A DNA stretch of 64,000 nucleotides, taken from positions 248,001 to 312,000 of the forward strand of contig NZ_JAIUZY010000003.1 of assembly GCF_020171625.1 (NCBI RefSeq), in the 5' to 3' direction. A model generated the notes under the pieces. It was given only the letters and a program-made list of their open reading frames with translations. It did not search any database and had not been told where the DNA came from. The stretch is from Salipiger bermudensis. GTDB lineage: Bacteria; Pseudomonadota; Alphaproteobacteria; Rhodobacterales; Rhodobacteraceae. Position numbers and translations under genes: made by a program. Position 1 is the stretch's first letter, and every line of letters starts with the position of its first letter. This document shows positions 1 to 64,000 of this stretch, one piece after another.

Positions 1-93
1 GGATGTCACCGTGCCGGCGCGCGCTGTCACAGTCTGAAACAGGCGGCGACGGCGCTGCTTGCCAATTCCGGCGCGCGGCGTCACAACCCGGTC

Positions 94-1110
94 ATGCGAG
101 ATTATTACCGCCCCCTCGTCCGCTCCGACGCCCCCCGCCCCGAGGATGCCCGGCCGCTGGCCGGTGGCCCGCGCTGGTTTTCCCACGCCGCCCGGCATCG
201 CCGCGACGGCAGCGTCACGCGGGTCCCCGCCTCCGAGATCCCCGACGCCGTGCTCGACCGCCTGACCGCGCCGCGCGCGCCGCTGCTCGGGCTCGACATG
301 GGCCAGCCGCAGATCATGGCGATCCTCAACTCCACCCCCGACAGCTTTTCCGATGGCGGGCTCGACGGTTCCAGCACCGAAGCCGCGCTGCGCGGCCGGC
401 GGCTGATGACCGACGGTGCCGACCTCCTCGATATCGGGGGCGAGAGCACCCGCCCCGGCGCCGAGGAGGTGCCCGCGGGCGAAGAGATCTCGCGCACCGA
501 GCCGGTGATCCGGGCGCTGGCCGGCGTGCCGATCTCGATCGACACCCGCAAGGCCGCGGTGGCGAAGGCGGCGATCCGCGCCGGCGCGGCGCTGGTCAAC
601 GATGTCTCGGGCCTCACCCACGATCCGGCGCTGGCGGAGTATTGCGTCGAGAACGCCCTGCCGGTCTGCATCATGCACAGCCAGGGCGATCCGCAGACCA
701 TGCAGGACGCGCCGCGCTACGACGACGTGCTGCTCGATGTCTACGATTTCCTCGAAACGCAGGTCGAGATGCTCGAGGCCAAGGGGCTGTCGCGCGACAA
801 GATCGTGGTCGACCCGGGCATCGGCTTCGGCAAGACGCAGGCGCACAACCTCGCGCTTCTGAACGGGCTGGCGCTGTTTCACGGCCTTGGCTGCCCGATC
901 CTTCTTGGCGCGTCGCGCAAGGGCTTTGTCGGCCGGATCGGCGCCGCGCCCGACCCTGCGAAACGCGCCCCCGGCTCGATTGCCGTGGCGCTCGCCGGGA
1001 TTGCCCAGGGGGTGCAGATCCTCCGGGTCCACGATGTCGCACAAACCCGTCAGGCCATCGCGCTGTGGCTGGCGGTCGAACAGGGAACAGGAGCAGGCCA
1101 TGACGCGTAA
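94..1110 (+). CDS. folP: dihydropteroate synthase
   Basis: Condenses 6-hydroxymethyl-dihydropterin diphosphate with p-aminobenzoate in cytosolic folate synthesis. The 338-residue product has the pterin-binding TIM-barrel motifs in order: [16 protein letters not shown] (about 74-89), [11 protein letters not shown] (113-123), SIDTRK (148-153), NDVSG (169-173), then DPGIGFGK and SRKGF near the C-terminus. About 70 residues precede the barrel, an extension I recall in Rhodobacteraceae homologues beginning near a YYRP motif, which supports this ATG. The same frame is open to the window edge, so a start outside the window cannot be excluded, and no good ribosome site is visible. The 3' end overlaps glmM by 11 bp, indicating one transcript. 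Confidence 0.95.
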
Positions 1111-2443
1111 GCTTTTCGGAACCGACGGGGTGCGCGGCACCGCCAACAGCTTCCCGATGACCGCCGAGATGGCGCTGATGATCGGCGCCGCCGCCGGGCG
1201 CTACTTCCGCCGCGAACAGGGCGGCGTGCACCGGGTGGTGATCGGCAAGGACACGCGCCTGTCGGGCTACATGTTCGAGAACGCGCTGACCGCGGGCCTC
1301 ACCTCGACCGGCATGAACGTGCTGCTTCTGGGCCCGGTGCCGACCCCGGCGGTGGGGCTGCTGACGCCGTCCATGCGCGCCGATCTCGGCATCATGATCT
1401 CGGCCAGCCACAACCCGGCGGATGACAACGGCATCAAGTTCTTCGGCCCCGACGGCTTCAAGCTGTCCGACGAGGCCGAGGCCGAGATCGAGGCGCTGGT
1501 CGAGGCCGGCGTGGCGCCGGCGCAGGCGGGCAATATCGGACGTGCGAAACGCATCGACGACGGCCGCTTCCGCTATCAGGAGCGGCTCAAGGGCACCCTG
1601 CCCCACGGCATGCGGCTCGACGGCATGAAGGTGGTGGTCGACTGCGCCAACGGCGCCGCCTACAAGACCGCGCCCGAGGTGCTCTGGGAGCTCGGCGCCG
1701 ACGTGATCCCGCTCGGCACCTCTCCGAACGGGCTGAACATCAACGACAATTGCGGCTCGACCAAGCCGCAGGCCGCAGCCGAGGCGGTTGTGGCGCATGG
1801 CGCGGACGTGGGCATCTGCCTCGACGGCGATGCCGACCGCATCCTGCTGATCGACGAGACCGGCACCATCGCCGACGGCGACCAGATCATGGCGCTGATG
1901 GCCGCCCGCTGGGCCGAGGAAGACCGGCTCGTCGATGGCACGCTGGTCGCCACGGTGATGTCCAATCTCGGGCTCGAGCGCTTCCTCACCGGCCGCGGCC
2001 TGCGGCTCGAGCGCACCAAGGTGGGCGACCGCTACGTGGTCGAGGCGATGCGGGCCAAGGGCTGGAACCTCGGCGGCGAGCAATCCGGCCATATCGTGAT
2101 GACCGATTACGCCACCACCGGCGACGGGCTGATGGCGGGGATGCAGTTCCTCGCCGAGATGGTGCGCACCGGCCAGCCCGCCTCGCGGCTGGCGCGCCGC
2201 TTCGAACCGGTGCCGCAACTGCTGCAGAACGTCCGCTTCGCCGCCGGCCAGACGCCGCTCGAGGCGGCCAGCGTGAAGGGCGCCATCGCCGAGGCCGAGG
2301 CGACGCTGTCGGGCAAGGGCCGCCTGCTGATCCGCAAGTCCGGCACCGAGCCGCTGATCCGGGTGATGGCGGAATGCGAGGACGAGGCGCTGCTGAGCCG
2401 GGTCGTCGAAGGCATCGTCGCCGAGGTCAAGGCCGCGGTCTGA
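1100..2443 (+). CDS. glmM: phosphoglucosamine mutase
   Basis: Converts glucosamine-6-phosphate to glucosamine-1-phosphate for UDP-GlcNAc, peptidoglycan and LPS synthesis. The 447-residue length is normal for GlmM. The phosphoserine loop ISASHNP places the catalytic serine at residue 103, and the metal-binding DGDADR has aspartates at 242, 244 and 246. The sugar-binding GGEQSGH and the phosphate-binding RKSGTEP loop are both present. The ATG lies inside the end of folP and opens with the typical [10 protein letters not shown]. Overlap with folP suggests translational coupling. The convergent gene on the other side ends at 2616. Confidence 0.97.
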
Positions 2444-2549
2444 CCCGCGCCCCCTCTCATCAAGCGGCGTGCGCAAGCGCACACAGGTTTGTTGGTCGCG
2501 GCTCGCGCGTGACGCACTCCCCCTGCGAACCAAGAGCGGCGCCCGCCGG

Positions 2550-2669
2550 CCGCCTCCGGCGGGGATATTTCCGGCCGGAAGAAGCCGGGACGAGCGCCCC
2601 TGTCTTCTTCTGGCTCTAAATATCCCGGGGTAAGCGCGCCCTGGCGCGCGCAGGGGCAGCGCCCCTGAC
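2550..2669. repeat. intergenic repeat element, copy 1
   Basis: A member of the recurrent intergenic family in this window. It has the GCCTCCGGCGGG block, an A/T-rich TATTT segment, facing AGAAG and CTTCT blocks, a second TATTT/CCCGGGG block and a terminal GGGGCAGCGCCCC hairpin. It sits between the convergent glmM and DUF2937 genes, so it may act as a two-way terminator. The end of the DUF2937 gene runs into it. Confidence 0.7.
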
Positions 2670-3239
2670 GGCACGAAGTTTGTGTCCGTGCGGCGCCTGT
2701 GTCGGGCGATGCAGCACCGGCTCGACCCGCCGCCCGCGGCGGCTGCGGCGCCCTCGGGCGCGGAACGGCAGGCGCAGCAACGACAGCAGGAACGTCGCGG
2801 CGAGCCAGCCGCTGACGAAGCCGCTGCCGGCGAAGATCGCCCCTTCCGCGGTCACCGGCACGCCGGGGCGATAGGCCTGCCAGGTGCGCCCGGCGATCTC
2901 GGGATCGGCGAAATGCGCCACCAACGGCACGCGCGACAGCGCCCCCTTGCCCTCGAGTGCTGCGAGATCCGCCGAAAGCCGCGCGTGGCGCGTCAGCGTC
3001 TCGCGCATGGTCTCGGCCCGCGCGGCGCCGAACACCCCGCCGGTGGCGAGCTGTGTGAGAGCCTCGTCCCGGTCGAGGCCGAGCGCTGCGGCATCGCGGT
3101 CGAAGGCCTGCACGCTGCGGGCAAGCTCGTCCACCGCCCCGCCGAGGCGCTGCACGTATTGCTGGGTGAATTCGGGGAACTGGGAGAACCCTGCCGCGCC
3201 GGCAAGCCCGGCGGCGAGGGCGAGTGCCCGTATGATCAT
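2616..3239 (-). CDS. DUF2937 family protein
   Basis: A 207-residue protein I recognise as the uncharacterised DUF2937 family. It has an N-terminal hydrophobic segment (MIIRALALAAGLAGAAG), a conserved stretch starting FPEFTQQYVQRLGGAVDEL, and a second membrane segment near residues 130-155. It is probably an inner-membrane protein. The ATG at 3239 follows a GGAGGC ribosome site; an in-frame ATG 12 bp upstream lacks one. It lies 78 bp downstream of proS on the same strand and may share its transcript. The last ~50 residues are basic and unlike the family core, and the final ones are encoded by the intergenic repeat, so the stop codon probably reflects repeat insertion. Function unknown. Confidence 0.75.
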   Translation of the reverse strand: MIIRALALAAGLAGAAGFSQFPEFTQQYVQRLGGAVDELARSVQAFDRDAAALGLDRDEALTQLATGGVFGAARAETMRETLTRHARLSADLAALEGKGALSRVPLVAHFADPEIAGRTWQAYRPGVPVTAEGAIFAGSGFVSGWLAATFLLSLLRLPFRARGRRSRRGRRVEPVLHRPTQAPHGHKLRAVRGAAPARARARLPRDI

Positions 3240-3317
3240 GACTGCCTCCAACGGCCCTCTGCGGGGCCATTGGAGCAGGTTAGCGCGAATCCGCGGCGCT
3301 GTCAGGCCCGCCGAGCC

Positions 3318-4655
3318 TCAGGCGACGCCGTAGATCTCGGCGATCTTCGCCACCGCCGCCTCGGGGGGCAGCTCCTCGCTTTCGCCGGTGCGGCGCGAGG
3401 TCAGCTCGACCACGCCGTTCTTCAGGCCGCGCGGGCCGACGGTGATGCGCCACGGCAGGCCGATCAGGTCCATGGTCGCGAACTTGGCGCCGGCGCGCTC
3501 GTTGGTGTCGTCGTAGAGCGGGTCGAGCCCCAGCGCGATCAGCGCCGCGTGGATCTTGTCGCAGGCCGCCTCGGCCTCGGCGTCGCCGGTCTTGAGGTTG
3601 ACGATGCCGCAGTGGAACGGCGTCACGCCCTCGGGCCAGATGATGCCACGGTCGTCGTGGCTGGCCTCGATGATGGCGCCCAGCAGGCGCGACACGCCGA
3701 TCCCGTGCGAGCCCATGTGCACCGGCACCTGATTGCCGTCTTTGTCGGAGACCGTGGCGCCCATGGCCTCGGAGTACTTGGTGCCGAAGTAGAAGATCTG
3801 GCCGACCTCGATGCCGCGCGCGGTGCGGCGGCGCTCTTCGGGGACCTGGTCGAACAGCGCCTCGTCATGGGTCTCGTCGGTGCGGGCATAGCGCGAGGTG
3901 AACTCTTCGAGCACCGCCTGGCACTGCTCGACACTGTCGTAATCGATCTCGCGGTCGCCGAACTTCAGCTCGGTGATCTCGCTGTCGTAGAACACCTCCG
4001 ACTCGCCGGTCTCGGCCAGCACGAGGAACTCGTGCGTGTCGTCGCCGCCGATCGGGCCGCTGTCGGCGCGCATCGGAATCGCCTGCAGGCCCATGCGCTC
4101 GTAGGTGCGCAGGTAGCTTACCAGGTGGCGGTTGTAGGCGTGCAGCGCGTCTTCCTTGGTGAGGTCGAAATTGTAGCCGTCCTTCATGTAGAACTCGCGG
4201 CCGCGCATCACGCCGAAGCGCGGGCGGATCTCGTCGCGGAACTTCCACTGGATCTGGTACATGGTCAGCGGCAGGTCGCGATAGGACGAGACGTTGGCGC
4301 GGAAGATGTCGGTGATCAGCTCTTCGGCGGTCGGTGTGAACAGCATGTCGCGATCATGGCGGTCGGTGATGCGCAGCATCTCGGCGCCGTAGGCGTCGTA
4401 GCGGCCCGACTCGCGCCAGAGATCGGCGGACTGGATCGTCGGCATCAGCATCGGGATGTGGCCGGCGCGGGCCTGTTCCTCGTGGATGATATTCTCGATC
4501 TTGCGCAGCACCTTGAAGCCCAGCGGCAGCCAGGAATAGATCCCGGCGCTGGCCTGCTTGATCATGCCGGCGCGCAGCATGTAGCGGTGGGAGACGATCT
4601 GCGCCTCGGAAGGCGTCTCCTTGAGAACGGGCAGGAAATAGCGGCTCAGACGCAT
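3318..4655 (-). CDS. proS: prolyl-tRNA synthetase, short alphaproteobacterial type
   Basis: Charges tRNA-Pro with proline. The 445-residue class II synthetase has motif 2 at FRDE (139-142) within [18 protein letters not shown] and motif 3 at [13 protein letters not shown], followed by an anticodon-binding domain. It is far shorter than the ~570-residue E. coli enzyme because the INS editing domain is missing, as is usual in alphaproteobacteria, where separate YbaK/ProX-type deacylases do the editing. The ATG chosen starts [15 protein letters not shown], typical of this type. Upstream in-frame residues are low-complexity and probably noncoding. It is divergent from the permease gene at 4846. 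Confidence 0.95.
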
Positions 4656-4845
4656 GGGGCGGGGCTCCCGGGCTGGAAAACGGTCCGGGATGGCGTATGC
4701 GAAGGGCCGCGCAAGAGCAAGAGGCCGTGGGCGGGACCGGGCAGAGCAAGAGCGTGCATGCAGGCCGCCGGGCGCAGCCCAGTCTTGCAAGATCGCGCGC
4801 GAGACGCGATGTAGGGACACGTTTTTCGAAAAGGAATGGCCGATC

Positions 4846-5916
4846 ATGGCGCTGCCGGTGCGGACACAGCTGAAATACTGGGGCATCGCGACAGCGATCC
4901 TCATCGTCCTGCTGTGGTTCCTCGGGGACGTGCTGCTGCCCTTCGTGCTGGGCGGCGCGGTGGCCTATTTCCTCGACCCCGTGGCCGACCGGCTCGAGCG
5001 GCTGGGCATGAGCCGCGCCATGGCCACCGGAACGATCACCGTGGCGATGATCCTGATCTTCGTCATCTTCGCGCTGGCGGTGGTGCCGGCGCTGGTGCGC
5101 CAGACCAGCCAGCTGATCGACACCGCGCCCGAGCTGTTCCGCCAGCTGCAGGCCTTCCTGACCACGCATTTCCCCTCGATCATGGTCGAGGGCAGCCCGG
5201 TGCGCGAGACGCTGGTCTCGATCGGCGAGACCATCCGCGAGCGCGGCGCGCAGCTCATCGACGCGGTTCTGACCTCGGCGATGTCGCTGCTCAACATCCT
5301 GCTGCTCTTCGTCATCGTGCCGGTGGTGGCGGTCTACATGTTGCTTGACTGGGACAACATGGTCGCCCGCGTCGACAGCCTGCTGCCGCGCGACCATGCG
5401 CCGGTGATCCGCCGGCTGGCCCGCGACATCGACAAGACGCTGGCGGGGTTCATCCGCGGCATGGGCTCGGTCTGCCTGATCCTCGGCATCTACTACGCGC
5501 TGGCGCTGTGGCTGGTGGGGCTGAACTTCGGCCTCGTGGTCGGGGTCGTGGCGGGGATGCTGACCTTCATCCCCTATGTCGGCGCCATCGTCGGCGGCGC
5601 GCTGGCGATCGGGCTGGCGCTGTTCCAGTTCTGGGGCGAGTGGGTCTGGATTGCCGCCGTCGCCGGGATCTTCTTCTTCGGCCAGTTCCTCGAGGGCAAT
5701 TTCCTGACCCCCAAGATGGTTGGAGAATCGGTCGGGCTGCACCCCGTGTGGCTGATCCTCGCGCTGTCGGTCTTCGGCTCGATCTTCGGTTTCGTGGGCA
5801 TGCTGGTCGCGGTGCCGCTGGCGGCGGCGCTTGGCCTGGTGGCGCGCTTCCTGGTCGATCAATACAAAGACAGCCGGCTTTATCTCGGCCTCGAGAGCGA
5901 CGAGGACCAAGGATGA
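4846..5916 (+). CDS. AI-2E/PerM family membrane transporter
   Basis: A 356-residue polytopic inner-membrane protein of the AI-2E exporter/PerM family. It has two N-terminal membrane helices (about residues 12-40), a re-entrant or amphipathic middle segment, and a cluster of C-terminal helices with the family-typical [17 protein letters not shown] and [17 protein letters not shown] motifs. The ATG is preceded by AAAGGAA. Its stop overlaps the hdaA start (ATGA), so the pair is translationally coupled. PerM-like genes next to hda homologues are common in alphaproteobacteria. The substrate is unknown; an autoinducer role should not be assumed from the family name. Confidence 0.88.
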
Positions 5917-6614
5917 TCACCCCCGACCAGCTTCCCCTGCCCCTGCCGGTCCGCGCCGCGCTGGGACGCGAGGACTATTTCGTCGGGCAGTCCAACGGGC
6001 TTGCGGTGGCGTTGCTCGACAACTGGCAGAACTGGCCGAACGGCAAGATGGTGCTGGTTGGGCCGTCGGGCGCCGGCAAGACCCATCTCGCGCATGTGTG
6101 GGCCGCCGAGACCGGCGCCGCCATCGTGCCCGCCGCCAGCCTGCCGGACGCCGATATCCCGATGCTCGCCACGGCGCCGATCTGTGTCGAGGATGGCGAC
6201 CGCATCGCCGGGGATCGCCCGGCGGAGGAGGCGCTGTTTCACCTGCACAACCTCGCGCTGGCGCAGCGCCAGCCGCTGCTGGTCACCGCCCGCTCGGCGC
6301 CGCCGCTCTGGCCGCTGGTGATCGCCGACCTCAAGAGCCGCATGGAGGGCACCCAGACCGCCACCCTGCCCGACCCCGACGACACGCTGCTGGCCGCGGT
6401 GATCGCCAAGATGCTCGCCGACCGTCAATGCGTGCCCGCCGCCGATGTCATCCCCTATCTGGTGCGGCACATGCCGCGCAGCTTTGCCATGGCGCGGGCG
6501 CTGGTGACTGCGCTTGACGCTAACGCGATGGGGCGGCCCAAGGGCATCACCCGCAGCCTTGCGCGGGAGGTTCTGACGCGGCTTGATCCGGGTCAGCGCC
6601 CGGAGGCAGAATAA
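5913..6614 (+). CDS. hdaA: DnaA-related regulatory inactivator (HdaA-like)
   Basis: A 233-residue DnaA-paralogue AAA+ protein without the DnaA DNA-binding domain. The Walker A GPSGAGKT is at residues 50-57, and the acidic ICVEDGDRI stretch resembles a Walker B. By family knowledge, HdaA binds the sliding clamp and stimulates DnaA-ATP hydrolysis to prevent re-initiation. The N-terminal QLPLPLP resembles the clamp-binding motif of Hda proteins. It starts in a 4-bp overlap with the permease gene and ends 5 bp before ppk1, forming a permease-hdaA-ppk1 operon. Confidence 0.9.
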
Positions 6615-6619
6615 TCTCT

Positions 6620-8839
6620 ATGAGCGTCACGAACCTGTTTCAAATGAACCCGCATAAGCCCCACATGAGTATCGCAGATTTCCTCAAGGCCCCGTTGCCT
6701 GCCCCGACCGAAATGACCGAGCTCGATCTCGAGGGGCCCGGTCGCTTCTACAATCGCGAGCTGAGCTGGCTCGGCTTCAACTGGCGGGTTCTCGAAGAGG
6801 CCGAGAATCCGCGCGTGCCGTTGCTCGAGCGGCTGCGCTTCCTGTCGATCTCGGCGACCAACCTTGACGAGTTCTACACCGTGCGCGTCGCGGGTCTTCG
6901 CGAGTTGGCTCATGCCAACAACACCAACCCCGCCGCCGACGGCCTGACGCCGGCGCAGCAGTTGGTCGAGATCAACGAGGACGCCCGCAAGCTGATGGCT
7001 CATCAGCAGAAGGTGCTGCACGCGCTCGAGATCGAGCTGGCCGCCGAGGGCATCGACATCGTGCCCCGCGACGAGCTGTCCGAGGCGGACCGCGCCCATC
7101 TCGAGCAGGCCTTTCTGACGCAGGTCTTCCCGGTGCTGTCGCCGCTTGCCATCGACCCGGCGCACCCGTTCCCGTTCATCGCCAACATGGGCTACTGCCT
7201 CGCGATCTCGCTCGAGCGCAAGCGCGACCGGCGCACCCGCGACGCGCTGCTGCCGATTCCGCACCAGGTCGACCGCTTCATGGCGCTGCCCGCGCCAGAC
7301 GGCCAGCACCGCTTCATCTTCCTCGAAGACGTGCTGCTACTGCACATCGAAAGCATGTTCCCGGGCTACCGGGTGAAGGATCATTTCGGCTTCCGCGTGC
7401 TGCGCGACAGCGATCTCGAGGTCGAGGAAGAAGCCGAGGATCTCGTGCGCGAGTTCGAGGTCGCGCTGAAGCGCCGGCGTCGGGGCGAGGTGGTGCGCCT
7501 GACGATGACCGCCGGCGCGCCCAAGGATCTTCGCCGCACCCTGCAGAACGAGCTGCACGTGGACGATGACGAGGTCATCGAGCTCGACGGCATGATCGGC
7601 ATCGCCGACCTCAAGGAGCTGGTGCTGGGCAGCCGCCCCGACCTGCTCTGGCCCTCCTTCACGCCGCGCGTGCCGGAACGGGTGCAGGACCACGACGGCA
7701 ACATGTTCTCGGCCATAGCCCAGAAGGACATGCTGCTGCACCACCCCTACGAGACCTTCGACATGGTGGTGCGCTTCCTCAAGCAGGCGGCGCTCGACCC
7801 GGACGTGGTGGCGATCAAGCAGACCCTCTACCGGACCTCGAAGGACTCGCCCATCGTCGAGGCGCTGTGCGAGGCCGCCGAGGAGGGCAAGTCGGTCACC
7901 GCGCTGGTCGAGCTCAAGGCGCGTTTCGACGAGGCCGCCAACATCCGCCAGTCGCGCCGGCTGGAACGCTCGGGCGCGCATGTGGTCTACGGCTTCCTCG
8001 AGTGGAAGACCCACGCCAAGATCAGCCAGGTGGTGCGCCGCGAGGGCGACAAGCTGGTGACCTACACGCACTGGGGGACGGGCAACTACCACCCGATCAC
8101 CGCCAAGATCTACACCGACCTGTCGTTCTTCACCTGCGACGCGGCGCTGGGGCGCGACGCGGCGAAGATCTTCAACTATCTCAGCGGCTACGCCATGCCC
8201 GAGGGGATGGAGAACCTCGTGATCTCGCCGCACACGCTCAAGCCCAAGATGCTCGAGTTGATCGCCGCCGAGGCCGAGCACGCCCGCGCCGGGCGGCCGG
8301 CCAGGATCTGGCTCAAGATGAACTCGCTGATCGAGCCCGACATGATCGATGCGCTTTATGCGGCCAGCCAGGCCGGGGTCGAGATCGACTGCGTGATCCG
8401 CGGCATCTGCGGGCTGAAGCCCGGCATCGCGGGGCTGTCCGAGAACATTCGGGTGAAATCGATCATCGGGCGCTTCCTCGAGCATTCGCGCATCATCTGC
8501 TTCGGCAACGGCCACGGCCTGCCGCATGACAAGGCGCGGGTGTTCATGTCCTCGGCGGACTGGATGGGCCGCAACCTCAACCGCCGCATCGAGACCGGGG
8601 TGGAGATCCTGAACCAGACCGTGAAGGCGCAGATCGTCAGCCAGGTGATGGCGGCGAACCTCGCCGACACCGCGCAGAGCTGGGTGATGGAGCCCACCGG
8701 CAAGTTCAGCCGCCACCCGGTGAGCGACGGCGAGACTCCGTTCAACTGCCACCGCTTCTTCATGGAGAACCCCTCGCTCTCGGGCCGCGGCTCCGCCGGT
8801 GCCGCAGACGTGCCGAAGCTGACCCACGGCGACGGCTGA
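6620..8839 (+). CDS. ppk1: polyphosphate kinase 1
   Basis: Reversibly polymerises the ATP gamma-phosphate into polyphosphate. The 739-residue length is normal. It has the N-terminal [19 protein letters not shown] block, the [13 protein letters not shown] region, and the core with the histidine-bearing THWGTGNYH segment followed by [11 protein letters not shown]. The C-terminal PLD-like domains hold [15 protein letters not shown]. In-frame ATGs at 6644 and 6665 are alternative starts; GGAGG at 6602-6606 is somewhat far from the chosen one. A strong terminator follows at 8864. The usual partner ppx is present but separated by a flagellin gene. Confidence 0.96.
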
Positions 8840-8863
8840 GACGGTCGGACGGGTTGTGTAAAA

Positions 8864-8894
8864 CGCCGGGGCGGACGCCGCCCCGGCGCTTTTT
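8864..8894 (+). terminator. rho-independent terminator of ppk1
   Basis: An 11-bp GC-rich perfect stem, CGCCGGGGCGG (8864-8874) with CCGCCCCGGCG (8878-8888), a 3-nt loop and five T residues at 8890-8894. It should end the perM-like/hdaA/ppk1 transcript. Confidence 0.9.
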
Positions 8895-9112
8895 CGTGCA
8901 AGGGGGCCCTGCTCGGTGCGGGCGGGCCTTTGTCTGAGCACGGCCCCCGCACCCCGTCGCTTTCTCGTTGAGGGAACGTGTGCCCGGTGCGGGTCTCTGT
9001 TTGACCTCGGCAGCCGCAGCCCATTTCCTCGCCCCGGCGCTTTCTCGTTCAGGGGGCCTCTACCAGGTCCTCGCGGACCTCTGTACCGCCCCGGCCCCCA
9101 CAACCCACCGCC
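8881..9112. repeat. three degenerate ~75-bp tandem repeats in a 473-bp gene-free gap
   Basis: The gap 8895-9367 holds no convincing gene. Three imperfect units begin at 8881, 8952 and 9032, each opening with a CCCCGGCGCTTTCTCGTT-like block, then AGGG and a GC-rich tail. The first overlaps the right arm of the ppk1 terminator, so the array may be decayed copies of that terminator region. From 9113 to 9367 I see only the probable flagellin leader, with no clear promoter. Confidence 0.6.
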
Positions 9113-9367
9113 ACGCCCCGGAACCGCCCCGAAATCACCACAGCCGCGCCGCATTGCCTTAGCGCAGGGTTAACCGGCGAGGCCCAGTCTGGGGCCTGCG
9201 TCATGGGGGCGGCGGCGCGGGCGTAGACTGTCTCGGCTTCCGGTCCGAGGAACGCACCGCTAGCGGCGAAAACGCTGCCTCGAATGCCCCGACCCGGGCC
9301 CGTCTCGCGCGAACTGCGCGCTTTCCCTGAACAGCCCCGTACAGGCTTCCCCGAGAACAGGCATCCC

Positions 9368-10666
9368 ATGTCCAGCATTCTGACCAATGACAGTGCGTCC
9401 ATCGCGCTGATGAACCTGCAAAGCATCAACACCAACATCGCCGACGTGCAGGCCGAGATCGCCACCGGCCGCCGCGTTGCAGGCGCCGAGGACAACGCCG
9501 CGGTCTGGGCCATCGCCAAGACCATGGAGGCCGACGTGCTGGGCTACCGCAAGGTGGCCGACAGCCTCGCGCTTGGCAGCGCCACCCTCGCGGTGGCGCG
9601 CAACGGCGCCGAGACGATCACCGAGCTGCTGACCGAGATCAAGGGACAGGTGGTCACCGCGCAGGAAGAGAATGTCGACCGCGCCAAGATCCAGAGCACC
9701 ATCTCCTCCCTGCGCGACCAGATCGGCGCGGTGGTCGAGACCGCCCAGTTCAATGGCCTCAACCTGCTGAACAACCGCGACAGCACCGATGGCTCGGGCA
9801 GCGCGCAGGTTCTGGGCTTTCTGCAACGGGATTCCAGCGGCGTGCGCGGGGTCGACATCAGTATCGGCAAGCAGGACCTCTCGACCGCGAGCCGCGAAAT
9901 CGCCGCCTCGGGCGGTACCTACAGCGGCTCCGCGGTCACGGCTACGCTGACCCTCACCCGCAGCGCCACGCTCGACGCCAGCGGCATCACTGTCACCACC
10001 GGCATGGCCTTCTCGCTGTCGCTCTACGGCACCGACGGCGACGGCTCGACCTTCGAGCAGACCGATCTGCGCACCACCTCCGGCGCCACGCAGTCCCGCG
10101 CCGAGATGGTCTCGGCGCCGATCTCCTACGTGGCCCGCGACGGCGACGGCATCGGCGACGTGCTCTCGCAACTGTCGCAGCGCTATGCCAGCTATGCCGC
10201 CCGCTCCGGCATCGACAGCTCCGTCCTGCAGGTGCAGGCCTCGGGCAGCGCGCTTGCCATCTCCTCCGAGGTCACCACCGCCAGCGACACCATCGCCGTG
10301 AAGATCGATACCCTGAGCGCGGATGCCGGCAGCACCATCGGCGGCGGGCTGGAACTGCTGGGCGAACTCGATGTCACCACCGCCGCCGGCGCCAATGACG
10401 CCCTTGCCACGATCGAGGGGCTGCTCGACATCTCGATCAACGCCGCCGCCGCCTTCGGCTCGGACCAGCGCCGGCTCGACACCCAGAGCAGCTTCAACGA
10501 CAGCCTCACCGACGCCATGACGTCCGGGATCGGCACGCTCGTCGATGCGGACCTCGAGGAAAGCTCTGCCCGGCTGCAGGCGCTTCAGGTTCAGCAACAG
10601 CTCGCCATTCAGGCGTTGTCGATCGCCAACGGCGCTCCGGGCGTGCTGCTCTCGCTGTTCCGCTGA
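9368..10666 (+). CDS. flagellin
   Basis: A 432-residue flagellar filament subunit. The N-terminal D0/D1 coiled region includes MNLQSINTNIADVQAEIATG, ATLAVARNGAETITELL and GAVVETAQFNGLNLLN. The C-terminal D0/D1 region ends ALQVQQQLAIQALSIANG and LLSLFR. Between them is a Ser/Thr/Gly-rich variable domain (about 150-330), expected on the filament surface. There is no N-terminal signal, as expected for type III export. No other flagellar gene lies in the window, so this copy is away from any flagellar cluster and stands between ppk1 and ppx. It could be an accessory or phase-specific flagellin. Confidence 0.9.
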   Translation: MSSILTNDSASIALMNLQSINTNIADVQAEIATGRRVAGAEDNAAVWAIAKTMEADVLGYRKVADSLALGSATLAVARNGAETITELLTEIKGQVVTAQEENVDRAKIQSTISSLRDQIGAVVETAQFNGLNLLNNRDSTDGSGSAQVLGFLQRDSSGVRGVDISIGKQDLSTASREIAASGGTYSGSAVTATLTLTRSATLDASGITVTTGMAFSLSLYGTDGDGSTFEQTDLRTTSGATQSRAEMVSAPISYVARDGDGIGDVLSQLSQRYASYAARSGIDSSVLQVQASGSALAISSEVTTASDTIAVKIDTLSADAGSTIGGGLELLGELDVTTAAGANDALATIEGLLDISINAAAAFGSDQRRLDTQSSFNDSLTDAMTSGIGTLVDADLEESSARLQALQVQQQLAIQALSIANGAPGVLLSLFR

Positions 10667-10766
10667 CCCATCGCGGAACGGTCCGGGGACCGGCGACGTT
10701 GCTCCAACGAAGTGCTTTCGCCGCGCGCCCGAAGCGTGGTAGAGCGAACGCGGACCACAGCCGGGG

Positions 10767-12320
10767 ATGCAGATGGACGGACAGAGCGACTCCGCCCAAG
10801 GCGACTGGGGGCCTTTCGGTCGCCCGCTTTTCGAGGACCCGCAGGCCCGCCGCCTGTCGCGCGTGGGTGTCGTCGACATCGGCTCGAACTCGGTGCGACT
10901 GGTGGTCTTCGACGGCGCGGCCCGCAGCCCGGCGTATTTCTACAACGAAAAGATCATGTGTGGCCTCGGCGCCGGGATGCCCGAGACCGGGCGGCTGAAC
11001 CCCGAGGGCAAGGCGCGGGCGCTGTCGGCGCTGGCCCGGTTCCAGACGCTGGCGCGCGGCATGGACCTGCCGCCGCTCACCGCCGTCGCCACCGCCGCCA
11101 TGCGCGAGGCCGAGGATGGCCCCGCCTTCCGCGCCGAGATCGAGAAACAGACCGGCCTCAAGATCTGGGTCATCGACGGCGAAGAGGAAGCCCGGCTGTC
11201 GGCGCAGGGTGTGCTCTTGGGCTGGCCCGGCGCCAACGGTCTGATCTGCGACATCGGCGGCTCGTCGATGGAACTGGCCGAGCTCTCCGACGGCCAGGTC
11301 GGCCGCCGCGTGACCTCTCCCCTTGGCCCGCTGCGGTTCAAGGATCTCGAGGGCGGCAAGAAAGCCCGCGAGAAACACATCGACAAGCATATCGACAAGC
11401 TCGCCGAGGTGATCGGGCGGCGCGACGCGCAGCTCTTCCTCGTCGGCGGCTCGTGGCGCGCCATCGCCCGCATCGACATGGAGCGCCGCGGCTACCCGCT
11501 GCACGTCCTGCACGAGTACCGCATGGACAAGGACGCCGTCGCGGATACGCTGAAATTCATCGAGAAATCCGACCTCGAGGCGCTGCGCGGCGCCTGCTCG
11601 ATTTCCTCGGCGCGGATGAGCCTCGTGCCCTATGCCGGCGAGGTGCTGGGCCGGCTCGTCGAGACCTTCACGCCCGCCGGCATCGCGGTCTCGTCCTACG
11701 GCATCCGCGAGGGGCTGCTCTACGAGCAGATGCCGCAAAAGCTGCGCGACCGCGATCCTCTGATCGAGGCCTGCCGCTTCTCCGAGGCGAAGGACGCCCG
11801 CCTGCCCGGCTTCGGCAAGAAGCTCTTTCGTTTCGTGGAGCCGCTGTTCGCCGACGCAAGCCCCGAGCGAATGCGCATCGTCAAGGCCGCCTGCCTGCTG
11901 CACGACGTGAGCTGGCGCGCCCACCCCGATTACCGCGCGCAGACCTGTTTCGACAACGCCACGCGCGCCAATCTCGGCGGCCTGACTCACCCCGAACGGG
12001 TGTTTCTCGGTCTCGCCCTGCTGCACCGCTACAAGAACAAGCGCGAAGGCCTGTTCGAGGCCTATTATGCGCTGCTGAGCGACGAAGAGCTGCAGGAGGC
12101 CGAGGTGCTCGGCAAGGCGATGCGCTTCGGCTCGATGCTGTGGATGTCGGACGTGAGCAAGGAAGACGGCGCCTCGCTCGCATGGGATGCCACGACCGGG
12201 CGCCTGTCGCTGCGGATGGCCCCGGATGTGGCGCCGCTCTACGGCGAAGTCGCCGAATCGCGCTTCAAGTCGCTGGCCCGGGCGCTGAACGCAGAGGATA
12301 CGCAGGTCGAGATCGACTGA
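10767..12320 (+). CDS. ppx: exopolyphosphatase, Ppx/GppA family
   Basis: Hydrolyses polyphosphate from the end, or guanosine pentaphosphate in GppA members. The 517-residue product has the ASKHA-fold phosphate loop VGVVDIGSNSVRLVVFDG (about 33-50), a second loop ICDIGGSSMELAEL and the LVGGSWRAIARI segment. The C-terminal domain is HD-like (LLHDVSW, HPERVFLGLALLHRYK). A second ATG, two codons in, is an equally possible start. In relatives it commonly sits directly after ppk1; here 1.9 kb including the flagellin intervenes, so it probably has its own promoter in 10667-10766. Confidence 0.93.
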   Translation: MQMDGQSDSAQGDWGPFGRPLFEDPQARRLSRVGVVDIGSNSVRLVVFDGAARSPAYFYNEKIMCGLGAGMPETGRLNPEGKARALSALARFQTLARGMDLPPLTAVATAAMREAEDGPAFRAEIEKQTGLKIWVIDGEEEARLSAQGVLLGWPGANGLICDIGGSSMELAELSDGQVGRRVTSPLGPLRFKDLEGGKKAREKHIDKHIDKLAEVIGRRDAQLFLVGGSWRAIARIDMERRGYPLHVLHEYRMDKDAVADTLKFIEKSDLEALRGACSISSARMSLVPYAGEVLGRLVETFTPAGIAVSSYGIREGLLYEQMPQKLRDRDPLIEACRFSEAKDARLPGFGKKLFRFVEPLFADASPERMRIVKAACLLHDVSWRAHPDYRAQTCFDNATRANLGGLTHPERVFLGLALLHRYKNKREGLFEAYYALLSDEELQEAEVLGKAMRFGSMLWMSDVSKEDGASLAWDATTGRLSLRMAPDVAPLYGEVAESRFKSLARALNAEDTQVEID

Positions 12321-12389
12321 TCGGGCCGAGGCCGTCCGCCTGTGTGCGCTGCCTCTTGCAAGCGGCCCGCACAGGCTGCAGCGCTTGCC

Positions 12390-12833
12390 TCAAAGCTCGA
12401 TTTCGCCGCCGCGATCCGGCGGCGTTCCGTCGAGCGGCGGCAGCGTGCGGTCGCGCTCCGGCCAGTCCCGGTCTCGCGGCGCGATGCCATCGTCGCTTTC
12501 CTCCAGCGGCTCGCGGCGGCGCAGGATGATGTCGCCGTTCTCGAGCATCTCCGGCGGATGGTAGACCGACCAGTCCTTCACCTTGCCCATCAGATCCTTC
12601 AGCGCCGGCCCCATCTCCTGCATGAAGCTGCGCAGCGCCGGTCCCGCATCGTCGGCAAGCTCCCCGAGCTCGCGCAGGGCGGGGTCGAGCTCGTCACGCA
12701 GCCCCTCGAAGAACATCTCGGCCCCGCGCTTCATCAGGCCGCCGCCCTCGCCGGGCGCCTCCTCAACGTTCTGTGCGGTGGCGGGCATGGCCAGCAGACT
12801 GGCCGAGAGGCAGAGGGCGGCAAACTGTTTCAT
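12390..12833 (-). CDS. small secreted acidic protein, unknown function
   Basis: A 147-residue protein with a clear signal peptide (MKQFAALCLSASLLAMPATA, cleavage near AQN). The mature part is a helical, acidic segment (FFEGLRDELDPALRELGEL) followed by a proline- and charge-rich tail. I do not recognise a domain. It lies 44 bp downstream of the methyltransferase gene on the same strand and probably shares its transcript. The ATG was chosen because a lysine follows and GAGGGG lies just upstream; a TTG three codons earlier is possible. Expected in the periplasm. Confidence 0.75.
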   Translation of the reverse strand: MKQFAALCLSASLLAMPATAQNVEEAPGEGGGLMKRGAEMFFEGLRDELDPALRELGELADDAGPALRSFMQEMGPALKDLMGKVKDWSVYHPPEMLENGDIILRRREPLEESDDGIAPRDRDWPERDRTLPPLDGTPPDRGGEIEL

Positions 12834-12877
12834 GCCCCTCAATATAGGGCAAAGAGCCGATCTGAGAAGAGCCGGCC

Positions 12878-13981
12878 TCAGAGCGGATCGGTGCGGTAGA
12901 GCTTGATCTTCAGCGACCCATGCGCCACCGGCGGTCCCGGCGGCAGGAACGGCAGACCGGTCTCGCGCGCCAGCCCCGGCTCGGAGGTGACGATGCCCAC
13001 GCGCCAGCCGCGGAAGCGCTGCATCAGCACCTCGCCAAGGCTGCGGTGCAGCGCGTGCAGCGGGCCCGGCTTGCCGATCCGCGCCCCGTACGGCGGGTTC
13101 ACCATGACGAGCCCCAGCGGCCCCTTGGGCGGCTCAAGCGCGCTGACCGGCTGGCAGGTGAAGCTCGTCAGCTCCGAGACGCCGGCGCGCTCGGCATTGG
13201 CCGTGGCCGAGCGCACCGCACCGGCATCGCGGTCGAACCCGTGAAAGCGCAGGGCGGTCTCGCGCGGCGCCTGCGCCGCCTTGAGCGCGGCCCACTCCTC
13301 GGGATCGAAACTGGCCAGGCGCTCGAAATCGAACGCGCGGGTGCGGCCCGGGGCCAGCCCGGCGGCGATCTCGGCGGCTTCCAGAACGAAGGTGCCCGAG
13401 CCGCACATCGGGTCGAGCACCGGCTCCTCGCCGCGATAGCCGCAGTCGCGCAGGAACAGCGCCGCCAGCGTCTCGCGCATCGGCGCCTTGCCCACCGCCT
13501 CCTTGTGCCCGCGCCGATGCAGAGGCGCGCCGGAGGTGTCGACCGAGAAGGTCACGAGGTTGTCCTCGATGCGCACCAGAAGCCGCACGCCGTCATCGCC
13601 CAGCGGCGCGCCGAGGGTTTCGGTGATCGCGGTCTCGACCCGCTGCTTCGCCGCGCCCGCGTGGTAGATCTTGGACTTGCGGCTCACCGCCTCGACCTTG
13701 AACGGCTGATCGGCCCGCAGCACCGCGCCCCAGGGAAACTTCCGCGCCCGCTTGTCGAGCTGCGCCAGATGCACCGCGGGAAACCCGCCGATGCGGGCCA
13801 GAACCCGCGCCGCGCCCCGCAGGCAGAGGTTGGCGCGCCATACCTCGGGCCAGCCGCCATCGAAGGCCACGCCCCCCGCCGCCGGGCGCAACGGCCCGAA
13901 CCCCGCCGCCTTGGCCTCTGCCGTCAGCGCCGTCTCCAGCCCCGGCGCGCAGGCCAGGAAGATTTCGAATGTCTCGTCCAT
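12878..13981 (-). CDS. THUMP-domain class I RNA methyltransferase (RlmL/YpsC type)
   Basis: A 367-residue SAM-dependent enzyme expected to make N2-methylguanosine in 23S rRNA or act on another RNA. The N-terminal THUMP-like RNA-binding part spans about residues 1-150. The Rossmann domain then carries VLDPMCGSGTFVLEAAEIA (SAM motif I) and the catalytic NPPYG of N-methyltransferases. It is single-domain, like B. subtilis YpsC or the N-terminal half of E. coli RlmL, and lacks the RlmK half. The exact target cannot be read from sequence. It is divergent from the mechanosensitive channel gene across a 393-bp gap. Confidence 0.88.
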   Translation of the reverse strand: MDETFEIFLACAPGLETALTAEAKAAGFGPLRPAAGGVAFDGGWPEVWRANLCLRGAARVLARIGGFPAVHLAQLDKRARKFPWGAVLRADQPFKVEAVSRKSKIYHAGAAKQRVETAITETLGAPLGDDGVRLLVRIEDNLVTFSVDTSGAPLHRRGHKEAVGKAPMRETLAALFLRDCGYRGEEPVLDPMCGSGTFVLEAAEIAAGLAPGRTRAFDFERLASFDPEEWAALKAAQAPRETALRFHGFDRDAGAVRSATANAERAGVSELTSFTCQPVSALEPPKGPLGLVMVNPPYGARIGKPGPLHALHRSLGEVLMQRFRGWRVGIVTSEPGLARETGLPFLPPGPPVAHGSLKIKLYRTDPL

Positions 13982-14076
13982 GCCGCCCGCTTAGCGCCTT
14001 TTTGCGCCCGCGACGAGTCCGCGCGTGTTGGCGCCGCCCCCGACCTTCGACGGCAGCGCCTGTGTCGGCCCCGGAC

Positions 14077-14197
14077 GCCTCCGGCGGGAGTATTTTTGAC
14101 GAAGAGAAGCCAGGGGCGCTGCGCTCATGGTTTCTTCTGGCTGAAAACATCCCGGGGGTGAATTGGCGCAAAGCGCCAAGAGGGGGCAGAGCCCCCT
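14077..14197. repeat. intergenic repeat element, copy 2 (121 bp)
   Basis: A full-length copy lying in the 393-bp gap between two divergent genes. It runs from GCCTCCGGCGGGAG through TATTTTTGAC, AGAAGCCA, TTCTTCTGGC and CCCGGGGG to GGCGCAAAGCGCC and GGGGGCAGAGCCCCC. It matches the copy at 23568 over the same 121 bp at roughly 93% by eye. As it lies between divergent genes, terminator duty alone cannot explain it. The rest of the gap (13982-14076, 14198-14374) should hold both promoters; I could not pick them out. Confidence 0.75.
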
Positions 14198-14374
14198 TTC
14201 TCTTTCCTGGGGGAGCCCCTCTGATGCGATAGCGAATGCACGGCTCTCCCGCCGCCGGGATCGGACGCGCGGAGCCCCTGCCCTTTTCGCCATCGTAGCG
14301 CCGGGAACACAGACCAACACCGATCCGCCCCGCCGTGAGTGGGCGGCGTGCGGCGTCACGCTATCTGGACAGGC

Positions 14375-15715
14375 ATGAAACAGATCCTTCTCTGCCTCGG
14401 ACTCCTTCTCGCCCCGTGCCAGCTTCTCGGGCAGGAACTCGCGGCGGAGACCGAGGCCCCTCTCACGCTGGCGGTCGAGAACGTTCCCGACGACACGGCC
14501 ATCGCGCAGCGCCTTCGGGCCATCCTTGGCGCGCTCGAGTTCGACGGGATCGCGGTGTCGGTCGACGCCGGGGTGGTCTCGCTCAGGGGCGATGTGGCAG
14601 ATCCCGCCACCATCGCGAAGGTCGAGCGCATCGCCGAGCGCCTCGATGGCGTGGTCGCGGTGAACAACGCGCTCGCGGTCCCGGACGAGCTTGCGCAGCA
14701 GCTTCACCCGGCGGTGGAGCGGTTCCGCACGCGGATCGCGCAGCTGGTTTCGCGCCTGCCGCTGTTCCTCGTGGCGCTCGCCGCCTTCTCAGTGATCGTC
14801 ACGGCGGGGTTCCTGCTGGCCCGGCTGCGCTTCTGGGACCGGATCTCGCCCAATGCGTTCATCGCGGCGATCTACCGGCAGGCCTTCCGCGTCGCCTGTG
14901 TCATCGCAGGCATCGTGATCGCGCTCGATTTTCTCGGGGCGGCGGCCTTGCTCGGGACCATCCTCGGCGCGGCGGGGATCATCGGCCTCGCCATCGGCTT
15001 CGCGGTGCGCGACACGGTCGAGAACTTCGTGGCCTCGATCATGCTCAGCCTGCGCCAGCCGTTCCGCCCGAACGACCTGGTGGAGATCGAGGGCGACGTT
15101 GGCCGCGTGATCCGCCTCACCTCCCGGGCGACGATCCTGCTCTCGCTCGACGGGAACCACGTGCGCATTCCCAACGCCACGGTCTTCAAGGGCAAGATCG
15201 TGAACTACACCCAGAACCCGGCGCGGCGGTTCATGTTCGACATCGGGATCGACCCCGACGCCGATCTAGAGGCGACGCGTGCCCTCGCGCAGGCGGCCCT
15301 GAAGGCACAACCTTTCGTGCTCGACGATCCGGAGGAACTGGTCTGGATCGAGAACATGACCGAGTCCGGGGCGATTCTGCGCGTGACAGGATGGATCGAC
15401 CAGACCGCCACCGGCTTTGCCACCGCGCGCGGCGATGCCATCCGGCTGGTCAAGGCCGCCATCGAAGAGGCCGGCGTGGCGATCCCGGACACGACCTACC
15501 GGATCCGTCTCGAGGGCGCGGGACTGTCACAGCTCGGCTCCGACACGCCTGGCGCACCCTCCGCGCCGGCGCGGAGGGCGCCGGTCTCGCCGACGCCCGC
15601 CCCGACCGAGGAGAGCACGGTCCGCAAATCGGAAGAAGCGGCGCTCATTCCGCTGGTCGATGCCGAACGCAAAGGCAGTGACGACCTTCTCGAACGGGAT
15701 GCACCGCGGGAATAG
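14375..15715 (+). CDS. MscS-family mechanosensitive channel with N-terminal BON domain
   Basis: A 446-residue inner-membrane protein. A signal peptide or first helix (residues 1-20) is followed by a periplasmic BON domain (about 30-105, with GIAVSVDAGVVSLRGDVADP and LDGVVAVNN). Three membrane helices follow, the last being the pore-lining LLGTILGAAGIIGLAIGFAVRD, then the MscS beta domain with LRQPFRPNDLVEIEG and IPNATVFKGKIVNYT. The C-terminal ~70 residues are proline- and charge-rich and probably disordered. It should release solutes on hypo-osmotic shock; the BON domain suggests lipid or envelope contact. It precedes the stressosome-like operon, but 472 bp separate them. Confidence 0.9.
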   Translation: MKQILLCLGLLLAPCQLLGQELAAETEAPLTLAVENVPDDTAIAQRLRAILGALEFDGIAVSVDAGVVSLRGDVADPATIAKVERIAERLDGVVAVNNALAVPDELAQQLHPAVERFRTRIAQLVSRLPLFLVALAAFSVIVTAGFLLARLRFWDRISPNAFIAAIYRQAFRVACVIAGIVIALDFLGAAALLGTILGAAGIIGLAIGFAVRDTVENFVASIMLSLRQPFRPNDLVEIEGDVGRVIRLTSRATILLSLDGNHVRIPNATVFKGKIVNYTQNPARRFMFDIGIDPDADLEATRALAQAALKAQPFVLDDPEELVWIENMTESGAILRVTGWIDQTATGFATARGDAIRLVKAAIEEAGVAIPDTTYRIRLEGAGLSQLGSDTPGAPSAPARRAPVSPTPAPTEESTVRKSEEAALIPLVDAERKGSDDLLERDAPRE

Positions 15716-16030
15716 TCATACGCCTTTCTCTGTGCCGACATCCACCTCCGGCGCGACACAGGGTGCGACCGGCCCGAGGCAGCCTTTCGGCGGCACTTGC
15801 CCGATGCTTTGTCCTCTACGTCCGGCAAACCGAGACGCGGCCGCCCTCGCGCTTCGCTGCGACCACCGAACGCAGTTCAGAGCATGGCGGCAGGGCGGAG
15901 GCATCGCTTGAAACCGCTGCGAGGCCCGCCCCTGGCACGCGTTGACGACTCCATGGCGACGCGACTGCCGGTCCCGGAGCCCCGATGACGGGAATGGCGG
16001 TTCCGAGCCGCTCGAAATCTTCCGACCTGC

Positions 16031-16052
16031 AAAATATCGGGCCCGGTATTTT
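16031..16052. promoter_or_regulatory. 22-bp near-perfect palindrome, possible operator
   Basis: The arms AAAATATCGGG and CCCGGTATTTT are reverse complements except for one base pair. The site lies about 140 bp upstream of the RsbR-like gene and is followed by the smaller palindromic AATATT. Dyad symmetry with A/T-rich ends suits a dimeric regulator. The regulator is unknown. Confidence 0.45.
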
Positions 16053-16126
16053 GGGAATATTTGGCATGAGCGGGCGATTCCCGGTCGCCTCAGCCGGGAC
16101 CGCTTAAGCTTACGTAACCGTATCTG

Positions 16127-16157
16127 TTGACTTTCGCTCACCTGATTGGCTTATCTG
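16127..16157 (+). promoter_or_regulatory. possible promoter of the rsb operon
   Basis: TTGACT at 16127-16132 is a good -35 match. The -10 is weak: TTATCT/TATCTG at 16151-16157 with 18-19 bp spacing. Transcription would start roughly 25 bp before the RsbR-like ATG. Offered as a candidate only. Confidence 0.3.
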
Positions 16158-16187
16158 CCGCATCAAATTCAACTGAGGTTTCAGCAA

Positions 16188-17063
16188 ATGCCGCAGACAT
16201 CCACGGCAAATATCTTGTCCATCCTCGAGACCGATTTTTCCTCCCTCATAGAGGATTGGCTTGGAACCCAGGTGAAAGAGGGCGTGAAGCGCTCCGATCT
16301 CTTTTCCGATTCCGAAAGCCGGGCACAGAACCGCGAACTGCTGAGAGCGTTCAGCAAGGGCGTTCGCGCCGGCGTGGTGAACGAGGAATTCAACCTCGAC
16401 GATGACGCGTGGGAAGACCTGCGCGCGGTTCTGGTCGATGTCAGCAAGGAGCGCGTCGGTCGCGGCGTCACGCCCACCGAGATGGCGACCTTCGTTCTCG
16501 CCCTCAAGTCGACGCTGTTCAAGCGACTCGAGGCCATGCCCGATCTCGAGGGCCAGAGGCTCATCCGCGATGTGCTCATGGTGACCCGTCTGGTCGATGC
16601 CTTCGCGATCTACACCAACGAGATCTTCATCGGCGAGCGCGACCAGATCATCGAGCGGCAGCGGCAGGAAATGCTCGAACTGTCGACACCGGTGGTCGAG
16701 CTCTGGGACCGGGTTCTTACGCTGCCGCTGATCGGCACGCTGGATTCCGCCCGCGCACAGGAGGTCATGGAGAACCTGCTGCAGACCATCCTCGAGCGTC
16801 AGGCCGAGGTGGTGATCATGGACATCACCGGCGTCGGCACCGTGGACACGCAGGTGGCGCAGCACCTTCTGCGGGCCGCCGCCGCTGTGCGCCTGATGGG
16901 GGCTGAATGCATCATCAGCGGCATCAGCCCGATGATCGCGCAGACGATGGTCCAGCTTGGCATCGACGTCGGCACGGTTTCGACCCGCTCGAGCATCCGC
17001 ACCGCGCTGTCCGATGCGCTGCAAAAGGTCGGCTACGTCATCAAGACCAGCGAGGTCTCCTGA
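16188..17063 (+). CDS. RsbR-like stressosome scaffold/sensor with STAS domain
   Basis: A 291-residue protein with an all-helical N-terminal sensor (about 1-160, RsbRD_N-like) and a C-terminal STAS domain (about 165-285). The STAS part holds MDITGVGTVDTQVAQHLLRA and GISPMIAQTMVQLGID. Threonines 221 (VDT) and 253 (AQT) sit where RsbR paralogues carry residues phosphorylated by RsbT. By family knowledge, RsbR and RsbS form a ~1.8 MDa cytosolic shell that holds RsbT until stress. The ATG has GAGG 9 bp upstream; an in-frame TTG 42 bp earlier is less likely. Its stop is one base from the rsbS start. The signal sensed by the N-terminal domain is unknown. Confidence 0.9.
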   Translation: MPQTSTANILSILETDFSSLIEDWLGTQVKEGVKRSDLFSDSESRAQNRELLRAFSKGVRAGVVNEEFNLDDDAWEDLRAVLVDVSKERVGRGVTPTEMATFVLALKSTLFKRLEAMPDLEGQRLIRDVLMVTRLVDAFAIYTNEIFIGERDQIIERQRQEMLELSTPVVELWDRVLTLPLIGTLDSARAQEVMENLLQTILERQAEVVIMDITGVGTVDTQVAQHLLRAAAAVRLMGAECIISGISPMIAQTMVQLGIDVGTVSTRSSIRTALSDALQKVGYVIKTSEVS

Positions 17064-17064
17064 C

Positions 17065-17418
17065 ATGTCGGGTGTGACGTCCATCAATCTGGTCGAGAAC
17101 GCGCTTCTCGTCTCCATTCAGGACGACGTCACCGATACCGAGATCGTGGAATTGCAAGACACCCTCTCGAACCGGATCGCCAAGGAGAACGTCAAGGGCG
17201 TGATCCTCGACATCAGCTCGCTCGAGATCGTCGACACCTTCGTCGGGCGCGTGATCGCGCAGCTGGCCGGGATCTCGCGGCTCCTGGCGGCCGATACCTA
17301 CGTTGTCGGGATGCGCCCGGCGGTCGCGGTGACGCTTGTTGAGCTGGGGATGTACCTGCCCGAGACCCGCACGGCGCTCAGCCTCACCCACGCGCTGTCC
17401 CAGTTGCGGCGTGGCTGA
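17065..17418 (+). CDS. RsbS-like single STAS-domain stressosome protein
   Basis: A 117-residue, single STAS-domain protein, the usual RsbS length. It has the RsbS-like opening ENALLVSIQDDVTDTE, the phospho-acceptor segment SSLEIVDTFVGRVIA and GMRPAVAVTLVELGMYL. In B. subtilis RsbS the acceptor is Ser59 (IDSF); here Thr58 occupies it. This should still accept phosphate from RsbT but may change the kinetics. It starts one base after the rsbR stop and overlaps the rsbT start, so stoichiometric translation is likely. It should form the core of the stressosome shell with the RsbR-like protein. Confidence 0.92.
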   Translation: MSGVTSINLVENALLVSIQDDVTDTEIVELQDTLSNRIAKENVKGVILDISSLEIVDTFVGRVIAQLAGISRLLAADTYVVGMRPAVAVTLVELGMYLPETRTALSLTHALSQLRRG

Positions 17419-17827
17419 CCGCTCCGGGACAAAGGGCACCGCGGTCGCGGAGATCACGCTTGCTGTCAGTCGCGATGTCGTCGCCGCGCGTCAGGCGGTG
17501 GCGCGGGTCCTGAAGGAGCGCGGGCTTTCCGCCATGCGCATCACCCGCTTCGCGACGGCGGTGAGCGAGATTGCCCGCAACGCGATCGTGCATGGCGGCG
17601 GCGGCCGGATTTCGATTTATCTCGACCCGGGCAAGGCGTATCTGCGGGTCGAGTGCCGGGACGATGGTCCGGGGATCGAGGATGTGACGCTGGCCATGAC
17701 CGAGGGCTACACCACGGCAGGCGGGCTCGGCAGAGGGCTTGGCGGCGCCAAGCGGCTCTCGCACGACTTCGAGATCCGGTCCGCCCCCGGTGAAGGCACA
17801 ACCGTTTCCATGAGCGTCAAGTTATGA
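17411..17827 (+). CDS. RsbT-like serine/threonine switch kinase
   Basis: A 138-residue GHKL-fold kinase. It has the N-box EIARNAIVHGGGG, the ATP-lid motif DDGPGIED and the glycine-rich AGGLGRGLGGAKRLS. RsbT kinases phosphorylate RsbR/RsbS, leave the complex and then activate a partner, classically the RsbU phosphatase. The start is GTG at 17411, inside the end of rsbS; no ATG precedes the kinase domain in frame. It overlaps the next gene by 4 bp (ATGA). Its released-state partner here is probably the phosphatase or the histidine kinase encoded next. Confidence 0.9.
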   Translation: MADRSGTKGTAVAEITLAVSRDVVAARQAVARVLKERGLSAMRITRFATAVSEIARNAIVHGGGGRISIYLDPGKAYLRVECRDDGPGIEDVTLAMTEGYTTAGGLGRGLGGAKRLSHDFEIRSAPGEGTTVSMSVKL

Positions 17828-18834
17828 ACCAGTGGGTCGAGATTGATGATCGCAGCGCCGTCGCCGTGGTGCGGCGGCTGGCGCGGCGTCACGGCGCCGA
17901 GATCGGGCTGCCCGAAACGCGCCTCGAAGAGCTTGCCATCGTCGCGTCGGAGGCCGCCACCAACATCCTGCGCTACGCAACCCGTGGCCGGGCCCTGATC
18001 GAACCGATGCGCGGGCCGGATGCAGGCCGCATCGCGATGATCTTCACCGATCGGGGGCCGGGCATCCCGGATATCGACCGGATGTTCGAGGATGGCGAAA
18101 GCTCCACCGAGTCCGCCGGGCTCGGCCTCGGGGCCATCGTGCGGCTGTCCGACAGTTTCGATATCTTCAGCGCGCCCGAGCACGGCACCACGATCGTCTG
18201 CACCTTCGGCGGGGCCGAGGCGGGGCGGACGGGGGATGTCGAGGCGGTCGGGCTGCGCGTGTGCCATCCGCACGAGACCTCCTGTGGCGACGATTACCAG
18301 ATCCGGCAGACGCCGCTGGCGACCGACGTGCTGCTCTGCGACGGTCTCGGCCATGGCCCCGCGGCGGCAGAGGCCGCCGCCGAGGTCACGGACGCCGCCG
18401 TCGCGGCGGGCGGCCTGTCCTCAGAGCCGGGCAAGCTCATGCGCCAGATCACCGAGTCGCTCGTCGGCAAGCGCGGCGCCGTCGCGGCGCTGGTGCATAT
18501 CGCGCAGCCGCAGATGGAGCTGCGCTACGCCGGGCTGGGCAACATCTCGACGCTGGTGATCGGCGCCGGGGGCGTGCGCCGCATGGCGGTCCGGGATGGC
18601 CGCATCGGCGGCGCCGCGACGCGCGGCTACGAGGAAGCCACGCAGCTCGAGGCGGGCGACATGGTGATTATGCACAGCGACGGGCTCAAGACGCTTCGGG
18701 AGAACAACTTTCCGCAGGGCATCCTGCGAAAGAGCCCACTTCTGATCGCCGGCTTCTTCCTCGACCGCGCCTTTCGTGGACGGGACGACGCCAGCATCGT
18801 GGTGATGCGCATCAACCGGGAGCGCACGCAATGA
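17824..18834 (+). CDS. RsbW/T-like ATPase fused to SpoIIE/PP2C phosphatase
   Basis: A 336-residue two-domain protein. The N-terminal GHKL ATPase (about 1-135) has the N-box EAATNILRYA, DRGPGIPD and SAGLGLGAIVRLSD. The C-terminal PP2C-type SpoIIE domain (about 145-336) has VLLCDGLGHGPAAAEAA, MHSDGLKTL and RGRDDASIV with the metal-binding aspartates. The phosphatase part resembles RsbX, which resets the stressosome by dephosphorylating RsbR/RsbS. The ATPase part could phosphorylate STAS partners or hold the protein on the complex. Both domains look intact, so kinase and phosphatase activities may oppose each other. It overlaps both neighbours by 4 bp. Confidence 0.88.
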   Translation: MNQWVEIDDRSAVAVVRRLARRHGAEIGLPETRLEELAIVASEAATNILRYATRGRALIEPMRGPDAGRIAMIFTDRGPGIPDIDRMFEDGESSTESAGLGLGAIVRLSDSFDIFSAPEHGTTIVCTFGGAEAGRTGDVEAVGLRVCHPHETSCGDDYQIRQTPLATDVLLCDGLGHGPAAAEAAAEVTDAAVAAGGLSSEPGKLMRQITESLVGKRGAVAALVHIAQPQMELRYAGLGNISTLVIGAGGVRRMAVRDGRIGGAATRGYEEATQLEAGDMVIMHSDGLKTLRENNFPQGILRKSPLLIAGFFLDRAFRGRDDASIVVMRINRERTQ

Positions 18835-19967
18835 AACCGGCCAAGCTGACCACCGTGACCCTCGAGCAGAGCGCCGACGTCGCCCGATTGCGCGATGTGG
18901 CGATGACGCTGACGACTGTCCTAAACTTCGGCGCCTTCGAGAGGACGCGGACCGTGACCGCCGTCGTCGAGCTCGGCCGGAACGCCATCGAGCATGGTCA
19001 GAAGGGCCGTGCGACCTTCTCGCTCACCGAGGTCAACGGCAAGTCGGCGCTCGGTCTTCTGGTGACCGATCAGGGGCGCGGCATCCCGGAAGAGAGCCTC
19101 GCCCCGGACGGCCCGCCCACCTCTTCCACGGGCATGGGGCTGGGGCTGCGCGGCGTTCAGAGGATCGCCACGCGCTTCGACGTCGACACCGGGCACGAGG
19201 GCACCCGGATCGACGCGACCTTCCTGCCCGCGGCGGGATTGCCCGCCAGCCCGCAGCTGGTGGATCAGGCCGAGGGGGCTCTGACCGAGCTGCGCGCGAA
19301 GGACCCTACCGCGGCGCTCAGCGAGAAGAACCGCGAGCTGACCGAGGGCATCGCCGACCGCGACCTGCTGATGCAGGAGCTGCATCACCGCACCGGCAAC
19401 AATCTGGCGCTCATCGTCGCGCTGATCCGGATGAGCAAGTCGCAGGCCGAGCAGGACGAGACCCAGCAGGTTCTGACCGAGCTCGAGGTTCGGGTCGGCT
19501 CGCTGGCCAAGGCCCACGAATTGATGCAGCGCGGCACGGATGCGGGACAGGTCGATCTTGCAGAGATGCTCGACGAGGTTGCCAAGAACTCGGAGCGGGC
19601 CTTCAGCGGCGGCGCCCTCACCGCCAATATCGAGGTGTCCTGCGCCACGCTGCAGCTCGACAGCAAGTTTGCCATCGACATCGGGCTGATCATCGGCGAG
19701 CTCATCACCAACGCGTTCAAATATGCGTTCGTGGGCCGGGACCGGGGACTGATCCGCGTCGAGGTCACCGGCGACCCGACGCGGGGCATCGCGCTGCTCG
19801 TCTCGGACAACGGCGTCGGCCTGCCGCCGGATGCGGAGCGCCCCGAGCGGTCGAACTCGTTGGGCTGGCGGATGATCCGCACCCTGACCTTCCAGCACGA
19901 CGCAAACCTGACCGTGGACGGCGCCGATGGCCTGCGCGTGCACATCAAGTTCCCGCCGCGCTCCTGA
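18831..19967 (+). CDS. HisKA_2/HWE-type histidine kinase with extra N-terminal RsbT-like ATPase domain
   Basis: A 378-residue protein with two GHKL ATPase domains. Residues 1-135 form an RsbT-like module (N-box VVELGRNAIEHG at about 46-56, TDQGRGIPEE, GMGLGLRGVQRIA). Residues ~140-180 are a charged, coiled linker. The dimerisation/phosphoacceptor box LLMQELHHRTGNNLALIVAL has His185/His186, and the catalytic domain follows (GLIIGELITNAFKYAF, VSDNGVGLP, NSLGWRMIRTL). There is no membrane segment or PAS domain, so the likely input is the stressosome itself. HWE/HisKA_2 kinases typically feed PhyR in the alphaproteobacterial general stress response. No response regulator is adjacent. Last gene of the operon. 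Confidence 0.87.
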   Translation: MKPAKLTTVTLEQSADVARLRDVAMTLTTVLNFGAFERTRTVTAVVELGRNAIEHGQKGRATFSLTEVNGKSALGLLVTDQGRGIPEESLAPDGPPTSSTGMGLGLRGVQRIATRFDVDTGHEGTRIDATFLPAAGLPASPQLVDQAEGALTELRAKDPTAALSEKNRELTEGIADRDLLMQELHHRTGNNLALIVALIRMSKSQAEQDETQQVLTELEVRVGSLAKAHELMQRGTDAGQVDLAEMLDEVAKNSERAFSGGALTANIEVSCATLQLDSKFAIDIGLIIGELITNAFKYAFVGRDRGLIRVEVTGDPTRGIALLVSDNGVGLPPDAERPERSNSLGWRMIRTLTFQHDANLTVDGADGLRVHIKFPPRS

Positions 19968-20137
19968 CGGCTGAAGAAAGCAGGAGAGGCTGACCTTCGC
20001 TCCGGAGGTGCTCCGGCCCTGCGACATGGCATTGCAACGAGGCGCGGTGCACAGCCAAGCGGAGCCCTGCCCGCCCGGACCCGGCGAAGCCGGGACCGGG
20101 CAAAGCCTGCGCGCCCCGCGAGGGGCGCTCCGTCAGA

Positions 20138-21124
20138 TCACTCCAGCGTCAGGATGGTCTGCCCGGTGGTGCGGCGCGCCTCCAGCACCCGGTGCGCCTC
20201 GGCCACATCCTCGAGCGGGAAGCGCTGATCGATGCGGATGCCGACCTCGCCCGACGCCACCTTGCCGAACAGCATCCCCGCCATCGACTGGCAGGTGGCG
20301 TGGTCGGAGATATGGGTGAACACCGTGGGCCGCGTCACCTTGAGCGACCCCTTCTGGGCCAGAAGGCCGAGATTGAACGCATCGACCGCGCCAGAGGCGT
20401 TGCCGAAGGAAATCATCATCCCCAGCGGCTTCAGGCAGTCGAGCGATCCCTCGAAGGTGGCCTTGCCGACCGAGTCCATCACCACGTCGACGCCCGCGTC
20501 ATCGGTGAGCTCGCGCACCTTCGCCACCCAGTCCTCGGTGGCGTAGTTGATGCAGGCATCCGCCCCCTGCTCCACCGCCAGAGCGCATTTCTCATCCGAC
20601 CCGGCGGTGCCGATCAGCCGGATGCCTTCGGACTTGGCCCACTGGCAGGCGATCAGCCCGACGCCCCCGGCGGCGGCGTGGAACAGCACCGTGTCCCCGG
20701 CCTGCAGCGGCGTCGTGCGATGGAAGAGGTACTGCACCGTCAACCCCTTCAGCATCATCGCCGCGCCCTCCTCGAAGGAGATCGCGTCGGGCAGACGGCA
20801 GACCTGCGCGGCGGGCATCACCCGCGCCTCGCAATAGGCCCCCGGAGGCGCCGAGGCATAGGCGGCCCGGTCGCCGACCTCGAGATGCGACACGCCCTCA
20901 CCCACCGCTTCGATCACGCCCGAGGCTTCCATGCCGAGCGCGTGTGGCAGCGTCATCGGGTAAAGCCCCGAGCGCTGGTAGCAATCGATGAAGTTCAGCC
21001 CGCAGGCCTTGTGCCGGATGCGGATTTCTCCCGGCCCCGGCTCGCCCACCGGCCAGTCCGCCAGCTTCAGCGCCTCGGGGCCGCCGTGTTCCTCGATGAT
21101 GACCGTACGTGCCGTGCCCGCCAT
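20138..21124 (-). CDS. quinone oxidoreductase, zinc-independent MDR family
   Basis: A 328-residue medium-chain reductase of the QOR type, reducing quinones or enones with NADPH in the cytosol. It has the N-terminal GroES-like fold (ACGLNFIDCYQRSGLYP), the quinone-oxidoreductase signature region VLFHAAAGGVGLIACQWAK with the Rossmann glycine motif, and GTAGSDEKC for NADP binding. No catalytic-zinc ligands are evident. A PIG3-like paralogue and COQ9 lie upstream on the same strand. A 212-bp gap precedes it, so it may also have its own promoter. Substrate not determinable. Confidence 0.92.
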   Translation of the reverse strand: MAGTARTVIIEEHGGPEALKLADWPVGEPGPGEIRIRHKACGLNFIDCYQRSGLYPMTLPHALGMEASGVIEAVGEGVSHLEVGDRAAYASAPPGAYCEARVMPAAQVCRLPDAISFEEGAAMMLKGLTVQYLFHRTTPLQAGDTVLFHAAAGGVGLIACQWAKSEGIRLIGTAGSDEKCALAVEQGADACINYATEDWVAKVRELTDDAGVDVVMDSVGKATFEGSLDCLKPLGMMISFGNASGAVDAFNLGLLAQKGSLKVTRPTVFTHISDHATCQSMAGMLFGKVASGEVGIRIDQRFPLEDVAEAHRVLEARRTTGQTILTLE

Positions 21125-21336
21125 GGGGATCCTCCTCTGTTCGCGCGTGGTTTGGAGCAGAGACTGCGTCGGCGCGGCTTCGGGTACAAGGCCCCAAAGC
21201 CGCGCCCCCGATCACCAGATGCGCGGGCGGTGCAGGCTACGACGCGACAGCGCCGCGACATGGTCCACCCGGCATCTCTCCCGCCGCGCTGCGATGCCCC
21301 CACACCAGGCGGGCACGCCCCGTTGGCGGGCCGGTC

Positions 21337-22320
21337 TCAGGCGACCTTCAGGACGATCTTGCCCACATGGGCCGAGCTTTCCATGCGGGCATGGGCCTCG
21401 GAGGCCGCCTCGAGCGGAAAATCGGAGTCCATCACCGGACCGACGCGTCCGGCGTCGAGAAGCGGCCAGACATGCTCGCGCAGGGACGCGGCGATGCGCG
21501 CCTTGGCCTCGACGCCCTGCGGCCGCAGGGTGGAGCCGGTGATGGTCAGCCGCCGCACCATAAGCTGCGCGAAATTCAGCTCGGTCTTCGGCGATTGCAG
21601 GAAGGCGATCTGCACCAGCCGGCCATCATCGGCGAGGGTCTTCAGATTGCGCGGGATGTAGTCGCCACCCACCATGTCGAGGATCAGGTCGGCCCCGCCC
21701 TCGGCGCGCAGCACCTCGACGAAGTCCTCCTCACGATAGTTGATCGCGCGCTCGGCGCCCAGCGAGACGCAGGCGGCGCATTTCTCCGCCGTGCCGGCGG
21801 TCGCGAAGACCCGCGCGCCCAGAACATGCGCCAGCTGGATCGCCGTCGTGCCGATGCCCGACGAGCCGCCATGCACCAAGAAGCGCTCGCCGGCCTTGAG
21901 CCCGCCGCGCTGGAACACGTTGGACCAGACGGTGAAGTAGGTTTCGGGCAGACAGGCGGCCTCGCGCAGCCCCATGCCCGCGGGCACCGGCAGGCAATGC
22001 GCCGCCGGCGTCGCGACGTATTCCGCGTAGCCGCCGCCCGGAAGCAGCGCGCAGACCTGATCGCCCACCGCGGGCCAGCTCACCCCCGGCCCCACCGCCG
22101 CGACGGTGCCCGACGCCTCGAGCCCCGGCAGGTCGCTGGCGCCGGCGGGCGGCGCGTAGCTGCCCGCCCGCTGCAGGGCATCGGGCCGGTTCACCCCGGT
22201 CCAGGCCACTTGAATCACCACCTCGCCATGTCCCGGTTGCGGCATGGGTCGGCTGGTCAGTCGCAGCACCTCCGGCCCGCCCGGCTCGGAGATCTCGACG
22301 GCGCGCATCGTGTCAGTCAT
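21337..22320 (-). CDS. NAD(P)H quinone oxidoreductase, PIG3 family
   Basis: A 327-residue MDR-family reductase of the PIG3/TP53I3 type. It has GVNRPDALQRAGSYAPPAGAS near the N-terminus, FLVHGGSSGIGTTAIQLAH for the cofactor fold and GTAEKCAACVSLGAERAIN. The terminal FPLEAASEAHARMESSAHVGKI is typical of the family. It lies 18 bp downstream of COQ9 and is likely co-transcribed. This suggests a role in quinone or aldehyde handling linked to the respiratory chain, although the substrate cannot be read from sequence. Confidence 0.92.
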   Translation of the reverse strand: MTDTMRAVEISEPGGPEVLRLTSRPMPQPGHGEVVIQVAWTGVNRPDALQRAGSYAPPAGASDLPGLEASGTVAAVGPGVSWPAVGDQVCALLPGGGYAEYVATPAAHCLPVPAGMGLREAACLPETYFTVWSNVFQRGGLKAGERFLVHGGSSGIGTTAIQLAHVLGARVFATAGTAEKCAACVSLGAERAINYREEDFVEVLRAEGGADLILDMVGGDYIPRNLKTLADDGRLVQIAFLQSPKTELNFAQLMVRRLTITGSTLRPQGVEAKARIAASLREHVWPLLDAGRVGPVMDSDFPLEAASEAHARMESSAHVGKIVLKVA

Positions 22321-22338
22321 AGGGTCTTTCCTGTCTTG

Positions 22339-23037
22339 TCAGCGTGGGGCGGTCCAACCGCCCGGCAGATCGTTGTCGCGCACCGAGCGCGGCGCCCGGA
22401 TCGAGCCCAGAACCTTCTCGGGGCCGGCGAACACGCGCTTCAGCAACGGGTTGTCGCGCATCTTCGCCTTGGTCTTCTCGAATCGCATCACGTCCTCGAT
22501 GCGGCGGTCGAGAAACGCCCAGGTCGCCTGAAAGTCGAGCGAATCGTCCCCCAGCCAGTAGAGCACGGTCGAGGAATACACGCCGCTCAGCGTCGCCCGC
22601 TTGCTGTACCAGTTGAAATCGCGCGCGGTGTCGCCCAGCACGGTCCAGATCCGGTCGGAGGTGCCCCAGATCAGCTTGGCCCCGTCCGGAGCATAGATCG
22701 GCAGGGCAAAGAGCGTGGTGCCGCGGCGCACGGCCTCGCGGTCCTTGACCACCTCGATCCGGGTCCGCACCGCGCGCGTCACCTTGTCCCGGTAGCGCAG
22801 CGGCGCGCCGTCCTGTGCACGGTCCTTCTCGGCCAGCGCTGCCACCATGGCGTCGTCGCCACGCTTGTGGAACGCCACCGCGAGATCGACTGCCCCGCGC
22901 GGGAACAGGCCGCGTGCCACCACGGGATCCACCCCCGCATCCGCCACCGCCGCACGGAAGGTCGTCTCGGACCAGCCATCGAAGGCAACATGGTTCAGCG
23001 CCGCATCCAGCAGGCGCTCGGCTGCATCGTCCGTCAT
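22339..23037 (-). CDS. COQ9 family ubiquinone biosynthesis protein
   Basis: A 232-residue protein with a TetR-like N-terminal helical fold (LLDAALNHVAFDGWSETTFRAAVADAGVD) but no DNA-binding role known in this family. The C-terminal part has WYSKRATLSGVYSSTVLYWL and TWAFLDRRIEDVMRFEK, typical of COQ9. By family knowledge, COQ9 is a lipid-binding partner that presents ubiquinone precursors to the COQ7-type hydroxylase. It heads a minus-strand cluster with two quinone oxidoreductases and is divergent from rpsU. Annotation as a TetR regulator would be the common mistake. Confidence 0.9.
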   Translation of the reverse strand: MTDDAAERLLDAALNHVAFDGWSETTFRAAVADAGVDPVVARGLFPRGAVDLAVAFHKRGDDAMVAALAEKDRAQDGAPLRYRDKVTRAVRTRIEVVKDREAVRRGTTLFALPIYAPDGAKLIWGTSDRIWTVLGDTARDFNWYSKRATLSGVYSSTVLYWLGDDSLDFQATWAFLDRRIEDVMRFEKTKAKMRDNPLLKRVFAGPEKVLGSIRAPRSVRDNDLPGGWTAPR

Positions 23038-23073
23038 GGGCCTCTCCTCGGTCTCATTTGAGTTTCTTGACCC

Positions 23074-23102
23074 TAGACAATTTAGCCCGGCCTTGCTATA
23101 CG
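23074..23102 (+). promoter_or_regulatory. sigma-70 type promoter of rpsU
   Basis: TAGACA (23074-23079) and TATACG (23097-23102) are separated by exactly 17 bp. Transcription would start near 23109, leaving a ~47-nt leader that contains the AAGGTGG ribosome site. Confidence 0.65.
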
Positions 23103-23155
23103 GCCAGTTCCTGCAATTCCTTGCAACTCAAACTTAGAAAGGTGGTGAAAACCAC

Positions 23156-23362
23156 ATGCAGGTTAGTGTTCGCGACAACAATGTCGATCAGGCGCTCCGT
23201 GCCCTGAAGAAGAAGCTGCAGCGCGAAGGCGTGTTCCGCGAAATGAAGCTCAAGCAACATTTCGAGAAGCCGTCCGAGAAGAAAGCGCGCGAGAAGGCCG
23301 AGGCCATCCGCCGTGCCCGCAAGCTGGCACGCAAGAAAGCCCAACGCGAAGGCCTCCTCTGA
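23156..23362 (+). CDS. rpsU: 30S ribosomal protein bS21
   Basis: A 68-residue basic protein, normal for bS21, with the family opening [20 protein letters not shown] and a lysine/arginine-rich C-terminal helix. It binds the 30S platform and helps initiation. The start is preceded by AAAGGTGGTG. It is monocistronic: a good promoter lies at 23074-23102 and a terminator follows at 23427. In this family rpsU is often divergent from COQ9, as here. Confidence 0.98.
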
Positions 23363-23426
23363 GCCCTCCGTCCCGGACTTTCCGGCTAAGGTCAGGCAGC
23401 TGACCTTCCAACACAAGAACTCGACG

Positions 23427-23463
23427 ACCCCCGGGGCCCTGCCTTTCGGGGGTTTGTCTTTTT
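23427..23463 (+). terminator. rho-independent terminator of rpsU
   Basis: Stem ACCCCCG (23427-23433) with CGGGGGT (23447-23453), a 13-nt loop, then TTGTCTTTTT. It closes the monocistronic rpsU transcript. Confidence 0.85.
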
Positions 23464-23567
23464 CCGGCCCCGCGTTGTCGCCAAGCGCTAGCCCTGCCCG
23501 CCGTCTTTGATGCCTGCGGCACGCCCCGCGCTCTCGCCCCCACGCCACTGTCGGCACCGCCCGGCCC

Positions 23568-23688
23568 GCCTCCGGCGGGAGTATTTTTGACGAAGAGAAG
23601 CCAGGGGCACTGCGCTCACGTCTTCTTCTGGCCGAAAATATCCCGGGGGTGAATTGGCGCGCAGCGCCAAGAGGGGGCAGAGCCCCCT
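23568..23688. repeat. intergenic repeat element, copy 3 (121 bp)
   Basis: A full-length copy with the same block order and length as the element at 14077, differing at about eight positions by eye. It lies between the convergent rpsU and the 720-residue acidic protein gene. The gap 23363-23798 otherwise holds two terminators and nothing gene-like. Confidence 0.75.
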
Positions 23689-23739
23689 TAGCTCCTTCCA
23701 AGGGCAACCCTCCGCCCGGACATCCAAGCCGCCGACACG

Positions 23740-23768
23740 AAAAACGGCGAGGGCCGTGGCCCCCGCCG
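23740..23768 (-). terminator. terminator of the 720-residue protein gene
   Basis: CGGCG (23745-23749) pairs with CGCCG (23764-23768), extended by GGGCC/GGCCC inside with one mismatch. On the minus strand five T residues follow (complement of 23740-23744). It lies 30 bp past the stop of the minus-strand gene. Confidence 0.7.
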
Positions 23769-23798
23769 CTGCGGTCGTTCCAAGCGATGCCCGCCCAA

Positions 23799-25961
23799 TC
23801 AGCTCGCGGCGCGCGCGTCCGGCTTGAAGCTGATCCGGTCAGAGGCTGTGAAGCGGCCGCCGCTGGTCTTCTCGATCTTGCCCTCGCGCAGCAGCTGGCC
23901 GAAGCTGCGCAGCCGGTCTTCGCGGCTCGATTCCTCGGTCTCGACCTGCCGCACCTTGGTCATCAGTTGCGGGCGCGAGAACTGTTCGCGGTGCTCGACG
24001 AACGACATGTAGGCCGCCGCCGCCTCGAGCAGTTCCGGCAGGTCGCGGGCGCCGACGCTCTCAGCGTAGTCGACAAAGCCGTCATCCCCCTCACCCGCGC
24101 TGATCGCCACCGGCTCGTCGATATCGGCGAGACGCACGCGGCGGGGCCGCGGGGCCGGGGCCGGTGTCTCCGGGTCGACACGCTGTTCTGCCACCAGTTT
24201 GAGCGGCGCCGGGCGCGTCACCTCGACCGGGCGCTCGGTCTGGCCGGTAAGAACTTCCGGCCGGCGCGGTCGCACCACGTTGGCAAGATCCGCGCGGTAC
24301 GGCTCGGCCTGCTCCAGCGCATCGCGCTTGCGGCCCAGAAGCTTGTCAGCGCGGGTCGCGGCCACGGCGGCGCGCAGGTGCGCGATGGCGCTGCGGCGGC
24401 GGTTGCCCTCCGGCTCCTGAAGCTGGGTGTTGGTCTCGTCGAGGATGCGCGAGGCGTCATTGTCCTCCACGCTCCGCTCGGTGAGCATGGCGCGCGCGGG
24501 GCTCGACATCTTCACCGCCTTTCGGACCTCCTGATGCGCCGTCCGAAGCTCGCTGTCCTCGCGCTGAGCTTCGGCGGCAAGGTTGGCGCCGTCCTCATCC
24601 TCTTCGAAGATCTCCGAAAACTCGAACTGCACCGTGCTGTCGCCGTTCTCGTCCCAGTCCTCCTGACGCGCGGCGTCCGAGGTCTGCAGGCGCAGCGGCG
24701 CGGTGGAATCGTCACCCCGATCCGGAGTGCCGTCTTCCTCGTCGTCCCATTCGTCGGCGTCGTCCCAGGCCTCGTCGCCATCCTGGCGGAACATGGCCGC
24801 GCCGACGGCAGCGGCAAGGCCCGCATCGGTGCCGAGTTCGGCCGCCAGATCCTCCGCCGCGGCGTCTTCGTCGCGGTCGCCATCGACGGTTTCGCGCGCG
24901 TCCTCGTCGTCCCAGTCGGCGTCGAAGTCCTCCTGAAGCTCGGCGCGGACAGCCGCAAGCTCGCGCGACAAATCATCCTCGTCTTCCGGGCTCAGGCTAC
25001 TTGCCGCCGCGGCTGCGGCGAGACCCGCGCCCGGCGCGGTGTCGAACGCCGCCCGCTTGACCTTGATCACGCGGGCCCGCGGCTCCGTGGGCGCGCTCTG
25101 GGGCTCGGAAAGCGCTGCCTGCGCCTCGAGGACCGCGTCGTCGGACGCGCTGTCCTCCTCGACATCGTCCTCGAACACCTCATCGAAAGCAGCGGTGGCG
25201 TCTGTCTCGGTGAACAGGCTGTCGTGCAGGGACTGCGTCGCGCCATCGGTGTCGTCGCGTGCTGATTCTTCATCCGCAAGCAGCGCCGAGACCGAAGCAT
25301 CGGTCTCATCGTCTTCCGGCTCCGCCTCGGCATCCGCAGGCGCGCCCTGCGCCACCACGGCGCGGATGCGGCGCAGTTTGGCTGCCACGCTGTCCGGATC
25401 GCTCAGCCCGACGCCGGGTTTCGGCGCGGCGGGAAGCTCGGCCTCGACCTCACCGAAAAGCGGCTCGTCCTCGAGGCTGTCCTCGAAGGCTTCATCGGCG
25501 AGAAGCGCTGCGATGGTATCCTCGGCCTTGCGGGCGGCATCGAGATCGTCCTCACTGCCGTCGCCCTGGTAGGAGACGGCCACCTTCGGCTCATCGCTCG
25601 CGCGTTCCGCTGCCATCTCGGCCACGGCCTTGGCCGCGGCGCTTGCTTGCGGGCCGCTTTCGCCCGCAGGCACCGCGGGCTGCATCCCCGCACGGCCGGT
25701 CGAGAACGCGGGTGCGGAGGCCGGGTCACCGAGGGTCAGCTTGCCCTGCCCCGCTTCTGCACTCATCTGGGACAGCAGCAACTCGGCCGCGAGTTCGGGG
25801 TCGAACTGCGGCGGCTCGGCGCCGAAGAAGCGGTCTTCCCGGACCACGCCGCGGAAGAAATGGGTGGCATCTTTCACCACCTCGAGCGGATCATCGAACC
25901 CCTCCGCAGTACAGGAGAAGGTGCCATAGGAGACTGTTAGAATTTTACTCGAACTAACCAT
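23799..25961 (-). CDS. large acidic, mostly disordered protein of unknown function
   Basis: A 720-residue protein. A conserved-looking N-terminal block (SSSKILTVSYGTFSCTAEGF, then AEYF-like DATHFFRGVVREDRFFGAEPP) precedes ~500 residues rich in Asp, Glu and Ala (for example DADWDDEDARET). A compact C-terminal block follows (about 640-715: ELLEAAAAYMSFVEH, RPQLMTKVRQV, LRSFGQLLREGKIEK, FTASDRISFKP) with a winged-helix-like feel. There is no signal peptide or membrane segment, so it should be cytosolic. I recall similar N- and C-terminal blocks in uncharacterised Rhodobacteraceae proteins. The ATG was chosen over a GTG seven codons earlier. It has its own terminator and is divergent from thiN across an A/T-rich region. 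Function unknown. Confidence 0.85.
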   Translation of the reverse strand: MVSSSKILTVSYGTFSCTAEGFDDPLEVVKDATHFFRGVVREDRFFGAEPPQFDPELAAELLLSQMSAEAGQGKLTLGDPASAPAFSTGRAGMQPAVPAGESGPQASAAAKAVAEMAAERASDEPKVAVSYQGDGSEDDLDAARKAEDTIAALLADEAFEDSLEDEPLFGEVEAELPAAPKPGVGLSDPDSVAAKLRRIRAVVAQGAPADAEAEPEDDETDASVSALLADEESARDDTDGATQSLHDSLFTETDATAAFDEVFEDDVEEDSASDDAVLEAQAALSEPQSAPTEPRARVIKVKRAAFDTAPGAGLAAAAAASSLSPEDEDDLSRELAAVRAELQEDFDADWDDEDARETVDGDRDEDAAAEDLAAELGTDAGLAAAVGAAMFRQDGDEAWDDADEWDDEEDGTPDRGDDSTAPLRLQTSDAARQEDWDENGDSTVQFEFSEIFEEDEDGANLAAEAQREDSELRTAHQEVRKAVKMSSPARAMLTERSVEDNDASRILDETNTQLQEPEGNRRRSAIAHLRAAVAATRADKLLGRKRDALEQAEPYRADLANVVRPRRPEVLTGQTERPVEVTRPAPLKLVAEQRVDPETPAPAPRPRRVRLADIDEPVAISAGEGDDGFVDYAESVGARDLPELLEAAAAYMSFVEHREQFSRPQLMTKVRQVETEESSREDRLRSFGQLLREGKIEKTSGGRFTASDRISFKPDARAAS

Positions 25962-26099
25962 GTTCTGTTCACTCTCAATCACTTTGCAACAAATTGTTTA
26001 CCACGTCATACGAGACGAAAGCCGACCGAATCTTAGGTCTCTAGCGTATCATTTCGTGTCGCCATTGTGACCTAACTCACCGAAAGTCGTAAAGTTGCC

Positions 26100-26795
26100 A
26101 TGAATGCCCCCCTTCTGACCTGCGCCGAGCCGATCCTTCTGGTGGGCGGCGGCGACAGCCCCGGGGCGCAGCTTGCCCCGCTTCTGGCGCGGTGCGGGAC
26201 TCGCGTGGCGGCAGACGGAGGCGCGGAGACGTTGCTGCAGGCGGGCGCGGTGCCGGACGCGGTGATCGGCGACCTCGATTCCCTGTCCCAAAGCGCGCGG
26301 GCGCAGATCCCGGGCGAGCGGGTGCATCACATTGCCGAGCAGGACAGCACCGATTTCGACAAGTGCCTGCGCAACATCGCGGCTCCTCTGGTGTTCGGCA
26401 CCGGGTTCCTGGGCCCGCGCGTCGACCACCAACTCGCGGCGCTGACGGTTCTGGCGCGGCGCGCGGATCGGCGCTGCATTCTCGTGGGCGAGGCGGACGC
26501 CATCGCGCTGGCTCCTCCGCAAATCACCCTGTCTCTGCCCGTGGGGCTGCGCTTTTCGCTCTATCCGATGGGGCTGGTGCGCGGCGAGAGCACCGGGCTG
26601 CGCTGGCCGCTGGGCGGGCTCGACTTCACCCCGGCAGAGCGCGCGGGCACCTCGAACGAGACCAGCGCAGAGACGGTCTCGTTGCGCGTGGACGCGCCGC
26701 TGATGCTGATCATTTTGCCGGTGCGGGAACTTCCGGAACTGGCGCGAGCCCTGCTTTCTGCGCCCGATGAATGGCCCGCTCGCGCGCGAGGATGA
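26100..26795 (+). CDS. thiN: thiamine diphosphokinase
   Basis: Transfers pyrophosphate from ATP to thiamine to make the cofactor thiamine diphosphate. The 231-residue product has the family motifs VAADGGAETLLQAG, PDAVIGDLDSLS and DSTDFDKCLR, which bind metal and ATP, plus a C-terminal thiamine-binding beta domain (ESTGLRWPLGGLDF, GTSNETS). Its last ~28 codons overlap the end of the convergent EamA-type transporter gene by 86 bp. The 138-bp A/T-rich region upstream also serves the divergent gene. Confidence 0.93.
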   Translation: MNAPLLTCAEPILLVGGGDSPGAQLAPLLARCGTRVAADGGAETLLQAGAVPDAVIGDLDSLSQSARAQIPGERVHHIAEQDSTDFDKCLRNIAAPLVFGTGFLGPRVDHQLAALTVLARRADRRCILVGEADAIALAPPQITLSLPVGLRFSLYPMGLVRGESTGLRWPLGGLDFTPAERAGTSNETSAETVSLRVDAPLMLIILPVRELPELARALLSAPDEWPARARG

Positions 26796-27651
26796 ACAGC
26801 CCCGCGGACATGATGATGCAGATCCCCAGCGTCGCCATCGGATTCGGCAGCTCCTGAAAGATCAGGAAGCCGAACAGCGTGGCGAAGGGCATCTCGAGAT
26901 ACTGCATCGGGGCAAGCGTCGCCCCGGGCGCGTAGCGCAAGGACCATGTCATCAGCAGATGCGCCACGGTGCCGAGCAGACCGATCGACAGCAGCAGCGC
27001 CCAGCCTTCGGCCGGCAGAGCCGCCCACTGGATCTCGGGGATGCGCCCGGCCGGCAGAAACACCAGCATCGGCGCGATCACCACGATTGCCATCAGGCCG
27101 GAAATCGCCTGCAACGAAACCGCATCGATATCGCGCGAGATCTGGCGCGTGGTGATCATGAAGAGCGAGAAATTCAGCGCCACGCCCAGCGGCAGCAGCG
27201 CCGGCCAGCCGACATCGCGGAACGCGGGCTGAACCACGAGAAGCGTGCCGGCAAAGCCCACGGCACAGGCCACGAGCCGGCGCCAGCCGACCTCTTCGCC
27301 CATGAAATAATGCCCGAGGATCAGCAGCATGAAGGGCATGACGAAGGCGATGGCGATGGCGTCGGCCAGCGGCAGGTAGCGCAGCGCGGTGACCATCATG
27401 CCGATGCCAAGGATATGCATGAGCGTGCGCAGGAACACGATGCCCGCCACCCGCCTGCGCATTCGGAAGCTGCGCCCCGTCAGCAGCATCAGCGGCACCA
27501 GAAGCAGGGCCTGAACCGCGAAGCGGAAGAACACCAGCTCGGCCAGCGGGACCGAGTCGGCGATGAGCTTTGCAACCGCGTCGGCCAACGGCGCGATGAT
27601 GCAGAAACCGAGCATCAGAACGATGCCGAGAAGGGGTTTATCCTGTGGCAT
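26710..27651 (-). CDS. EamA/DMT-superfamily membrane transporter
   Basis: A 313-residue inner-membrane protein with ten predicted hydrophobic segments arranged as two EamA halves (about 8-140 and 150-295). It has ELVFFRFAVQALLLVPLML and LRYLPLADAIAIAFVMPFM in the first half and APMQYLEMPFATLFGFLIF in the second. DMT exporters handle amino acids, nucleotides or other metabolites; the substrate cannot be assigned. The 3' end runs 86 bp into the convergent thiN. The position beside thiN does not by itself mean thiamine transport. Confidence 0.88.
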   Translation of the reverse strand: MPQDKPLLGIVLMLGFCIIAPLADAVAKLIADSVPLAELVFFRFAVQALLLVPLMLLTGRSFRMRRRVAGIVFLRTLMHILGIGMMVTALRYLPLADAIAIAFVMPFMLLILGHYFMGEEVGWRRLVACAVGFAGTLLVVQPAFRDVGWPALLPLGVALNFSLFMITTRQISRDIDAVSLQAISGLMAIVVIAPMLVFLPAGRIPEIQWAALPAEGWALLLSIGLLGTVAHLLMTWSLRYAPGATLAPMQYLEMPFATLFGFLIFQELPNPMATLGICIIMSAGLFILARERAIHRAQKAGLAPVPEVPAPAK

Positions 27652-27892
27652 GGCGGGACGGTAGCGAGCGACCGGCCTTCGGGCAATACACTACCTCAAA
27701 TATTTCTCTGATGCGTTAACTCAATCAAAAAGAGTGCGCGCCCCGGTCTCGTTCCGCCCCGCCGGTGCGCGGTCCGCTGTCGGGGCCCGTGGCGTCACCC
27801 GCGCCGCGGCCCGGACAGCCCATCTCGCGGGTTGCGCCCATCTGCGGCTTCCCCTACATAGCGCGCCAAGACCGCAGGCTTCGGGACCTTCC

Positions 27893-28270
27893 ATGCAGAA
27901 CGTCATTCTCATCGTCCATCTTCTTCTCGCGCTGTCGCTGATTGGCGCGGTGCTGCTGCAGCGCTCCGAAGGGGGCGGGCTCGGCATGGGCGGAGGCGGT
28001 GGCGCCATGAGCCAGCGCGCGGCCGCGACCGCGCTCGGCAAGGTGACCTGGATCCTGGCGATCGGCTTCATCGTGACGTCGATCACGCTCACGATCCTCG
28101 CCGCACAGGATGCCTCGGGCGTCTCGGTCATGGACCGTCTGGGCGGCTCGGCACCGGCTGCAGAGCAGAGCGAACCGGGCGATCTCGACACCGACGCGCT
28201 GCTGCCGCCGCCGTCGGCCTCCGACAGCGACTCGGCGCCCGACGCGCCGATGGTTCCGCGCGCAGACTAA
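27893..28270 (+). CDS. secG: preprotein translocase subunit SecG
   Basis: An auxiliary subunit of the SecYEG channel in the inner membrane. The 125-residue protein has two membrane helices (about 3-22 and 50-72) flanking the diagnostic LLQRSEGGGLGMGGGGG loop. The C-terminal ~50 residues are acidic and serine-rich (SASDSDSAPDAP), an extension common in alphaproteobacterial SecG. pyrG follows after 173 bp, which hold a nested hairpin and a pyrG promoter. The upstream gap 27652-27892 should contain the secG promoter; none stands out. Confidence 0.95.
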   Translation: MQNVILIVHLLLALSLIGAVLLQRSEGGGLGMGGGGGAMSQRAAATALGKVTWILAIGFIVTSITLTILAAQDASGVSVMDRLGGSAPAAEQSEPGDLDTDALLPPPSASDSDSAPDAPMVPRAD

Positions 28271-28299
28271 GGCCTTCCGGCCCAACCACCATAGATTGA

Positions 28300-28353
28300 G
28301 GGCTGCACCCTGAACCGCAACAGCATCTTGCGGTTCTCTGGACAGTGCAGCCC
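28300..28353. promoter_or_regulatory. nested double hairpin between secG and pyrG
   Basis: Outer stem GGGCTGCAC (28300-28308) pairs perfectly with GTGCAGCCC (28345-28353). Inner stem GAACCGCAA (28312-28320) pairs perfectly with TTGCGGTTC (28328-28336) around a 7-nt loop. There is no T-run after it, so it is not a standard terminator. The right outer arm lies in the spacer of the pyrG promoter, and the -35 box lies between the right-hand arms. Confidence 0.7.
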
Positions 28354-28367
28354 GAATCCTTTATATA
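28339..28367 (+). promoter_or_regulatory. sigma-70 type promoter of pyrG
   Basis: TGGACA (28339-28344, five of six bases of TTGACA) and TATATA (28362-28367) with exactly 17 bp between them. Transcription would start near 28374 and give a ~70-nt leader. The box overlaps the nested hairpin. Confidence 0.65.
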
Positions 28368-28443
28368 TGGACTCCCGTGATGCTGCGGTCCGAAAGGCCC
28401 GTGGGTGTCCACAATTCGAGGCAAATCACGGGGTCCTGCCACA

Positions 28444-30087
<1,644 letters not shown>

Positions 30088-30112
30088 GACCGCAGCGCAG
30101 CAATGACATGAC

Positions 30113-30142
30113 AAAGGCGCCGGATCTTCCGGCGCCTTTCGC
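30113..30142 (+). terminator. rho-independent terminator of pyrG
   Basis: A 12-bp perfect stem, AAAGGCGCCGGA (30113-30124) with TCCGGCGCCTTT (30128-30139), and a 3-nt loop. The T residues are within the stem and its edge, so it may work in both directions. Confidence 0.85.
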
Positions 30143-30150
30143 TTGAGGGG

Positions 30151-30357
30151 CTGTGGAGCGGGGTGCAGGTGGGCGCAGCTCTGTAGCGCGGCGGGTGCAG
30201 CTCTGTGGCGAAGCGCCTCCAACCCTGTAGGATGGCGCCTGCATCCCTTGGGGCGCAGGGAGCAACTCTCCTGCACGGTGCGTGTAGCAGCCCTGTAGCA
30301 CGGTACTTGCAGCGTTATGGCCCCGCGCGTGCGGACTTGTAGCGCGGCGCGTGCGAC
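30151..30357. repeat. degenerate short-repeat tract downstream of pyrG
   Basis: Six imperfect copies of a ~20-bp unit resembling CTGTAGCGCGGCG-GTGCAG begin at 30151, 30181, 30203, 30225, 30293 and 30338. Spacing is irregular. The 30143-30461 gap holds no gene. The tract may be a decayed minisatellite. Confidence 0.55.
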
Positions 30358-30461
30358 AGGCCCAAGACATCGCGGTTGATCGGTATCAAGGACGACCTCC
30401 CGGCCCCCGGCCTACGCTCCGTGCCAGGTCCAATCGCTCTCGCATTCACGGAGACAGCGCC

Positions 30462-30647
30462 ATGCTCAGACTTGCCGGGATCCTCTACGCCCTCATCGGC
30501 TCCACGCTGGCGGGCAGCGCCGTCGTCGCCGCGTTGGTGACCGGTCATGACACGCTGGTGCCAATCGTCGCCTGTGCCGCGGCAGGCGCCGTGCTCGGCG
30601 TCCCGGTGACCTGGCTGGTCGCCCGCAAGGTCTATTCCGAGAGCTGA
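30462..30647 (+). CDS. small membrane protein next to pyrG
   Basis: A 61-residue protein with two membrane helices (about 4-26 and 32-54: ILYALIGSTLAGSAVVAALV and VPIVACAAAGAVLGVPVTWLVA) and a basic C-terminus. I recall similar ~60-residue proteins beside pyrG in Rhodobacteraceae, sometimes misnamed CTP synthetase. It has no catalytic motif. GGAGAC precedes the ATG. The last 16 bp overlap the end of the convergent phosphatase gene. Function unknown. Confidence 0.75.
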   Translation: MLRLAGILYALIGSTLAGSAVVAALVTGHDTLVPIVACAAAGAVLGVPVTWLVARKVYSES

Positions 30648-31087
30648 TCCAGAAGCCCGCGGGCGGCGATCTCGATCAGGTCGAGCGTGCCGTCGAAATC
30701 ACGGGTGAAATACGGATCGGGCACCTCGCGCGCGCCGGTCGCGGCGGCGTAGTCGGTGAACAGACGCAGCTCCGCCCCACCCTCGCGCGGCCGCATCGCC
30801 TCGAGATTGGCGAAGTTGTCGTCATCCATGGCCACGATCAGGTCGAAGCGGTCGAAATCCGCCCGGGTCACCTGCCGGGCCCGCAGGCTTGACAGGTCAT
30901 AGCCGCGCGCGCGGGCTGCGGCTTGCATCGCCGCATAGGGCGGCTCGCCCAGATGCCACGACCCGGTGCCGGCGCTGTCGAGCTCCAGCGACATCCCGCG
31001 CTCTGCCGCCATCCGTCGCACCACGCCCTCTGCCGAGGGCGAGCGACAGATATTGCCGAGACAGACGAAGAGGATACTCTGGGTCAT
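30632..31087 (-). CDS. low-molecular-weight protein-tyrosine phosphatase
   Basis: A 151-residue cytosolic phosphatase. The P-loop VCLGNICRSPSAEG gives nucleophile Cys9 and Arg15, and VPDPYF supplies the general-acid aspartate. In bacteria this family reverses BY-kinase phosphorylation or acts in exopolysaccharide control, but no BY-kinase is nearby. The ATG at 31087 fits the family start (MTQSILFVCLGN). It is divergent from the sirtuin gene, 54 bp away, and convergent with the small membrane protein, overlapping by 16 bp. Confidence 0.92.
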   Translation of the reverse strand: MTQSILFVCLGNICRSPSAEGVVRRMAAERGMSLELDSAGTGSWHLGEPPYAAMQAAARARGYDLSSLRARQVTRADFDRFDLIVAMDDDNFANLEAMRPREGGAELRLFTDYAAATGAREVPDPYFTRDFDGTLDLIEIAARGLLDQLSE

Positions 31088-31141
31088 GAGGCGCGCTCCT
31101 TTTGCGCCGAAGCCTACCGTGGCAGCGAGGAAGGGAAAAGC

Positions 31142-31831
31142 ATGGCCGACAAGATCGTGATCCTCACCGGGGCCGGCATCTCGGCCGAAAGCGGCCTCGG
31201 CACCTTCCGCGACGAGGGCGGGCTCTGGGCGAAGCACCGCATCGAGGACGTGGCCACGCCAGAGGCCTTCGCCCGCGACCCCGCCCTAGTGCACGCGTTT
31301 TACAACGCTCGCCGCGTGCAGGCGGCGGCCGCGGTGCCGAACCCCGCCCACGAGGCTCTGGCCCGGTTGCAGCGCGACTGGCCCGGCGAGGTGGTGATCG
31401 TGACACAGAATGTCGACGGCCTGCACGAGAAGGCCGGGGCAAGCGCGCTCCACATGCACGGCGCGCTGTCAGGCGCGCTGTGCCACGCCTGCGGCCACCG
31501 CTGGACCGCCCCGCCAGAGATGTCGCCCGGTGAGCCCTGCCCGGCCTGCGCCGCCCCCACTGCCCGCCCCGACATCGTCTGGTTCGGCGAGATGCCCTAC
31601 CATATGGACGAAATCGAGGATCACCTGCTGGGCTGCGACCTCTTCGCCGCGATCGGCACCTCGGGGCAGGTCTACCCGGCGGCGGGCTTCGTGCAGGGCG
31701 CGGCCTATGCCGGCGCCCGCACCGTTGAGCTGAACCTTGCCGAAAGCGAAATCTCACGGGCCTTCGACGACCACCGCATCGGCCCCGCCAGCGAGGTGGT
31801 CCCGGCCTGGGTCTCGGAGTTGCTCGACTGA
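31142..31831 (+). CDS. cobB: NAD-dependent protein deacylase (sirtuin)
   Basis: A 229-residue class III sirtuin that removes acyl groups from lysines using NAD. It has GAGISAESGLGTFRDEGGLW, the NAD-binding TQNVDGLHEKAG, catalytic histidine in LHMHGAL, a zinc ribbon with CHAC and CPAC pairs, and FGEMPY. The FRDEGGLW type and the 229-residue length fit the CobB/SIRT5-like group. A strong AGGAAGGGA site precedes the ATG, so in-frame upstream sequence is not coding. Known targets include acetyl-CoA synthetase. Confidence 0.93.
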   Translation: MADKIVILTGAGISAESGLGTFRDEGGLWAKHRIEDVATPEAFARDPALVHAFYNARRVQAAAAVPNPAHEALARLQRDWPGEVVIVTQNVDGLHEKAGASALHMHGALSGALCHACGHRWTAPPEMSPGEPCPACAAPTARPDIVWFGEMPYHMDEIEDHLLGCDLFAAIGTSGQVYPAAGFVQGAAYAGARTVELNLAESEISRAFDDHRIGPASEVVPAWVSELLD

Positions 31832-31847
31832 GGCGCTGACACGCGAA

Positions 31848-31878
31848 AGCCGCGCCCGGGTCTGTCCCGGACGCGGCT
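31848..31878. terminator. bidirectional terminator-like hairpin
   Basis: AGCCGCG and CCGGG pair with CCCGG and CGCGGCT around a TCTGT loop, with one mismatch. It lies between the convergent cobB and copper chaperone genes and lacks a long T-run on either side. Confidence 0.6.
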
Positions 31879-31908
31879 CCATTCACCACCGAGGCTGCGC
31901 CCGGTCGC

Positions 31909-32466
31909 TTACTTGTTCATGTCGCCGTGGCCGGCGTGGCCCGAATGGTCGTCATGGCCGTCATGATCGCCATGCCCGTCGTGCTCGCCATGCTCGCCAT
32001 GCCCGTCGTGCTCGCCATGATCGTCGCCATGGGTTGGCTGTCGCTCGAGATCCACCGGGATCTCGACCTCCATGTCGCCGGCTTTCTCGAAGGTCAGGGT
32101 GACAGTAACAGTGTCATCCTGCTCGAAGGGGCCGTTGAGCCCCATGAACATCACGTGGTCGCCGCCGCGCGCCAGAGCGTGCGCGCCGTTGGCGGGGATG
32201 ACGAAGCCGTCCTCGACCTCCCGCATCTTCATCACGCCGTTTTCGCCGGCCTCGTGGGTGTGCAGCTCGACCTTCTGCGCCGCGTCCGAGGCCACCGAGA
32301 CGAGGCGGTCGTCGCTGTCGCCGGTGTTCTCGATCACCATGAAGGCGGCGCCGGTCTTGGCGGCGGCCCCGGCGCTGCGGGCATAGGCGTCGTGCACGGC
32401 GATGTCGGCGAGGGCGGGCGTCGAAAGGGCCAGCGCAGCGGCGCCGGCGAGAATCAGGGATTTCAT
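31909..32466 (-). CDS. periplasmic copper chaperone PCu(A)C with histidine-rich tail
   Basis: A 185-residue protein with a signal peptide (MKSLILAGAAALALSTPALA) and a PCu(A)C cupredoxin-like domain. The Cu(I) ligands fit the H-(x10)-M-(x21)-H-x-M pattern: HTHEAGENGVMKM, then GGDHVMFM. This family delivers copper to the CuA site of cytochrome oxidase. The last ~35 residues are almost only His, Asp, Gly and Glu (for example HGEHDGHGEHGEHDGHG), an extra metal-binding tail that may store copper or zinc. The next gene upstream may be a partner. No cytochrome oxidase gene is nearby. Confidence 0.9.
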   Translation of the reverse strand: MKSLILAGAAALALSTPALADIAVHDAYARSAGAAAKTGAAFMVIENTGDSDDRLVSVASDAAQKVELHTHEAGENGVMKMREVEDGFVIPANGAHALARGGDHVMFMGLNGPFEQDDTVTVTLTFEKAGDMEVEIPVDLERQPTHGDDHGEHDGHGEHGEHDGHGDHDGHDDHSGHAGHGDMNK

Positions 32467-32515
32467 GATGTCTGTCCTGTGATCTGTGTGGGTCTGTCGG
32501 TCGGGTCCTGCGTCG

Positions 32516-32866
32516 TCAGACCGGCACCGGCGGCCCCCGCGCCTGCGCGCCGGGGACAGGACGCCCCTGCCCGCGCATCACCGCCACGCTCTGCGACAGC
32601 GGCACCCAGTTCAGCAAACGCGAAGGCGGCTCCCATGCGCCGCCGGCAGAGAGGAATAGCGTGAGAAGGCCGTCGGGGCAGACATGGCTCTGCGCCACCG
32701 GGGTGCCCTCAGAATCGACCATCACCGTGGTCAGGCCGAGCCCGGTACAGATCACCATCTGTCCGGCTGGCTGCGGCTGGCCGCGCGCATAGGCCATCTG
32801 CGCCCCGGTCAGCGCCACCGCCAGAGCCAGCAAAACCGCAATCAGTGGATATCTTTTCCGAACCAT
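32516..32866 (-). CDS. small exported protein upstream of the copper chaperone
   Basis: A 116-residue protein with an N-terminal signal or anchor (KRYPLIAVLLALAVALTGAQMAYA). The mature part has two cysteines (VICTGLGLTTVMVD and HVCPDGLL), reminiscent of DUF2946-like proteins found beside copper genes. I cannot assign it firmly. The ATG before KRYPL was chosen as a basic n-region follows; an in-frame ATG 36 bp earlier is possible, and neither has a clear ribosome site. It precedes the PCu(A)C gene by 49 bp on the same strand, so a shared role in copper handling is plausible. Confidence 0.65.
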   Translation of the reverse strand: MVRKRYPLIAVLLALAVALTGAQMAYARGQPQPAGQMVICTGLGLTTVMVDSEGTPVAQSHVCPDGLLTLFLSAGGAWEPPSRLLNWVPLSQSVAVMRGQGRPVPGAQARGPPVPV

Positions 32867-32903
32867 CGCCGAAGGTTTAGGCAACGCGGCACAAATTGTC
32901 ATG

Positions 32904-32946
32904 TGACAAAAGGAAACAGCCCCGATGCAGCTTGCATCGGGGCTGT
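32904..32946 (-). terminator. rho-independent terminator of rpmB
   Basis: A perfect 14-bp stem, ACAGCCCCGATGCA (32916-32929) with TGCATCGGGGCTGT (32933-32946), and a 3-nt loop. On the minus strand it is followed by a T-rich stretch (TTCCTTTTGT). It lies just past the rpmB stop. Confidence 0.9.
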
Positions 32947-32971
32947 GGATGATTCTGTGGAATCAAATGGC

Positions 32972-33262
32972 TCAGGCCTGCGCTGCGCGGGCCTTTGCGA
33001 TCTCTTTCTTCACCTTCAGCGCGGCTGCGCTGAGCTCGGCGTCCTTGGCCTTGTCCAGGAACTTGTCCAGGCCGCCGCGGTGGTCGACCGAGCGCAGGGC
33101 CGAAGCCGAGATGCGCAGCTTCACGCCGCGACCCAGGGTCTCGGACTGCAGCGTCACATCGTTCAGGTTCGGCAGGAAGCGCCGCTTGGTCTTGTTGTTG
33201 GCGTGGCTAACATTGTGACCCGTCATCGGGCCTTTGCCGGTCAGTTCGCATACGCGCGACAT
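32972..33262 (-). CDS. rpmB: 50S ribosomal protein bL28
   Basis: A 96-residue basic ribosomal protein with the family opening [20 protein letters not shown] and KRRFLPNL. It is slightly longer than the E. coli protein because of a C-terminal Lys/Ala-rich helix, as usual in alphaproteobacteria. The ATG chosen directly starts this motif. It is monocistronic, with a strong terminator. The 258-bp region upstream (33263-33520) shows no gene and should contain its promoter. Confidence 0.97.
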
Positions 33263-33520
33263 GGGTCCATCCTCATCGTCTCGGGGCTTCGGACCGGTGA
33301 GAGGCAGCGCCTGCCGATCGTTCGCCAATATGAAAGGGCGCCGCCAGGGGCGCCCGGAATCTGGTCGGGCTTCTCTAGCTCCAAGCCCCTCGCGCGTCAA
33401 CCCCTTCCCCCGGGCTTTGCCGAAACCCGTGAAACCGCTTGTTTCACGCCGCTATGGCGCCGTTCGCCGAGCCCCCGGGCCCGGCGTTCGAGGCGACGGC
33501 GGCCCCCTGCCCGAATCCCC

Positions 33521-34510
33521 TCAGACCTGCGCCACCTCGCCGAGATAGGTCTCGAGCAGCTCCTCCGCCGCGGCGGCCGCGCTGATCTCGCCGGCTTCGA
33601 CCTGATGCGCCAGGGCCGCCATCGCGCCTTTGACGGGCTCGCGCCGGAGCCGCGCCAGCAGGCCCTCGCGCACCTCCGCCTCGAACCAGTAGCGCGCCTG
33701 CCCCGCCCGGCGGGCCTCGAAATGCCCGACCTCGCGACGCCACCGGGTGAGCGTGGTCACCTCGTCCCACGCCCGGTCGAGCCCGTTCTCCTCCACCGCC
33801 GAGACCGTCAGCGCCTTGGGGAAGCCCTCAGGGTCCTGCACCCGCTTGCGCAGCAGCCGCAGCGCGCCCGCGTAGTCGGCGCAGGTCCGCGTCGCGGTGG
33901 CCTTGAGATCGCCGTCGGCTTTGTTGATCAGGATGATGTCGGCGGTCTCCATGATGCCGCGCTTCACCCCCTGCAGCTCGTCGCCGCCTGCGGGCGCCAG
34001 CAGCAGCAGGAACAGGTCCGACATCTCGGCCACGACGGTCTCCGACTGGCCCACCCCCACGGTCTCGATCAGGATCACGTCGAAGCCCGCCGCCTCGCAG
34101 AGATCGATCGCCTCGCGGGTGCGCCGCGCCACGCCGCCCAGATGCGATTGCGCCGGCGAAGGCCGGATGAAGGCGTTGGGATCGCGCGACAGCCGCTCCA
34201 TCCGGGTCTTGTCGCCGAGGATCGAGCCGCCCGAGCGCGCCGAGGACGGGTCCACCGCCAGCACCGCCACTTTCAGCCCCTGCGCGGTGAGCATCCTGCC
34301 GAAGGCCTCGATGAAGGTCGACTTGCCGACACCGGGCGTGCCCGAAAGCCCGACCCGCAGCGCGACGTTGTCGTGGCCGTGCAGCCGCTCGATCAGCGCC
34401 CGCGCCGCGACGCGATGATCGGCCCGCCCGCTTTCCACGAGCGTGATCGCCCGGGCCAGCGCCCGGCGCTCGCCTTGCAGGATGCGCGCTGCCAGATCCT
34501 CGATATCCAT
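33521..34510 (-). CDS. meaB: methylmalonyl-CoA mutase-associated G3E GTPase
   Basis: A 329-residue P-loop GTPase of the MeaB/ArgK group. It has [52 protein letters not shown] and the base-specificity motif NKADG. By family knowledge it protects B12-dependent methylmalonyl-CoA or ethylmalonyl-CoA mutases and helps load cofactor. No mutase gene is in this window. The ATG starts [10 protein letters not shown]. It is divergent from hrpB, with a partial repeat element between. ArgK-kinase annotation should be avoided. Confidence 0.94.
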
Positions 34511-34601
34511 GCCTCTGCCCTCTTCTCTGCCGCCTCCGACCTGACCCGCAAGCCGCGCCGATGTCCAGCCCCGGACCGCATCGCCACCGGGCACGAGCCC
34601 G

Positions 34602-34670
34602 CCTCTTCTCTGGTTTCCAAATACCTCGGGGGAGTCCGCGCCCCGCGCGGACGGGGGCAGCGCCCCCTCA
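34602..34670. repeat. intergenic repeat element, partial copy
   Basis: The right half of the family element: TCTTCTCTGGTTTCCAAATA, CTCGGGGG, a GCGC-rich palindrome and GGGGGCAGCGCCCCC. It lies between the divergent meaB and hrpB genes, so here it cannot serve only as a terminator. Confidence 0.65.
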
Positions 34671-34732
34671 TCCCCCCGTCCCGCACGCGCGCCCCCTCGA
34701 CGCCGCCCGCACACTCCCGCATAACCCCCTCC

Positions 34733-37177
34733 ATGACCCGCCTGCCCATCGACGACGCCCTGCCCGAGCTTCTCACCGCCCTCCGTGCCGAGGGCCGCGC
34801 CGTGCTGCAGGCGCCGCCCGGCGCCGGCAAGACCACCCGCGTGCCGCTTGCCATGCTCGAGGCGGGGCTGACCGAACAGACGATCCTGATGCTCGAGCCG
34901 CGCCGGTTGGCCGCGCGCGCCAGCGCCGCGCGCATGGCCGACACGCTGAGCGAGGCGCCGGGCGAGACCGTGGGCTACCGCATCCGCGGCGAGGCCAAGG
35001 TCTCGAAGACCACCCGCATCGAAGTGGTGACCGAAGGCATCCTCACCCGGATGCTGCAATCCGACCCCGCGCTTTCGGGCATCGGCGCGGTGATCTTCGA
35101 CGAATTCCACGAGCGCTCGCTCAACGCCGATCTCGGCCTCGCCCTCTGCCTCGAGGTGGCCGGCGCCCTGCGCGACGACCTGATCCTGCTCGCCATGTCC
35201 GCCACGCTCGACGCGGGCCCGGTGGCCGAACTCATGCAGGCCCCGGTCGTCACCTCCGAGGGCCGCGCCTTCCCGGTCGAGACCCGCTGGCTCGAGGCGC
35301 CCCTGCAAAAGCAGCGCCGCTTCGAGGAGAGCGTGGCCGACCTGATCGTGCAGGCCGCGCGCGAGACCGAAGGCGGCATCCTCGCCTTCCTCCCCGGCGA
35401 GGGCGAGATCCGCCGCACCGAGGCGAAGCTCAGGGGCCGCCTGCCCGGTGACGTGACGGTGCGCCCGCTCTTCGGCGCCATGGCCTTCGCCGACCAGCGC
35501 GCCGCCATCCGCCCCGAGACCAAGGGCCGCAAGCTGGTGCTCGCCACCGCGATCGCCGAGACCTCGCTGACCATCGAGGACATCCGCGTGGTGGTCGATG
35601 GCGGGCGCGCCCGGCGGGCCCGCTTCGATCCGGGCGCGGGCATGGCGCGGCTGGTGACCGAGCGCGTCACCCGCGCCGAGGCCACCCAGCGCGCCGGCCG
35701 CGCCGGCCGCGTGGCCGAGGGCGTGGCCTACCGTCTCTGGACGAAGGGCGAGGAAGGCGCGCTGCAGGCCTACCCGCCCGCGGAGATCGAGACCGCCGAT
35801 CTGGCCGGGCTGGCGCTGGAGCTGGCGCTCTGGGGCGCCACGCCCGACGACCTGCCCTTCCTCAGCCCGCCCAATCCCGGGGCCTATGCCGAGGCGCAGG
35901 CGCTTTTGCAGATGCTGGGCGCGCTCGACGACCAGCGCCGCATCACCGAGCACGGCAAGGCGCTGGCCGCGGTGCCGCTGCATCCACGCCTTGGCCACAT
36001 GCTGACGCTGGCCGGACCGGAGGCCGCCCCGCTCGCGGCGCTGCTGGCCGAGCGCGACCCGCTCACCGGCGCGCCCACCGATCTCATCCTGCGGCTCGAA
36101 GCGCTGCGCGATCCCAAACGCTTCGAGGCGAGCCGGCCTTACGGCCTCAACCGCGCCGCGCTCGAGCGCATCCGCGCCGATGCGAAACGGCTTCAGGCGC
36201 GCACGAAGGGCGCGCGGCAGGAGGCGATGAGCCCCGCCGCCATGGCCGCGCTGGCCTATCCCGACCGCATCGGCCTGCGCCGCAAGGGCGACGCGCCGCG
36301 CTTCCAGCTGTCGGGCGGCAAGGGCGCGGTGCTCGATCCCGCCGACCCGCTGGCCGCGGCCCGGCTCATCGTGGTCACCGACACCGACGGCAACCCGCGC
36401 GAGGCCCGCATCCGGCAGGCCACGCAGATCACCGAAAGCGAGCTCCACGCGCTGTTCCCGGACCAGATCCGCTGGCACGATCTGTGCGAGTGGTCGAAGC
36501 GCGAGCGCCGCGTTCTGACGCGCCAGCAGGAACGTCTCGGCGCCATCGCGCTCGACGACCGGCTCTGGAAAAACGCCCCGTCCGAGGCGGTGGCCCGCGC
36601 CATGCTCGAGGGGGTGCGCGAGCTGGGTCTGGCGCTCTCGGACGCGTCGCGCCGGTTCTGCGCCCGCGTGGCCATCGGGCGCGAGGGCGGGCTCGATCTG
36701 CCCGACATGTCGGAGCCCGCGCTGATGGAGACGCTGGAGGACTGGCTGCTGCCCTATCTCGCGGGCGTCAGGAGCGCCGAGGACTGGAAACGCTTCGACG
36801 CGCTGCCGGCGCTGCGCGCGCGGCTCGACTGGGGCCAGATGCAGGCGCTCGACGCGTCGGTGCCGGGCAAGTTCACCACGCCTCTGGGGCGCGAGATCCC
36901 CATCGACTATTCCGGCGATCACCCCGAGATCGCCCTGCGCCTGCAGGAGATGTTCGGCCAGCGCAGCCACCCCATTGTGGGCCGGCGTCCGCTGCGGGTC
37001 ACGCTGCTCTCGCCCGCGCGCCGTCCGGTGCAGACCACCATGGACCTGCCCGGCTTCTGGGACGGCTCCTATGCGGATGTGCGCAAGGACATGAAGGCGC
37101 AGTATCCCAGGCACCCCTGGCCCGAAGACCCGCGCCAGGCCGACCCGACCCTGCGCGCCAAGCCGCGGGGGCAGTGA
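34733..37177 (+). CDS. hrpB: ATP-dependent helicase HrpB
   Basis: An 814-residue DExH-box helicase. The RecA1 domain has [12 protein letters not shown] (motif I), [10 protein letters not shown] (Ia), the DEFHER variant of DEAH (II) and MSATLD (III). RecA2 has [14 protein letters not shown] and QRAGRAGR (VI), followed by the HA2-like and HrpB_C domains. By homology it acts on RNA; its physiological role is poorly known. The ATG begins [14 protein letters not shown]. The downstream gap carries a repeat element with a long inverted repeat that probably terminates it against convergent argF. Confidence 0.94.
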
Positions 37178-37290
37178 GGGGCGCTGCCCCTCTTGGCCCT
37201 GCGGGCCAATTCACCCCGAGGTATTTTTGAACCAAAGAAGACCCGGGCCCACCACGCGGCCGGCCCGGGTCTTCTCTACGTTCCAAATAC
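37178..37290. repeat. intergenic repeat element with 14-bp inverted repeat
   Basis: The family blocks occur in inverted order: GGGGCGCTGCCCC, CCGAGGTATTT and AGAAG, then CTTCT and AAATA. A perfect 14-bp pair, AGAAGACCCGGGCC (37236-37249) with GGCCCGGGTCTTCT (37262-37275), forms the core. It lies between the convergent hrpB and argF genes and probably ends both transcripts. Confidence 0.7.
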
Positions 37291-37344
37291 GCATCAGCAC
37301 TCCCGGCGCGCCGGGCGCGACGCTGGGTTGGCCGTGACCGGGTC

Positions 37345-38271
37345 TCAGCCCTCGACGCACCAGCGCATGATCGCCTTCTGGGCGTGCAGCCGGTTCTCGG
37401 CTTCGTCCCAGATCACCGATTGCGGCCCGTCCATGATCTCGGAGGTGACCTCTTCGCCGCGATGCGCCGGCAGGCAGTGCATGAAGAGCGCGTCCTTGCC
37501 GGCGGCCTCCATCAGCTTGTCGTTGACCTGGTAGGGGCGCAGCATGTTGTGGCGGCGTTCCTTGGCGGATTGCGCGTCGTGCATCGACACCCAGGTGTCC
37601 GCGACCACCAGATCGGCGCCCTCGACCGCCTTGAACGGATCGCGCTCGATGGTGATGGTGCTGCCCTGATTGCGGGCGAGGCCAACGAATTCCATCTCGG
37701 GATCGAGCTGCACCGGGCCGGTGAAGGTCAGGTCGAAGCCGAACTGGCCGGCGGCGTGCAGGAACGAAGCGCAGACATTGTTGCCGTCGCCGCACCACAC
37801 CACCTTCTTGCCGGCGATCGGGCCGCGATGCTCCTCGAAGGTGAGGATGTCGGCCATGATCTGGCAGGGGTGGGTGCGGTCGGTGAGTCCGTTGATCACC
37901 GGCACGTCGGCATATTCGGCCATCTCGGTCAGCACGGCCTCGTCGAAGGTGCGGATCATGATCATGTCGACGAAGCGCGACAGCACGCGGGCGGTGTCGG
38001 CGATGGTCTCGCCGTGGCCGAGCTGCATGTCGGAGCCCGAGAGCACCATGGTCTGGCCGCCCATCTGGCGCACGCCCACGTCGAACGACACGCGGGTCCG
38101 GGTCGAGGGCTTCTCGAAGATCAGCGCGACCATGCGGTCCTTGAGCGGCAGATCGTCGTCGGGGGCGGCGCGCGGGCGACCGTTGCGCTTGTTCTTGATC
38201 GCCTTGGCGGCGTCGATGATCGACCGCAGGTCGTCCTTGCCGGTCTTGTGGATGTCGAGGAAGTGGTTCAT
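37345..38271 (-). CDS. argF: ornithine carbamoyltransferase
   Basis: Makes citrulline from ornithine and carbamoyl phosphate in arginine synthesis. The 308-residue product has the carbamoyl-phosphate motif [16 protein letters not shown] in [11 protein letters not shown] and the ornithine-binding [13 protein letters not shown]. The ATG starts [11 protein letters not shown]. It lies 61 bp downstream of argD on the same strand, and a strong hairpin separates them, which could set relative expression. The two genes make successive arginine-pathway steps. Confidence 0.96.
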
Positions 38272-38292
38272 GGCACTGTTCTTTTTTGTCTG

Positions 38293-38324
38293 GCGCAGTG
38301 GAGGGGCGCTGCCCTCCACTGCGC
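38293..38324 (-). promoter_or_regulatory. 13-bp perfect hairpin between argD and argF
   Basis: GCGCAGTGGAGGG (38293-38305) pairs with CCCTCCACTGCGC (38312-38324) around a 6-nt loop. On the transcribed strand no T-run follows. It is therefore more likely an mRNA-stability or processing element than a terminator. The loop region recalls the GGGGCGCTGCCCC part of the intergenic repeat family. Confidence 0.65.
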
Positions 38325-38332
38325 GGAATTCG

Positions 38333-39523
38333 TCAAACCGAAGACGCGGCTTGCGTCTCGAGGGAAGAGGCGGCGGTGTCGAGGCGCGCGATGGCCTCGC
38401 CGATCTCGTCCTCGGTGATGGTGAGCGGCGGCAGCAGGCGCACGACGTTGTCGGCGGCGGGAACCGTGATCACCAGCGCCTCGTAGCCGGCCTTGACCAG
38501 ATCCGCCGGGGCGATCTTGCACTTGAGGCCGAGCATCAGACCCGTGCCGCGCACCGCCTCGAAGATCTCGGGATGGGCGGCGACGAGGCCCTCGAGCTTC
38601 TGGCGCAACAGGCCGGCCTTGCGGTTGACGCCGTCGAGGAAGGCCGGGTCGGTGACGTGATCCATCACCGCGCAGCCCACCGCGCAGCCCAGCGGGTTGC
38701 CGCCATAGGTCGAGCCATGGGTGCCGGCGGTCATGCCCGAGGCGGCCTCTTCGGTGGCCAGCACCGCGCCCAGCGGGAAGCCGCCGCCGATGCCCTTGGC
38801 GACCATAATGATATCGGGGGTGATGCCGGCCCATTCGTGCGCGAAGAGCCGACCCGTCCGACCGATGCCGCATTGCACCTCGTCGAGAATGAGCAGCACG
38901 CCTTTCTCGTCGCAGAGCTTGCGCAGCCCCTGCAGGCACTGGTCGGGCAGCGGACGAATGCCGCCCTCGCCCTGCACCGGCTCGATCAGGATGGCCGCGG
39001 TGGTGTCGTCGATAGCCGCCTCGAGCGCCTCGTGATCCCCCCAGGCGAGATGCTTGAAGCCCGGCAGCAGCGGGCCGAAGCCCTTGGTCATCTTCTCAGA
39101 GCCCGCCGCGGCGATTCCCGCCGAGGAACGACCGTGGAACGAGCCCGCGAAGGCGATGATGTCGGTCTTGTCGGGCTGGCCCTTGTCGTACCAGTACTTG
39201 CGCGCCATCTTCACCGCCAGCTCGCAGCTCTCGGTGCCGGAATTGGTGAAGAACACGGTGTCGGCGAAGCTCGCCTCGACCAGCTTGTCGGCCAGCGCCT
39301 GCTGCTGCGGGATCTCGTAGAGGTTCGAGACGTGCCACAGGTTCTGCGCCTGCGCGGTCAGCGCGGCCACGAGTGCGGGATGCGCGTGACCCAGCGCGTT
39401 CACCGCGATGCCGCTGCCGAGATCGAGAAATCGGCGGCCGTCCTCCTCAACCAGCCAGGTGCCTTCGCCCTTCACGAAGTGCAGGGGCGCGCGGGAATAG
39501 GTCGGCAGGACGGACGGGATCAT
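38333..39523 (-). CDS. argD: acetylornithine aminotransferase
   Basis: A PLP enzyme converting N-acetylglutamate semialdehyde to N-acetylornithine, sometimes also acting on succinyl-diaminopimelate. The 396-residue product has [46 protein letters not shown] and the PLP lysine in [16 protein letters not shown]. The start at 39523 ([14 protein letters not shown]) has GAGG about 8 bp upstream; another ATG lies two codons earlier. It is the first gene of an argD-argF operon. The 233-bp gap upstream shows nothing gene-like. Confidence 0.95.
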
Positions 39524-39756
39524 CAGCATATCCTCGATGGATTGAGGCCCGATTGGTGCCAAGGGCACGGGGCCAAGTCAAGTTGCATGGGGGTCAGACG
39601 TGCGAAGCAGCAGCCTCCCCGAAGAGGAGGCACGACAGGGGAGCGGTCAGGCTCGTCGGATTCGGATCGCAAACGTCATGTCAGCGCTGATAGCGGGGTT
39701 TGCCCGCGGCGCAAAGCGGTTTCTTGACCAAAGGTCACGCGTGTCGCAGCTCCGCC

Positions 39757-40524
39757 TCAGGCGAACGGGTCGTCCGCGTAGCCCACCCCCATGAGGTAGA
39801 GCCCGTCCGGCGGGCACACCGGCCCGCAGGCGGCGCGATCACAGGTCTCGAGCGCCGCGCGAACGTCTTCGGGCGCCCAGGAACCAGCGCCGACGCGCTC
39901 GAGCGTGCCGACGATGGAGCGCACCTGGTTGTGCAGGAAGCTGCGGGCGCGCAGGTGAAAGCGGAATTCCGGGCCGGCCCCGGTATCGGTTTCCTCGATC
40001 CGGATCTCGTCCATGGTCTTCACCGGCGAGGCAGCTTGGCACATGGTCGAGCGGAAGGTGGTGAAATCGTGCTGCCCGATAAGATGCGCCGCGCCCGCGC
40101 GCATCGCCTCGAGCGACAGCGGATTCATCACCCGCCAGACCTGCCCGGCCTCGAGCGTGGCCGGGGCACGGCGCGCCAGCAGCCGGAAGAGGTAGCGCCG
40201 CTCATGCGCCGAGAAGCGGGCGTGCCAGTCGTCGCTCACCGCGGCGCAGGCGCGGATCGCCACCGGCGCGGGCTTGAGGTGGAAGTTCAGCGCCTCGGAC
40301 AGGCGGAACGGGTCCCAGTGCTTCTCCATGTCGCAATGCGCCACCTGCCCGCGCGCATGAACGCCCGCGTCGGTGCGCCCGGCGGCGGCGATGGTGTGGT
40401 CGCGCTTCTCGAGCTTGGCCAGCGCCGCCTCGATCGCGCCCTGCACCGAGGGCTGATCGGCCTGACGCTGCCATCCGGCGAAGGGGCGGCCATCATATTC
40501 GACGAGAAGGGCGTATCTGGGCAT
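39757..40524 (-). CDS. truA: tRNA pseudouridine(38-40) synthase
   Basis: Isomerises uridines 38-40 in tRNA anticodon arms. The 255-residue product has the catalytic aspartate in [16 protein letters not shown], plus [12 protein letters not shown] near the N-terminus and [11 protein letters not shown] near the C-terminus. The ATG begins [12 protein letters not shown], typical of TruA. It appears monocistronic and is divergent from the Nudix-like gene 131 bp away. Confidence 0.96.
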
Positions 40525-40654
40525 GGCCGCTCCCTTACAAGCGCTGTCGCATCTCGGCAATGCCCCGCCCCGCTTGCGGGCTTGCCGGGTTGAGTTTTCA
40601 CCACAGACTCTATAGGGCAGACCGACTCAACCTGCCCCGAACCCGGTGACCCGA

Positions 40655-41134
40655 ATGCTTGCCCGCCTTTGGAAAAGCTATATTGCCCCGATGCTGCGCC
40701 GCCCTCCGCGGGTGCAGATCGCGGCGCTGTGCCATCGCACGGGCGAGGCCGGTCCCGAGGTTCTGATGATCACCTCGCGCGAAACCAAGCGCTGGATCAT
40801 TCCCAAGGGCTGGCCGATGCACGGCACCGACGCCGCCGGCACCGCGCTTCAGGAGGCGTGGGAAGAGGCCGGAGTCAAGGCCGAGGCCCGACGGCCCGCC
40901 CGCATCGGGCGCTACCGCTATGACAAGGTGCTCGATGGTGGCCTGCCGGTCGCCACCGATGTCGACGTCTACGCCGTCGCGGTCGAGAAACTGCTCGACA
41001 GCTATCCCGAGATGGATGAGCGCGAACGCCACTGGATGACACCCGAGGAGGCCGCCGAGCGGGTCGACGAAGAGCAGCTCTCGGAGCTGCTGCGCGACCT
41101 GCCGTCCCTGCTCGCCGAGACGGCGCGACGCTGA
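40655..41134 (+). CDS. Nudix-fold hydrolase with altered Nudix box
   Basis: A 159-residue protein resembling DIPP-like Nudix hydrolases (WIIPKGWPMHGTDAAGTAL, QEAWEEAGVKAEA). The Nudix box GX5EX7REUXEEXGU is altered: the first Glu is Thr and the Arg is Gln, while the metal-binding EEAGV core stays. I recall similar KGWPM...QEAWEEAGV proteins in Rhodobacteraceae. Activity is probable, but the substrate is unknown, perhaps a nucleoside or inositol polyphosphate. ATG at 40655 was preferred; GTG at 40646 is also in frame. It lies 26 bp before the Pit transporter gene on the same strand. Confidence 0.82.
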   Translation: MLARLWKSYIAPMLRRPPRVQIAALCHRTGEAGPEVLMITSRETKRWIIPKGWPMHGTDAAGTALQEAWEEAGVKAEARRPARIGRYRYDKVLDGGLPVATDVDVYAVAVEKLLDSYPEMDERERHWMTPEEAAERVDEEQLSELLRDLPSLLAETARR

Positions 41135-41160
41135 GCTTCGCGCCGCACGCGCCGAACCGG

Positions 41161-42669
41161 TTGCCAGACCTACAGGACCTTCCGACATTGCCCCAGGACA
41201 CGCCCCCGCATCAGTGGAAGACGCTCGATCAGGATCTCAACCGCCTGTCGCGCCTCGAGGCTGCCACCATGTACACCTCGCGCCCGCTGGTCGGGGTGGG
41301 TGTCAGCCTGGTCTTCGTCACGCTCGCGGCGGTGGCGGCGGCGATCTTTACCGGCGGTGAGCCGCAGGGGCTCGCGGTGGTCGTGGCGGCGGCGTTCGGC
41401 GCCTACATGGCGATCAACATCGGCGCCAACGACGTCGCCAACAACATGGGGCCGGCGGTCGGCGCCAAGGCGCTGTCGCTGCTCGGAGCCATCGCGATCG
41501 CCGCGGTCTTCGAGAGCGCGGGCGCGCTGCTCGCCGGCGGCGACGTGGTGTCGACGATCTCGAAGGGCATCATCGATCCGGCCAGCCTGTCCAACACCAA
41601 GGTCTTCGTGCGCGCCATGATGGCGGCGCTGCTGGCGGCCTCGATCTGGGTCAACATCGCCACATGGGTCGGTGCCCCGGTCTCGACCACCCATTCGGTG
41701 GTCGGCGGCGTGATGGGCGCGGGCATCGCCGCGGCGGGCCTTGCCACGGTGAGCTGGCCGACGATGGGCGCCATTGCCGCAAGCTGGGTGATCTCGCCGC
41801 TGCTCGGCGGCATCATCGCCGCCGCCATGCTCGCCTTCATCAAGTGGCGGGTAATCTATGTCGAGGACAAGATCGCCGCCGCGCGGGTCTGGGTCCCGGT
41901 CCTCATCGGCCTGATGAGCGCCGCCTTCGCCGCCTACCTGGCGCTGAAGGGGCTCAAGCACGTGATGGAGGTCGACCTGCAGACCGCGCTGCTGATCGGC
42001 GCGGCCGCCGGGGTGATCTTCTGGGGGCTCTCGGTGCCCTTCATCCGGCGCCAGTCCGAGGGGCTCGAGAACCGCAACCGCTCCCTCAAGACGCTGTTCC
42101 GGATGCCGCTCGTGGTCTCGGCGGCGCTGCTCTCCTTCGCCCACGGCGCCAATGACGTGGCCAATGCCGTGGGCCCGCTCGCGGCGGTGGCCTACGTTCA
42201 GCAATCCGCCGGGGTGGCCGACGAGGTGACCATCCCGCTTTGGGTCATGCTGATCGGCGCGCTCGGGATCTCTTTCGGCCTCGTGCTCTTCGGGCCGAAG
42301 CTGATCGGCATGGTCGGCAGCCAGATCACCAAGCTCAACCCGATGCGCGCCTATTGCGTGGCGCTCTCCGCGGCGGTCACCGTGATCGCGGCCTCGTGGC
42401 TCGGCCTGCCGGTGAGTTCGACCCATATCGCGGTCGGCGGGGTGTTCGGCGTCGGCTTCTTCCGCGAGTGGTACATGGAGCGCCGCGCCCGCAAGGCCAC
42501 CGGCCGGGGCCGCAGCGACACCCGTCTCGCCCGGCAGGAACGCGCCCGCCGCAAGCTCGTGCGCCGGTCGCATTTCATGACCATCGTCGCGGCATGGGTG
42601 ATCACCGTTCCCGCCGCCGCGCTGCTCTCGGCGGCGTGCTTCTGGCTGCTCTCGATCCTCGGTTTCTGA
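41161..42669 (+). CDS. Pit-family inorganic phosphate transporter
   Basis: A low-affinity phosphate/cation symporter in the inner membrane. The 502-residue product has about 11-12 hydrophobic helices in an inverted-repeat arrangement. The duplicated signatures are GANDVANNMGPAVGAKALS in the first half and HGANDVANAVGPLAAVAY in the second, with GAPVSTTHSVVGG and GLPVSSTHIAVGG partners. The start is uncertain: TTG at 41161 or 41188 keeps the conserved WKTLDQDLNRLSRLEAAT segment, while the first ATG (41269) would lose it. It follows the Nudix-like gene by 26 bp. Confidence 0.92.
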   Translation: MPDLQDLPTLPQDTPPHQWKTLDQDLNRLSRLEAATMYTSRPLVGVGVSLVFVTLAAVAAAIFTGGEPQGLAVVVAAAFGAYMAINIGANDVANNMGPAVGAKALSLLGAIAIAAVFESAGALLAGGDVVSTISKGIIDPASLSNTKVFVRAMMAALLAASIWVNIATWVGAPVSTTHSVVGGVMGAGIAAAGLATVSWPTMGAIAASWVISPLLGGIIAAAMLAFIKWRVIYVEDKIAAARVWVPVLIGLMSAAFAAYLALKGLKHVMEVDLQTALLIGAAAGVIFWGLSVPFIRRQSEGLENRNRSLKTLFRMPLVVSAALLSFAHGANDVANAVGPLAAVAYVQQSAGVADEVTIPLWVMLIGALGISFGLVLFGPKLIGMVGSQITKLNPMRAYCVALSAAVTVIAASWLGLPVSSTHIAVGGVFGVGFFREWYMERRARKATGRGRSDTRLARQERARRKLVRRSHFMTIVAAWVITVPAAALLSAACFWLLSILGF

Positions 42670-42752
42670 TCCCTCCGACTGGCCACCGCGGGGTGCGGGG
42701 TCTATCTGTAGGGCGCAGCACAGCCAGAGCAGAACAGGCAGAGAGGCAGACC

Positions 42753-44180
42753 TTGGTCATCGGAACCATCGCCGACAGGCTGACCCGCGGGGTCGAGAAC
42801 GTCACCGACACGCTGACCAGCCCGTTCACCGAGCCGGTGATCCGGCTCGGCGTCACCGGTCTGTCGCGCGCCGGCAAGACGGTGTTCATCACCTCCCTCG
42901 TCGCCAACCTGATGGATCGGGCGCGGATGCCGCAACTGCTGGCCGAGAGCGAGGGCCGCATCCTCGCCGCCTACCTGCAGCCGCAGCCCGACGACACGAT
43001 GCCGCGCTTCGACTACGAGAGCCATCTCGGCGCGCTCACCTCTGCCACGCCGCACTGGCCGGAGAGCACGCGCGCAGTGTCGCAGCTGCGGCTGTCGCTG
43101 CGGCTGCGCCCGACCGGGCTTCTGGCGGGCGTGTCGGGGCCGCGCACCGTGCATCTCGACATCGTCGACTATCCCGGTGAATGGCTGCTCGACCTCGGCC
43201 TGATGGACAAGACCTATGCCGACTGGGCCGAGGAGAGCCTGTCGCGCCTCGCGCAGCGCCCCGGCGGCGCCGACTATCTCGCGATGGCCCGGGCGGAGGA
43301 CAGCGCACGTACGCTCGATGAGGTCCGCGCCAAGGCGCTCGCCACCCGCTTCACCGAAGCCCTGCACGCTGCGCGCAACGCGGGCTTTTCGGACTGCACG
43401 CCGGGCCGGTTCCTGTTGCCCGGCGAGAAGGAGGGCAGCCCCGCGCTGACCTTCGCGCCGCTGCCCAAGCCCTCCGACCCGCCGCGCAAGTCGCTCTGGC
43501 GCGAGATGGAGCGCCGCTTCGAGGCCTACAAATCCCAGATCGTGAAGCCATTCTTCCGCGATCACTTCTCCCGCATCGACCGGCAGGTGGTACTGGTCGA
43601 CGCGCTCGGCGCGATCCATGCCGGCCCCGCCGCGATGGAGGATCTGCGCCGCACGATGGCCGAGATCCTCACCGCCTTCCGCCCCGGCGCCAACGCCTTC
43701 CTCAAAAGCCTGCTGCTCGGCAAACGGGTCGAGAAGATCCTCTTCGCCGCCACCAAGGCCGACCACCTGCATCACACCCAGCACGGCCGGCTGACCGCCA
43801 TCATGGAAGCGCTGACCCGCGACGCCCGCGACCGGGCGCGCTTTGCCGGGGCCGAGACCGGCGCCATGTCGATCGCCTCGCTGCGCGCCACCGTCGAACA
43901 GACCCTGCCGCGCAACGGCGACCACTTCGACTGCGTGCGCGGCACGCTGCTCCTCGAGGACGGCGGTCGCGGTCGCGAGGCGGCGTTCTACCCCGGCGAG
44001 CTGCCCGACGACCCGGCGCGCCTGCTCGGCCCGGCCCGCGAGGGCGCCGAGGGCTGGCTCGACGGCGACTATGCCATCATGCGCTTCGCCCCGTCGCGGC
44101 TCAGCCTCAGGCCCGGCGAGGGGCCGCCGCATATCCGCCTCGACCGCGCCGCGCAGTTCCTGTTCGGAGACCGGCTGTGA
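42753..44180 (+). CDS. ycjX: YcjX-family GTPase-like protein (DUF463)
   Basis: A 475-residue P-loop protein of the YcjX/DUF463 family, linked in other bacteria to envelope stress. The Walker A GLSRAGKTVFITSLVANLMD is near residues 35-50, with the metal-binding DIVDYPGEWLLDL, and the C-terminal QFLFGDRL. The start is TTG at 42753, preceded by GAGAGG; relatives begin at the same place before the GLSRAGKT core. Its stop overlaps the GNAT gene by 4 bp, and the TIGR01620 protein follows, so the classic ycjX-ycjF pair is interrupted by an acetyltransferase. Confidence 0.9.
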   Translation: MVIGTIADRLTRGVENVTDTLTSPFTEPVIRLGVTGLSRAGKTVFITSLVANLMDRARMPQLLAESEGRILAAYLQPQPDDTMPRFDYESHLGALTSATPHWPESTRAVSQLRLSLRLRPTGLLAGVSGPRTVHLDIVDYPGEWLLDLGLMDKTYADWAEESLSRLAQRPGGADYLAMARAEDSARTLDEVRAKALATRFTEALHAARNAGFSDCTPGRFLLPGEKEGSPALTFAPLPKPSDPPRKSLWREMERRFEAYKSQIVKPFFRDHFSRIDRQVVLVDALGAIHAGPAAMEDLRRTMAEILTAFRPGANAFLKSLLLGKRVEKILFAATKADHLHHTQHGRLTAIMEALTRDARDRARFAGAETGAMSIASLRATVEQTLPRNGDHFDCVRGTLLLEDGGRGREAAFYPGELPDDPARLLGPAREGAEGWLDGDYAIMRFAPSRLSLRPGEGPPHIRLDRAAQFLFGDRL

Positions 44181-44665
44181 GCCGGCACGTTTCCTCTGCG
44201 CTGCGCCCGGCGCGCAGCCTCGACGCAGGTCCCCTGGGCGCGATGATCTCGGCGGCGGTGGCAGAGCGGGTCTGGAAGCCGCGCCTGCATTCCGCGGCAG
44301 AGGACATCGCCCATGCGGGAGCAATGATCTCACGCGGCTGGGTGACGGTGGCCGAGGCGCCTTCGGGCGGCACCGTGACGGGCTTTCTCGCGCGGGAGGG
44401 CGGCTACGTGCACGCGCTTTTCATCGCCCCCGAGTGGCAGCGCCGCGGCATCGGCCACGCGCTGGTGGCCCGCGCCAAGGCCGAAAGCACGGCGCTCGAT
44501 CTCTGGACCTTCGCCGCCAACACCGCCGCGCGCCGCTTCTACGAGGGCGCGGGCTTTGCCGAGATCGAACGCGGCGACGGCTCTGACAACGACGAGGGCC
44601 TGCCCGACATCCATTTCCGCTGGACCGCCCCGGCCAGCGCCGCAGCCAAGGAGCCCGGAGCATGA
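44177..44665 (+). CDS. GNAT-family N-acetyltransferase
   Basis: A 162-residue acetyl-CoA-dependent transferase. It has a GNAT core with VHALFIAPEWQRRGIGHALV (acetyl-CoA loop QRRGIG) and the ARRFYEGAGFAEIER segment. It starts with GTG in a 4-bp overlap with ycjX and ends in a 4-bp overlap with the ycjF-like gene, so all three are co-translated. The target is unknown; the context suggests an envelope or stress protein. Confidence 0.88.
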   Translation: MSRHVSSALRPARSLDAGPLGAMISAAVAERVWKPRLHSAAEDIAHAGAMISRGWVTVAEAPSGGTVTGFLAREGGYVHALFIAPEWQRRGIGHALVARAKAESTALDLWTFAANTAARRFYEGAGFAEIERGDGSDNDEGLPDIHFRWTAPASAAAKEPGA

Positions 44666-45696
44666 GCAACAAGACCCCCTCCGGCGACAGACGCGGCCCG
44701 GTGCTGTTCGAGCTTGACGAGAGCGCCGCCCCAGCCACCCCCTCCGAGGCGCCCCCCGTGCCCGACCCCGAGACTGCCCCGACCCTGCACGAGGGCCGCG
44801 CGATGACCACCGCCGCGGTGCTCGCGGCCCGCCGGCCGTCGCGGCTGGCGCGCTGGTTCTGGGCCCTGCTCGGCACGCTGGTCTCGGCGCTGGTGTCGAT
44901 CGCCGCGTGGCGCTTCGTCACCGATCTCATCGTCTCGGTGCCGATGCTGGGCTATGCCGTCACCGCGCTGATGGTGCTGTTCGTGCTGGTGGTGGCGCTG
45001 ATCGTCATCAAGGAGCTGGCAGCGCTGTCGCGGCTCGCGCGCGTCGACGCGCTGCACCGCGCCTCGGCCCGGGCGCTGGCCGACGAGGACCTCAAGGCGG
45101 CGCGCGCCGTCACCGACAAGCTCACGACGCTCTATGCGGGGCGCGATGACACGCGCTGGGGCCGCGAGCGCCTGCGCGAGCGCGAGGCCGAGATCTTCGA
45201 CGCCTCGGGGCTTCTGGGCCTTGCCGAGACCGAGCTGCTCTCGCCGCTCGACGCCGCCGCGCGGCGAGAGGTCGAGGCTTCGGCGCGGCAAGTCGCCACG
45301 GTCACCGCGCTGGTGCCGCTGGCGCTGGCCGACGTGGCCGCCGCGCTTGGTGCCAACATGCGGATGATCCGGCGCATCGCCGAGATCTACGGCGGTCGCT
45401 CGGGCACGCTGGGAAGCTGGCGCCTGACCAAGGCGGTGATGTCGCATCTGGTCGCCACCGGCGCGGTCGCAGTGGGCGACGACCTGCTCGAACCGATCCT
45501 CGGCGCCGGCCTACTGGCCAAGCTCTCGCGCCGCTTTGGCGAGGGGCTGGTCAACGGCGCCCTCACCGCGCGGGTCGGCGTGGCGGCCATCGAGGTCTGC
45601 CGCCCCCTGCCCTTTCAGGCGGTGAAGCGGCCCTCGGTGCGCTCGATCATCCGAAGCGCCCTGTCGGGGTTGGTGAAAAGCGCCGACAAGGCCTGA
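44662..45696 (+). CDS. ycjF: YcjF/TIGR01620-family inner membrane protein (DUF697)
   Basis: A 344-residue membrane protein. A proline-rich cytosolic N-terminus (1-60) is followed by two membrane helices (about 66-86 and 97-120: FWALLGTLVSALVSIAAW, MVLFVLVVALIVI). A helical soluble domain with the DUF697 region (AIEVCRPLPFQ) follows. It is the usual partner of YcjX. The last gene of the ycjX-GNAT-ycjF unit, it overlaps the GNAT gene by 4 bp. Its biochemical role is not established. Confidence 0.88.
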   Translation: MSNKTPSGDRRGPVLFELDESAAPATPSEAPPVPDPETAPTLHEGRAMTTAAVLAARRPSRLARWFWALLGTLVSALVSIAAWRFVTDLIVSVPMLGYAVTALMVLFVLVVALIVIKELAALSRLARVDALHRASARALADEDLKAARAVTDKLTTLYAGRDDTRWGRERLREREAEIFDASGLLGLAETELLSPLDAAARREVEASARQVATVTALVPLALADVAAALGANMRMIRRIAEIYGGRSGTLGSWRLTKAVMSHLVATGAVAVGDDLLEPILGAGLLAKLSRRFGEGLVNGALTARVGVAAIEVCRPLPFQAVKRPSVRSIIRSALSGLVKSADKA

Positions 45697-45789
45697 GCCT
45701 GAGCCTGAGCCGCGCCCCCAAGGTCGGGCGTTCGTCCGGTCAGTGCCGGAACGTCGACCGGATGCCCCTGCCCCGCAGGCAGGGCGGTG

Positions 45790-45993
45790 TCAGGGCAAGG
45801 CCGCTTGCACCTCGATCCTCGGTTCGCGCAGCGTATCGCGGGTGTTGGTGACGGCGTCATGGCCGACCAGCGTGCCCAGTGCCAAAAGAACGGCAAAGAC
45901 AAGGCCAGCGGTCCAGTCCAGACCACGCAGATCGACGGGCAACAGCGGCTCGGGCCGCGCGGGCGGGGGGCAGTCGTCTCTCGACTGGGACAT
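45790..45993 (-). CDS. possible small single-pass membrane protein
   Basis: A 67-residue frame with a proline-rich N-terminus (DDCPPPARPEPLLP), one membrane segment (AGLVFAVLLALGTLVG) and a polar C-terminus. The residue mix is plausible for a protein, but no ribosome site is evident and I recognise no family. It lies convergent to the ycjF-like gene. Confidence 0.4.
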   Translation of the reverse strand: MSQSRDDCPPPARPEPLLPVDLRGLDWTAGLVFAVLLALGTLVGHDAVTNTRDTLREPRIEVQAALP

Positions 45994-46310
45994 TGCATGA
46001 TACTCGATTGGCAGAAAGAGCAGACGAGGCTCTCATGAGCCTCGGACGGGTGCTTGTCGCGTGATATTTCCGTCGGCGACAGTCATGCGCGGCGGATTGC
46101 GCAAAGGCGAGATCCCCTGCGCCACTTCCCGCCAATTGCGGCGAGATTGCCACATTCTGACGGGACGTCACATCCGGCCCGCTCAAACGGTACGCGGTTT
46201 CGACATGGCGACACATGTGCCGCTCCCGCCCCGGGGTCCGTGAGTGGTGGCCGGCTCCCGTCAGGGGGAAGGAGCCTCGATCCGGGGGCGGAAGCGGCGG
46301 ACGCTGGCCT
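45994..46310. other. 317-bp gap with one hairpin
   Basis: No supported gene. A hairpin, CGAGGCTC (46025-46032) with GAGCCTCG (46037-46044) around TCAT, lies near the start of the small upstream frame. The rest shows nothing I can interpret. Confidence 0.5.
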
Positions 46311-46619
46311 TTAGTCGGCCGGCGTCTCGGGCGCAACCGGTGCCGTATCGTCAGCCTCTCCGGTCGCGGGGGCCGCGGCGCCATCGCCCGGCACCGTGGT
46401 CTCGCTCTGGTCTGTGACCGCCGCCGGCGCGGTCTCGGTCTCGCCGCCGTCGAGGAACATGCTGGCCGCGAAGATCAGGCCGAGGACCAGGACCACGGCG
46501 ACAAGGATCCCGGTCATCTTGCTGCCGCGTTTGGAGGCGGGGGCGACCCGCCTCGGATCGTCGTGGCGCGGCGGCGCGGTGGGGTCGGGTCGGTTCACTT
46601 GGTCGTCGGGGTAGGCCAT
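46311..46619 (-). CDS. small single-pass membrane protein with Pro/Thr/Ala-rich tail
   Basis: A 102-residue protein. A charged, proline-rich N-terminus (about 1-33) is followed by one membrane helix (GILVAVVLVLGLIFAASMFL) and a low-complexity tail (TAPAAVTDQSETTVPGDGAA). The AAGGAG site just upstream of the ATG strongly supports it. I recognise no named family. The tail is probably periplasmic. It is divergent from ileS across a 448-bp gap. Confidence 0.75.
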   Translation of the reverse strand: MAYPDDQVNRPDPTAPPRHDDPRRVAPASKRGSKMTGILVAVVLVLGLIFAASMFLDGGETETAPAAVTDQSETTVPGDGAAAPATGEADDTAPVAPETPAD

Positions 46620-47067
46620 GATGGCGCTCCTTCTAGGCGTGGGGGCGGATCCGGCGCGACGGTCTGCCGCGCGTCCTTGCCTTGAGTTGAGCACACCCGG
46701 CCGCCCCTGCAACGGCCCGAGGTCGGGGGGCGACAAATGCGGCGATGGACCGCCCGAAAAACAACCCAAGGTAGGCCGATCCCCGCCGCGCCGCGTCGCG
46801 GCATGGCCGGAACCGGCGGTCAGACGCCGGTCTCGGGGGCGGGTCGGGGGTTTCTCGCTCAGGCGTTGCGCCCGTCGCAGCCGCCGCAAGCTCTGGACCA
46901 TCGCGAGTCGCAGGCCTATAAGGCCGCCCATGATGGGCCGTTTCGAGATCATCATTCGAATTACATGCCCGGCGCTCTGAGAGCAGAGTCGCCGGGACAA
47001 GGCGTATGGACCACCGCGCCGACCGACCATTCCCCAATTCACGATTCAAGAACCGGGACCACAGATC
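46620..47067. other. 448-bp upstream region of ileS
   Basis: No supported gene. It contains the hairpin described at 46968-46996 and an A/T-richer patch near 46950-46966 that may be part of the ileS promoter. I see no T-box sequence. Confidence 0.5.
46968..46996 (+). promoter_or_regulatory. hairpin in the ileS leader
   Basis: CCCGGCG (46968-46974) pairs with CGCCGGG (46990-46996), and CTCTG (46975-46979) pairs with CAGAG (46984-46988) around AGAG, giving a 12-bp stem with one bulge. It lies 71 bp upstream of the ileS start. No T-run follows. Its role is unknown. Confidence 0.5.
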
Positions 47068-50058
47068 ATGTGCGCCGAAACGCCTGACTACAAGGACACG
47101 CTGAACCTTCCCAAGACCGACTTCCCGATGCGCGCGGGCCTGCCCAAGCGCGAACCGGAGTGGCTGGAGCGCTGGGAAAACATCGGCATCTACGACCGCC
47201 TGCGCGAGAAAGGCGCCGAGCGCCCGCCGTTCACCCTGCATGACGGCCCGCCCTACGCCAACGGTCACCTGCATATCGGTCACGCGCTGAACAAGACGAT
47301 CAAGGACATGATCGTGCGCAGCCACCAGATGATGGGCCACGAGGCGCGCTACGTGCCGGGCTGGGATTGTCACGGCCTGCCGATCGAGTGGAAGATCGAA
47401 GAGCAGTACCGCGCCAAGGGCAAGAACAAGGACGAGGTCCCGGTGATCGACTTCCGGCAGGAATGCCGCAAGTTCGCCGAAGGCTGGGTCGACATCCAGC
47501 GCGACGAGTTCAAGCGCCTCGGGATCACCGGCAACTGGGCCGATCCCTACCTGACGATGAACTACCACGCCGAGCGCGTCATCGCCGAGGAGTTCATGAA
47601 GTTCCTCACCACCGGCACGCTCTACCAGGGCTCCAAGCCGGTGATGTGGTCGCCGGTCGAGAAGACGGCGCTGGCCGAGGCCGAGGTCGAGTATCACGAC
47701 AAGGAGAGCTTCACCATCTGGGTGAAGTTCAGGGTCAGCGCATACAACGCCCCCGAGGTCGACCGCGCCAGCGAGGAAGAGAGCGACGATGAGCGTCAGG
47801 CCGCGGTCAGCGCCGCGCAGGCGGCGCATGACAAGTTCCTCGGCGCCTACGTGGTGATCTGGACCACCACGCCCTGGACCATGCCCTCGAACAAGGCCGT
47901 CGTCTACGGCGAGGACTTCCAGTACGGGCTCTACGAGGTCACCGACACGCCCGAGGAATGCTGGGCCGCCAAGGGCGAGCGCTACATCCTCGCCGACAAG
48001 CTCGCGGCGCAGACCTTCGCCCGCGCCCGCCTTGACGAAAGCCAGTGGACGCGTGTCTCGGACGTGACCCCGCACCAGCTTGCCGCGATGACGCTGCAGC
48101 ACCCGCTGGCCGGAGCCGAAGGCGGCGAAGGCGAGTGGGACGCGCCGCGCGACTTCCGCGCCGCGCCCTTCGTCACTGACGAGGAAGGCACCGGCTTCGT
48201 GCACTGCGCGCCGTCGCACGGCATGGAGGAGTTCGAGCTCTACCGCGATCTGGGGATGCTCAAGCAGGTCATCACCTACAACGTCATGGAAGACGGCTCC
48301 TTCCGCGAGGATCTGCCGTTCTTCGGCGGCAAGATGATCCTCAAGCCGAACGGCAAGGAAGGCGACGCCAACAAGGCCGTCATCGACAAGCTGACCGAGG
48401 TCGGCGGGCTGCTGGCCCGTGGCAAGATCAAGCACTCCTACCCGCACAGCTGGCGCTCCAAGGCGCCGGTGATCTTCCGCAACACGCCGCAATGGTTCGC
48501 TGCCATCGACCGCCCCGTGGGCGACGGTCAGGACGCGTACGGCACCTCGATCCGCGAGCGCTCGCTGCGCTCGATCGACGAGCTGGTGAAGTTCACCCCG
48601 CAATCGGGCCGCAACCGCCTCTATTCGATGATCGAGAGCCGTCCGGACTGGGTGCTGTCGCGCCAGCGCGCCTGGGGCGTGCCGCTGACCTGCTTCGTCA
48701 AGAAGGGCGCCCTGCCCACCGACGAGGACTTCCTGCTGCGCGATCCGGCGGTCAATGCCCGCATCTGCGAGGCCTTCGAGGCCGAGGGCGCGGATTGCTG
48801 GTATGCCGAGGGCGCCAAGGAGCGCTTCCTCGGATCCGACTACGCGGCGGACGAGTGGGAGCAGGTCTTCGACGTGCTCGACGTCTGGTTCGACAGCGGC
48901 TCGACCCACGCCTTCGTGCTGCGCGACCGCGAGGACGGCACCGCCGACGGCATCGCCGATGTCTACATGGAGGGCACCGACCAGCACCGCGGCTGGTTCC
49001 ACTCCTCGATGCTGCAGGCCTGCGGCACCATCGGCCGCGCCCCCTATCGCAACGTGGTGACGCATGGCTTCACGCTGGACGAGAAGGGCAACAAGATGTC
49101 CAAGTCGCTCGGCAACACCATCGTCCCCGAAGAGGTGGTGAAGCAGTACGGCGCCGACATCCTGCGGCTCTGGGTGGCCCAGACCGACTACACCGCCGAC
49201 CAGCGCATCGGGCCCGAGATCCTCAAGGGCGTGGCCGACAGCTACCGCCGCCTGCGCAACACCATGCGCTTCATGCTGGGCGCGCTTGGGCACTTCTCGG
49301 AAGATGACCGGGTCGCTCCCGAAGACATGCCCGAGCTCGAGCGCTGGGTGCTGCACCGTCTCGCCGAGCTCGACGTCAAGGTGCAGGAAGGCTACCGCAG
49401 CTACGACTTCCAGTCGGTGTTCCAGTCGGTCTTCACCTTCTGCACCGTGGACCTGTCGGCCTTCTACTTCGACATCCGCAAGGACGCGCTCTATTGCGAC
49501 GGCGACACCGAGCGCCGCCGCGCCGCGCGCACGGTGATGGACCTCCTGTTCCACCGCCTGACCAGCTGGCTGGCGCCGATCCTCGTCTTCACCATGGAAG
49601 ACGTCTGGCTCGACCGCTTCCCCGGCGAGCAGAGCTCGATCCACCTGCAGGACTTCCCCGAAACGCCGGCAAGCTGGCGCGACGAGGCGCTCGCCGACAA
49701 GTGGGCCAAGGTCCGCGCCGCCCGGCGTGCGGTGACCGCGGCGTTGGAAATCCAGCGCACCGACAAGGTGATCGGCGCCTCGCTCGAGGCGGCACCCATC
49801 GTGCACGTGGAAGATGCCGAGATGCTCGCGGCGCTCAAGACCGTGACCTTCGCGGATCTCTGCATCACGTCGGGCATCCGCCTGACCGCCGATCCCGCCC
49901 CGCAGGAGGCCTTCCGCATGGCCGAGGTGCCGGGCGTCGGCGTGGTGTTCGAGAAGGCCGATGGTGAGAAGTGCCAGCGCTGCTGGAAGATCCTCCCCGA
50001 CGTGGGCACCCATGCCCACCCGGCGACCTGCGCGCGCTGCGACGCCGCGCTGGACTGA
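47068..50058 (+). CDS. ileS: isoleucyl-tRNA synthetase
   Basis: Charges tRNA-Ile and edits valine. The 996-residue class I synthetase has HIGH at residues 69-72 and KMSKS at about 676-680. The CP1 editing domain shows WTTTPWTMPSNKA and the GTGFVHCAPSHG segment. A C-terminal zinc finger (CQRCW, CARC) marks the bacterial IleS1 type. The ATG begins MCAETPDYKDTLNLPKTDFPM. A clear terminator follows at 50115. Confidence 0.98.
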   Translation: MCAETPDYKDTLNLPKTDFPMRAGLPKREPEWLERWENIGIYDRLREKGAERPPFTLHDGPPYANGHLHIGHALNKTIKDMIVRSHQMMGHEARYVPGWDCHGLPIEWKIEEQYRAKGKNKDEVPVIDFRQECRKFAEGWVDIQRDEFKRLGITGNWADPYLTMNYHAERVIAEEFMKFLTTGTLYQGSKPVMWSPVEKTALAEAEVEYHDKESFTIWVKFRVSAYNAPEVDRASEEESDDERQAAVSAAQAAHDKFLGAYVVIWTTTPWTMPSNKAVVYGEDFQYGLYEVTDTPEECWAAKGERYILADKLAAQTFARARLDESQWTRVSDVTPHQLAAMTLQHPLAGAEGGEGEWDAPRDFRAAPFVTDEEGTGFVHCAPSHGMEEFELYRDLGMLKQVITYNVMEDGSFREDLPFFGGKMILKPNGKEGDANKAVIDKLTEVGGLLARGKIKHSYPHSWRSKAPVIFRNTPQWFAAIDRPVGDGQDAYGTSIRERSLRSIDELVKFTPQSGRNRLYSMIESRPDWVLSRQRAWGVPLTCFVKKGALPTDEDFLLRDPAVNARICEAFEAEGADCWYAEGAKERFLGSDYAADEWEQVFDVLDVWFDSGSTHAFVLRDREDGTADGIADVYMEGTDQHRGWFHSSMLQACGTIGRAPYRNVVTHGFTLDEKGNKMSKSLGNTIVPEEVVKQYGADILRLWVAQTDYTADQRIGPEILKGVADSYRRLRNTMRFMLGALGHFSEDDRVAPEDMPELERWVLHRLAELDVKVQEGYRSYDFQSVFQSVFTFCTVDLSAFYFDIRKDALYCDGDTERRRAARTVMDLLFHRLTSWLAPILVFTMEDVWLDRFPGEQSSIHLQDFPETPASWRDEALADKWAKVRAARRAVTAALEIQRTDKVIGASLEAAPIVHVEDAEMLAALKTVTFADLCITSGIRLTADPAPQEAFRMAEVPGVGVVFEKADGEKCQRCWKILPDVGTHAHPATCARCDAALD

Positions 50059-50114
50059 GGCGCAGGCCGCGTCTCATCGGGACGCCGCGGCACGCCTCAC
50101 GAAACGCACCAAGC

Positions 50115-50142
50115 CCCCCGCAGGACGCTGCGGGGGTCTTTT
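50115..50142 (+). terminator. rho-independent terminator of ileS
   Basis: Stem CCCCCGCAG (50115-50123) with CTGCGGGGG (50128-50136), a GACG loop and TCTTTTC. It should end ileS transcription cleanly. Confidence 0.9.
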
Positions 50143-50432
50143 CGTTTCCGCCTCTCCCCGAATGGCCGCAGCACGGTGCCAGACTGCCTGCGTTCTGTGC
50201 AGATCCGCCCCCGGCTGGCCCCAACGCGACGGGCCACGCCCCGTGGCGGCACAAAACCCTTGCCCGAATCCCGCCCCTGCCCGCATGGCTGAAGGGACGC
50301 GGCAACGGCGCCGCACCTGTCTCCCGAATGACCGGGATCGCTGAGCAAAGCTGCTCGATCCGTCGCTTCAGATGATGCGACGTGTCGGCGGCTTTTTTTT
50401 GTGTCTGCCCCCTGCGCATGGAGATCTTCCCG
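50143..50432 (+). other. leader of the SUMT gene with hairpins and a T8 run
   Basis: No supported gene. Two small hairpins, GAGCA/TGCTC (50343-50347/50352-50356) and CGTCGC/GCGACG (50361-50366/50377-50382), are followed by eight T residues at 50393-50400. This ends 32 bp before the SUMT ATG. It could be an attenuator or a terminator of a short leader RNA. I could not match it to a cobalamin riboswitch. Confidence 0.45.
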
Positions 50433-51200
50433 ATGACGCACCCGAAGACCACAGGCCACATCGCCCTCGTCGGCGCCGGACCCGGCGCCCGCGACCTGCT
50501 TACCCTGCGCGCGCTCGAGCGCATCCGCGCCGCCGACGTGCTGCTCTATGACCGGCTGGTCGATCCCGCGATCATCGACCTCGCCCGCCACGGGGCCGAG
50601 CGCATCTATGTCGGCAAGGACGTGGGCGCGTGCAAATGGCCGCAGGGCCGCATCGACCGGCTGATCGTCGCTAGGGCGAAGCTCGGGCTGCGGGTGGTGC
50701 GGCTGAAATCCGGCGACCCGTCGATCTTCGGCCGCGCCTGCGAGGAGATCGCCGCCGCCCGCGCCGCCGGCATCCCGGTTGAGATCGTGCCCGGCATCAC
50801 CGCCGCCTCGGCCGCCGCCGCCAGCATCGGCCGACCACTCACCGAGCGCGGCGAGACCGACACCTTCGTGATCACCACCGGCACCGTCAGGCCCGGCGAC
50901 GCCGCCCCCGACCGCGCCCGCCTTGCCCATCCCGGCACCTCGATGGCGTTCTACATGGCGGTGGAGCGCGCGGCGCAGGTGCAGGCCGACCTGCTGGAGG
51001 GCGGCGCCCCCGCCGCCTGCCCGGTCGAGATCGTGACCCGCGCCAGCACCCCAGAGGAGCGCCACGTCGCGACCACGCTGGGTGCGCTCTCGGAGACCAT
51101 CGCGTCGGAGGACATCGCCAACCCCGCGATCCTGTTCATCCGCTACCCGAAATCGCTCGCCCGCGCGCTGGCGGGCACGGGCGCGGTCATCGCGGCCTGA
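50433..51200 (+). CDS. cobA: uroporphyrinogen-III C-methyltransferase (SUMT)
   Basis: Methylates uroporphyrinogen III at C2 and C7 to precorrin-2, the branch point to sirohaem and cobalamin. The 255-residue product has the family motifs LVGAGPGARDLLTLRALE, VLLYDRLVD, VRLKSGDPSIFGR and GITAASAAAA. It is the stand-alone form without the CysG dehydrogenase/ferrochelatase part. The start at 50433 has GGAG 9 bp upstream; an ATG five codons earlier is possible. No other cobalamin or sirohaem gene is nearby. Confidence 0.93.
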   Translation: MTHPKTTGHIALVGAGPGARDLLTLRALERIRAADVLLYDRLVDPAIIDLARHGAERIYVGKDVGACKWPQGRIDRLIVARAKLGLRVVRLKSGDPSIFGRACEEIAAARAAGIPVEIVPGITAASAAAASIGRPLTERGETDTFVITTGTVRPGDAAPDRARLAHPGTSMAFYMAVERAAQVQADLLEGGAPAACPVEIVTRASTPEERHVATTLGALSETIASEDIANPAILFIRYPKSLARALAGTGAVIAA

Positions 51201-51218
51201 GCCTGTTCGGGGCTGCGC

Positions 51219-51806
51219 TCAGAGCGCGCCCTTGGTCGAGGGGATGGCATCGCCCTTGCGCGGATCGGGCTCAACCGCCTCGCGCAGCGCGCGGGCCACG
51301 GCCTTGAAGGCGGCCTCGGCGATGTGGTGCGAGTTGAACCCGTGTAGCTGATCGACGTGCAGCGTGATGCCGCCATGGGTCGCCAGCGCCTGAAAGAACT
51401 CGCGCACGAGTTCGCAGTCGAAGCTGCCGATCTTCTCGGTGGGGAAGGCGACGTTCCAGATCAGGAACGGCCGCGCCGAGAGATCCAGCGCGGCGCGCAC
51501 CTGCGCATCGTCCATCGGCAGGTGGCAGGAGCCGTAGCGGCGGATTCCGCGCTTGTCGCCGAGCGCCTTGACCAGCGCCTGCCCGATGGCGATGCCGGTG
51601 TCCTCGACTGTGTGGTGATCGTCGATATGGTAGTCGCCCTCGGCGCGGATTGTCATGTCGATCAGCGAGTGCCGCGACAGCTGGTCCAGCATGTGATCGA
51701 AGAAGCCCACGCCGGTCTGGTTGTCGTAGAGGCCGCTGCCGTCGAGATCGATGCCGACCTCGATCGCGGTTTCGGCGGTCTTGCGGCTGATGCTGGCCTT
51801 GCGCAT
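51219..51806 (-). CDS. hisB: imidazoleglycerol-phosphate dehydratase
   Basis: The sixth step of histidine synthesis, a manganese-dependent dehydration. The 195-residue monofunctional form has both metal-binding [16 protein letters not shown] and [17 protein letters not shown], plus [21 protein letters not shown] precedes the ATG. It is the first or only gene of its unit here; hisH/hisA usually follow in relatives but are not adjacent on this strand. It is convergent with the SUMT gene. Confidence 0.97.
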
Positions 51807-51927
51807 GGGCGTTCTCCTCGGCTGTCGGGGCGCTTATAGGCGCGGTCGCGGCGCGCGCCAAGCGGCGTGCCGGCGCATCTTGTGAAGGCGTGGCGTCTGT
51901 GCCAGCTTGCGCCCGAAGGAGACCCCC

Positions 51928-52167
51928 ATGACCACCTGCGTTTTCGTCCAGATCCGCTGCACCCCCGGCACCACCTACAAGGTGGCGGAAGAGATCGCGC
52001 TGCGCGAGATCCACTCGGAGCTCTATTCGACCTCGGGCGAGTGGGATCTGCTGGTCAAGCTCTACATCCCCGAAGGCGCCGATGTGGGACACTACATCAA
52101 CGAGCAGCTCGCCGATGTGCCGGGGATCGAGCGCACCCTCACCACGCTGACCTTCAAGGCGTTCTGA
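51928..52167 (+). CDS. stand-alone Lrp/AsnC ligand-binding (RAM) domain protein
   Basis: A 79-residue protein made only of the AsnC-type effector-binding domain (CVFVQIRCTPGTTYKVAEEI, GEWDLLVKLYIPEG, VPGIERTLTTLTFKAF). It lacks the helix-turn-helix. Such SARD-like proteins assemble as ring oligomers and bind amino acids, so a direct DNA role is unlikely. GAAGGAG sits before the ATG. A full Lrp-type regulator (putR) lies 440 bp away on the other strand and could, in principle, form mixed oligomers. Confidence 0.88.
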   Translation: MTTCVFVQIRCTPGTTYKVAEEIALREIHSELYSTSGEWDLLVKLYIPEGADVGHYINEQLADVPGIERTLTTLTFKAF

Positions 52168-52396
52168 GCGCGTTTTCGGCGCGCCCTCCCCACATCTCAG
52201 ACGCAGTGTGCCGCGAACTGCGGTGAACGCGGATCAGCCCGCCGCCACCGTCCCAGCGGTGTTGTCGAACAATTCCCTGCCCTGCGCTGCGAGGTTTTCG
52301 AGGCTGACGGGGCAGCCGTCGTCTTCGCCCCGGTTCGGATCGCTAAATCTCGCGCGCCGGACCGAACGCGCACGCTCTAAACCCTACAGGAGATGC

Positions 52397-52481
52397 TGGT
52401 GCGGGCGGCGGGACTCGAACCCGCACGGGCCAGGCCCTAGCGATTTTAAGTCGCTTGTGTCTACCATTCCACCACGCCCGC
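52397..52481 (-). tRNA. tRNA-Leu (UAA)
   Basis: A class II tRNA on the minus strand. Acceptor stem GCGGGCG/CGCCCGC, the anticodon arm with a seven-base loop CTTAAAA (anticodon UAA), a long variable arm GGGCC/GGCCC and the T-loop GTTCGAGTC are all visible. The discriminator A and the CCA end are encoded. It reads UUA and, by wobble, UUG codons. Confidence 0.95.
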
Positions 52482-52609
52482 ACGGCGTGCCCCGATGCCT
52501 CTACCGCCCGAGACCGGCGGTGACAACGCTCTTCCCGCGCAGGCGGGGCCAAAATGACCGCGCCGTGGCATTCCGGATCGAAGCCCCCAACGCGATCTGC
52601 CGCAGCGCC

Positions 52610-53098
52610 TCAGGCACTCGCCCCCGGCGGGCGCGCGAGACCGTCCTCCTTGACCGCCTGCATCGCCACGTAGGTCGAGGTGGTCGAGACATGCGGCAGG
52701 GTCGAGATCTTCTCGGCCAGCACCCGGCGATAGCTGCGCATGTCGGCGGTGCGCACCTTCAGCAGGTAGTCGAAATTCCCGGCGATCAGATGCACCTGCT
52801 CGATCTCGGGGATCGCCGCCACCGCCGCGTTGAACGCCTCGAGCGAGGCTTCGCGGGTGTCGAGCATCCGCACCTCGACAAAGGCCACGTGATCGAGCCG
52901 CAGCCGGATCGGATCGAGGATCGCGCGGTAACCGCGGATCACCCCCAGCTCTTCCAGCCGGCGCAGGCGGGCCTGCGTGGGGCTTTTCGACAGCCCGATG
53001 CGACGGGCGAGCTCGGTGATCGAGATTCGCCCCTCGGCTGCTAGGGTGGTCAGAATCGCGCGGTCGAACCGGTCGTACTCTTCGTAGTCATCTTGCAT
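52610..53098 (-). CDS. putR: Lrp/AsnC family regulator, probable PutR
   Basis: A 162-residue regulator with an N-terminal winged helix-turn-helix (about 10-55: ITELARRIGLSKSPTQARLRRLEEL) and a C-terminal RAM domain (about 75-150: VEVRMLDTREASLEAF, IAGNFDYLLKVRTADM). It lies divergently from putA with a 106-bp shared region. In alphaproteobacteria such PutR proteins activate putA in response to proline. The role is inferred from this arrangement. Confidence 0.9.
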   Translation of the reverse strand: MQDDYEEYDRFDRAILTTLAAEGRISITELARRIGLSKSPTQARLRRLEELGVIRGYRAILDPIRLRLDHVAFVEVRMLDTREASLEAFNAAVAAIPEIEQVHLIAGNFDYLLKVRTADMRSYRRVLAEKISTLPHVSTTSTYVAMQAVKEDGLARPPGASA

Positions 53099-53204
53099 GG
53101 GTTTTCCCCGGATATTCGGTCGTTTTGATGCGCCTAAAGTTACTCTTAAGGCAAACAGCCTTCACGAACCACTCTATGTTGGCAAAAATCACCGGAGACG
53201 CCGA
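53099..53204. promoter_or_regulatory. shared putR/putA regulatory region
   Basis: The only intergenic space between the divergent putR and putA genes. Its first 70 bp are A/T-richer than the surroundings, as expected for Lrp-type sites. I could not define single boxes with confidence. Confidence 0.5.
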
Positions 53205-56200
53205 ATGCCCAAGGACATTGCCCCCGATCTGCGCCATCTGATCGACCAGAACACCTATGCCGACGAGGCCGAGACCGTCGCCCGGCTGCGCGAACAGGCG
53301 GCGCTCTCGCCCGCCGAGCGCGCCGAGATCGGTGACCGCGCCGCCGGCCTCGTGACCCGCATCCGCAGCAGCACCAAGCCCGGCATGATGGAAGTGTTCC
53401 TCGCCGAGTACGGCCTCTCGACCGACGAGGGCATCGCGCTGATGTGCCTTGCCGAGGCGCTGCTGCGCGTGCCCGACGCTGAGACCATCGATGCGCTGAT
53501 CGAAGACAAGATCGCGCCTTCGGACTGGGGCAAGCACATGGGGCGCTCGACCTCGCCGCTGGTCAATGCCTCGACCTGGGCGCTGATGCTCACCGGCAAG
53601 GTGCTCGACCCGCAAAAGCGTCCCGGTCCTGCAGGCCACCTGCGCAACGCCATGAAGCGCCTCGGAGAGCCGGTGATCCGCACCGCCGTGGGTCGCGCCA
53701 TGAAGGAGATGGGCGCGCAGTTCGTCCTCGGCGAGACCATCGAGAAGGCGATGAAGCGCGGCAGCGCAATGGAGGCCAAGGGCTACACCTACAGCTACGA
53801 CATGCTGGGCGAGGCCGCCCGCACCGAGCAGGACGCGCTGCGCTACCTCGATGCCTATTCGAAGGCGATCTCTGCCATCGCCAAAGCCGCAACGGCCAAG
53901 GACACCCGCGACAATCCCGGCATCTCGGTGAAGCTCTCGGCGCTTTATGCGCGCTACGAGGAGGGCCAGTCCGAGGCGGTGATGGAGGTGCTCGTGCCGC
54001 GCCTGCTGCGCCTGTGCCAAGAGGCCAAGACCGCCGGTATCGGGCTCAACATCGACGCCGAGGAGGCCGACCGCCTGTCGCTGTCGCTTGACGTGATCGG
54101 GCGCGCCTTCGCCTCGCCCACGCTGGCCGGCTGGCACGGCTTCGGCGTGGTGGTGCAGGCCTACGGGCTGCGCGCCGCCGAGACCATCGACTGGCTCTAC
54201 GCGCTGGCCGAGGCGCATGACCGCCGCATCATGGTGCGGCTGGTGAAAGGCGCCTACTGGGACACGGAGATCAAGCGCGCGCAGGTCATGGGCCTTGCCG
54301 GGTTCCCGGTCTTCACCGCCAAGACCAACACCGACATTTCCTACATCGCCAATGCCCGCAAGCTGCTGGGCATGACCGACCGGATCTATCCGCAATTCGC
54401 CACCCACAACGCCCATACCGTCGCCGCCGTGCTGCACATGGCCGACGACACCGATGCGTTCGAGTTCCAGCGCCTGCACGGCATGGGCGAGACGCTGCAC
54501 TCTCTGGTCAAGGCCGACGCCGGCACCCGCTGCCGGATCTACGCGCCCGTGGGCGCGCATCGCGACCTGCTGGCCTATCTCGTGCGGCGTCTGCTCGAGA
54601 ACGGGGCGAACTCGTCCTTCGTGAACCAGATCGTCGACGAGGAGGTGCCACCCTCGGTGGTGGCCGCCGATCCGTTCGAGGCCGACGACCAGCGCCCCCT
54701 CGCCCGCGGCCCGGAGCTGTTCCACCCCGAGCGCGAGAACTCCAAGGGGTTCGACCTGACTCACCGCCCGACGCTGGCCGAGATCGACGCCGCCCGCGCG
54801 CCGTTCCGCACCGCGCCGTGGCAGGCCGGGCCGATCACCGCCGTCGACGCCCCACTCGGTGCGACCGAGACGGTGCCTAACCCGGCCGATCCGTCCGACG
54901 AGGTGGGCCAGATCACCTGGGCGAGCCCCGAGACCGTCGCCGCCGCTGCCGAGGCAGCGCAGCCGTGGCAGGCCAGCCCCTCGGACCGGGCCGCCGTGCT
55001 TCTCAGGGCCGCCAACCTCTACGAGGACCATTACGGCGAGATCTTCGCGCTGCTTCACCGCGAGGCCGGCAAGACCCAGCTCGACGCCGTGGCCGAGCTG
55101 CGCGAGGCGGTCGACTTCCTGCGCTACTACGCCGCGCGCTCCGACGGGGCGCCGCCGCGCGGGGTCTTCGCCTGCATCTCGCCGTGGAACTTCCCGCTGG
55201 CCATCTTCACCGGCCAGATCGCCGCGGCGCTGGCCACCGGCAACGCCGTGCTGGCCAAACCCGCCGAGCAGACCCCGCTGATCGCGTGGCGCGCGGTGCA
55301 GCTGCTGCACGAGGCCGGGGTGCCGCGCGCGGCGCTGCAACTGCTGCCGGGCGCCGGCGACGTGGGCGCGGCGCTGACCTCGAACCGCCGCGTCTCGGGC
55401 GTCGCCTTCACCGGCTCCACCGACACCGCGCAGATCATCCATCGCGCGATTGCCGAGCACCTCGACCCGGGCACGCCGCTGATTGCCGAGACAGGCGGGC
55501 TCAACGCGATGATCGTCGACAGCACCGCCCTGCCCGAGCAGGCGATCCGCGCCATCGTCGAGTCGGCCTTCCAGTCCGCCGGCCAGCGCTGCTCGGCCCT
55601 GCGCTGCCTCTACGTGCAGGAAGACATCGCCCCGCATTTCATCGAGATGCTGGAAGGCGCGATGGAGGCGCTGCATCCCGGCCAGCCATGGGATCTCTCG
55701 ACAGATCTCGGACCGGTGATCGACGCCGAAGCGCATGACGGCATCCACGCCTATGTGGAGGCCGCCCGCGCCGAGGGCCGGCTGATAAAGCAGATCGACG
55801 TGCCGCGCTCGGGGCATTTCATCGGCCCGGCGCTGATCCGGGTCGGCGGCATCGGGGAGCTCGAACGCGAGATCTTCGGCCCGGTGCTGCATCTTGCCAC
55901 CTTCAAGGCCGATGAGCTCGACAGCGTGATCGACGCCATCAATGCCACCGGCTACGGGCTGACCTTCGGGCTGCAGACCCGCATCGACGACCGGGTGCAG
56001 CACGTGACCGAGCGGGTCGAGGCCGGCAACCTCTACGTCAACCGCAACCAGATCGGTGCCATCGTCGGCAGCCAGCCCTTCGGCGGCGAAGGCCTCTCGG
56101 GCACTGGTCCCAAGGCCGGCGGGCCGCTCTATTGCGACCGCTTCCGCCGCCACGCCCCCGGCCACGCGCCGGGCAACTGGTCGACTGCGGAGCTGCCCGC

Positions 56201-56633
56201 GCGCCTTGCGGCGGCGATCGACGGCGCCGGACCCGGCGCGGCACCCAAGCTCACCGAGCTGCCCGGGCCGACCGGCGAGGCCAACCAGTACACCAGCTTC
56301 GCCCGGCCCCCGGTGCTCTGCCTCGGGCCGGGCTCGGACTGCGCCGCGGCGCAGGCCGAGGCGGTGCGCAAGCTGGGCGGTGTCGCGGTGACCACGCAGG
56401 GCAAGCTGGCCCCCGAGGCGCTGGCAACGCTCAAGGGCATCTCGGCGGCACTGTGGTGGGGCGACGAAGAAGAGGCGCGCGCCTACCGCGCCGCGCTTGC
56501 CGGACGCGATGGGCCGATCCTGAGCCTGATCACCGGCCTGCCCGACACCGGTCACGCCCGCGCCGAGCGCCATGTCTGCATCGACACCACCGCCTCGGGC
56601 GGCAACGCCGCGCTGCTTGGCGGCAACATGTGA
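53205..56633 (+). CDS. putA: bifunctional proline dehydrogenase / P5C dehydrogenase
   Basis: Oxidises proline to glutamate in two steps: FAD-linked proline dehydrogenase (about 140-450) and NAD-linked P5C dehydrogenase (about 530-1010). The 1142-residue product has VSVKLSALYARY-type and VRLVKGAYWDTEIKRAQ motifs in the first part. The second has SPWNFPLAIFTGQIAAAL, ETGGLNAM and the catalytic cysteine in GQRCSALRC. A C-terminal domain follows, ending GNAALLGGNM. I see no N-terminal ribbon-helix-helix, so putR rather than PutA probably regulates. The ATG has CCGGAGA upstream. The 3' end is tandemly duplicated. Confidence 0.96.
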   Translation: MPKDIAPDLRHLIDQNTYADEAETVARLREQAALSPAERAEIGDRAAGLVTRIRSSTKPGMMEVFLAEYGLSTDEGIALMCLAEALLRVPDAETIDALIEDKIAPSDWGKHMGRSTSPLVNASTWALMLTGKVLDPQKRPGPAGHLRNAMKRLGEPVIRTAVGRAMKEMGAQFVLGETIEKAMKRGSAMEAKGYTYSYDMLGEAARTEQDALRYLDAYSKAISAIAKAATAKDTRDNPGISVKLSALYARYEEGQSEAVMEVLVPRLLRLCQEAKTAGIGLNIDAEEADRLSLSLDVIGRAFASPTLAGWHGFGVVVQAYGLRAAETIDWLYALAEAHDRRIMVRLVKGAYWDTEIKRAQVMGLAGFPVFTAKTNTDISYIANARKLLGMTDRIYPQFATHNAHTVAAVLHMADDTDAFEFQRLHGMGETLHSLVKADAGTRCRIYAPVGAHRDLLAYLVRRLLENGANSSFVNQIVDEEVPPSVVAADPFEADDQRPLARGPELFHPERENSKGFDLTHRPTLAEIDAARAPFRTAPWQAGPITAVDAPLGATETVPNPADPSDEVGQITWASPETVAAAAEAAQPWQASPSDRAAVLLRAANLYEDHYGEIFALLHREAGKTQLDAVAELREAVDFLRYYAARSDGAPPRGVFACISPWNFPLAIFTGQIAAALATGNAVLAKPAEQTPLIAWRAVQLLHEAGVPRAALQLLPGAGDVGAALTSNRRVSGVAFTGSTDTAQIIHRAIAEHLDPGTPLIAETGGLNAMIVDSTALPEQAIRAIVESAFQSAGQRCSALRCLYVQEDIAPHFIEMLEGAMEALHPGQPWDLSTDLGPVIDAEAHDGIHAYVEAARAEGRLIKQIDVPRSGHFIGPALIRVGGIGELEREIFGPVLHLATFKADELDSVIDAINATGYGLTFGLQTRIDDRVQHVTERVEAGNLYVNRNQIGAIVGSQPFGGEGLSGTGPKAGGPLYCDRFRRHAPGHAPGNWSTAELPARLAAAIDGAGPGAAPKLTELPGPTGEANQYTSFARPPVLCLGPGSDCAAAQAEAVRKLGGVAVTTQGKLAPEALATLKGISAALWWGDEEEARAYRAALAGRDGPILSLITGLPDTGHARAERHVCIDTTASGGNAALLGGNM

Positions 56634-56850
56634 GGCGCGGCGGGCGCGGCCCCCTGCCGCGCCCGCGACCGCGCCGCGCTCGCCGGGTGCGACGGGCCGA
56701 TCCTGAGCCCGATCACCGGCCTGCCCGACACCGGCCATGCCCGCGCCGAGCGCCATGTCTGCATCGACGCCACCGCCTCGGGCGGAAACGCCGCGCTGCT
56801 TGGCGGCAACATGTGAGGCGTGGCGGGCGCGGGCCCCTGCCGCGCCCGCT
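56485..56850. repeat. 183-bp tandem duplication of the putA 3' end
   Basis: Unit 1 (56485-56667) holds the last ~49 codons of putA, its stop and a GCGGGCGCGG/CCGCGCCCGC hairpin. Unit 2 (56668-56850) repeats all of it at about 94% by eye. The unit is exactly 61 codons, so unit 2 stays in frame behind the first stop. Only the second hairpin is followed by TTT. Confidence 0.9.
56668..56816 (+). pseudogene. duplicated putA C-terminal remnant
   Basis: Repeats the final PutA residues (matching RAALAG...GNAALLGGNM) and its TGA in the same frame as putA, but separated by the first stop and without a start or ribosome site. It is not expected to be translated except by readthrough. It carries a few replacements relative to unit 1. 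Confidence 0.8.
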
Positions 56851-56900
56851 TTCACGCGTAAGAGCTTGACGCCGCGCGGTTCCGCGCCAAGCTCCTCTCC

Positions 56901-57644
56901 ATGTTTCCGATCCGCGATCACAACCCGTCGGGCCGCACGCCCTATGTCACCTACGGGCTGATCGTGGCCAATATCGTGATCTTCATCAGCTACTGGGGGC
57001 TGTTCCGAGACCCGCGCGCGCTCAACGCCTTCTTCATCGACTGGGCGCTGATCCCGGCGCTGGTCACCGAGGGATACGGCCTCAGTGGCCTGCTGACCTC
57101 GATGTTCCTGCATGGCGGGCTCACCCACCTTGCCGGCAACATGCTGTTCCTGTTCATCTTCGGCGACAATATCGAGGATGCGCTGGGGCATGTGAAATAC
57201 TTGGGCTTCTACCTCGCCTCGGGGCTGATCGCGGCGCTGGTGCACTACCTCTCGGCACCGCTGTCGCCGGTGCCGACCGTCGGCGCCTCGGGCGCCATCG
57301 CCGGGGTCATGGGGGCCTATCTGCTGATGTTCCCAAGGGCCCGCGTCGATATCCTCGTGATCCTCATCGTAATCTTCAAGATCATCCCGGTGCCCGCCTG
57401 GATCATGCTGGCGGTGTGGTTCGCGCTGCAGCTCTTCGGTGGGTTCGGCCCGGCCGGAGACGGCTCTGGCGTCGCCTACTGGGCGCATCTCGGCGGCTTC
57501 GTGGCCGGGATGGCGCTGATCGCCCCCACATGGCTGCGCCGCGGCGGCCCGGCCTTCTGGAGCCGCACCCACGGCCACCCGCCGCACCCCGAGGGCCGCT
57601 ACACCGACACCACCCGTATTCCCAGAATAGGACGCAGACGATGA
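56901..57644 (+). CDS. rhomboid-family intramembrane serine protease
   Basis: A 247-residue protein with six or seven membrane helices. The catalytic serine lies in GASGAIAGVMGAY, and the histidine in YWAHLGGFVAGMAL. The HGGLTHLAGNMLFLFIFGDN segment is the conserved L1/H-N helix. It cleaves membrane-anchored proteins; the targets are unknown. The C-terminal ~35 residues are basic and cytosolic. It overlaps the GFA gene start by 4 bp. Confidence 0.93.
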   Translation: MFPIRDHNPSGRTPYVTYGLIVANIVIFISYWGLFRDPRALNAFFIDWALIPALVTEGYGLSGLLTSMFLHGGLTHLAGNMLFLFIFGDNIEDALGHVKYLGFYLASGLIAALVHYLSAPLSPVPTVGASGAIAGVMGAYLLMFPRARVDILVILIVIFKIIPVPAWIMLAVWFALQLFGGFGPAGDGSGVAYWAHLGGFVAGMALIAPTWLRRGGPAFWSRTHGHPPHPEGRYTDTTRIPRIGRRR

Positions 57645-58021
57645 CCGAGGCATTTCGAGAGCCCGTGAAAGCCACCTGCCACTGCGGCGCCGTGGAGCTG
57701 CGCGTGACCCTGTCCGACGGGCTCAACACCGCTCGCCGCTGCGACTGCTCGTTCTGCCGCCGCCGCGGCGCCCCGGCGGTCTCGGCGCCGCTGGACGGGA
57801 TCGAGGTGGTGAAAGGGGCCGACAAGCTGACGCTCTACCAGTTCGGCACCCAGACCGCGCAGCACCATTTCTGCTCGATCTGCGGCATCTACATGTACCA
57901 CCGCCGACGCTCGAACCCCAACGAGTACGGGGTCAACATGGGCGCGATCGAGGGCGTGAACCCGGCGGAGCACGAGCCCATCGGCTGGGCGGACGGGGTC
58001 AACCATCCCTCCGACCGGTAG
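57641..58021 (+). CDS. GFA-family (glutathione-dependent formaldehyde-activating-like) protein
   Basis: A 126-residue zinc protein with the CENP-V/GFA fold. Cysteine pairs CHCGAVE, CDCSFC and CSICGIYM supply the two zinc sites. Many GFA-family proteins are not true formaldehyde-activating enzymes, so the function is open. It starts in a 4-bp overlap with the rhomboid gene. Confidence 0.9.
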   Translation: MTEAFREPVKATCHCGAVELRVTLSDGLNTARRCDCSFCRRRGAPAVSAPLDGIEVVKGADKLTLYQFGTQTAQHHFCSICGIYMYHRRRSNPNEYGVNMGAIEGVNPAEHEPIGWADGVNHPSDR

Positions 58022-58043
58022 CGCCCGGCCGCGGGCTTGGGAT

Positions 58044-58078
58044 GCCTCCGGCGGGAGTATTTGGGGACGTAGAGAAGA
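58044..58078. repeat. intergenic repeat element, short fragment
   Basis: Contains only the left end of the family element: GCCTCCGGCGGGAGTATTT and GAGAAG. It lies between the convergent GFA and suhB-like genes. Confidence 0.6.
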
Positions 58079-58205
58079 GGCGGGCGTGGTGCCCGGAGGC
58101 AGCGTGTCCGAGGGCATGACGCCACGGGGGAAACCCGGCCGCAGGCGGGGCCGGGCGTGCCTCTGGACGCTGAAGAGGACGGGGGCGCGGGAAACCGCCC
58201 CGGCG

Positions 58206-58997
58206 TCAGACCTCGCGGATGATCTTGGCGAAGCCGTCGAAGATGGCGTTGTTGGCGCAGAGCAGCGCGCCGCTCTCGAGCGGCTCCTGTCCGGCGCGCA
58301 CGCCGTCGACGAGGGCACCGGCCTCGAGCGCGATGAGATAGCCCGCGGCGATGTCCCAGAGCTTCAGCTCGCGCTCCCAGTAGCCGTCAAAGCGGCCGGC
58401 GGCGACATAGGCGAGATCCAGCGAGGCGGCGCCCCAGCGGCGCACCCCGGCGCATTCCGGCATCAGCTTGGCGAGATCCTTCAGCGTTGCCGGCAGGGTG
58501 TTCTTGGCGGCGAAGGGGATGCCCGTCGCGAAGATCGCCTCGATCATCCGCGAGCGGCCCGAGACCCGCAGGCGGCGCGAGTCGTTGAGCCAGGCCCCGC
58601 TGCCCTTCTCGGCGTAGAACATCTCGTCCTTGGCGGGATCGTAGACCACGGCGGAGACGATCTGGCCCTTATGTTCGAGCGCGATCGACACGCCCCAGTG
58701 CGGCAGGCCGTGCAGGAAGTTGGTGGTGCCGTCCAGCGGATCGACGATCCAGCGCCGCGTCGGATCGGCGCCATCCTGAGAACCGCCCTCTTCGGCCAGC
58801 CAGCCATAGGTCGGCCGCGCGCCCAGAAGCTCTTCCTTGAGGATGGTCTCGGCGGCGATGTCCGCGCGGCTGACGAAGTCGCCTGCGCCCTTCATCGAGA
58901 CCTGCAGGTTCTCGACCTCGCGGAAATCCTTGACCAGCGAACGACCCGCCTTGCGCGCCGCCTTGATCATGATGTTGAGATTTGCACTGCCCTGCAT
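58206..58997 (-). CDS. suhB: inositol monophosphatase family protein (SuhB-like)
   Basis: A 263-residue magnesium-dependent phosphatase. It has WLAEEGG (metal site), IVDPLDGTTNFLHGLPHW and the C-terminal LWDIAAGYLIALEAGA. In bacteria SuhB also acts as an rRNA antitermination factor; which role applies is not visible. It is convergent with the GFA gene. The small secreted-protein gene lies downstream on the opposite flank, starting its own unit. Confidence 0.93.
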   Translation of the reverse strand: MQGSANLNIMIKAARKAGRSLVKDFREVENLQVSMKGAGDFVSRADIAAETILKEELLGARPTYGWLAEEGGSQDGADPTRRWIVDPLDGTTNFLHGLPHWGVSIALEHKGQIVSAVVYDPAKDEMFYAEKGSGAWLNDSRRLRVSGRSRMIEAIFATGIPFAAKNTLPATLKDLAKLMPECAGVRRWGAASLDLAYVAAGRFDGYWERELKLWDIAAGYLIALEAGALVDGVRAGQEPLESGALLCANNAIFDGFAKIIREV

Positions 58998-59096
58998 GGT
59001 CGGATTCCCGGAATTGGTTCAGGCCGCGCGTATACGCGGCCCTTGGGAATTTGCCAAGGGGGCCGCGCTCAGTTGGTCATCCTCGCTCGCTCGCCC

Positions 59097-59417
59097 TCAG
59101 TCGACGAACGCGTCGTGGTAGCCATCGGGGTTGTAGGCGCGCGGCAGGTAGCGGCTTTGCGTGGCCACGATCGTGCGCGGGGACGAGACCGGATCGTAGT
59201 AGGTGCCCGCCGTCGGCACGCCGCAGAAGATCACGCCGCCCACGATGACCGGCTGCTTGCCCGAAGGGCAGTAATTCGCCGCCGGGTAGGCCTGGATCAG
59301 CGGCTGGCGGCTGGCATCCGCCGTGGCATCGCCCTTGTAGGCATCGTCCCAGGCCAGCGCCTGCGATGCGGAGAGCGACAGCGCCGCGGCAGCAGCGAGA
59401 AAGGTGAAGGCGCGCAT
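59097..59417 (-). CDS. small secreted protein, unknown function
   Basis: A 106-residue protein with a clear signal peptide (MRAFTFLAAAAALSLSASQALA, cleavage before WDD). The mature part has two cysteines (NYCPSGKQP and VIFCGVPT) that could form one disulfide, and a Tyr/Pro-rich end. Not recognised. The ATG at 59417 is where the signal peptide begins; upstream in-frame sequence is not needed. Confidence 0.75.
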   Translation of the reverse strand: MRAFTFLAAAAALSLSASQALAWDDAYKGDATADASRQPLIQAYPAANYCPSGKQPVIVGGVIFCGVPTAGTYYDPVSSPRTIVATQSRYLPRAYNPDGYHDAFVD

Positions 59418-59556
59418 CTGATTCCCCGTACCCGGATTTGAGAATGTCTCAGTTCCGATCAGCGTATCAGCGTGCGGCAGCGTGTCAAACATCTTGACAA
59501 AAATAAGGCAGCCGCCCGTCGGTCCGGCCGCGATAGACCTCGTCGCCCCGAAGGCC

Positions 59557-59951
59557 TCACTTCTTGACCAGCCGCTCCGCCCGTTTGCGCACCAGAACGC
59601 TGCGCAGATCGTGCATCGCCAGCAGCAACGCATCGGTCACCTCGTCGAGCTGCGCGTCGCTGGCCCTGGACTGCGCCCAGTGCGTCGTCAGGTTGAGCCC
59701 GTCGATGGCGCGGTGGATATCGTCCATGTCGCGCCGCTCGAGCAGGGCCTGCCGGTCGGCCATCCAGCGCTGAATGGCGCTCAGGTCGGCCTCGCTGAGC
59801 ACCCGGTCGCCATGCGGCTTGATCTCGCCGCGATTGACGTTGACCACGGCGATCTGGTCCATCTCGATGCGGCGCTGGCGGTTTTCGGCATCGACCCGGA
59901 ACACCGCCGCGCCGTTCTCGCGGACGCGGAAATAGTAGTCGGGCAGATCGC

Positions 59952-59955
<4 letters not shown>
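59557..59955 (-). CDS. conserved-looking cytosolic protein, unknown function
   Basis: A 132-residue soluble protein. The first half looks like a small beta domain (YYFRVRENGAAVFRVDAENRQRRIEMDQIAVVNV) and the second is helical (ALLLAMHDLRSVLVRKRAER). No named family is recognised. It overlaps the VOC gene by 4 bp, placing it at the end of an aspC-VOC unit. Confidence 0.75.
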
Positions 59956-61579
<1,624 letters not shown>

Positions 61580-61633
61580 TCAAGCGGCATCCGCCGCGAG
61601 GTCAGCGGCCCCGAGGGCCGGGAGGAACGCAGA

Positions 61634-62029
61634 ATGATCGAGCCCAGCGACTGGTATGGCCCCGACGCCGCCACCTTCGGCGACCGCATCGCCGCCGCCC
61701 GCGAAGCCGCCGGCATGGGGCAGGAGAAGCTGGCGCGCCGCCTTGGCGTGAAGCTCAAGACCCTGCATGGCTGGGAGAACGACCTGTCCGAGCCGCGCGC
61801 CAACCGGCTGCAGATGCTGGCCGGGCTGCTCAACGTGTCGATCGTGTGGTTGCTCACCGGCGAAGGCGAGGGCATACCCGGTCCGGAAGAGACCGAGGCC
61901 GCCCTCCCCGCCGATGTGAACGACGCTCTGCTGGAAATCCGCGCCCTCAAGACCCAGATCCAGACCGCCGGCGACCGGCTCGGCCGGCTGGAGAAGACGC
62001 TGCGCCGGCTGCTTAAGGAGGACGCATGA
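61634..62029 (+). CDS. XRE-family helix-turn-helix protein
   Basis: A 131-residue protein with a lambda-repressor-like HTH (about 15-75: FGDRIAAAREAAGMGQEKLA, TLHGWENDLSEPRANRLQML) and a C-terminal coiled coil (about 95-130) for oligomerisation. It overlaps sdhE by 4 bp, so their levels are linked. Targets are unknown; a role in succinate dehydrogenase regulation would be speculation. Confidence 0.88.
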   Translation: MIEPSDWYGPDAATFGDRIAAAREAAGMGQEKLARRLGVKLKTLHGWENDLSEPRANRLQMLAGLLNVSIVWLLTGEGEGIPGPEETEAALPADVNDALLEIRALKTQIQTAGDRLGRLEKTLRRLLKEDA

Positions 62030-62286
62030 CCGAGACCCCGGAACACCGCCTGAAGAGGCTGACCATGCGGTCGATGCGCCGCGGCATCAAGGAGATGGAC
62101 ATCATCCTGATGCGCTACGCCGACGCAAGGCTCGCAGGGATGGACGCCGCCCAGCTCGACGCCTACGAGGCGTTGCTCGAGGAGAACGACCAGGATCTCT
62201 ACCAGTGGGTCTCGGGTCAGCGCCCGGCCCCGGAGCCGCTGCAGCCGCTGATCACCGACATCTCGCAGGTCGCCTGCAATCGCTGA
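62026..62286 (+). CDS. sdhE: succinate dehydrogenase FAD assembly factor SdhE
   Basis: An 86-residue protein of the SdhE/Sdh5/YgfY family that promotes covalent FAD attachment to SdhA. It has the conserved RGxxE motif in MRRGIKEMDIIL and the LLEENDQDLYQW segment. It overlaps the XRE gene by 4 bp. No sdh gene is in the window. Older annotations as an antitoxin (CptB) refer to the same family. Confidence 0.9.
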   Translation: MTETPEHRLKRLTMRSMRRGIKEMDIILMRYADARLAGMDAAQLDAYEALLEENDQDLYQWVSGQRPAPEPLQPLITDISQVACNR

Positions 62287-62382
62287 GCTCAAGACGGTTT
62301 TTCATGTCTTTGGCGTGATTTAACCGATTGTTGGTGTTTTTCGCCCAAACCTGCCTGTCACAAGGAACAGGCGGAGACGGTG

Positions 62383-62880
62383 ATGAGCATTCATGCCTCC
62401 ATGGGAAAGAAGCCGTTCAGCGGCTACATGACCGGCTATCTCGAGACGCTGTCGCTCGTGGAACGGCTTCACCGGCTGCTGCTGGACGTCATCAAGGACG
62501 AGTTCGAGCGCACGGGCCTGCTCGACATCAACGCGGTGCAGGCGCTGCTGCTCTACAACGTCGGCGACAACGAGGTGACGGCGGGCGAGCTGAAATCGCG
62601 CGGCTACTATCAGGGCAGCAACGTCAGCTACAATCTCAAGAAGCTGGTGGAAATGGGCTACATGCACCACCAACGCTGCGAGATCGACCGCCGCTCGGTG
62701 CGGGTGCGGCTGACCGCAAAGGGGCGCGATGTGCGCGATATGGTGCAAACCCTGTTCGAGCGGCATTCAGACGGGCTCGAGGGGCGCAACGTCATCGATC
62801 TCGACGGGCTCGACAAGATCAACACCTCCCTGCGTCGGCTCGAACGGTTCTGGACCGACCAGATCAGGTACATCTACTAG
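62383..62880 (+). CDS. MarR-family regulator, LdtR-like
   Basis: A 165-residue winged-helix regulator. It has a dimerisation helix (TGYLETLSLVERLHRLLLDV), the wHTH (LDINAVQALLLYNVGDNEVT, SRGYYQGSNVSYNLKKLVEM) and the RRSVRVRLTAKG wing. It resembles LdtR, which controls an L,D-transpeptidase and osmotic tolerance in Rhizobiales; this assignment is by recollection. ATG at 62383 was preferred over the GTG just before it, given GGAG spacing. The upstream gap is A/T-rich. Confidence 0.85.
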   Translation: MSIHASMGKKPFSGYMTGYLETLSLVERLHRLLLDVIKDEFERTGLLDINAVQALLLYNVGDNEVTAGELKSRGYYQGSNVSYNLKKLVEMGYMHHQRCEIDRRSVRVRLTAKGRDVRDMVQTLFERHSDGLEGRNVIDLDGLDKINTSLRRLERFWTDQIRYIY

Positions 62881-62913
62881 CGCCCGGCAACGCTCCTGCC
62901 CGCGGCAAGCCCC

Positions 62914-63642
62914 CTAGCGCAGCATTGCCCGGTCGCCGGTCTGCGCGTCGAAGCCACCGATGATCATGTCGTTGAGCTCGCGGAACAGCTTCAGCGTCAT
63001 CGCCCGACGGAAATCGCTGTAGCCTTGCGCCACCTCGACAAACGCCCCCGGCCCATGCGCCACCTCGCTGCGGAAATACTCCACCACCCTCGGATCCGAG
63101 CCCAACACCGCCAGCCCGTTCACCGTGACATCTTCAAACGAAAAATGCAGGTAGGCCTGCTGCGGGCGGAAGCCATCGTTGGTGACGCCATCGCCCGACA
63201 CGTCGATCACCCGCCGGGCGCAGACCGGCGCGCGGTCGAACATCGTCGAGCCGTACCCCAGAGCATAGCCCATCGCCGTGGGAAAGCGGTTGTGACTGCG
63301 CGGCGCGGCGAGGATTTGGCCGATCGCCTGATCGAGCGTCGGCCTGTCGCCAAGCACCGTCCAGTCGAGCACCACGGTCGACTGCCGCCGCCCGCTCCAT
63401 TCGTAGACACCAAGCACCACGCGCCCTTCGCCCTCGAGGATGGAGCGCGCGATGTCGGGATCGGCCAGCGCCGCGGCCAACCCCTCCTTCTGCAGGCGGT
63501 ACTCCTCTTCGTCCACCGAGGAGGACACATCGAGCGCCAGCAGAAGCGCAAGCCGACAGCCCTCCGCCGCGGCCGCGCCGGTCCAGAGCGTCAGCCCCAG
63601 AACCGCCGCGAGCGCGTGACGAAGGGCCGCCGCGCCTACCAA
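62914..63642 (-). CDS. DUF1194 von Willebrand factor A-like exported protein
   Basis: A 242-residue protein with a signal peptide (ALAAVLGLTLWTGAAAAEG) and a VWA fold. The MIDAS motif is LALDVSSSVDEEEY, and VIDVSGDGVTNDG is typical of DUF1194. The start is TTG at 63642, inside the end of the upstream gloA-like gene; no ATG precedes the signal peptide in frame. It should be periplasmic and bind a protein partner via the metal site. Function unknown. Confidence 0.85.
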   Translation of the reverse strand: MVGAAALRHALAAVLGLTLWTGAAAAEGCRLALLLALDVSSSVDEEEYRLQKEGLAAALADPDIARSILEGEGRVVLGVYEWSGRRQSTVVLDWTVLGDRPTLDQAIGQILAAPRSHNRFPTAMGYALGYGSTMFDRAPVCARRVIDVSGDGVTNDGFRPQQAYLHFSFEDVTVNGLAVLGSDPRVVEYFRSEVAHGPGAFVEVAQGYSDFRRAMTLKLFRELNDMIIGGFDAQTGDRAMLR

Positions 63643-64000
63643 TGCCCCGTATTTTCCATGCTGGCCCAGGGCTCCTGCGGCTCAAGCGCGTCGCCCTCCT
63701 GCAGCAGCTCGATCGAGATGTTGTCGGGCGAGCGCACGAAGGCCATGTGGCCGTCGCGCGGGGGTCGGTTGATGGTCACGCCGTTGTCCATCAGCGTCTG
63801 GCACATCTCGTAGATGTTCGGCACGGTATAGGCGAGATGGCCGAAATGGCGCGAATCCGACGGCAGACCGTCGTCGCCATCCCAGTTGTAGGTCAGCTCC
63901 ACGTCGGCGGTGCCGTCCGCCTGATCCGGCGGGCAGAGGAAGACCAGCGTGAAGCGGCCCTGCTCGCTTTCGTTGCGGCGCCGCTCCACGAGCCCGAGAA
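63636..64000 (-). CDS. gloA: lactoylglutathione lyase (glyoxalase I), partial
   Basis: The C-terminal ~121 residues of a VOC-fold glyoxalase I, cut by the window end. Visible motifs are GRFTLVFLCPP, VELTYNWD, HFGHLAYTVPNIYE and FVRSPDNISIELL with metal ligands on His and Glu. It detoxifies methylglyoxal with glutathione. The start lies beyond the window, so the GTG near 63987 is not the start. It overlaps the DUF1194 gene by 7 bp and is probably co-transcribed with it. Confidence 0.9.
   Translation of the reverse strand, partial: LGLVERRRNESEQGRFTLVFLCPPDQADGTADVELTYNWDGDDGLPSDSRHFGHLAYTVPNIYEMCQTLMDNGVTINRPPRDGHMAFVRSPDNISIELLQEGDALEPQEPWASMENTGHW

Follow-up and report, generated by a model that had tools for sequence, protein, structure and literature searches.

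What does a stressosome control when the last gene of its operon encodes a histidine kinase of the HisKA_2 class? The stressosome and the PhyR-NepR-EcfG pathway have been presented as two separate solutions, belonging to different groups of bacteria. The locus analysed here lies in a stretch of 64,000 nucleotides from the alphaproteobacterium Salipiger bermudensis (the window), and a preliminary description of that stretch had suggested that it might link the two systems. HWE/HisKA2 kinases act on PhyR (excerpts of PMC12148442), and stressosomes with downstream two-component outputs, those of alphaproteobacteria included, are already published (excerpts of PMC9237108). The output of Gram-negative stressosomes has been reported as unknown or unclear (PMC4976288 and PMC9237108, both in excerpt). 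No report of a stressosome-PhyR link was found in excerpts of the open-licence literature, including passages that name both terms, and no stressosome-controlled HWE/HisKA_2 general-stress kinase was found among the matches listed there.

The five-gene stressosome-type unit

The unit consists of five abutting or overlapping genes on the forward strand, from 16188 to 19967. rsbR (16188-17063) encodes RsbRD_N (64.7 bits) and STAS (58 bits) domains in Pfam and matches stressosome RsbR chains in the PDB. After a gap of 1 bp, rsbS (17065-17418) encodes a single STAS domain (37 bits) that matches RsbS chains. rsbT (17411-17827) starts with a GTG codon, shares its first 8 bp with the end of rsbS and encodes a GHKL-type Ser/Thr kinase (HATPase_c_2, 58.7 bits) that matches anti-sigma F factor chains in the PDB (E 1.4e-5). 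The next two overlaps are 4 bp each. They lead into a gene for an RsbT-like ATPase fused to an RsbX-like PP2C phosphatase (17824-18834; HATPase_c_2, 52.9 bits, and SpoIIE, 39.1 bits), and then into the histidine kinase gene (18831-19967). The PP2C part of the fusion matches 3zt9 and the RsbX structure 3w40 (E 1.8e-8 for the latter). The Pfam and PDB matches thus agree with the coordinates and domains first proposed for five stressosome-like genes. The earlier description saw neither a response regulator nor a sigma factor next to the unit, in agreement with the window as examined here, where the neighbors were judged by eye and a PhyR query was empty. A domain search of the five genes found no RsbU, RsbV, RsbW or SigB, and a sigma factor inside the operon was rejected because none of the five carries such a domain.

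Conservation was assessed in 21 window-type loci, which were selected by their kinase and include the window's own. All 21 have the identical gene order on one strand, in answer to the synteny check proposed in the preliminary description, and the arrangement is thus more than chance. In RsbR, Ser187 and Thr221 are invariant across the 21 loci; solved RsbR chains have Thr/Ser at the aligned positions, which we take to be phosphosites. RsbS Thr58 is invariant as well; 6jhk and 6qcm, two solved RsbS chains, carry a Ser at this position, presumably the phosphosite. ATP-site residues are likewise invariant in RsbT (E53, N57, D84, G86 and G88), as are the ATPase residues of the phosphatase fusion (E43, N47, D76, G78 and G80). 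By the architecture and adjacency of RsbR, RsbS and RsbT, the candidate acceptor Ser/Thr residues and the RsbX-like PP2C, the unit is, as judged from sequence, an RsbRST(X) module.

This module resembles the stressosome-SigB systems of Bacillus and Listeria in its RsbR, RsbS, RsbT and RsbX homologues and its conserved candidate phosphosites, but the five genes include no counterpart of the RsbU-RsbV-RsbW-SigB pathway. It is also similar to the Vibrio-type RsbRSTX minimal stressosome, with its RsbR-RsbS-RsbT-phosphatase order, a histidine kinase downstream and no sigB cascade (excerpts of PMC9237108). However, as far as the same excerpts describe it, the Vibrio type has a single-domain PP2C RsbX and a globin-sensor RsbR, whereas the window has a PP2C fused to an RsbT-like domain, an RsbRD_N-type RsbR, and a HisKA_2 kinase that carries its own RsbT-like domain, with no receiver gene found adjoining.

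A candidate sigma-70-like promoter (TTGACT-N17-CTTAT, a pattern match at 16127-16154, forward strand) begins 61 bp before rsbR, and a pattern devised here (TTGAC[AT]-N16-18-C[TC]TA[TC]) occurs at -57 to -61 in 12/21 loci. The EcfG-type motif GGAAC-N15-19-CGTT, strict or relaxed, was absent from the 400 bp ahead of rsbR in all 23 loci scanned, and EcfG control of the operon was rejected on this ground. A similar pattern had five matches in the 17-kb PhyR locus of the same genome and two in the 64-kb window, indicating that the scan works but is unspecific.

The RsbT-fused HisKA_2 kinase

The terminal kinase had been described as HisKA_2/HWE. The HisKA_2 assignment was borne out (59 bits, cut-off 22.3), and the protein is nearer to HisKA_2 than to HWE (HWE_HK, 37.2 bits). 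The protein has two ATPase domains (two HATPase_c_2 stretches), and the earlier description overlooked that the N-terminal one is RsbT-like. This domain spans residues ~1-131 and is followed by a helical linker (141-181), HisKA_2 (183-253) and HATPase_c. Its ATP-site residues E47, N51, D80, G82 and G84 are invariant in all 21 loci, the window sequence included, and the possibility that it is degenerate was rejected for that reason. In the C-terminal part, where the His, N and G1 boxes are intact, H185, H186, E290, N294, D326 and G328 are equally invariant. The AlphaFold2 model has a mean pLDDT of 79.4, falling below 50 at 177-187, around the histidines. Its top five matches among PDB folds are all EL346 chains (TM by query 0.36-0.39).

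The HisKA_2 and ATPase domains place the protein close to the HWE/HisKA_2 general-stress kinases EL346, RT-HK, PhyK and Pak, with EL346 its best solved relative, but here the RsbT-like ATPase takes the place of their sensors. RsbU_N-HisKA kinases (L127, L182 and L183 here, and the Ruegeria-like types in excerpts of PMC9237108) likewise lie behind a stressosome in alphaproteobacteria. They contain RsbU_N, the domain that receives RsbT, whereas the window kinase has no RsbU_N match at E up to 1 and has the RsbT-like domain in that position.

The RsbT-like domains of window-type kinases, of kinases from phyR-containing operons (see below) and of HisKA-REC hybrids form one clade (support 91/93, below the tool's star), and shared ancestry of the kinase-fused RsbT-like domains is thus supported at the sequence level. 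Twelve of the 21 window-type loci are represented in this tree; six of the eight phosphatase-fused domains from outside the family and the L180 kinase domain were left out, having no stretch that met the motif filter. In trees of the kinase cores, window-type and phyR-array kinases were not joined among 49 rows, and were joined at 64/76 among 35 rows. The smaller tree omits own_L006, own_L007, own_L008 and L180 as long branches and, to limit its size, a further 10 of the 21 window-type kinases. own_L002 was too short for the kinase-core tree.

Distribution of the module and its relation to PhyR and NepR

The five-gene module is rare, occurring in 9/394 genomes of the family sample. The five-gene block is shared by all 21 window-type loci and no other gene family is found in more than four, as judged from genes predicted by a codon-score program written for this analysis, which overlooked some short ones. 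The response regulator for the module is therefore probably encoded elsewhere by the host.

Stressosomes other than the window type vary in what lies downstream. Outside the family, the class sample (n=12) includes RsbT-like-HisKA-REC hybrids (G463 and G675), a HisKA-REC protein with no RsbT-like match (G584), RsbU_N-HisKA (G648 and G755), GGDEF-EAL (G586), HisKA with an N-terminus of no known domain (G684), PAS-HisKA-REC-Hpt (G499), HisKA_2-type outputs (G498, G607 and G748), and a contig that stops inside the kinase gene (G580). Within the family, G250 has RsbU_N-HisKA and a receiver gene, and the RsbU_N match of the G226 output is below threshold.

NepR was found in 9/9 module genomes and in 188/394 of the family sample (one-sided Fisher p 0.0012, with genomes treated as independent). 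Two of the three family genomes with other stressosomes also have NepR, and pooling all stressosome genomes gives p 0.0017, so the association is not specific to a HisKA_2 output. In the 8 of 9 family genomes for which its location was listed, NepR is on another contig or more than 200 kb from the module. Outside the family, six of the seven genomes with this kinase architecture have NepR matches, all weak (26.8-29.5 bits, cut-off 25.7), and the search of the seventh (G498) gave no match. PhyR was found in 21/21 genomes, 19 with the module and 2 with other stressosomes; the same model matched 4/14 controls, a comparison confined to these genomes.

A physical association is found in another order. 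In 5/5 genomes of genus g649, phyR and rsbR share a strand and are separated by 15-16 bp, with phyR first; RsbR-S-T, the PP2C fusion and, last, an RsbT-like/HisKA_2 kinase follow it. In each of these genomes the array phyR is the top PhyR_sigma2 match. Flanking genes are also syntenic across them, so this adjacency represents one lineage. No phyR accompanies the same kinase architecture in L174 or L175, the latter with just 429 bp of upstream sequence. The proposed stressosome-HisKA_2-PhyR link thus gains circumstantial support from the homologous phyR-headed array and from the presence of NepR in every module genome. At the window's own module no such linkage was seen: a PhyR query of the 21 window-type loci found no PhyR gene, PhyR, NepR and a HisKA_2 kinase are grouped on a different contig of the S. 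bermudensis genome, and no EcfG-type motif was found in the 400 bp before rsbR.

A possible route from stressosome to general stress response

We lean towards the view that the module is a stressosome variant that activates PhyR via the RsbT-fused histidine kinase. RsbR and RsbS would form a STAS core that binds RsbT and, presumably, the phosphatase and the kinase through their RsbT-like domains. Under stress, RsbT would phosphorylate the two STAS proteins at their invariant residues, Ser/Thr in RsbR and Thr in RsbS. This could free the RsbT-like domains, and the kinase would leave the core or lose its inhibition. The HisKA_2/HATPase part could then autophosphorylate on His and pass the phosphoryl group to a response regulator whose gene lies elsewhere. 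The most likely recipient is PhyR, which when phosphorylated would sequester NepR and leave EcfG free. The RsbT-PP2C fusion may serve as a tethered reset phosphatase.

The phosphoryl group might instead go to a single-domain response regulator, which we consider unlikely. In the relatives L013 and L213 such a regulator precedes rsbR by 300 and 521 bp, and in L011 one precedes a hybrid kinase that is 108 bp upstream of rsbR. The S. bermudensis genome has a homologue of this regulator ~76 kb from the module, beside another HisKA_2-matching gene; moreover, MrrA is acted on by both HisKA and HWE/HisKA_2 kinases (excerpts of PMC6530869). However, these are three loci, in a set where upstream genes were family-scanned in a minority, and the S. 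bermudensis homologue is in a different unit. The single-domain regulators therefore look like an independent module, and the homologous g649 array has PhyR at its head in place of such a regulator. It is improbable that the recipient is a regulator unconnected with the general stress response, such as the motility or c-di-GMP regulators that have been reported or suggested as outputs of other stressosomes. Some stressosomes do have downstream GGDEF-EAL (L181) or HisKA/REC proteins (L127; excerpts of PMC9237108), but in 16 of the 21 window-type loci the nearest predicted gene downstream was searched for domains, and neither a receiver nor a c-di-GMP domain turned up (three of the 16 genes had no family match). 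The phyR-headed array also points elsewhere.

The conserved ATP site of the N-terminal domain could also mean that the protein is chiefly a second RsbT, acting on or binding the STAS proteins, with an unrelated role for its histidine kinase part. This seems quite improbable, as the His, N-box and G1 residues are just as invariant. In L178 and L180, a HisKA-HATPase-REC hybrid replaces that part behind the RsbT-like domain, which argues that the histidine kinase part is the output.

Returning to activation of PhyR, we give about even chances to a broader proposal: in alphaproteobacteria, a histidine kinase that is also an RsbT would couple the stressosome directly to PhyR-NepR-EcfG. The Ser/Thr partner-switching platform would release this kinase rather than activate an RsbU phosphatase, and the five genes would travel together as a cassette that connects to whichever PhyR its host encodes. 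If so, Gram-negative stressosomes would gain a directly testable output target, and a Ser/Thr partner switch could drive a two-component kinase through fusion of the switch kinase itself. Two stress systems that have been treated as separate may be connected.

The five-gene operon

The module in the window is a new stressosome variant, an operon of five genes on the + strand in which neighbours overlap or lie 1 bp apart. rsbR (16188-17063) and rsbS (17065-17418) are related by sequence to the stressosome RsbR and RsbS chains of known structure, and rsbT (17411-17827, with a GTG start) to anti-sigma F factor. The fourth gene (17824-18834) encodes an RsbT-like ATPase fused to a PP2C phosphatase that resembles RsbX, its relative of known structure. 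The last gene (18831-19967) encodes a HisKA_2 kinase related by sequence to kinase EL346. A preliminary description had reported five overlapping or abutting genes for RsbR, RsbS, RsbT, a kinase-phosphatase fusion and a HisKA_2/HWE kinase, and both their coordinates and their domains were borne out. It had missed the RsbT-like ATPase domain at the N-terminus of the kinase; the operon encodes three RsbT-like domains. In a domain profile search, the kinase was closer to HisKA_2 (59 bits) than to HWE_HK (37.2 bits). The five best fold matches of its AlphaFold2 model (mean pLDDT 79.4, low at residues 99-103 and 177-187) are EL346 chains.

RsbS Thr58 and RsbR Ser187 and Thr221 are invariant in all 21 sequences compared, including those of the window, and align with the corresponding Ser/Thr of the solved chains, which we take to be phosphosites. 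The N-box and G1-box residues of RsbT, the PP2C fusion and both kinase ATPase domains are invariant (21/21), as is the HH motif of the kinase (21/21). Because these ATP-site boxes and the HH motif are invariant, the enzymes of the module look active, as judged from sequence. It is likely that the module works, in general, by placing a histidine kinase under stressosome control.

Some outputs of this kind are known. Excerpts of PMC9237108 list eleven kinds of output behind RSTX modules, including HisKA/REC relays and some RsbU_N proteins, and place such outputs in alphaproteobacteria too. Three loci that we compared (L127, L182 and L183) are of the same kind as those HisKA/REC relay or RsbU_N outputs.

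Distribution and surroundings of the module

Scanning named genomes with the kinase gave 79 loci for the best 80 of 361 relatives. Among these best 80, 12 loci had near-full-length matches (in Alloyangia, Salipiger, Thioclava, Sulfitobacter and Pseudooceanicola) and 67 had partial ones. The five genes are present in all 12 near-full-length loci and in 8/8 additional family genomes; together with the window these make 21 window-type loci. The conserved synteny that the preliminary description proposed to look for was found, with the same order on one strand in 21/21 loci. All 21 were picked by the kinase, so the kinase comes with the module, and the converse is not implied. The kinase module occurs in 9 of 394 family genomes, our own genome counted, and RsbS, with a profile built from the window type, in 12 of 394. 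G088, the sole further representative of this genus in the sample, matched neither the kinase module nor RsbS.

Outside the five-gene block, every gene family is confined to at most four of the compared loci. One copy (L014) adjoins a phage-type integrase, and Alloyangia pacifica KcN7-14 has two five-gene copies (L010 and L012) on different contigs. The kinase also has matches in 83 records of a plasmid collection; 60 of these matches cover at least 80% of its length, and Phaeobacter accounts for 58 of the 83 records. Both plasmid records that were opened have all five genes. One is pP92_b (226 kb) of Phaeobacter inhibens P92 (L212; coordinates 6331-10149 and 15604-18340 noted), where roughly 5.5 kb separate the module from a paaZ gene, which is followed by a flavoprotein gene. 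Our guess is that these two genes belong to a tropodithietic acid cluster. Excerpts of PMC4148982 place the tropodithietic acid genes of P. gallaeciensis on a 255 kb replicon, and a 255,493 bp record of the same strain is among the kinase matches.

The earlier statement that no response regulator or sigma factor is adjacent agrees with a reading by eye of the genes around the module in the window. Downstream, the first called gene encodes no response regulator in the 16 of 21 loci scanned (3 of the 16 had no family match). Upstream, at least three loci have a receiver protein: single-domain response regulators precede rsbR in Salipiger and Alloyangia (L013, 4678-5055; L213, 5466-5834; L011, 2640-5247, there with a hybrid kinase). 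Our own genome encodes a homologue at a distance of about 76 kb from the module, next to another HisKA_2-matching gene. A PhyR query, which does find our own genome's PhyR (at 44% identity), gave no PhyR gene in the 21 loci. Because the downstream scan and this query found none, the module looks like a portable unit without a response regulator of its own.

In the window, a palindrome (16030-16053; 12-base arms, 92% complementary) lies between the upstream gene and rsbR and may be a terminator or an operator. Read by eye, an MscS-like channel gene (14339-15715) lies upstream of the module, and two tandem quinone-oxidoreductase-like genes (20138-22320) lie downstream on the opposite strand.

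PhyR as a candidate target

According to excerpts of PMC12148442, PhyR is phosphorylated by an HWE/HisKA2 kinase that stress activates. The proposed link from stressosome through HisKA_2 kinase to PhyR gained circumstantial weight from arrays outside the family that are headed by phyR, but the PhyR query detected no such gene in the 21 window-type loci.

In the class-wide sample, RsbS occurs in 14 of 376 genomes, and the RsbT-like/HisKA_2 kinase outside the family occurs in G498, G607 (interrupted by a contig end) and G748. In G748, rsbR is immediately preceded, on its own strand, by a gene for a PhyR with PhyR_sigma2, PhyR_sigma-like and receiver domains. No phyR was detected with the PhyR query near the G498 locus (L174), or in the available sequence of the G607 locus (L175), which includes just 429 bp upstream. 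RsbS occurs in 13 of 82 genomes of the order of G748. In all five genomes of its genus (g649) among these 82, a gap of 15-16 bp separates phyR from the same array downstream, and the other four PhyRs are 89.5-98.1% identical to that of G748. Additional genes around the array are syntenic too, so the adjacency in this genus is one lineage, not five events. At least two more PhyR-like genes of full length are present in G748 (identities of 36 and 38%), and thus the copy heading the stressosome array may be dedicated to it.

NepR is present in 9/9 module genomes vs 188/394 family genomes (one-sided Fisher p 0.0012, kinship ignored), and also in two of three family genomes with other stressosomes. 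Outside the family, it was matched, always weakly, in 6/7 genomes with the RsbT-like/HisKA_2 architecture. PhyR was found in all 21 genomes examined, of which 19 have the module and 2 have other stressosomes. This co-occurrence says little by itself, because the model also matched 4 of 14 control genomes. In our own genome, contig C7 has a PhyR gene divergent from NepR, plus a HisKA_2 kinase and, read by eye, a gene resembling an ECF sigma factor. On balance, we lean slightly toward PhyR as the target of the module kinase.

Two publications, PMC3999984 and the review PMC4598750, make up the open-licence literature containing both "stressosome" and "PhyR" as whole words, and the excerpts available do not link the two. 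RbaVWY of Rhodobacter, studied in PMC3999984, is another kind of partner switch.

Ancestry of the kinase-fused domains

A midpoint-rooted tree of RsbT-like domains, from which several rows were dropped, included kinase-fused domains of 12 window-type kinases, four HisKA_2-type kinases from outside the family and three HisKA-REC hybrids. All kinase-fused domains form one clade (91/93), separate from RsbT proteins and phosphatase-fused domains. Thus, the RsbT-kinase fusion is probably an old scaffold in alphaproteobacteria, with a varying kinase core behind it. In another genome (G675; L180, 6086-9207, - strand), two kinases come after the stressosome, first an RsbT-like-HisKA-HATPase-REC hybrid and next a REC-HisKA_2-HATPase kinase, so this relay may also end in a HisKA_2 kinase. 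The stressosome of another alphaproteobacterium (L181, 6416-7846, - strand) is followed by a GGDEF-EAL protein. If the window-type and phyR-array-type HisKA_2 cores differ in origin, then HisKA_2 would have been recruited on two occasions, and this too would suggest a preferred target.
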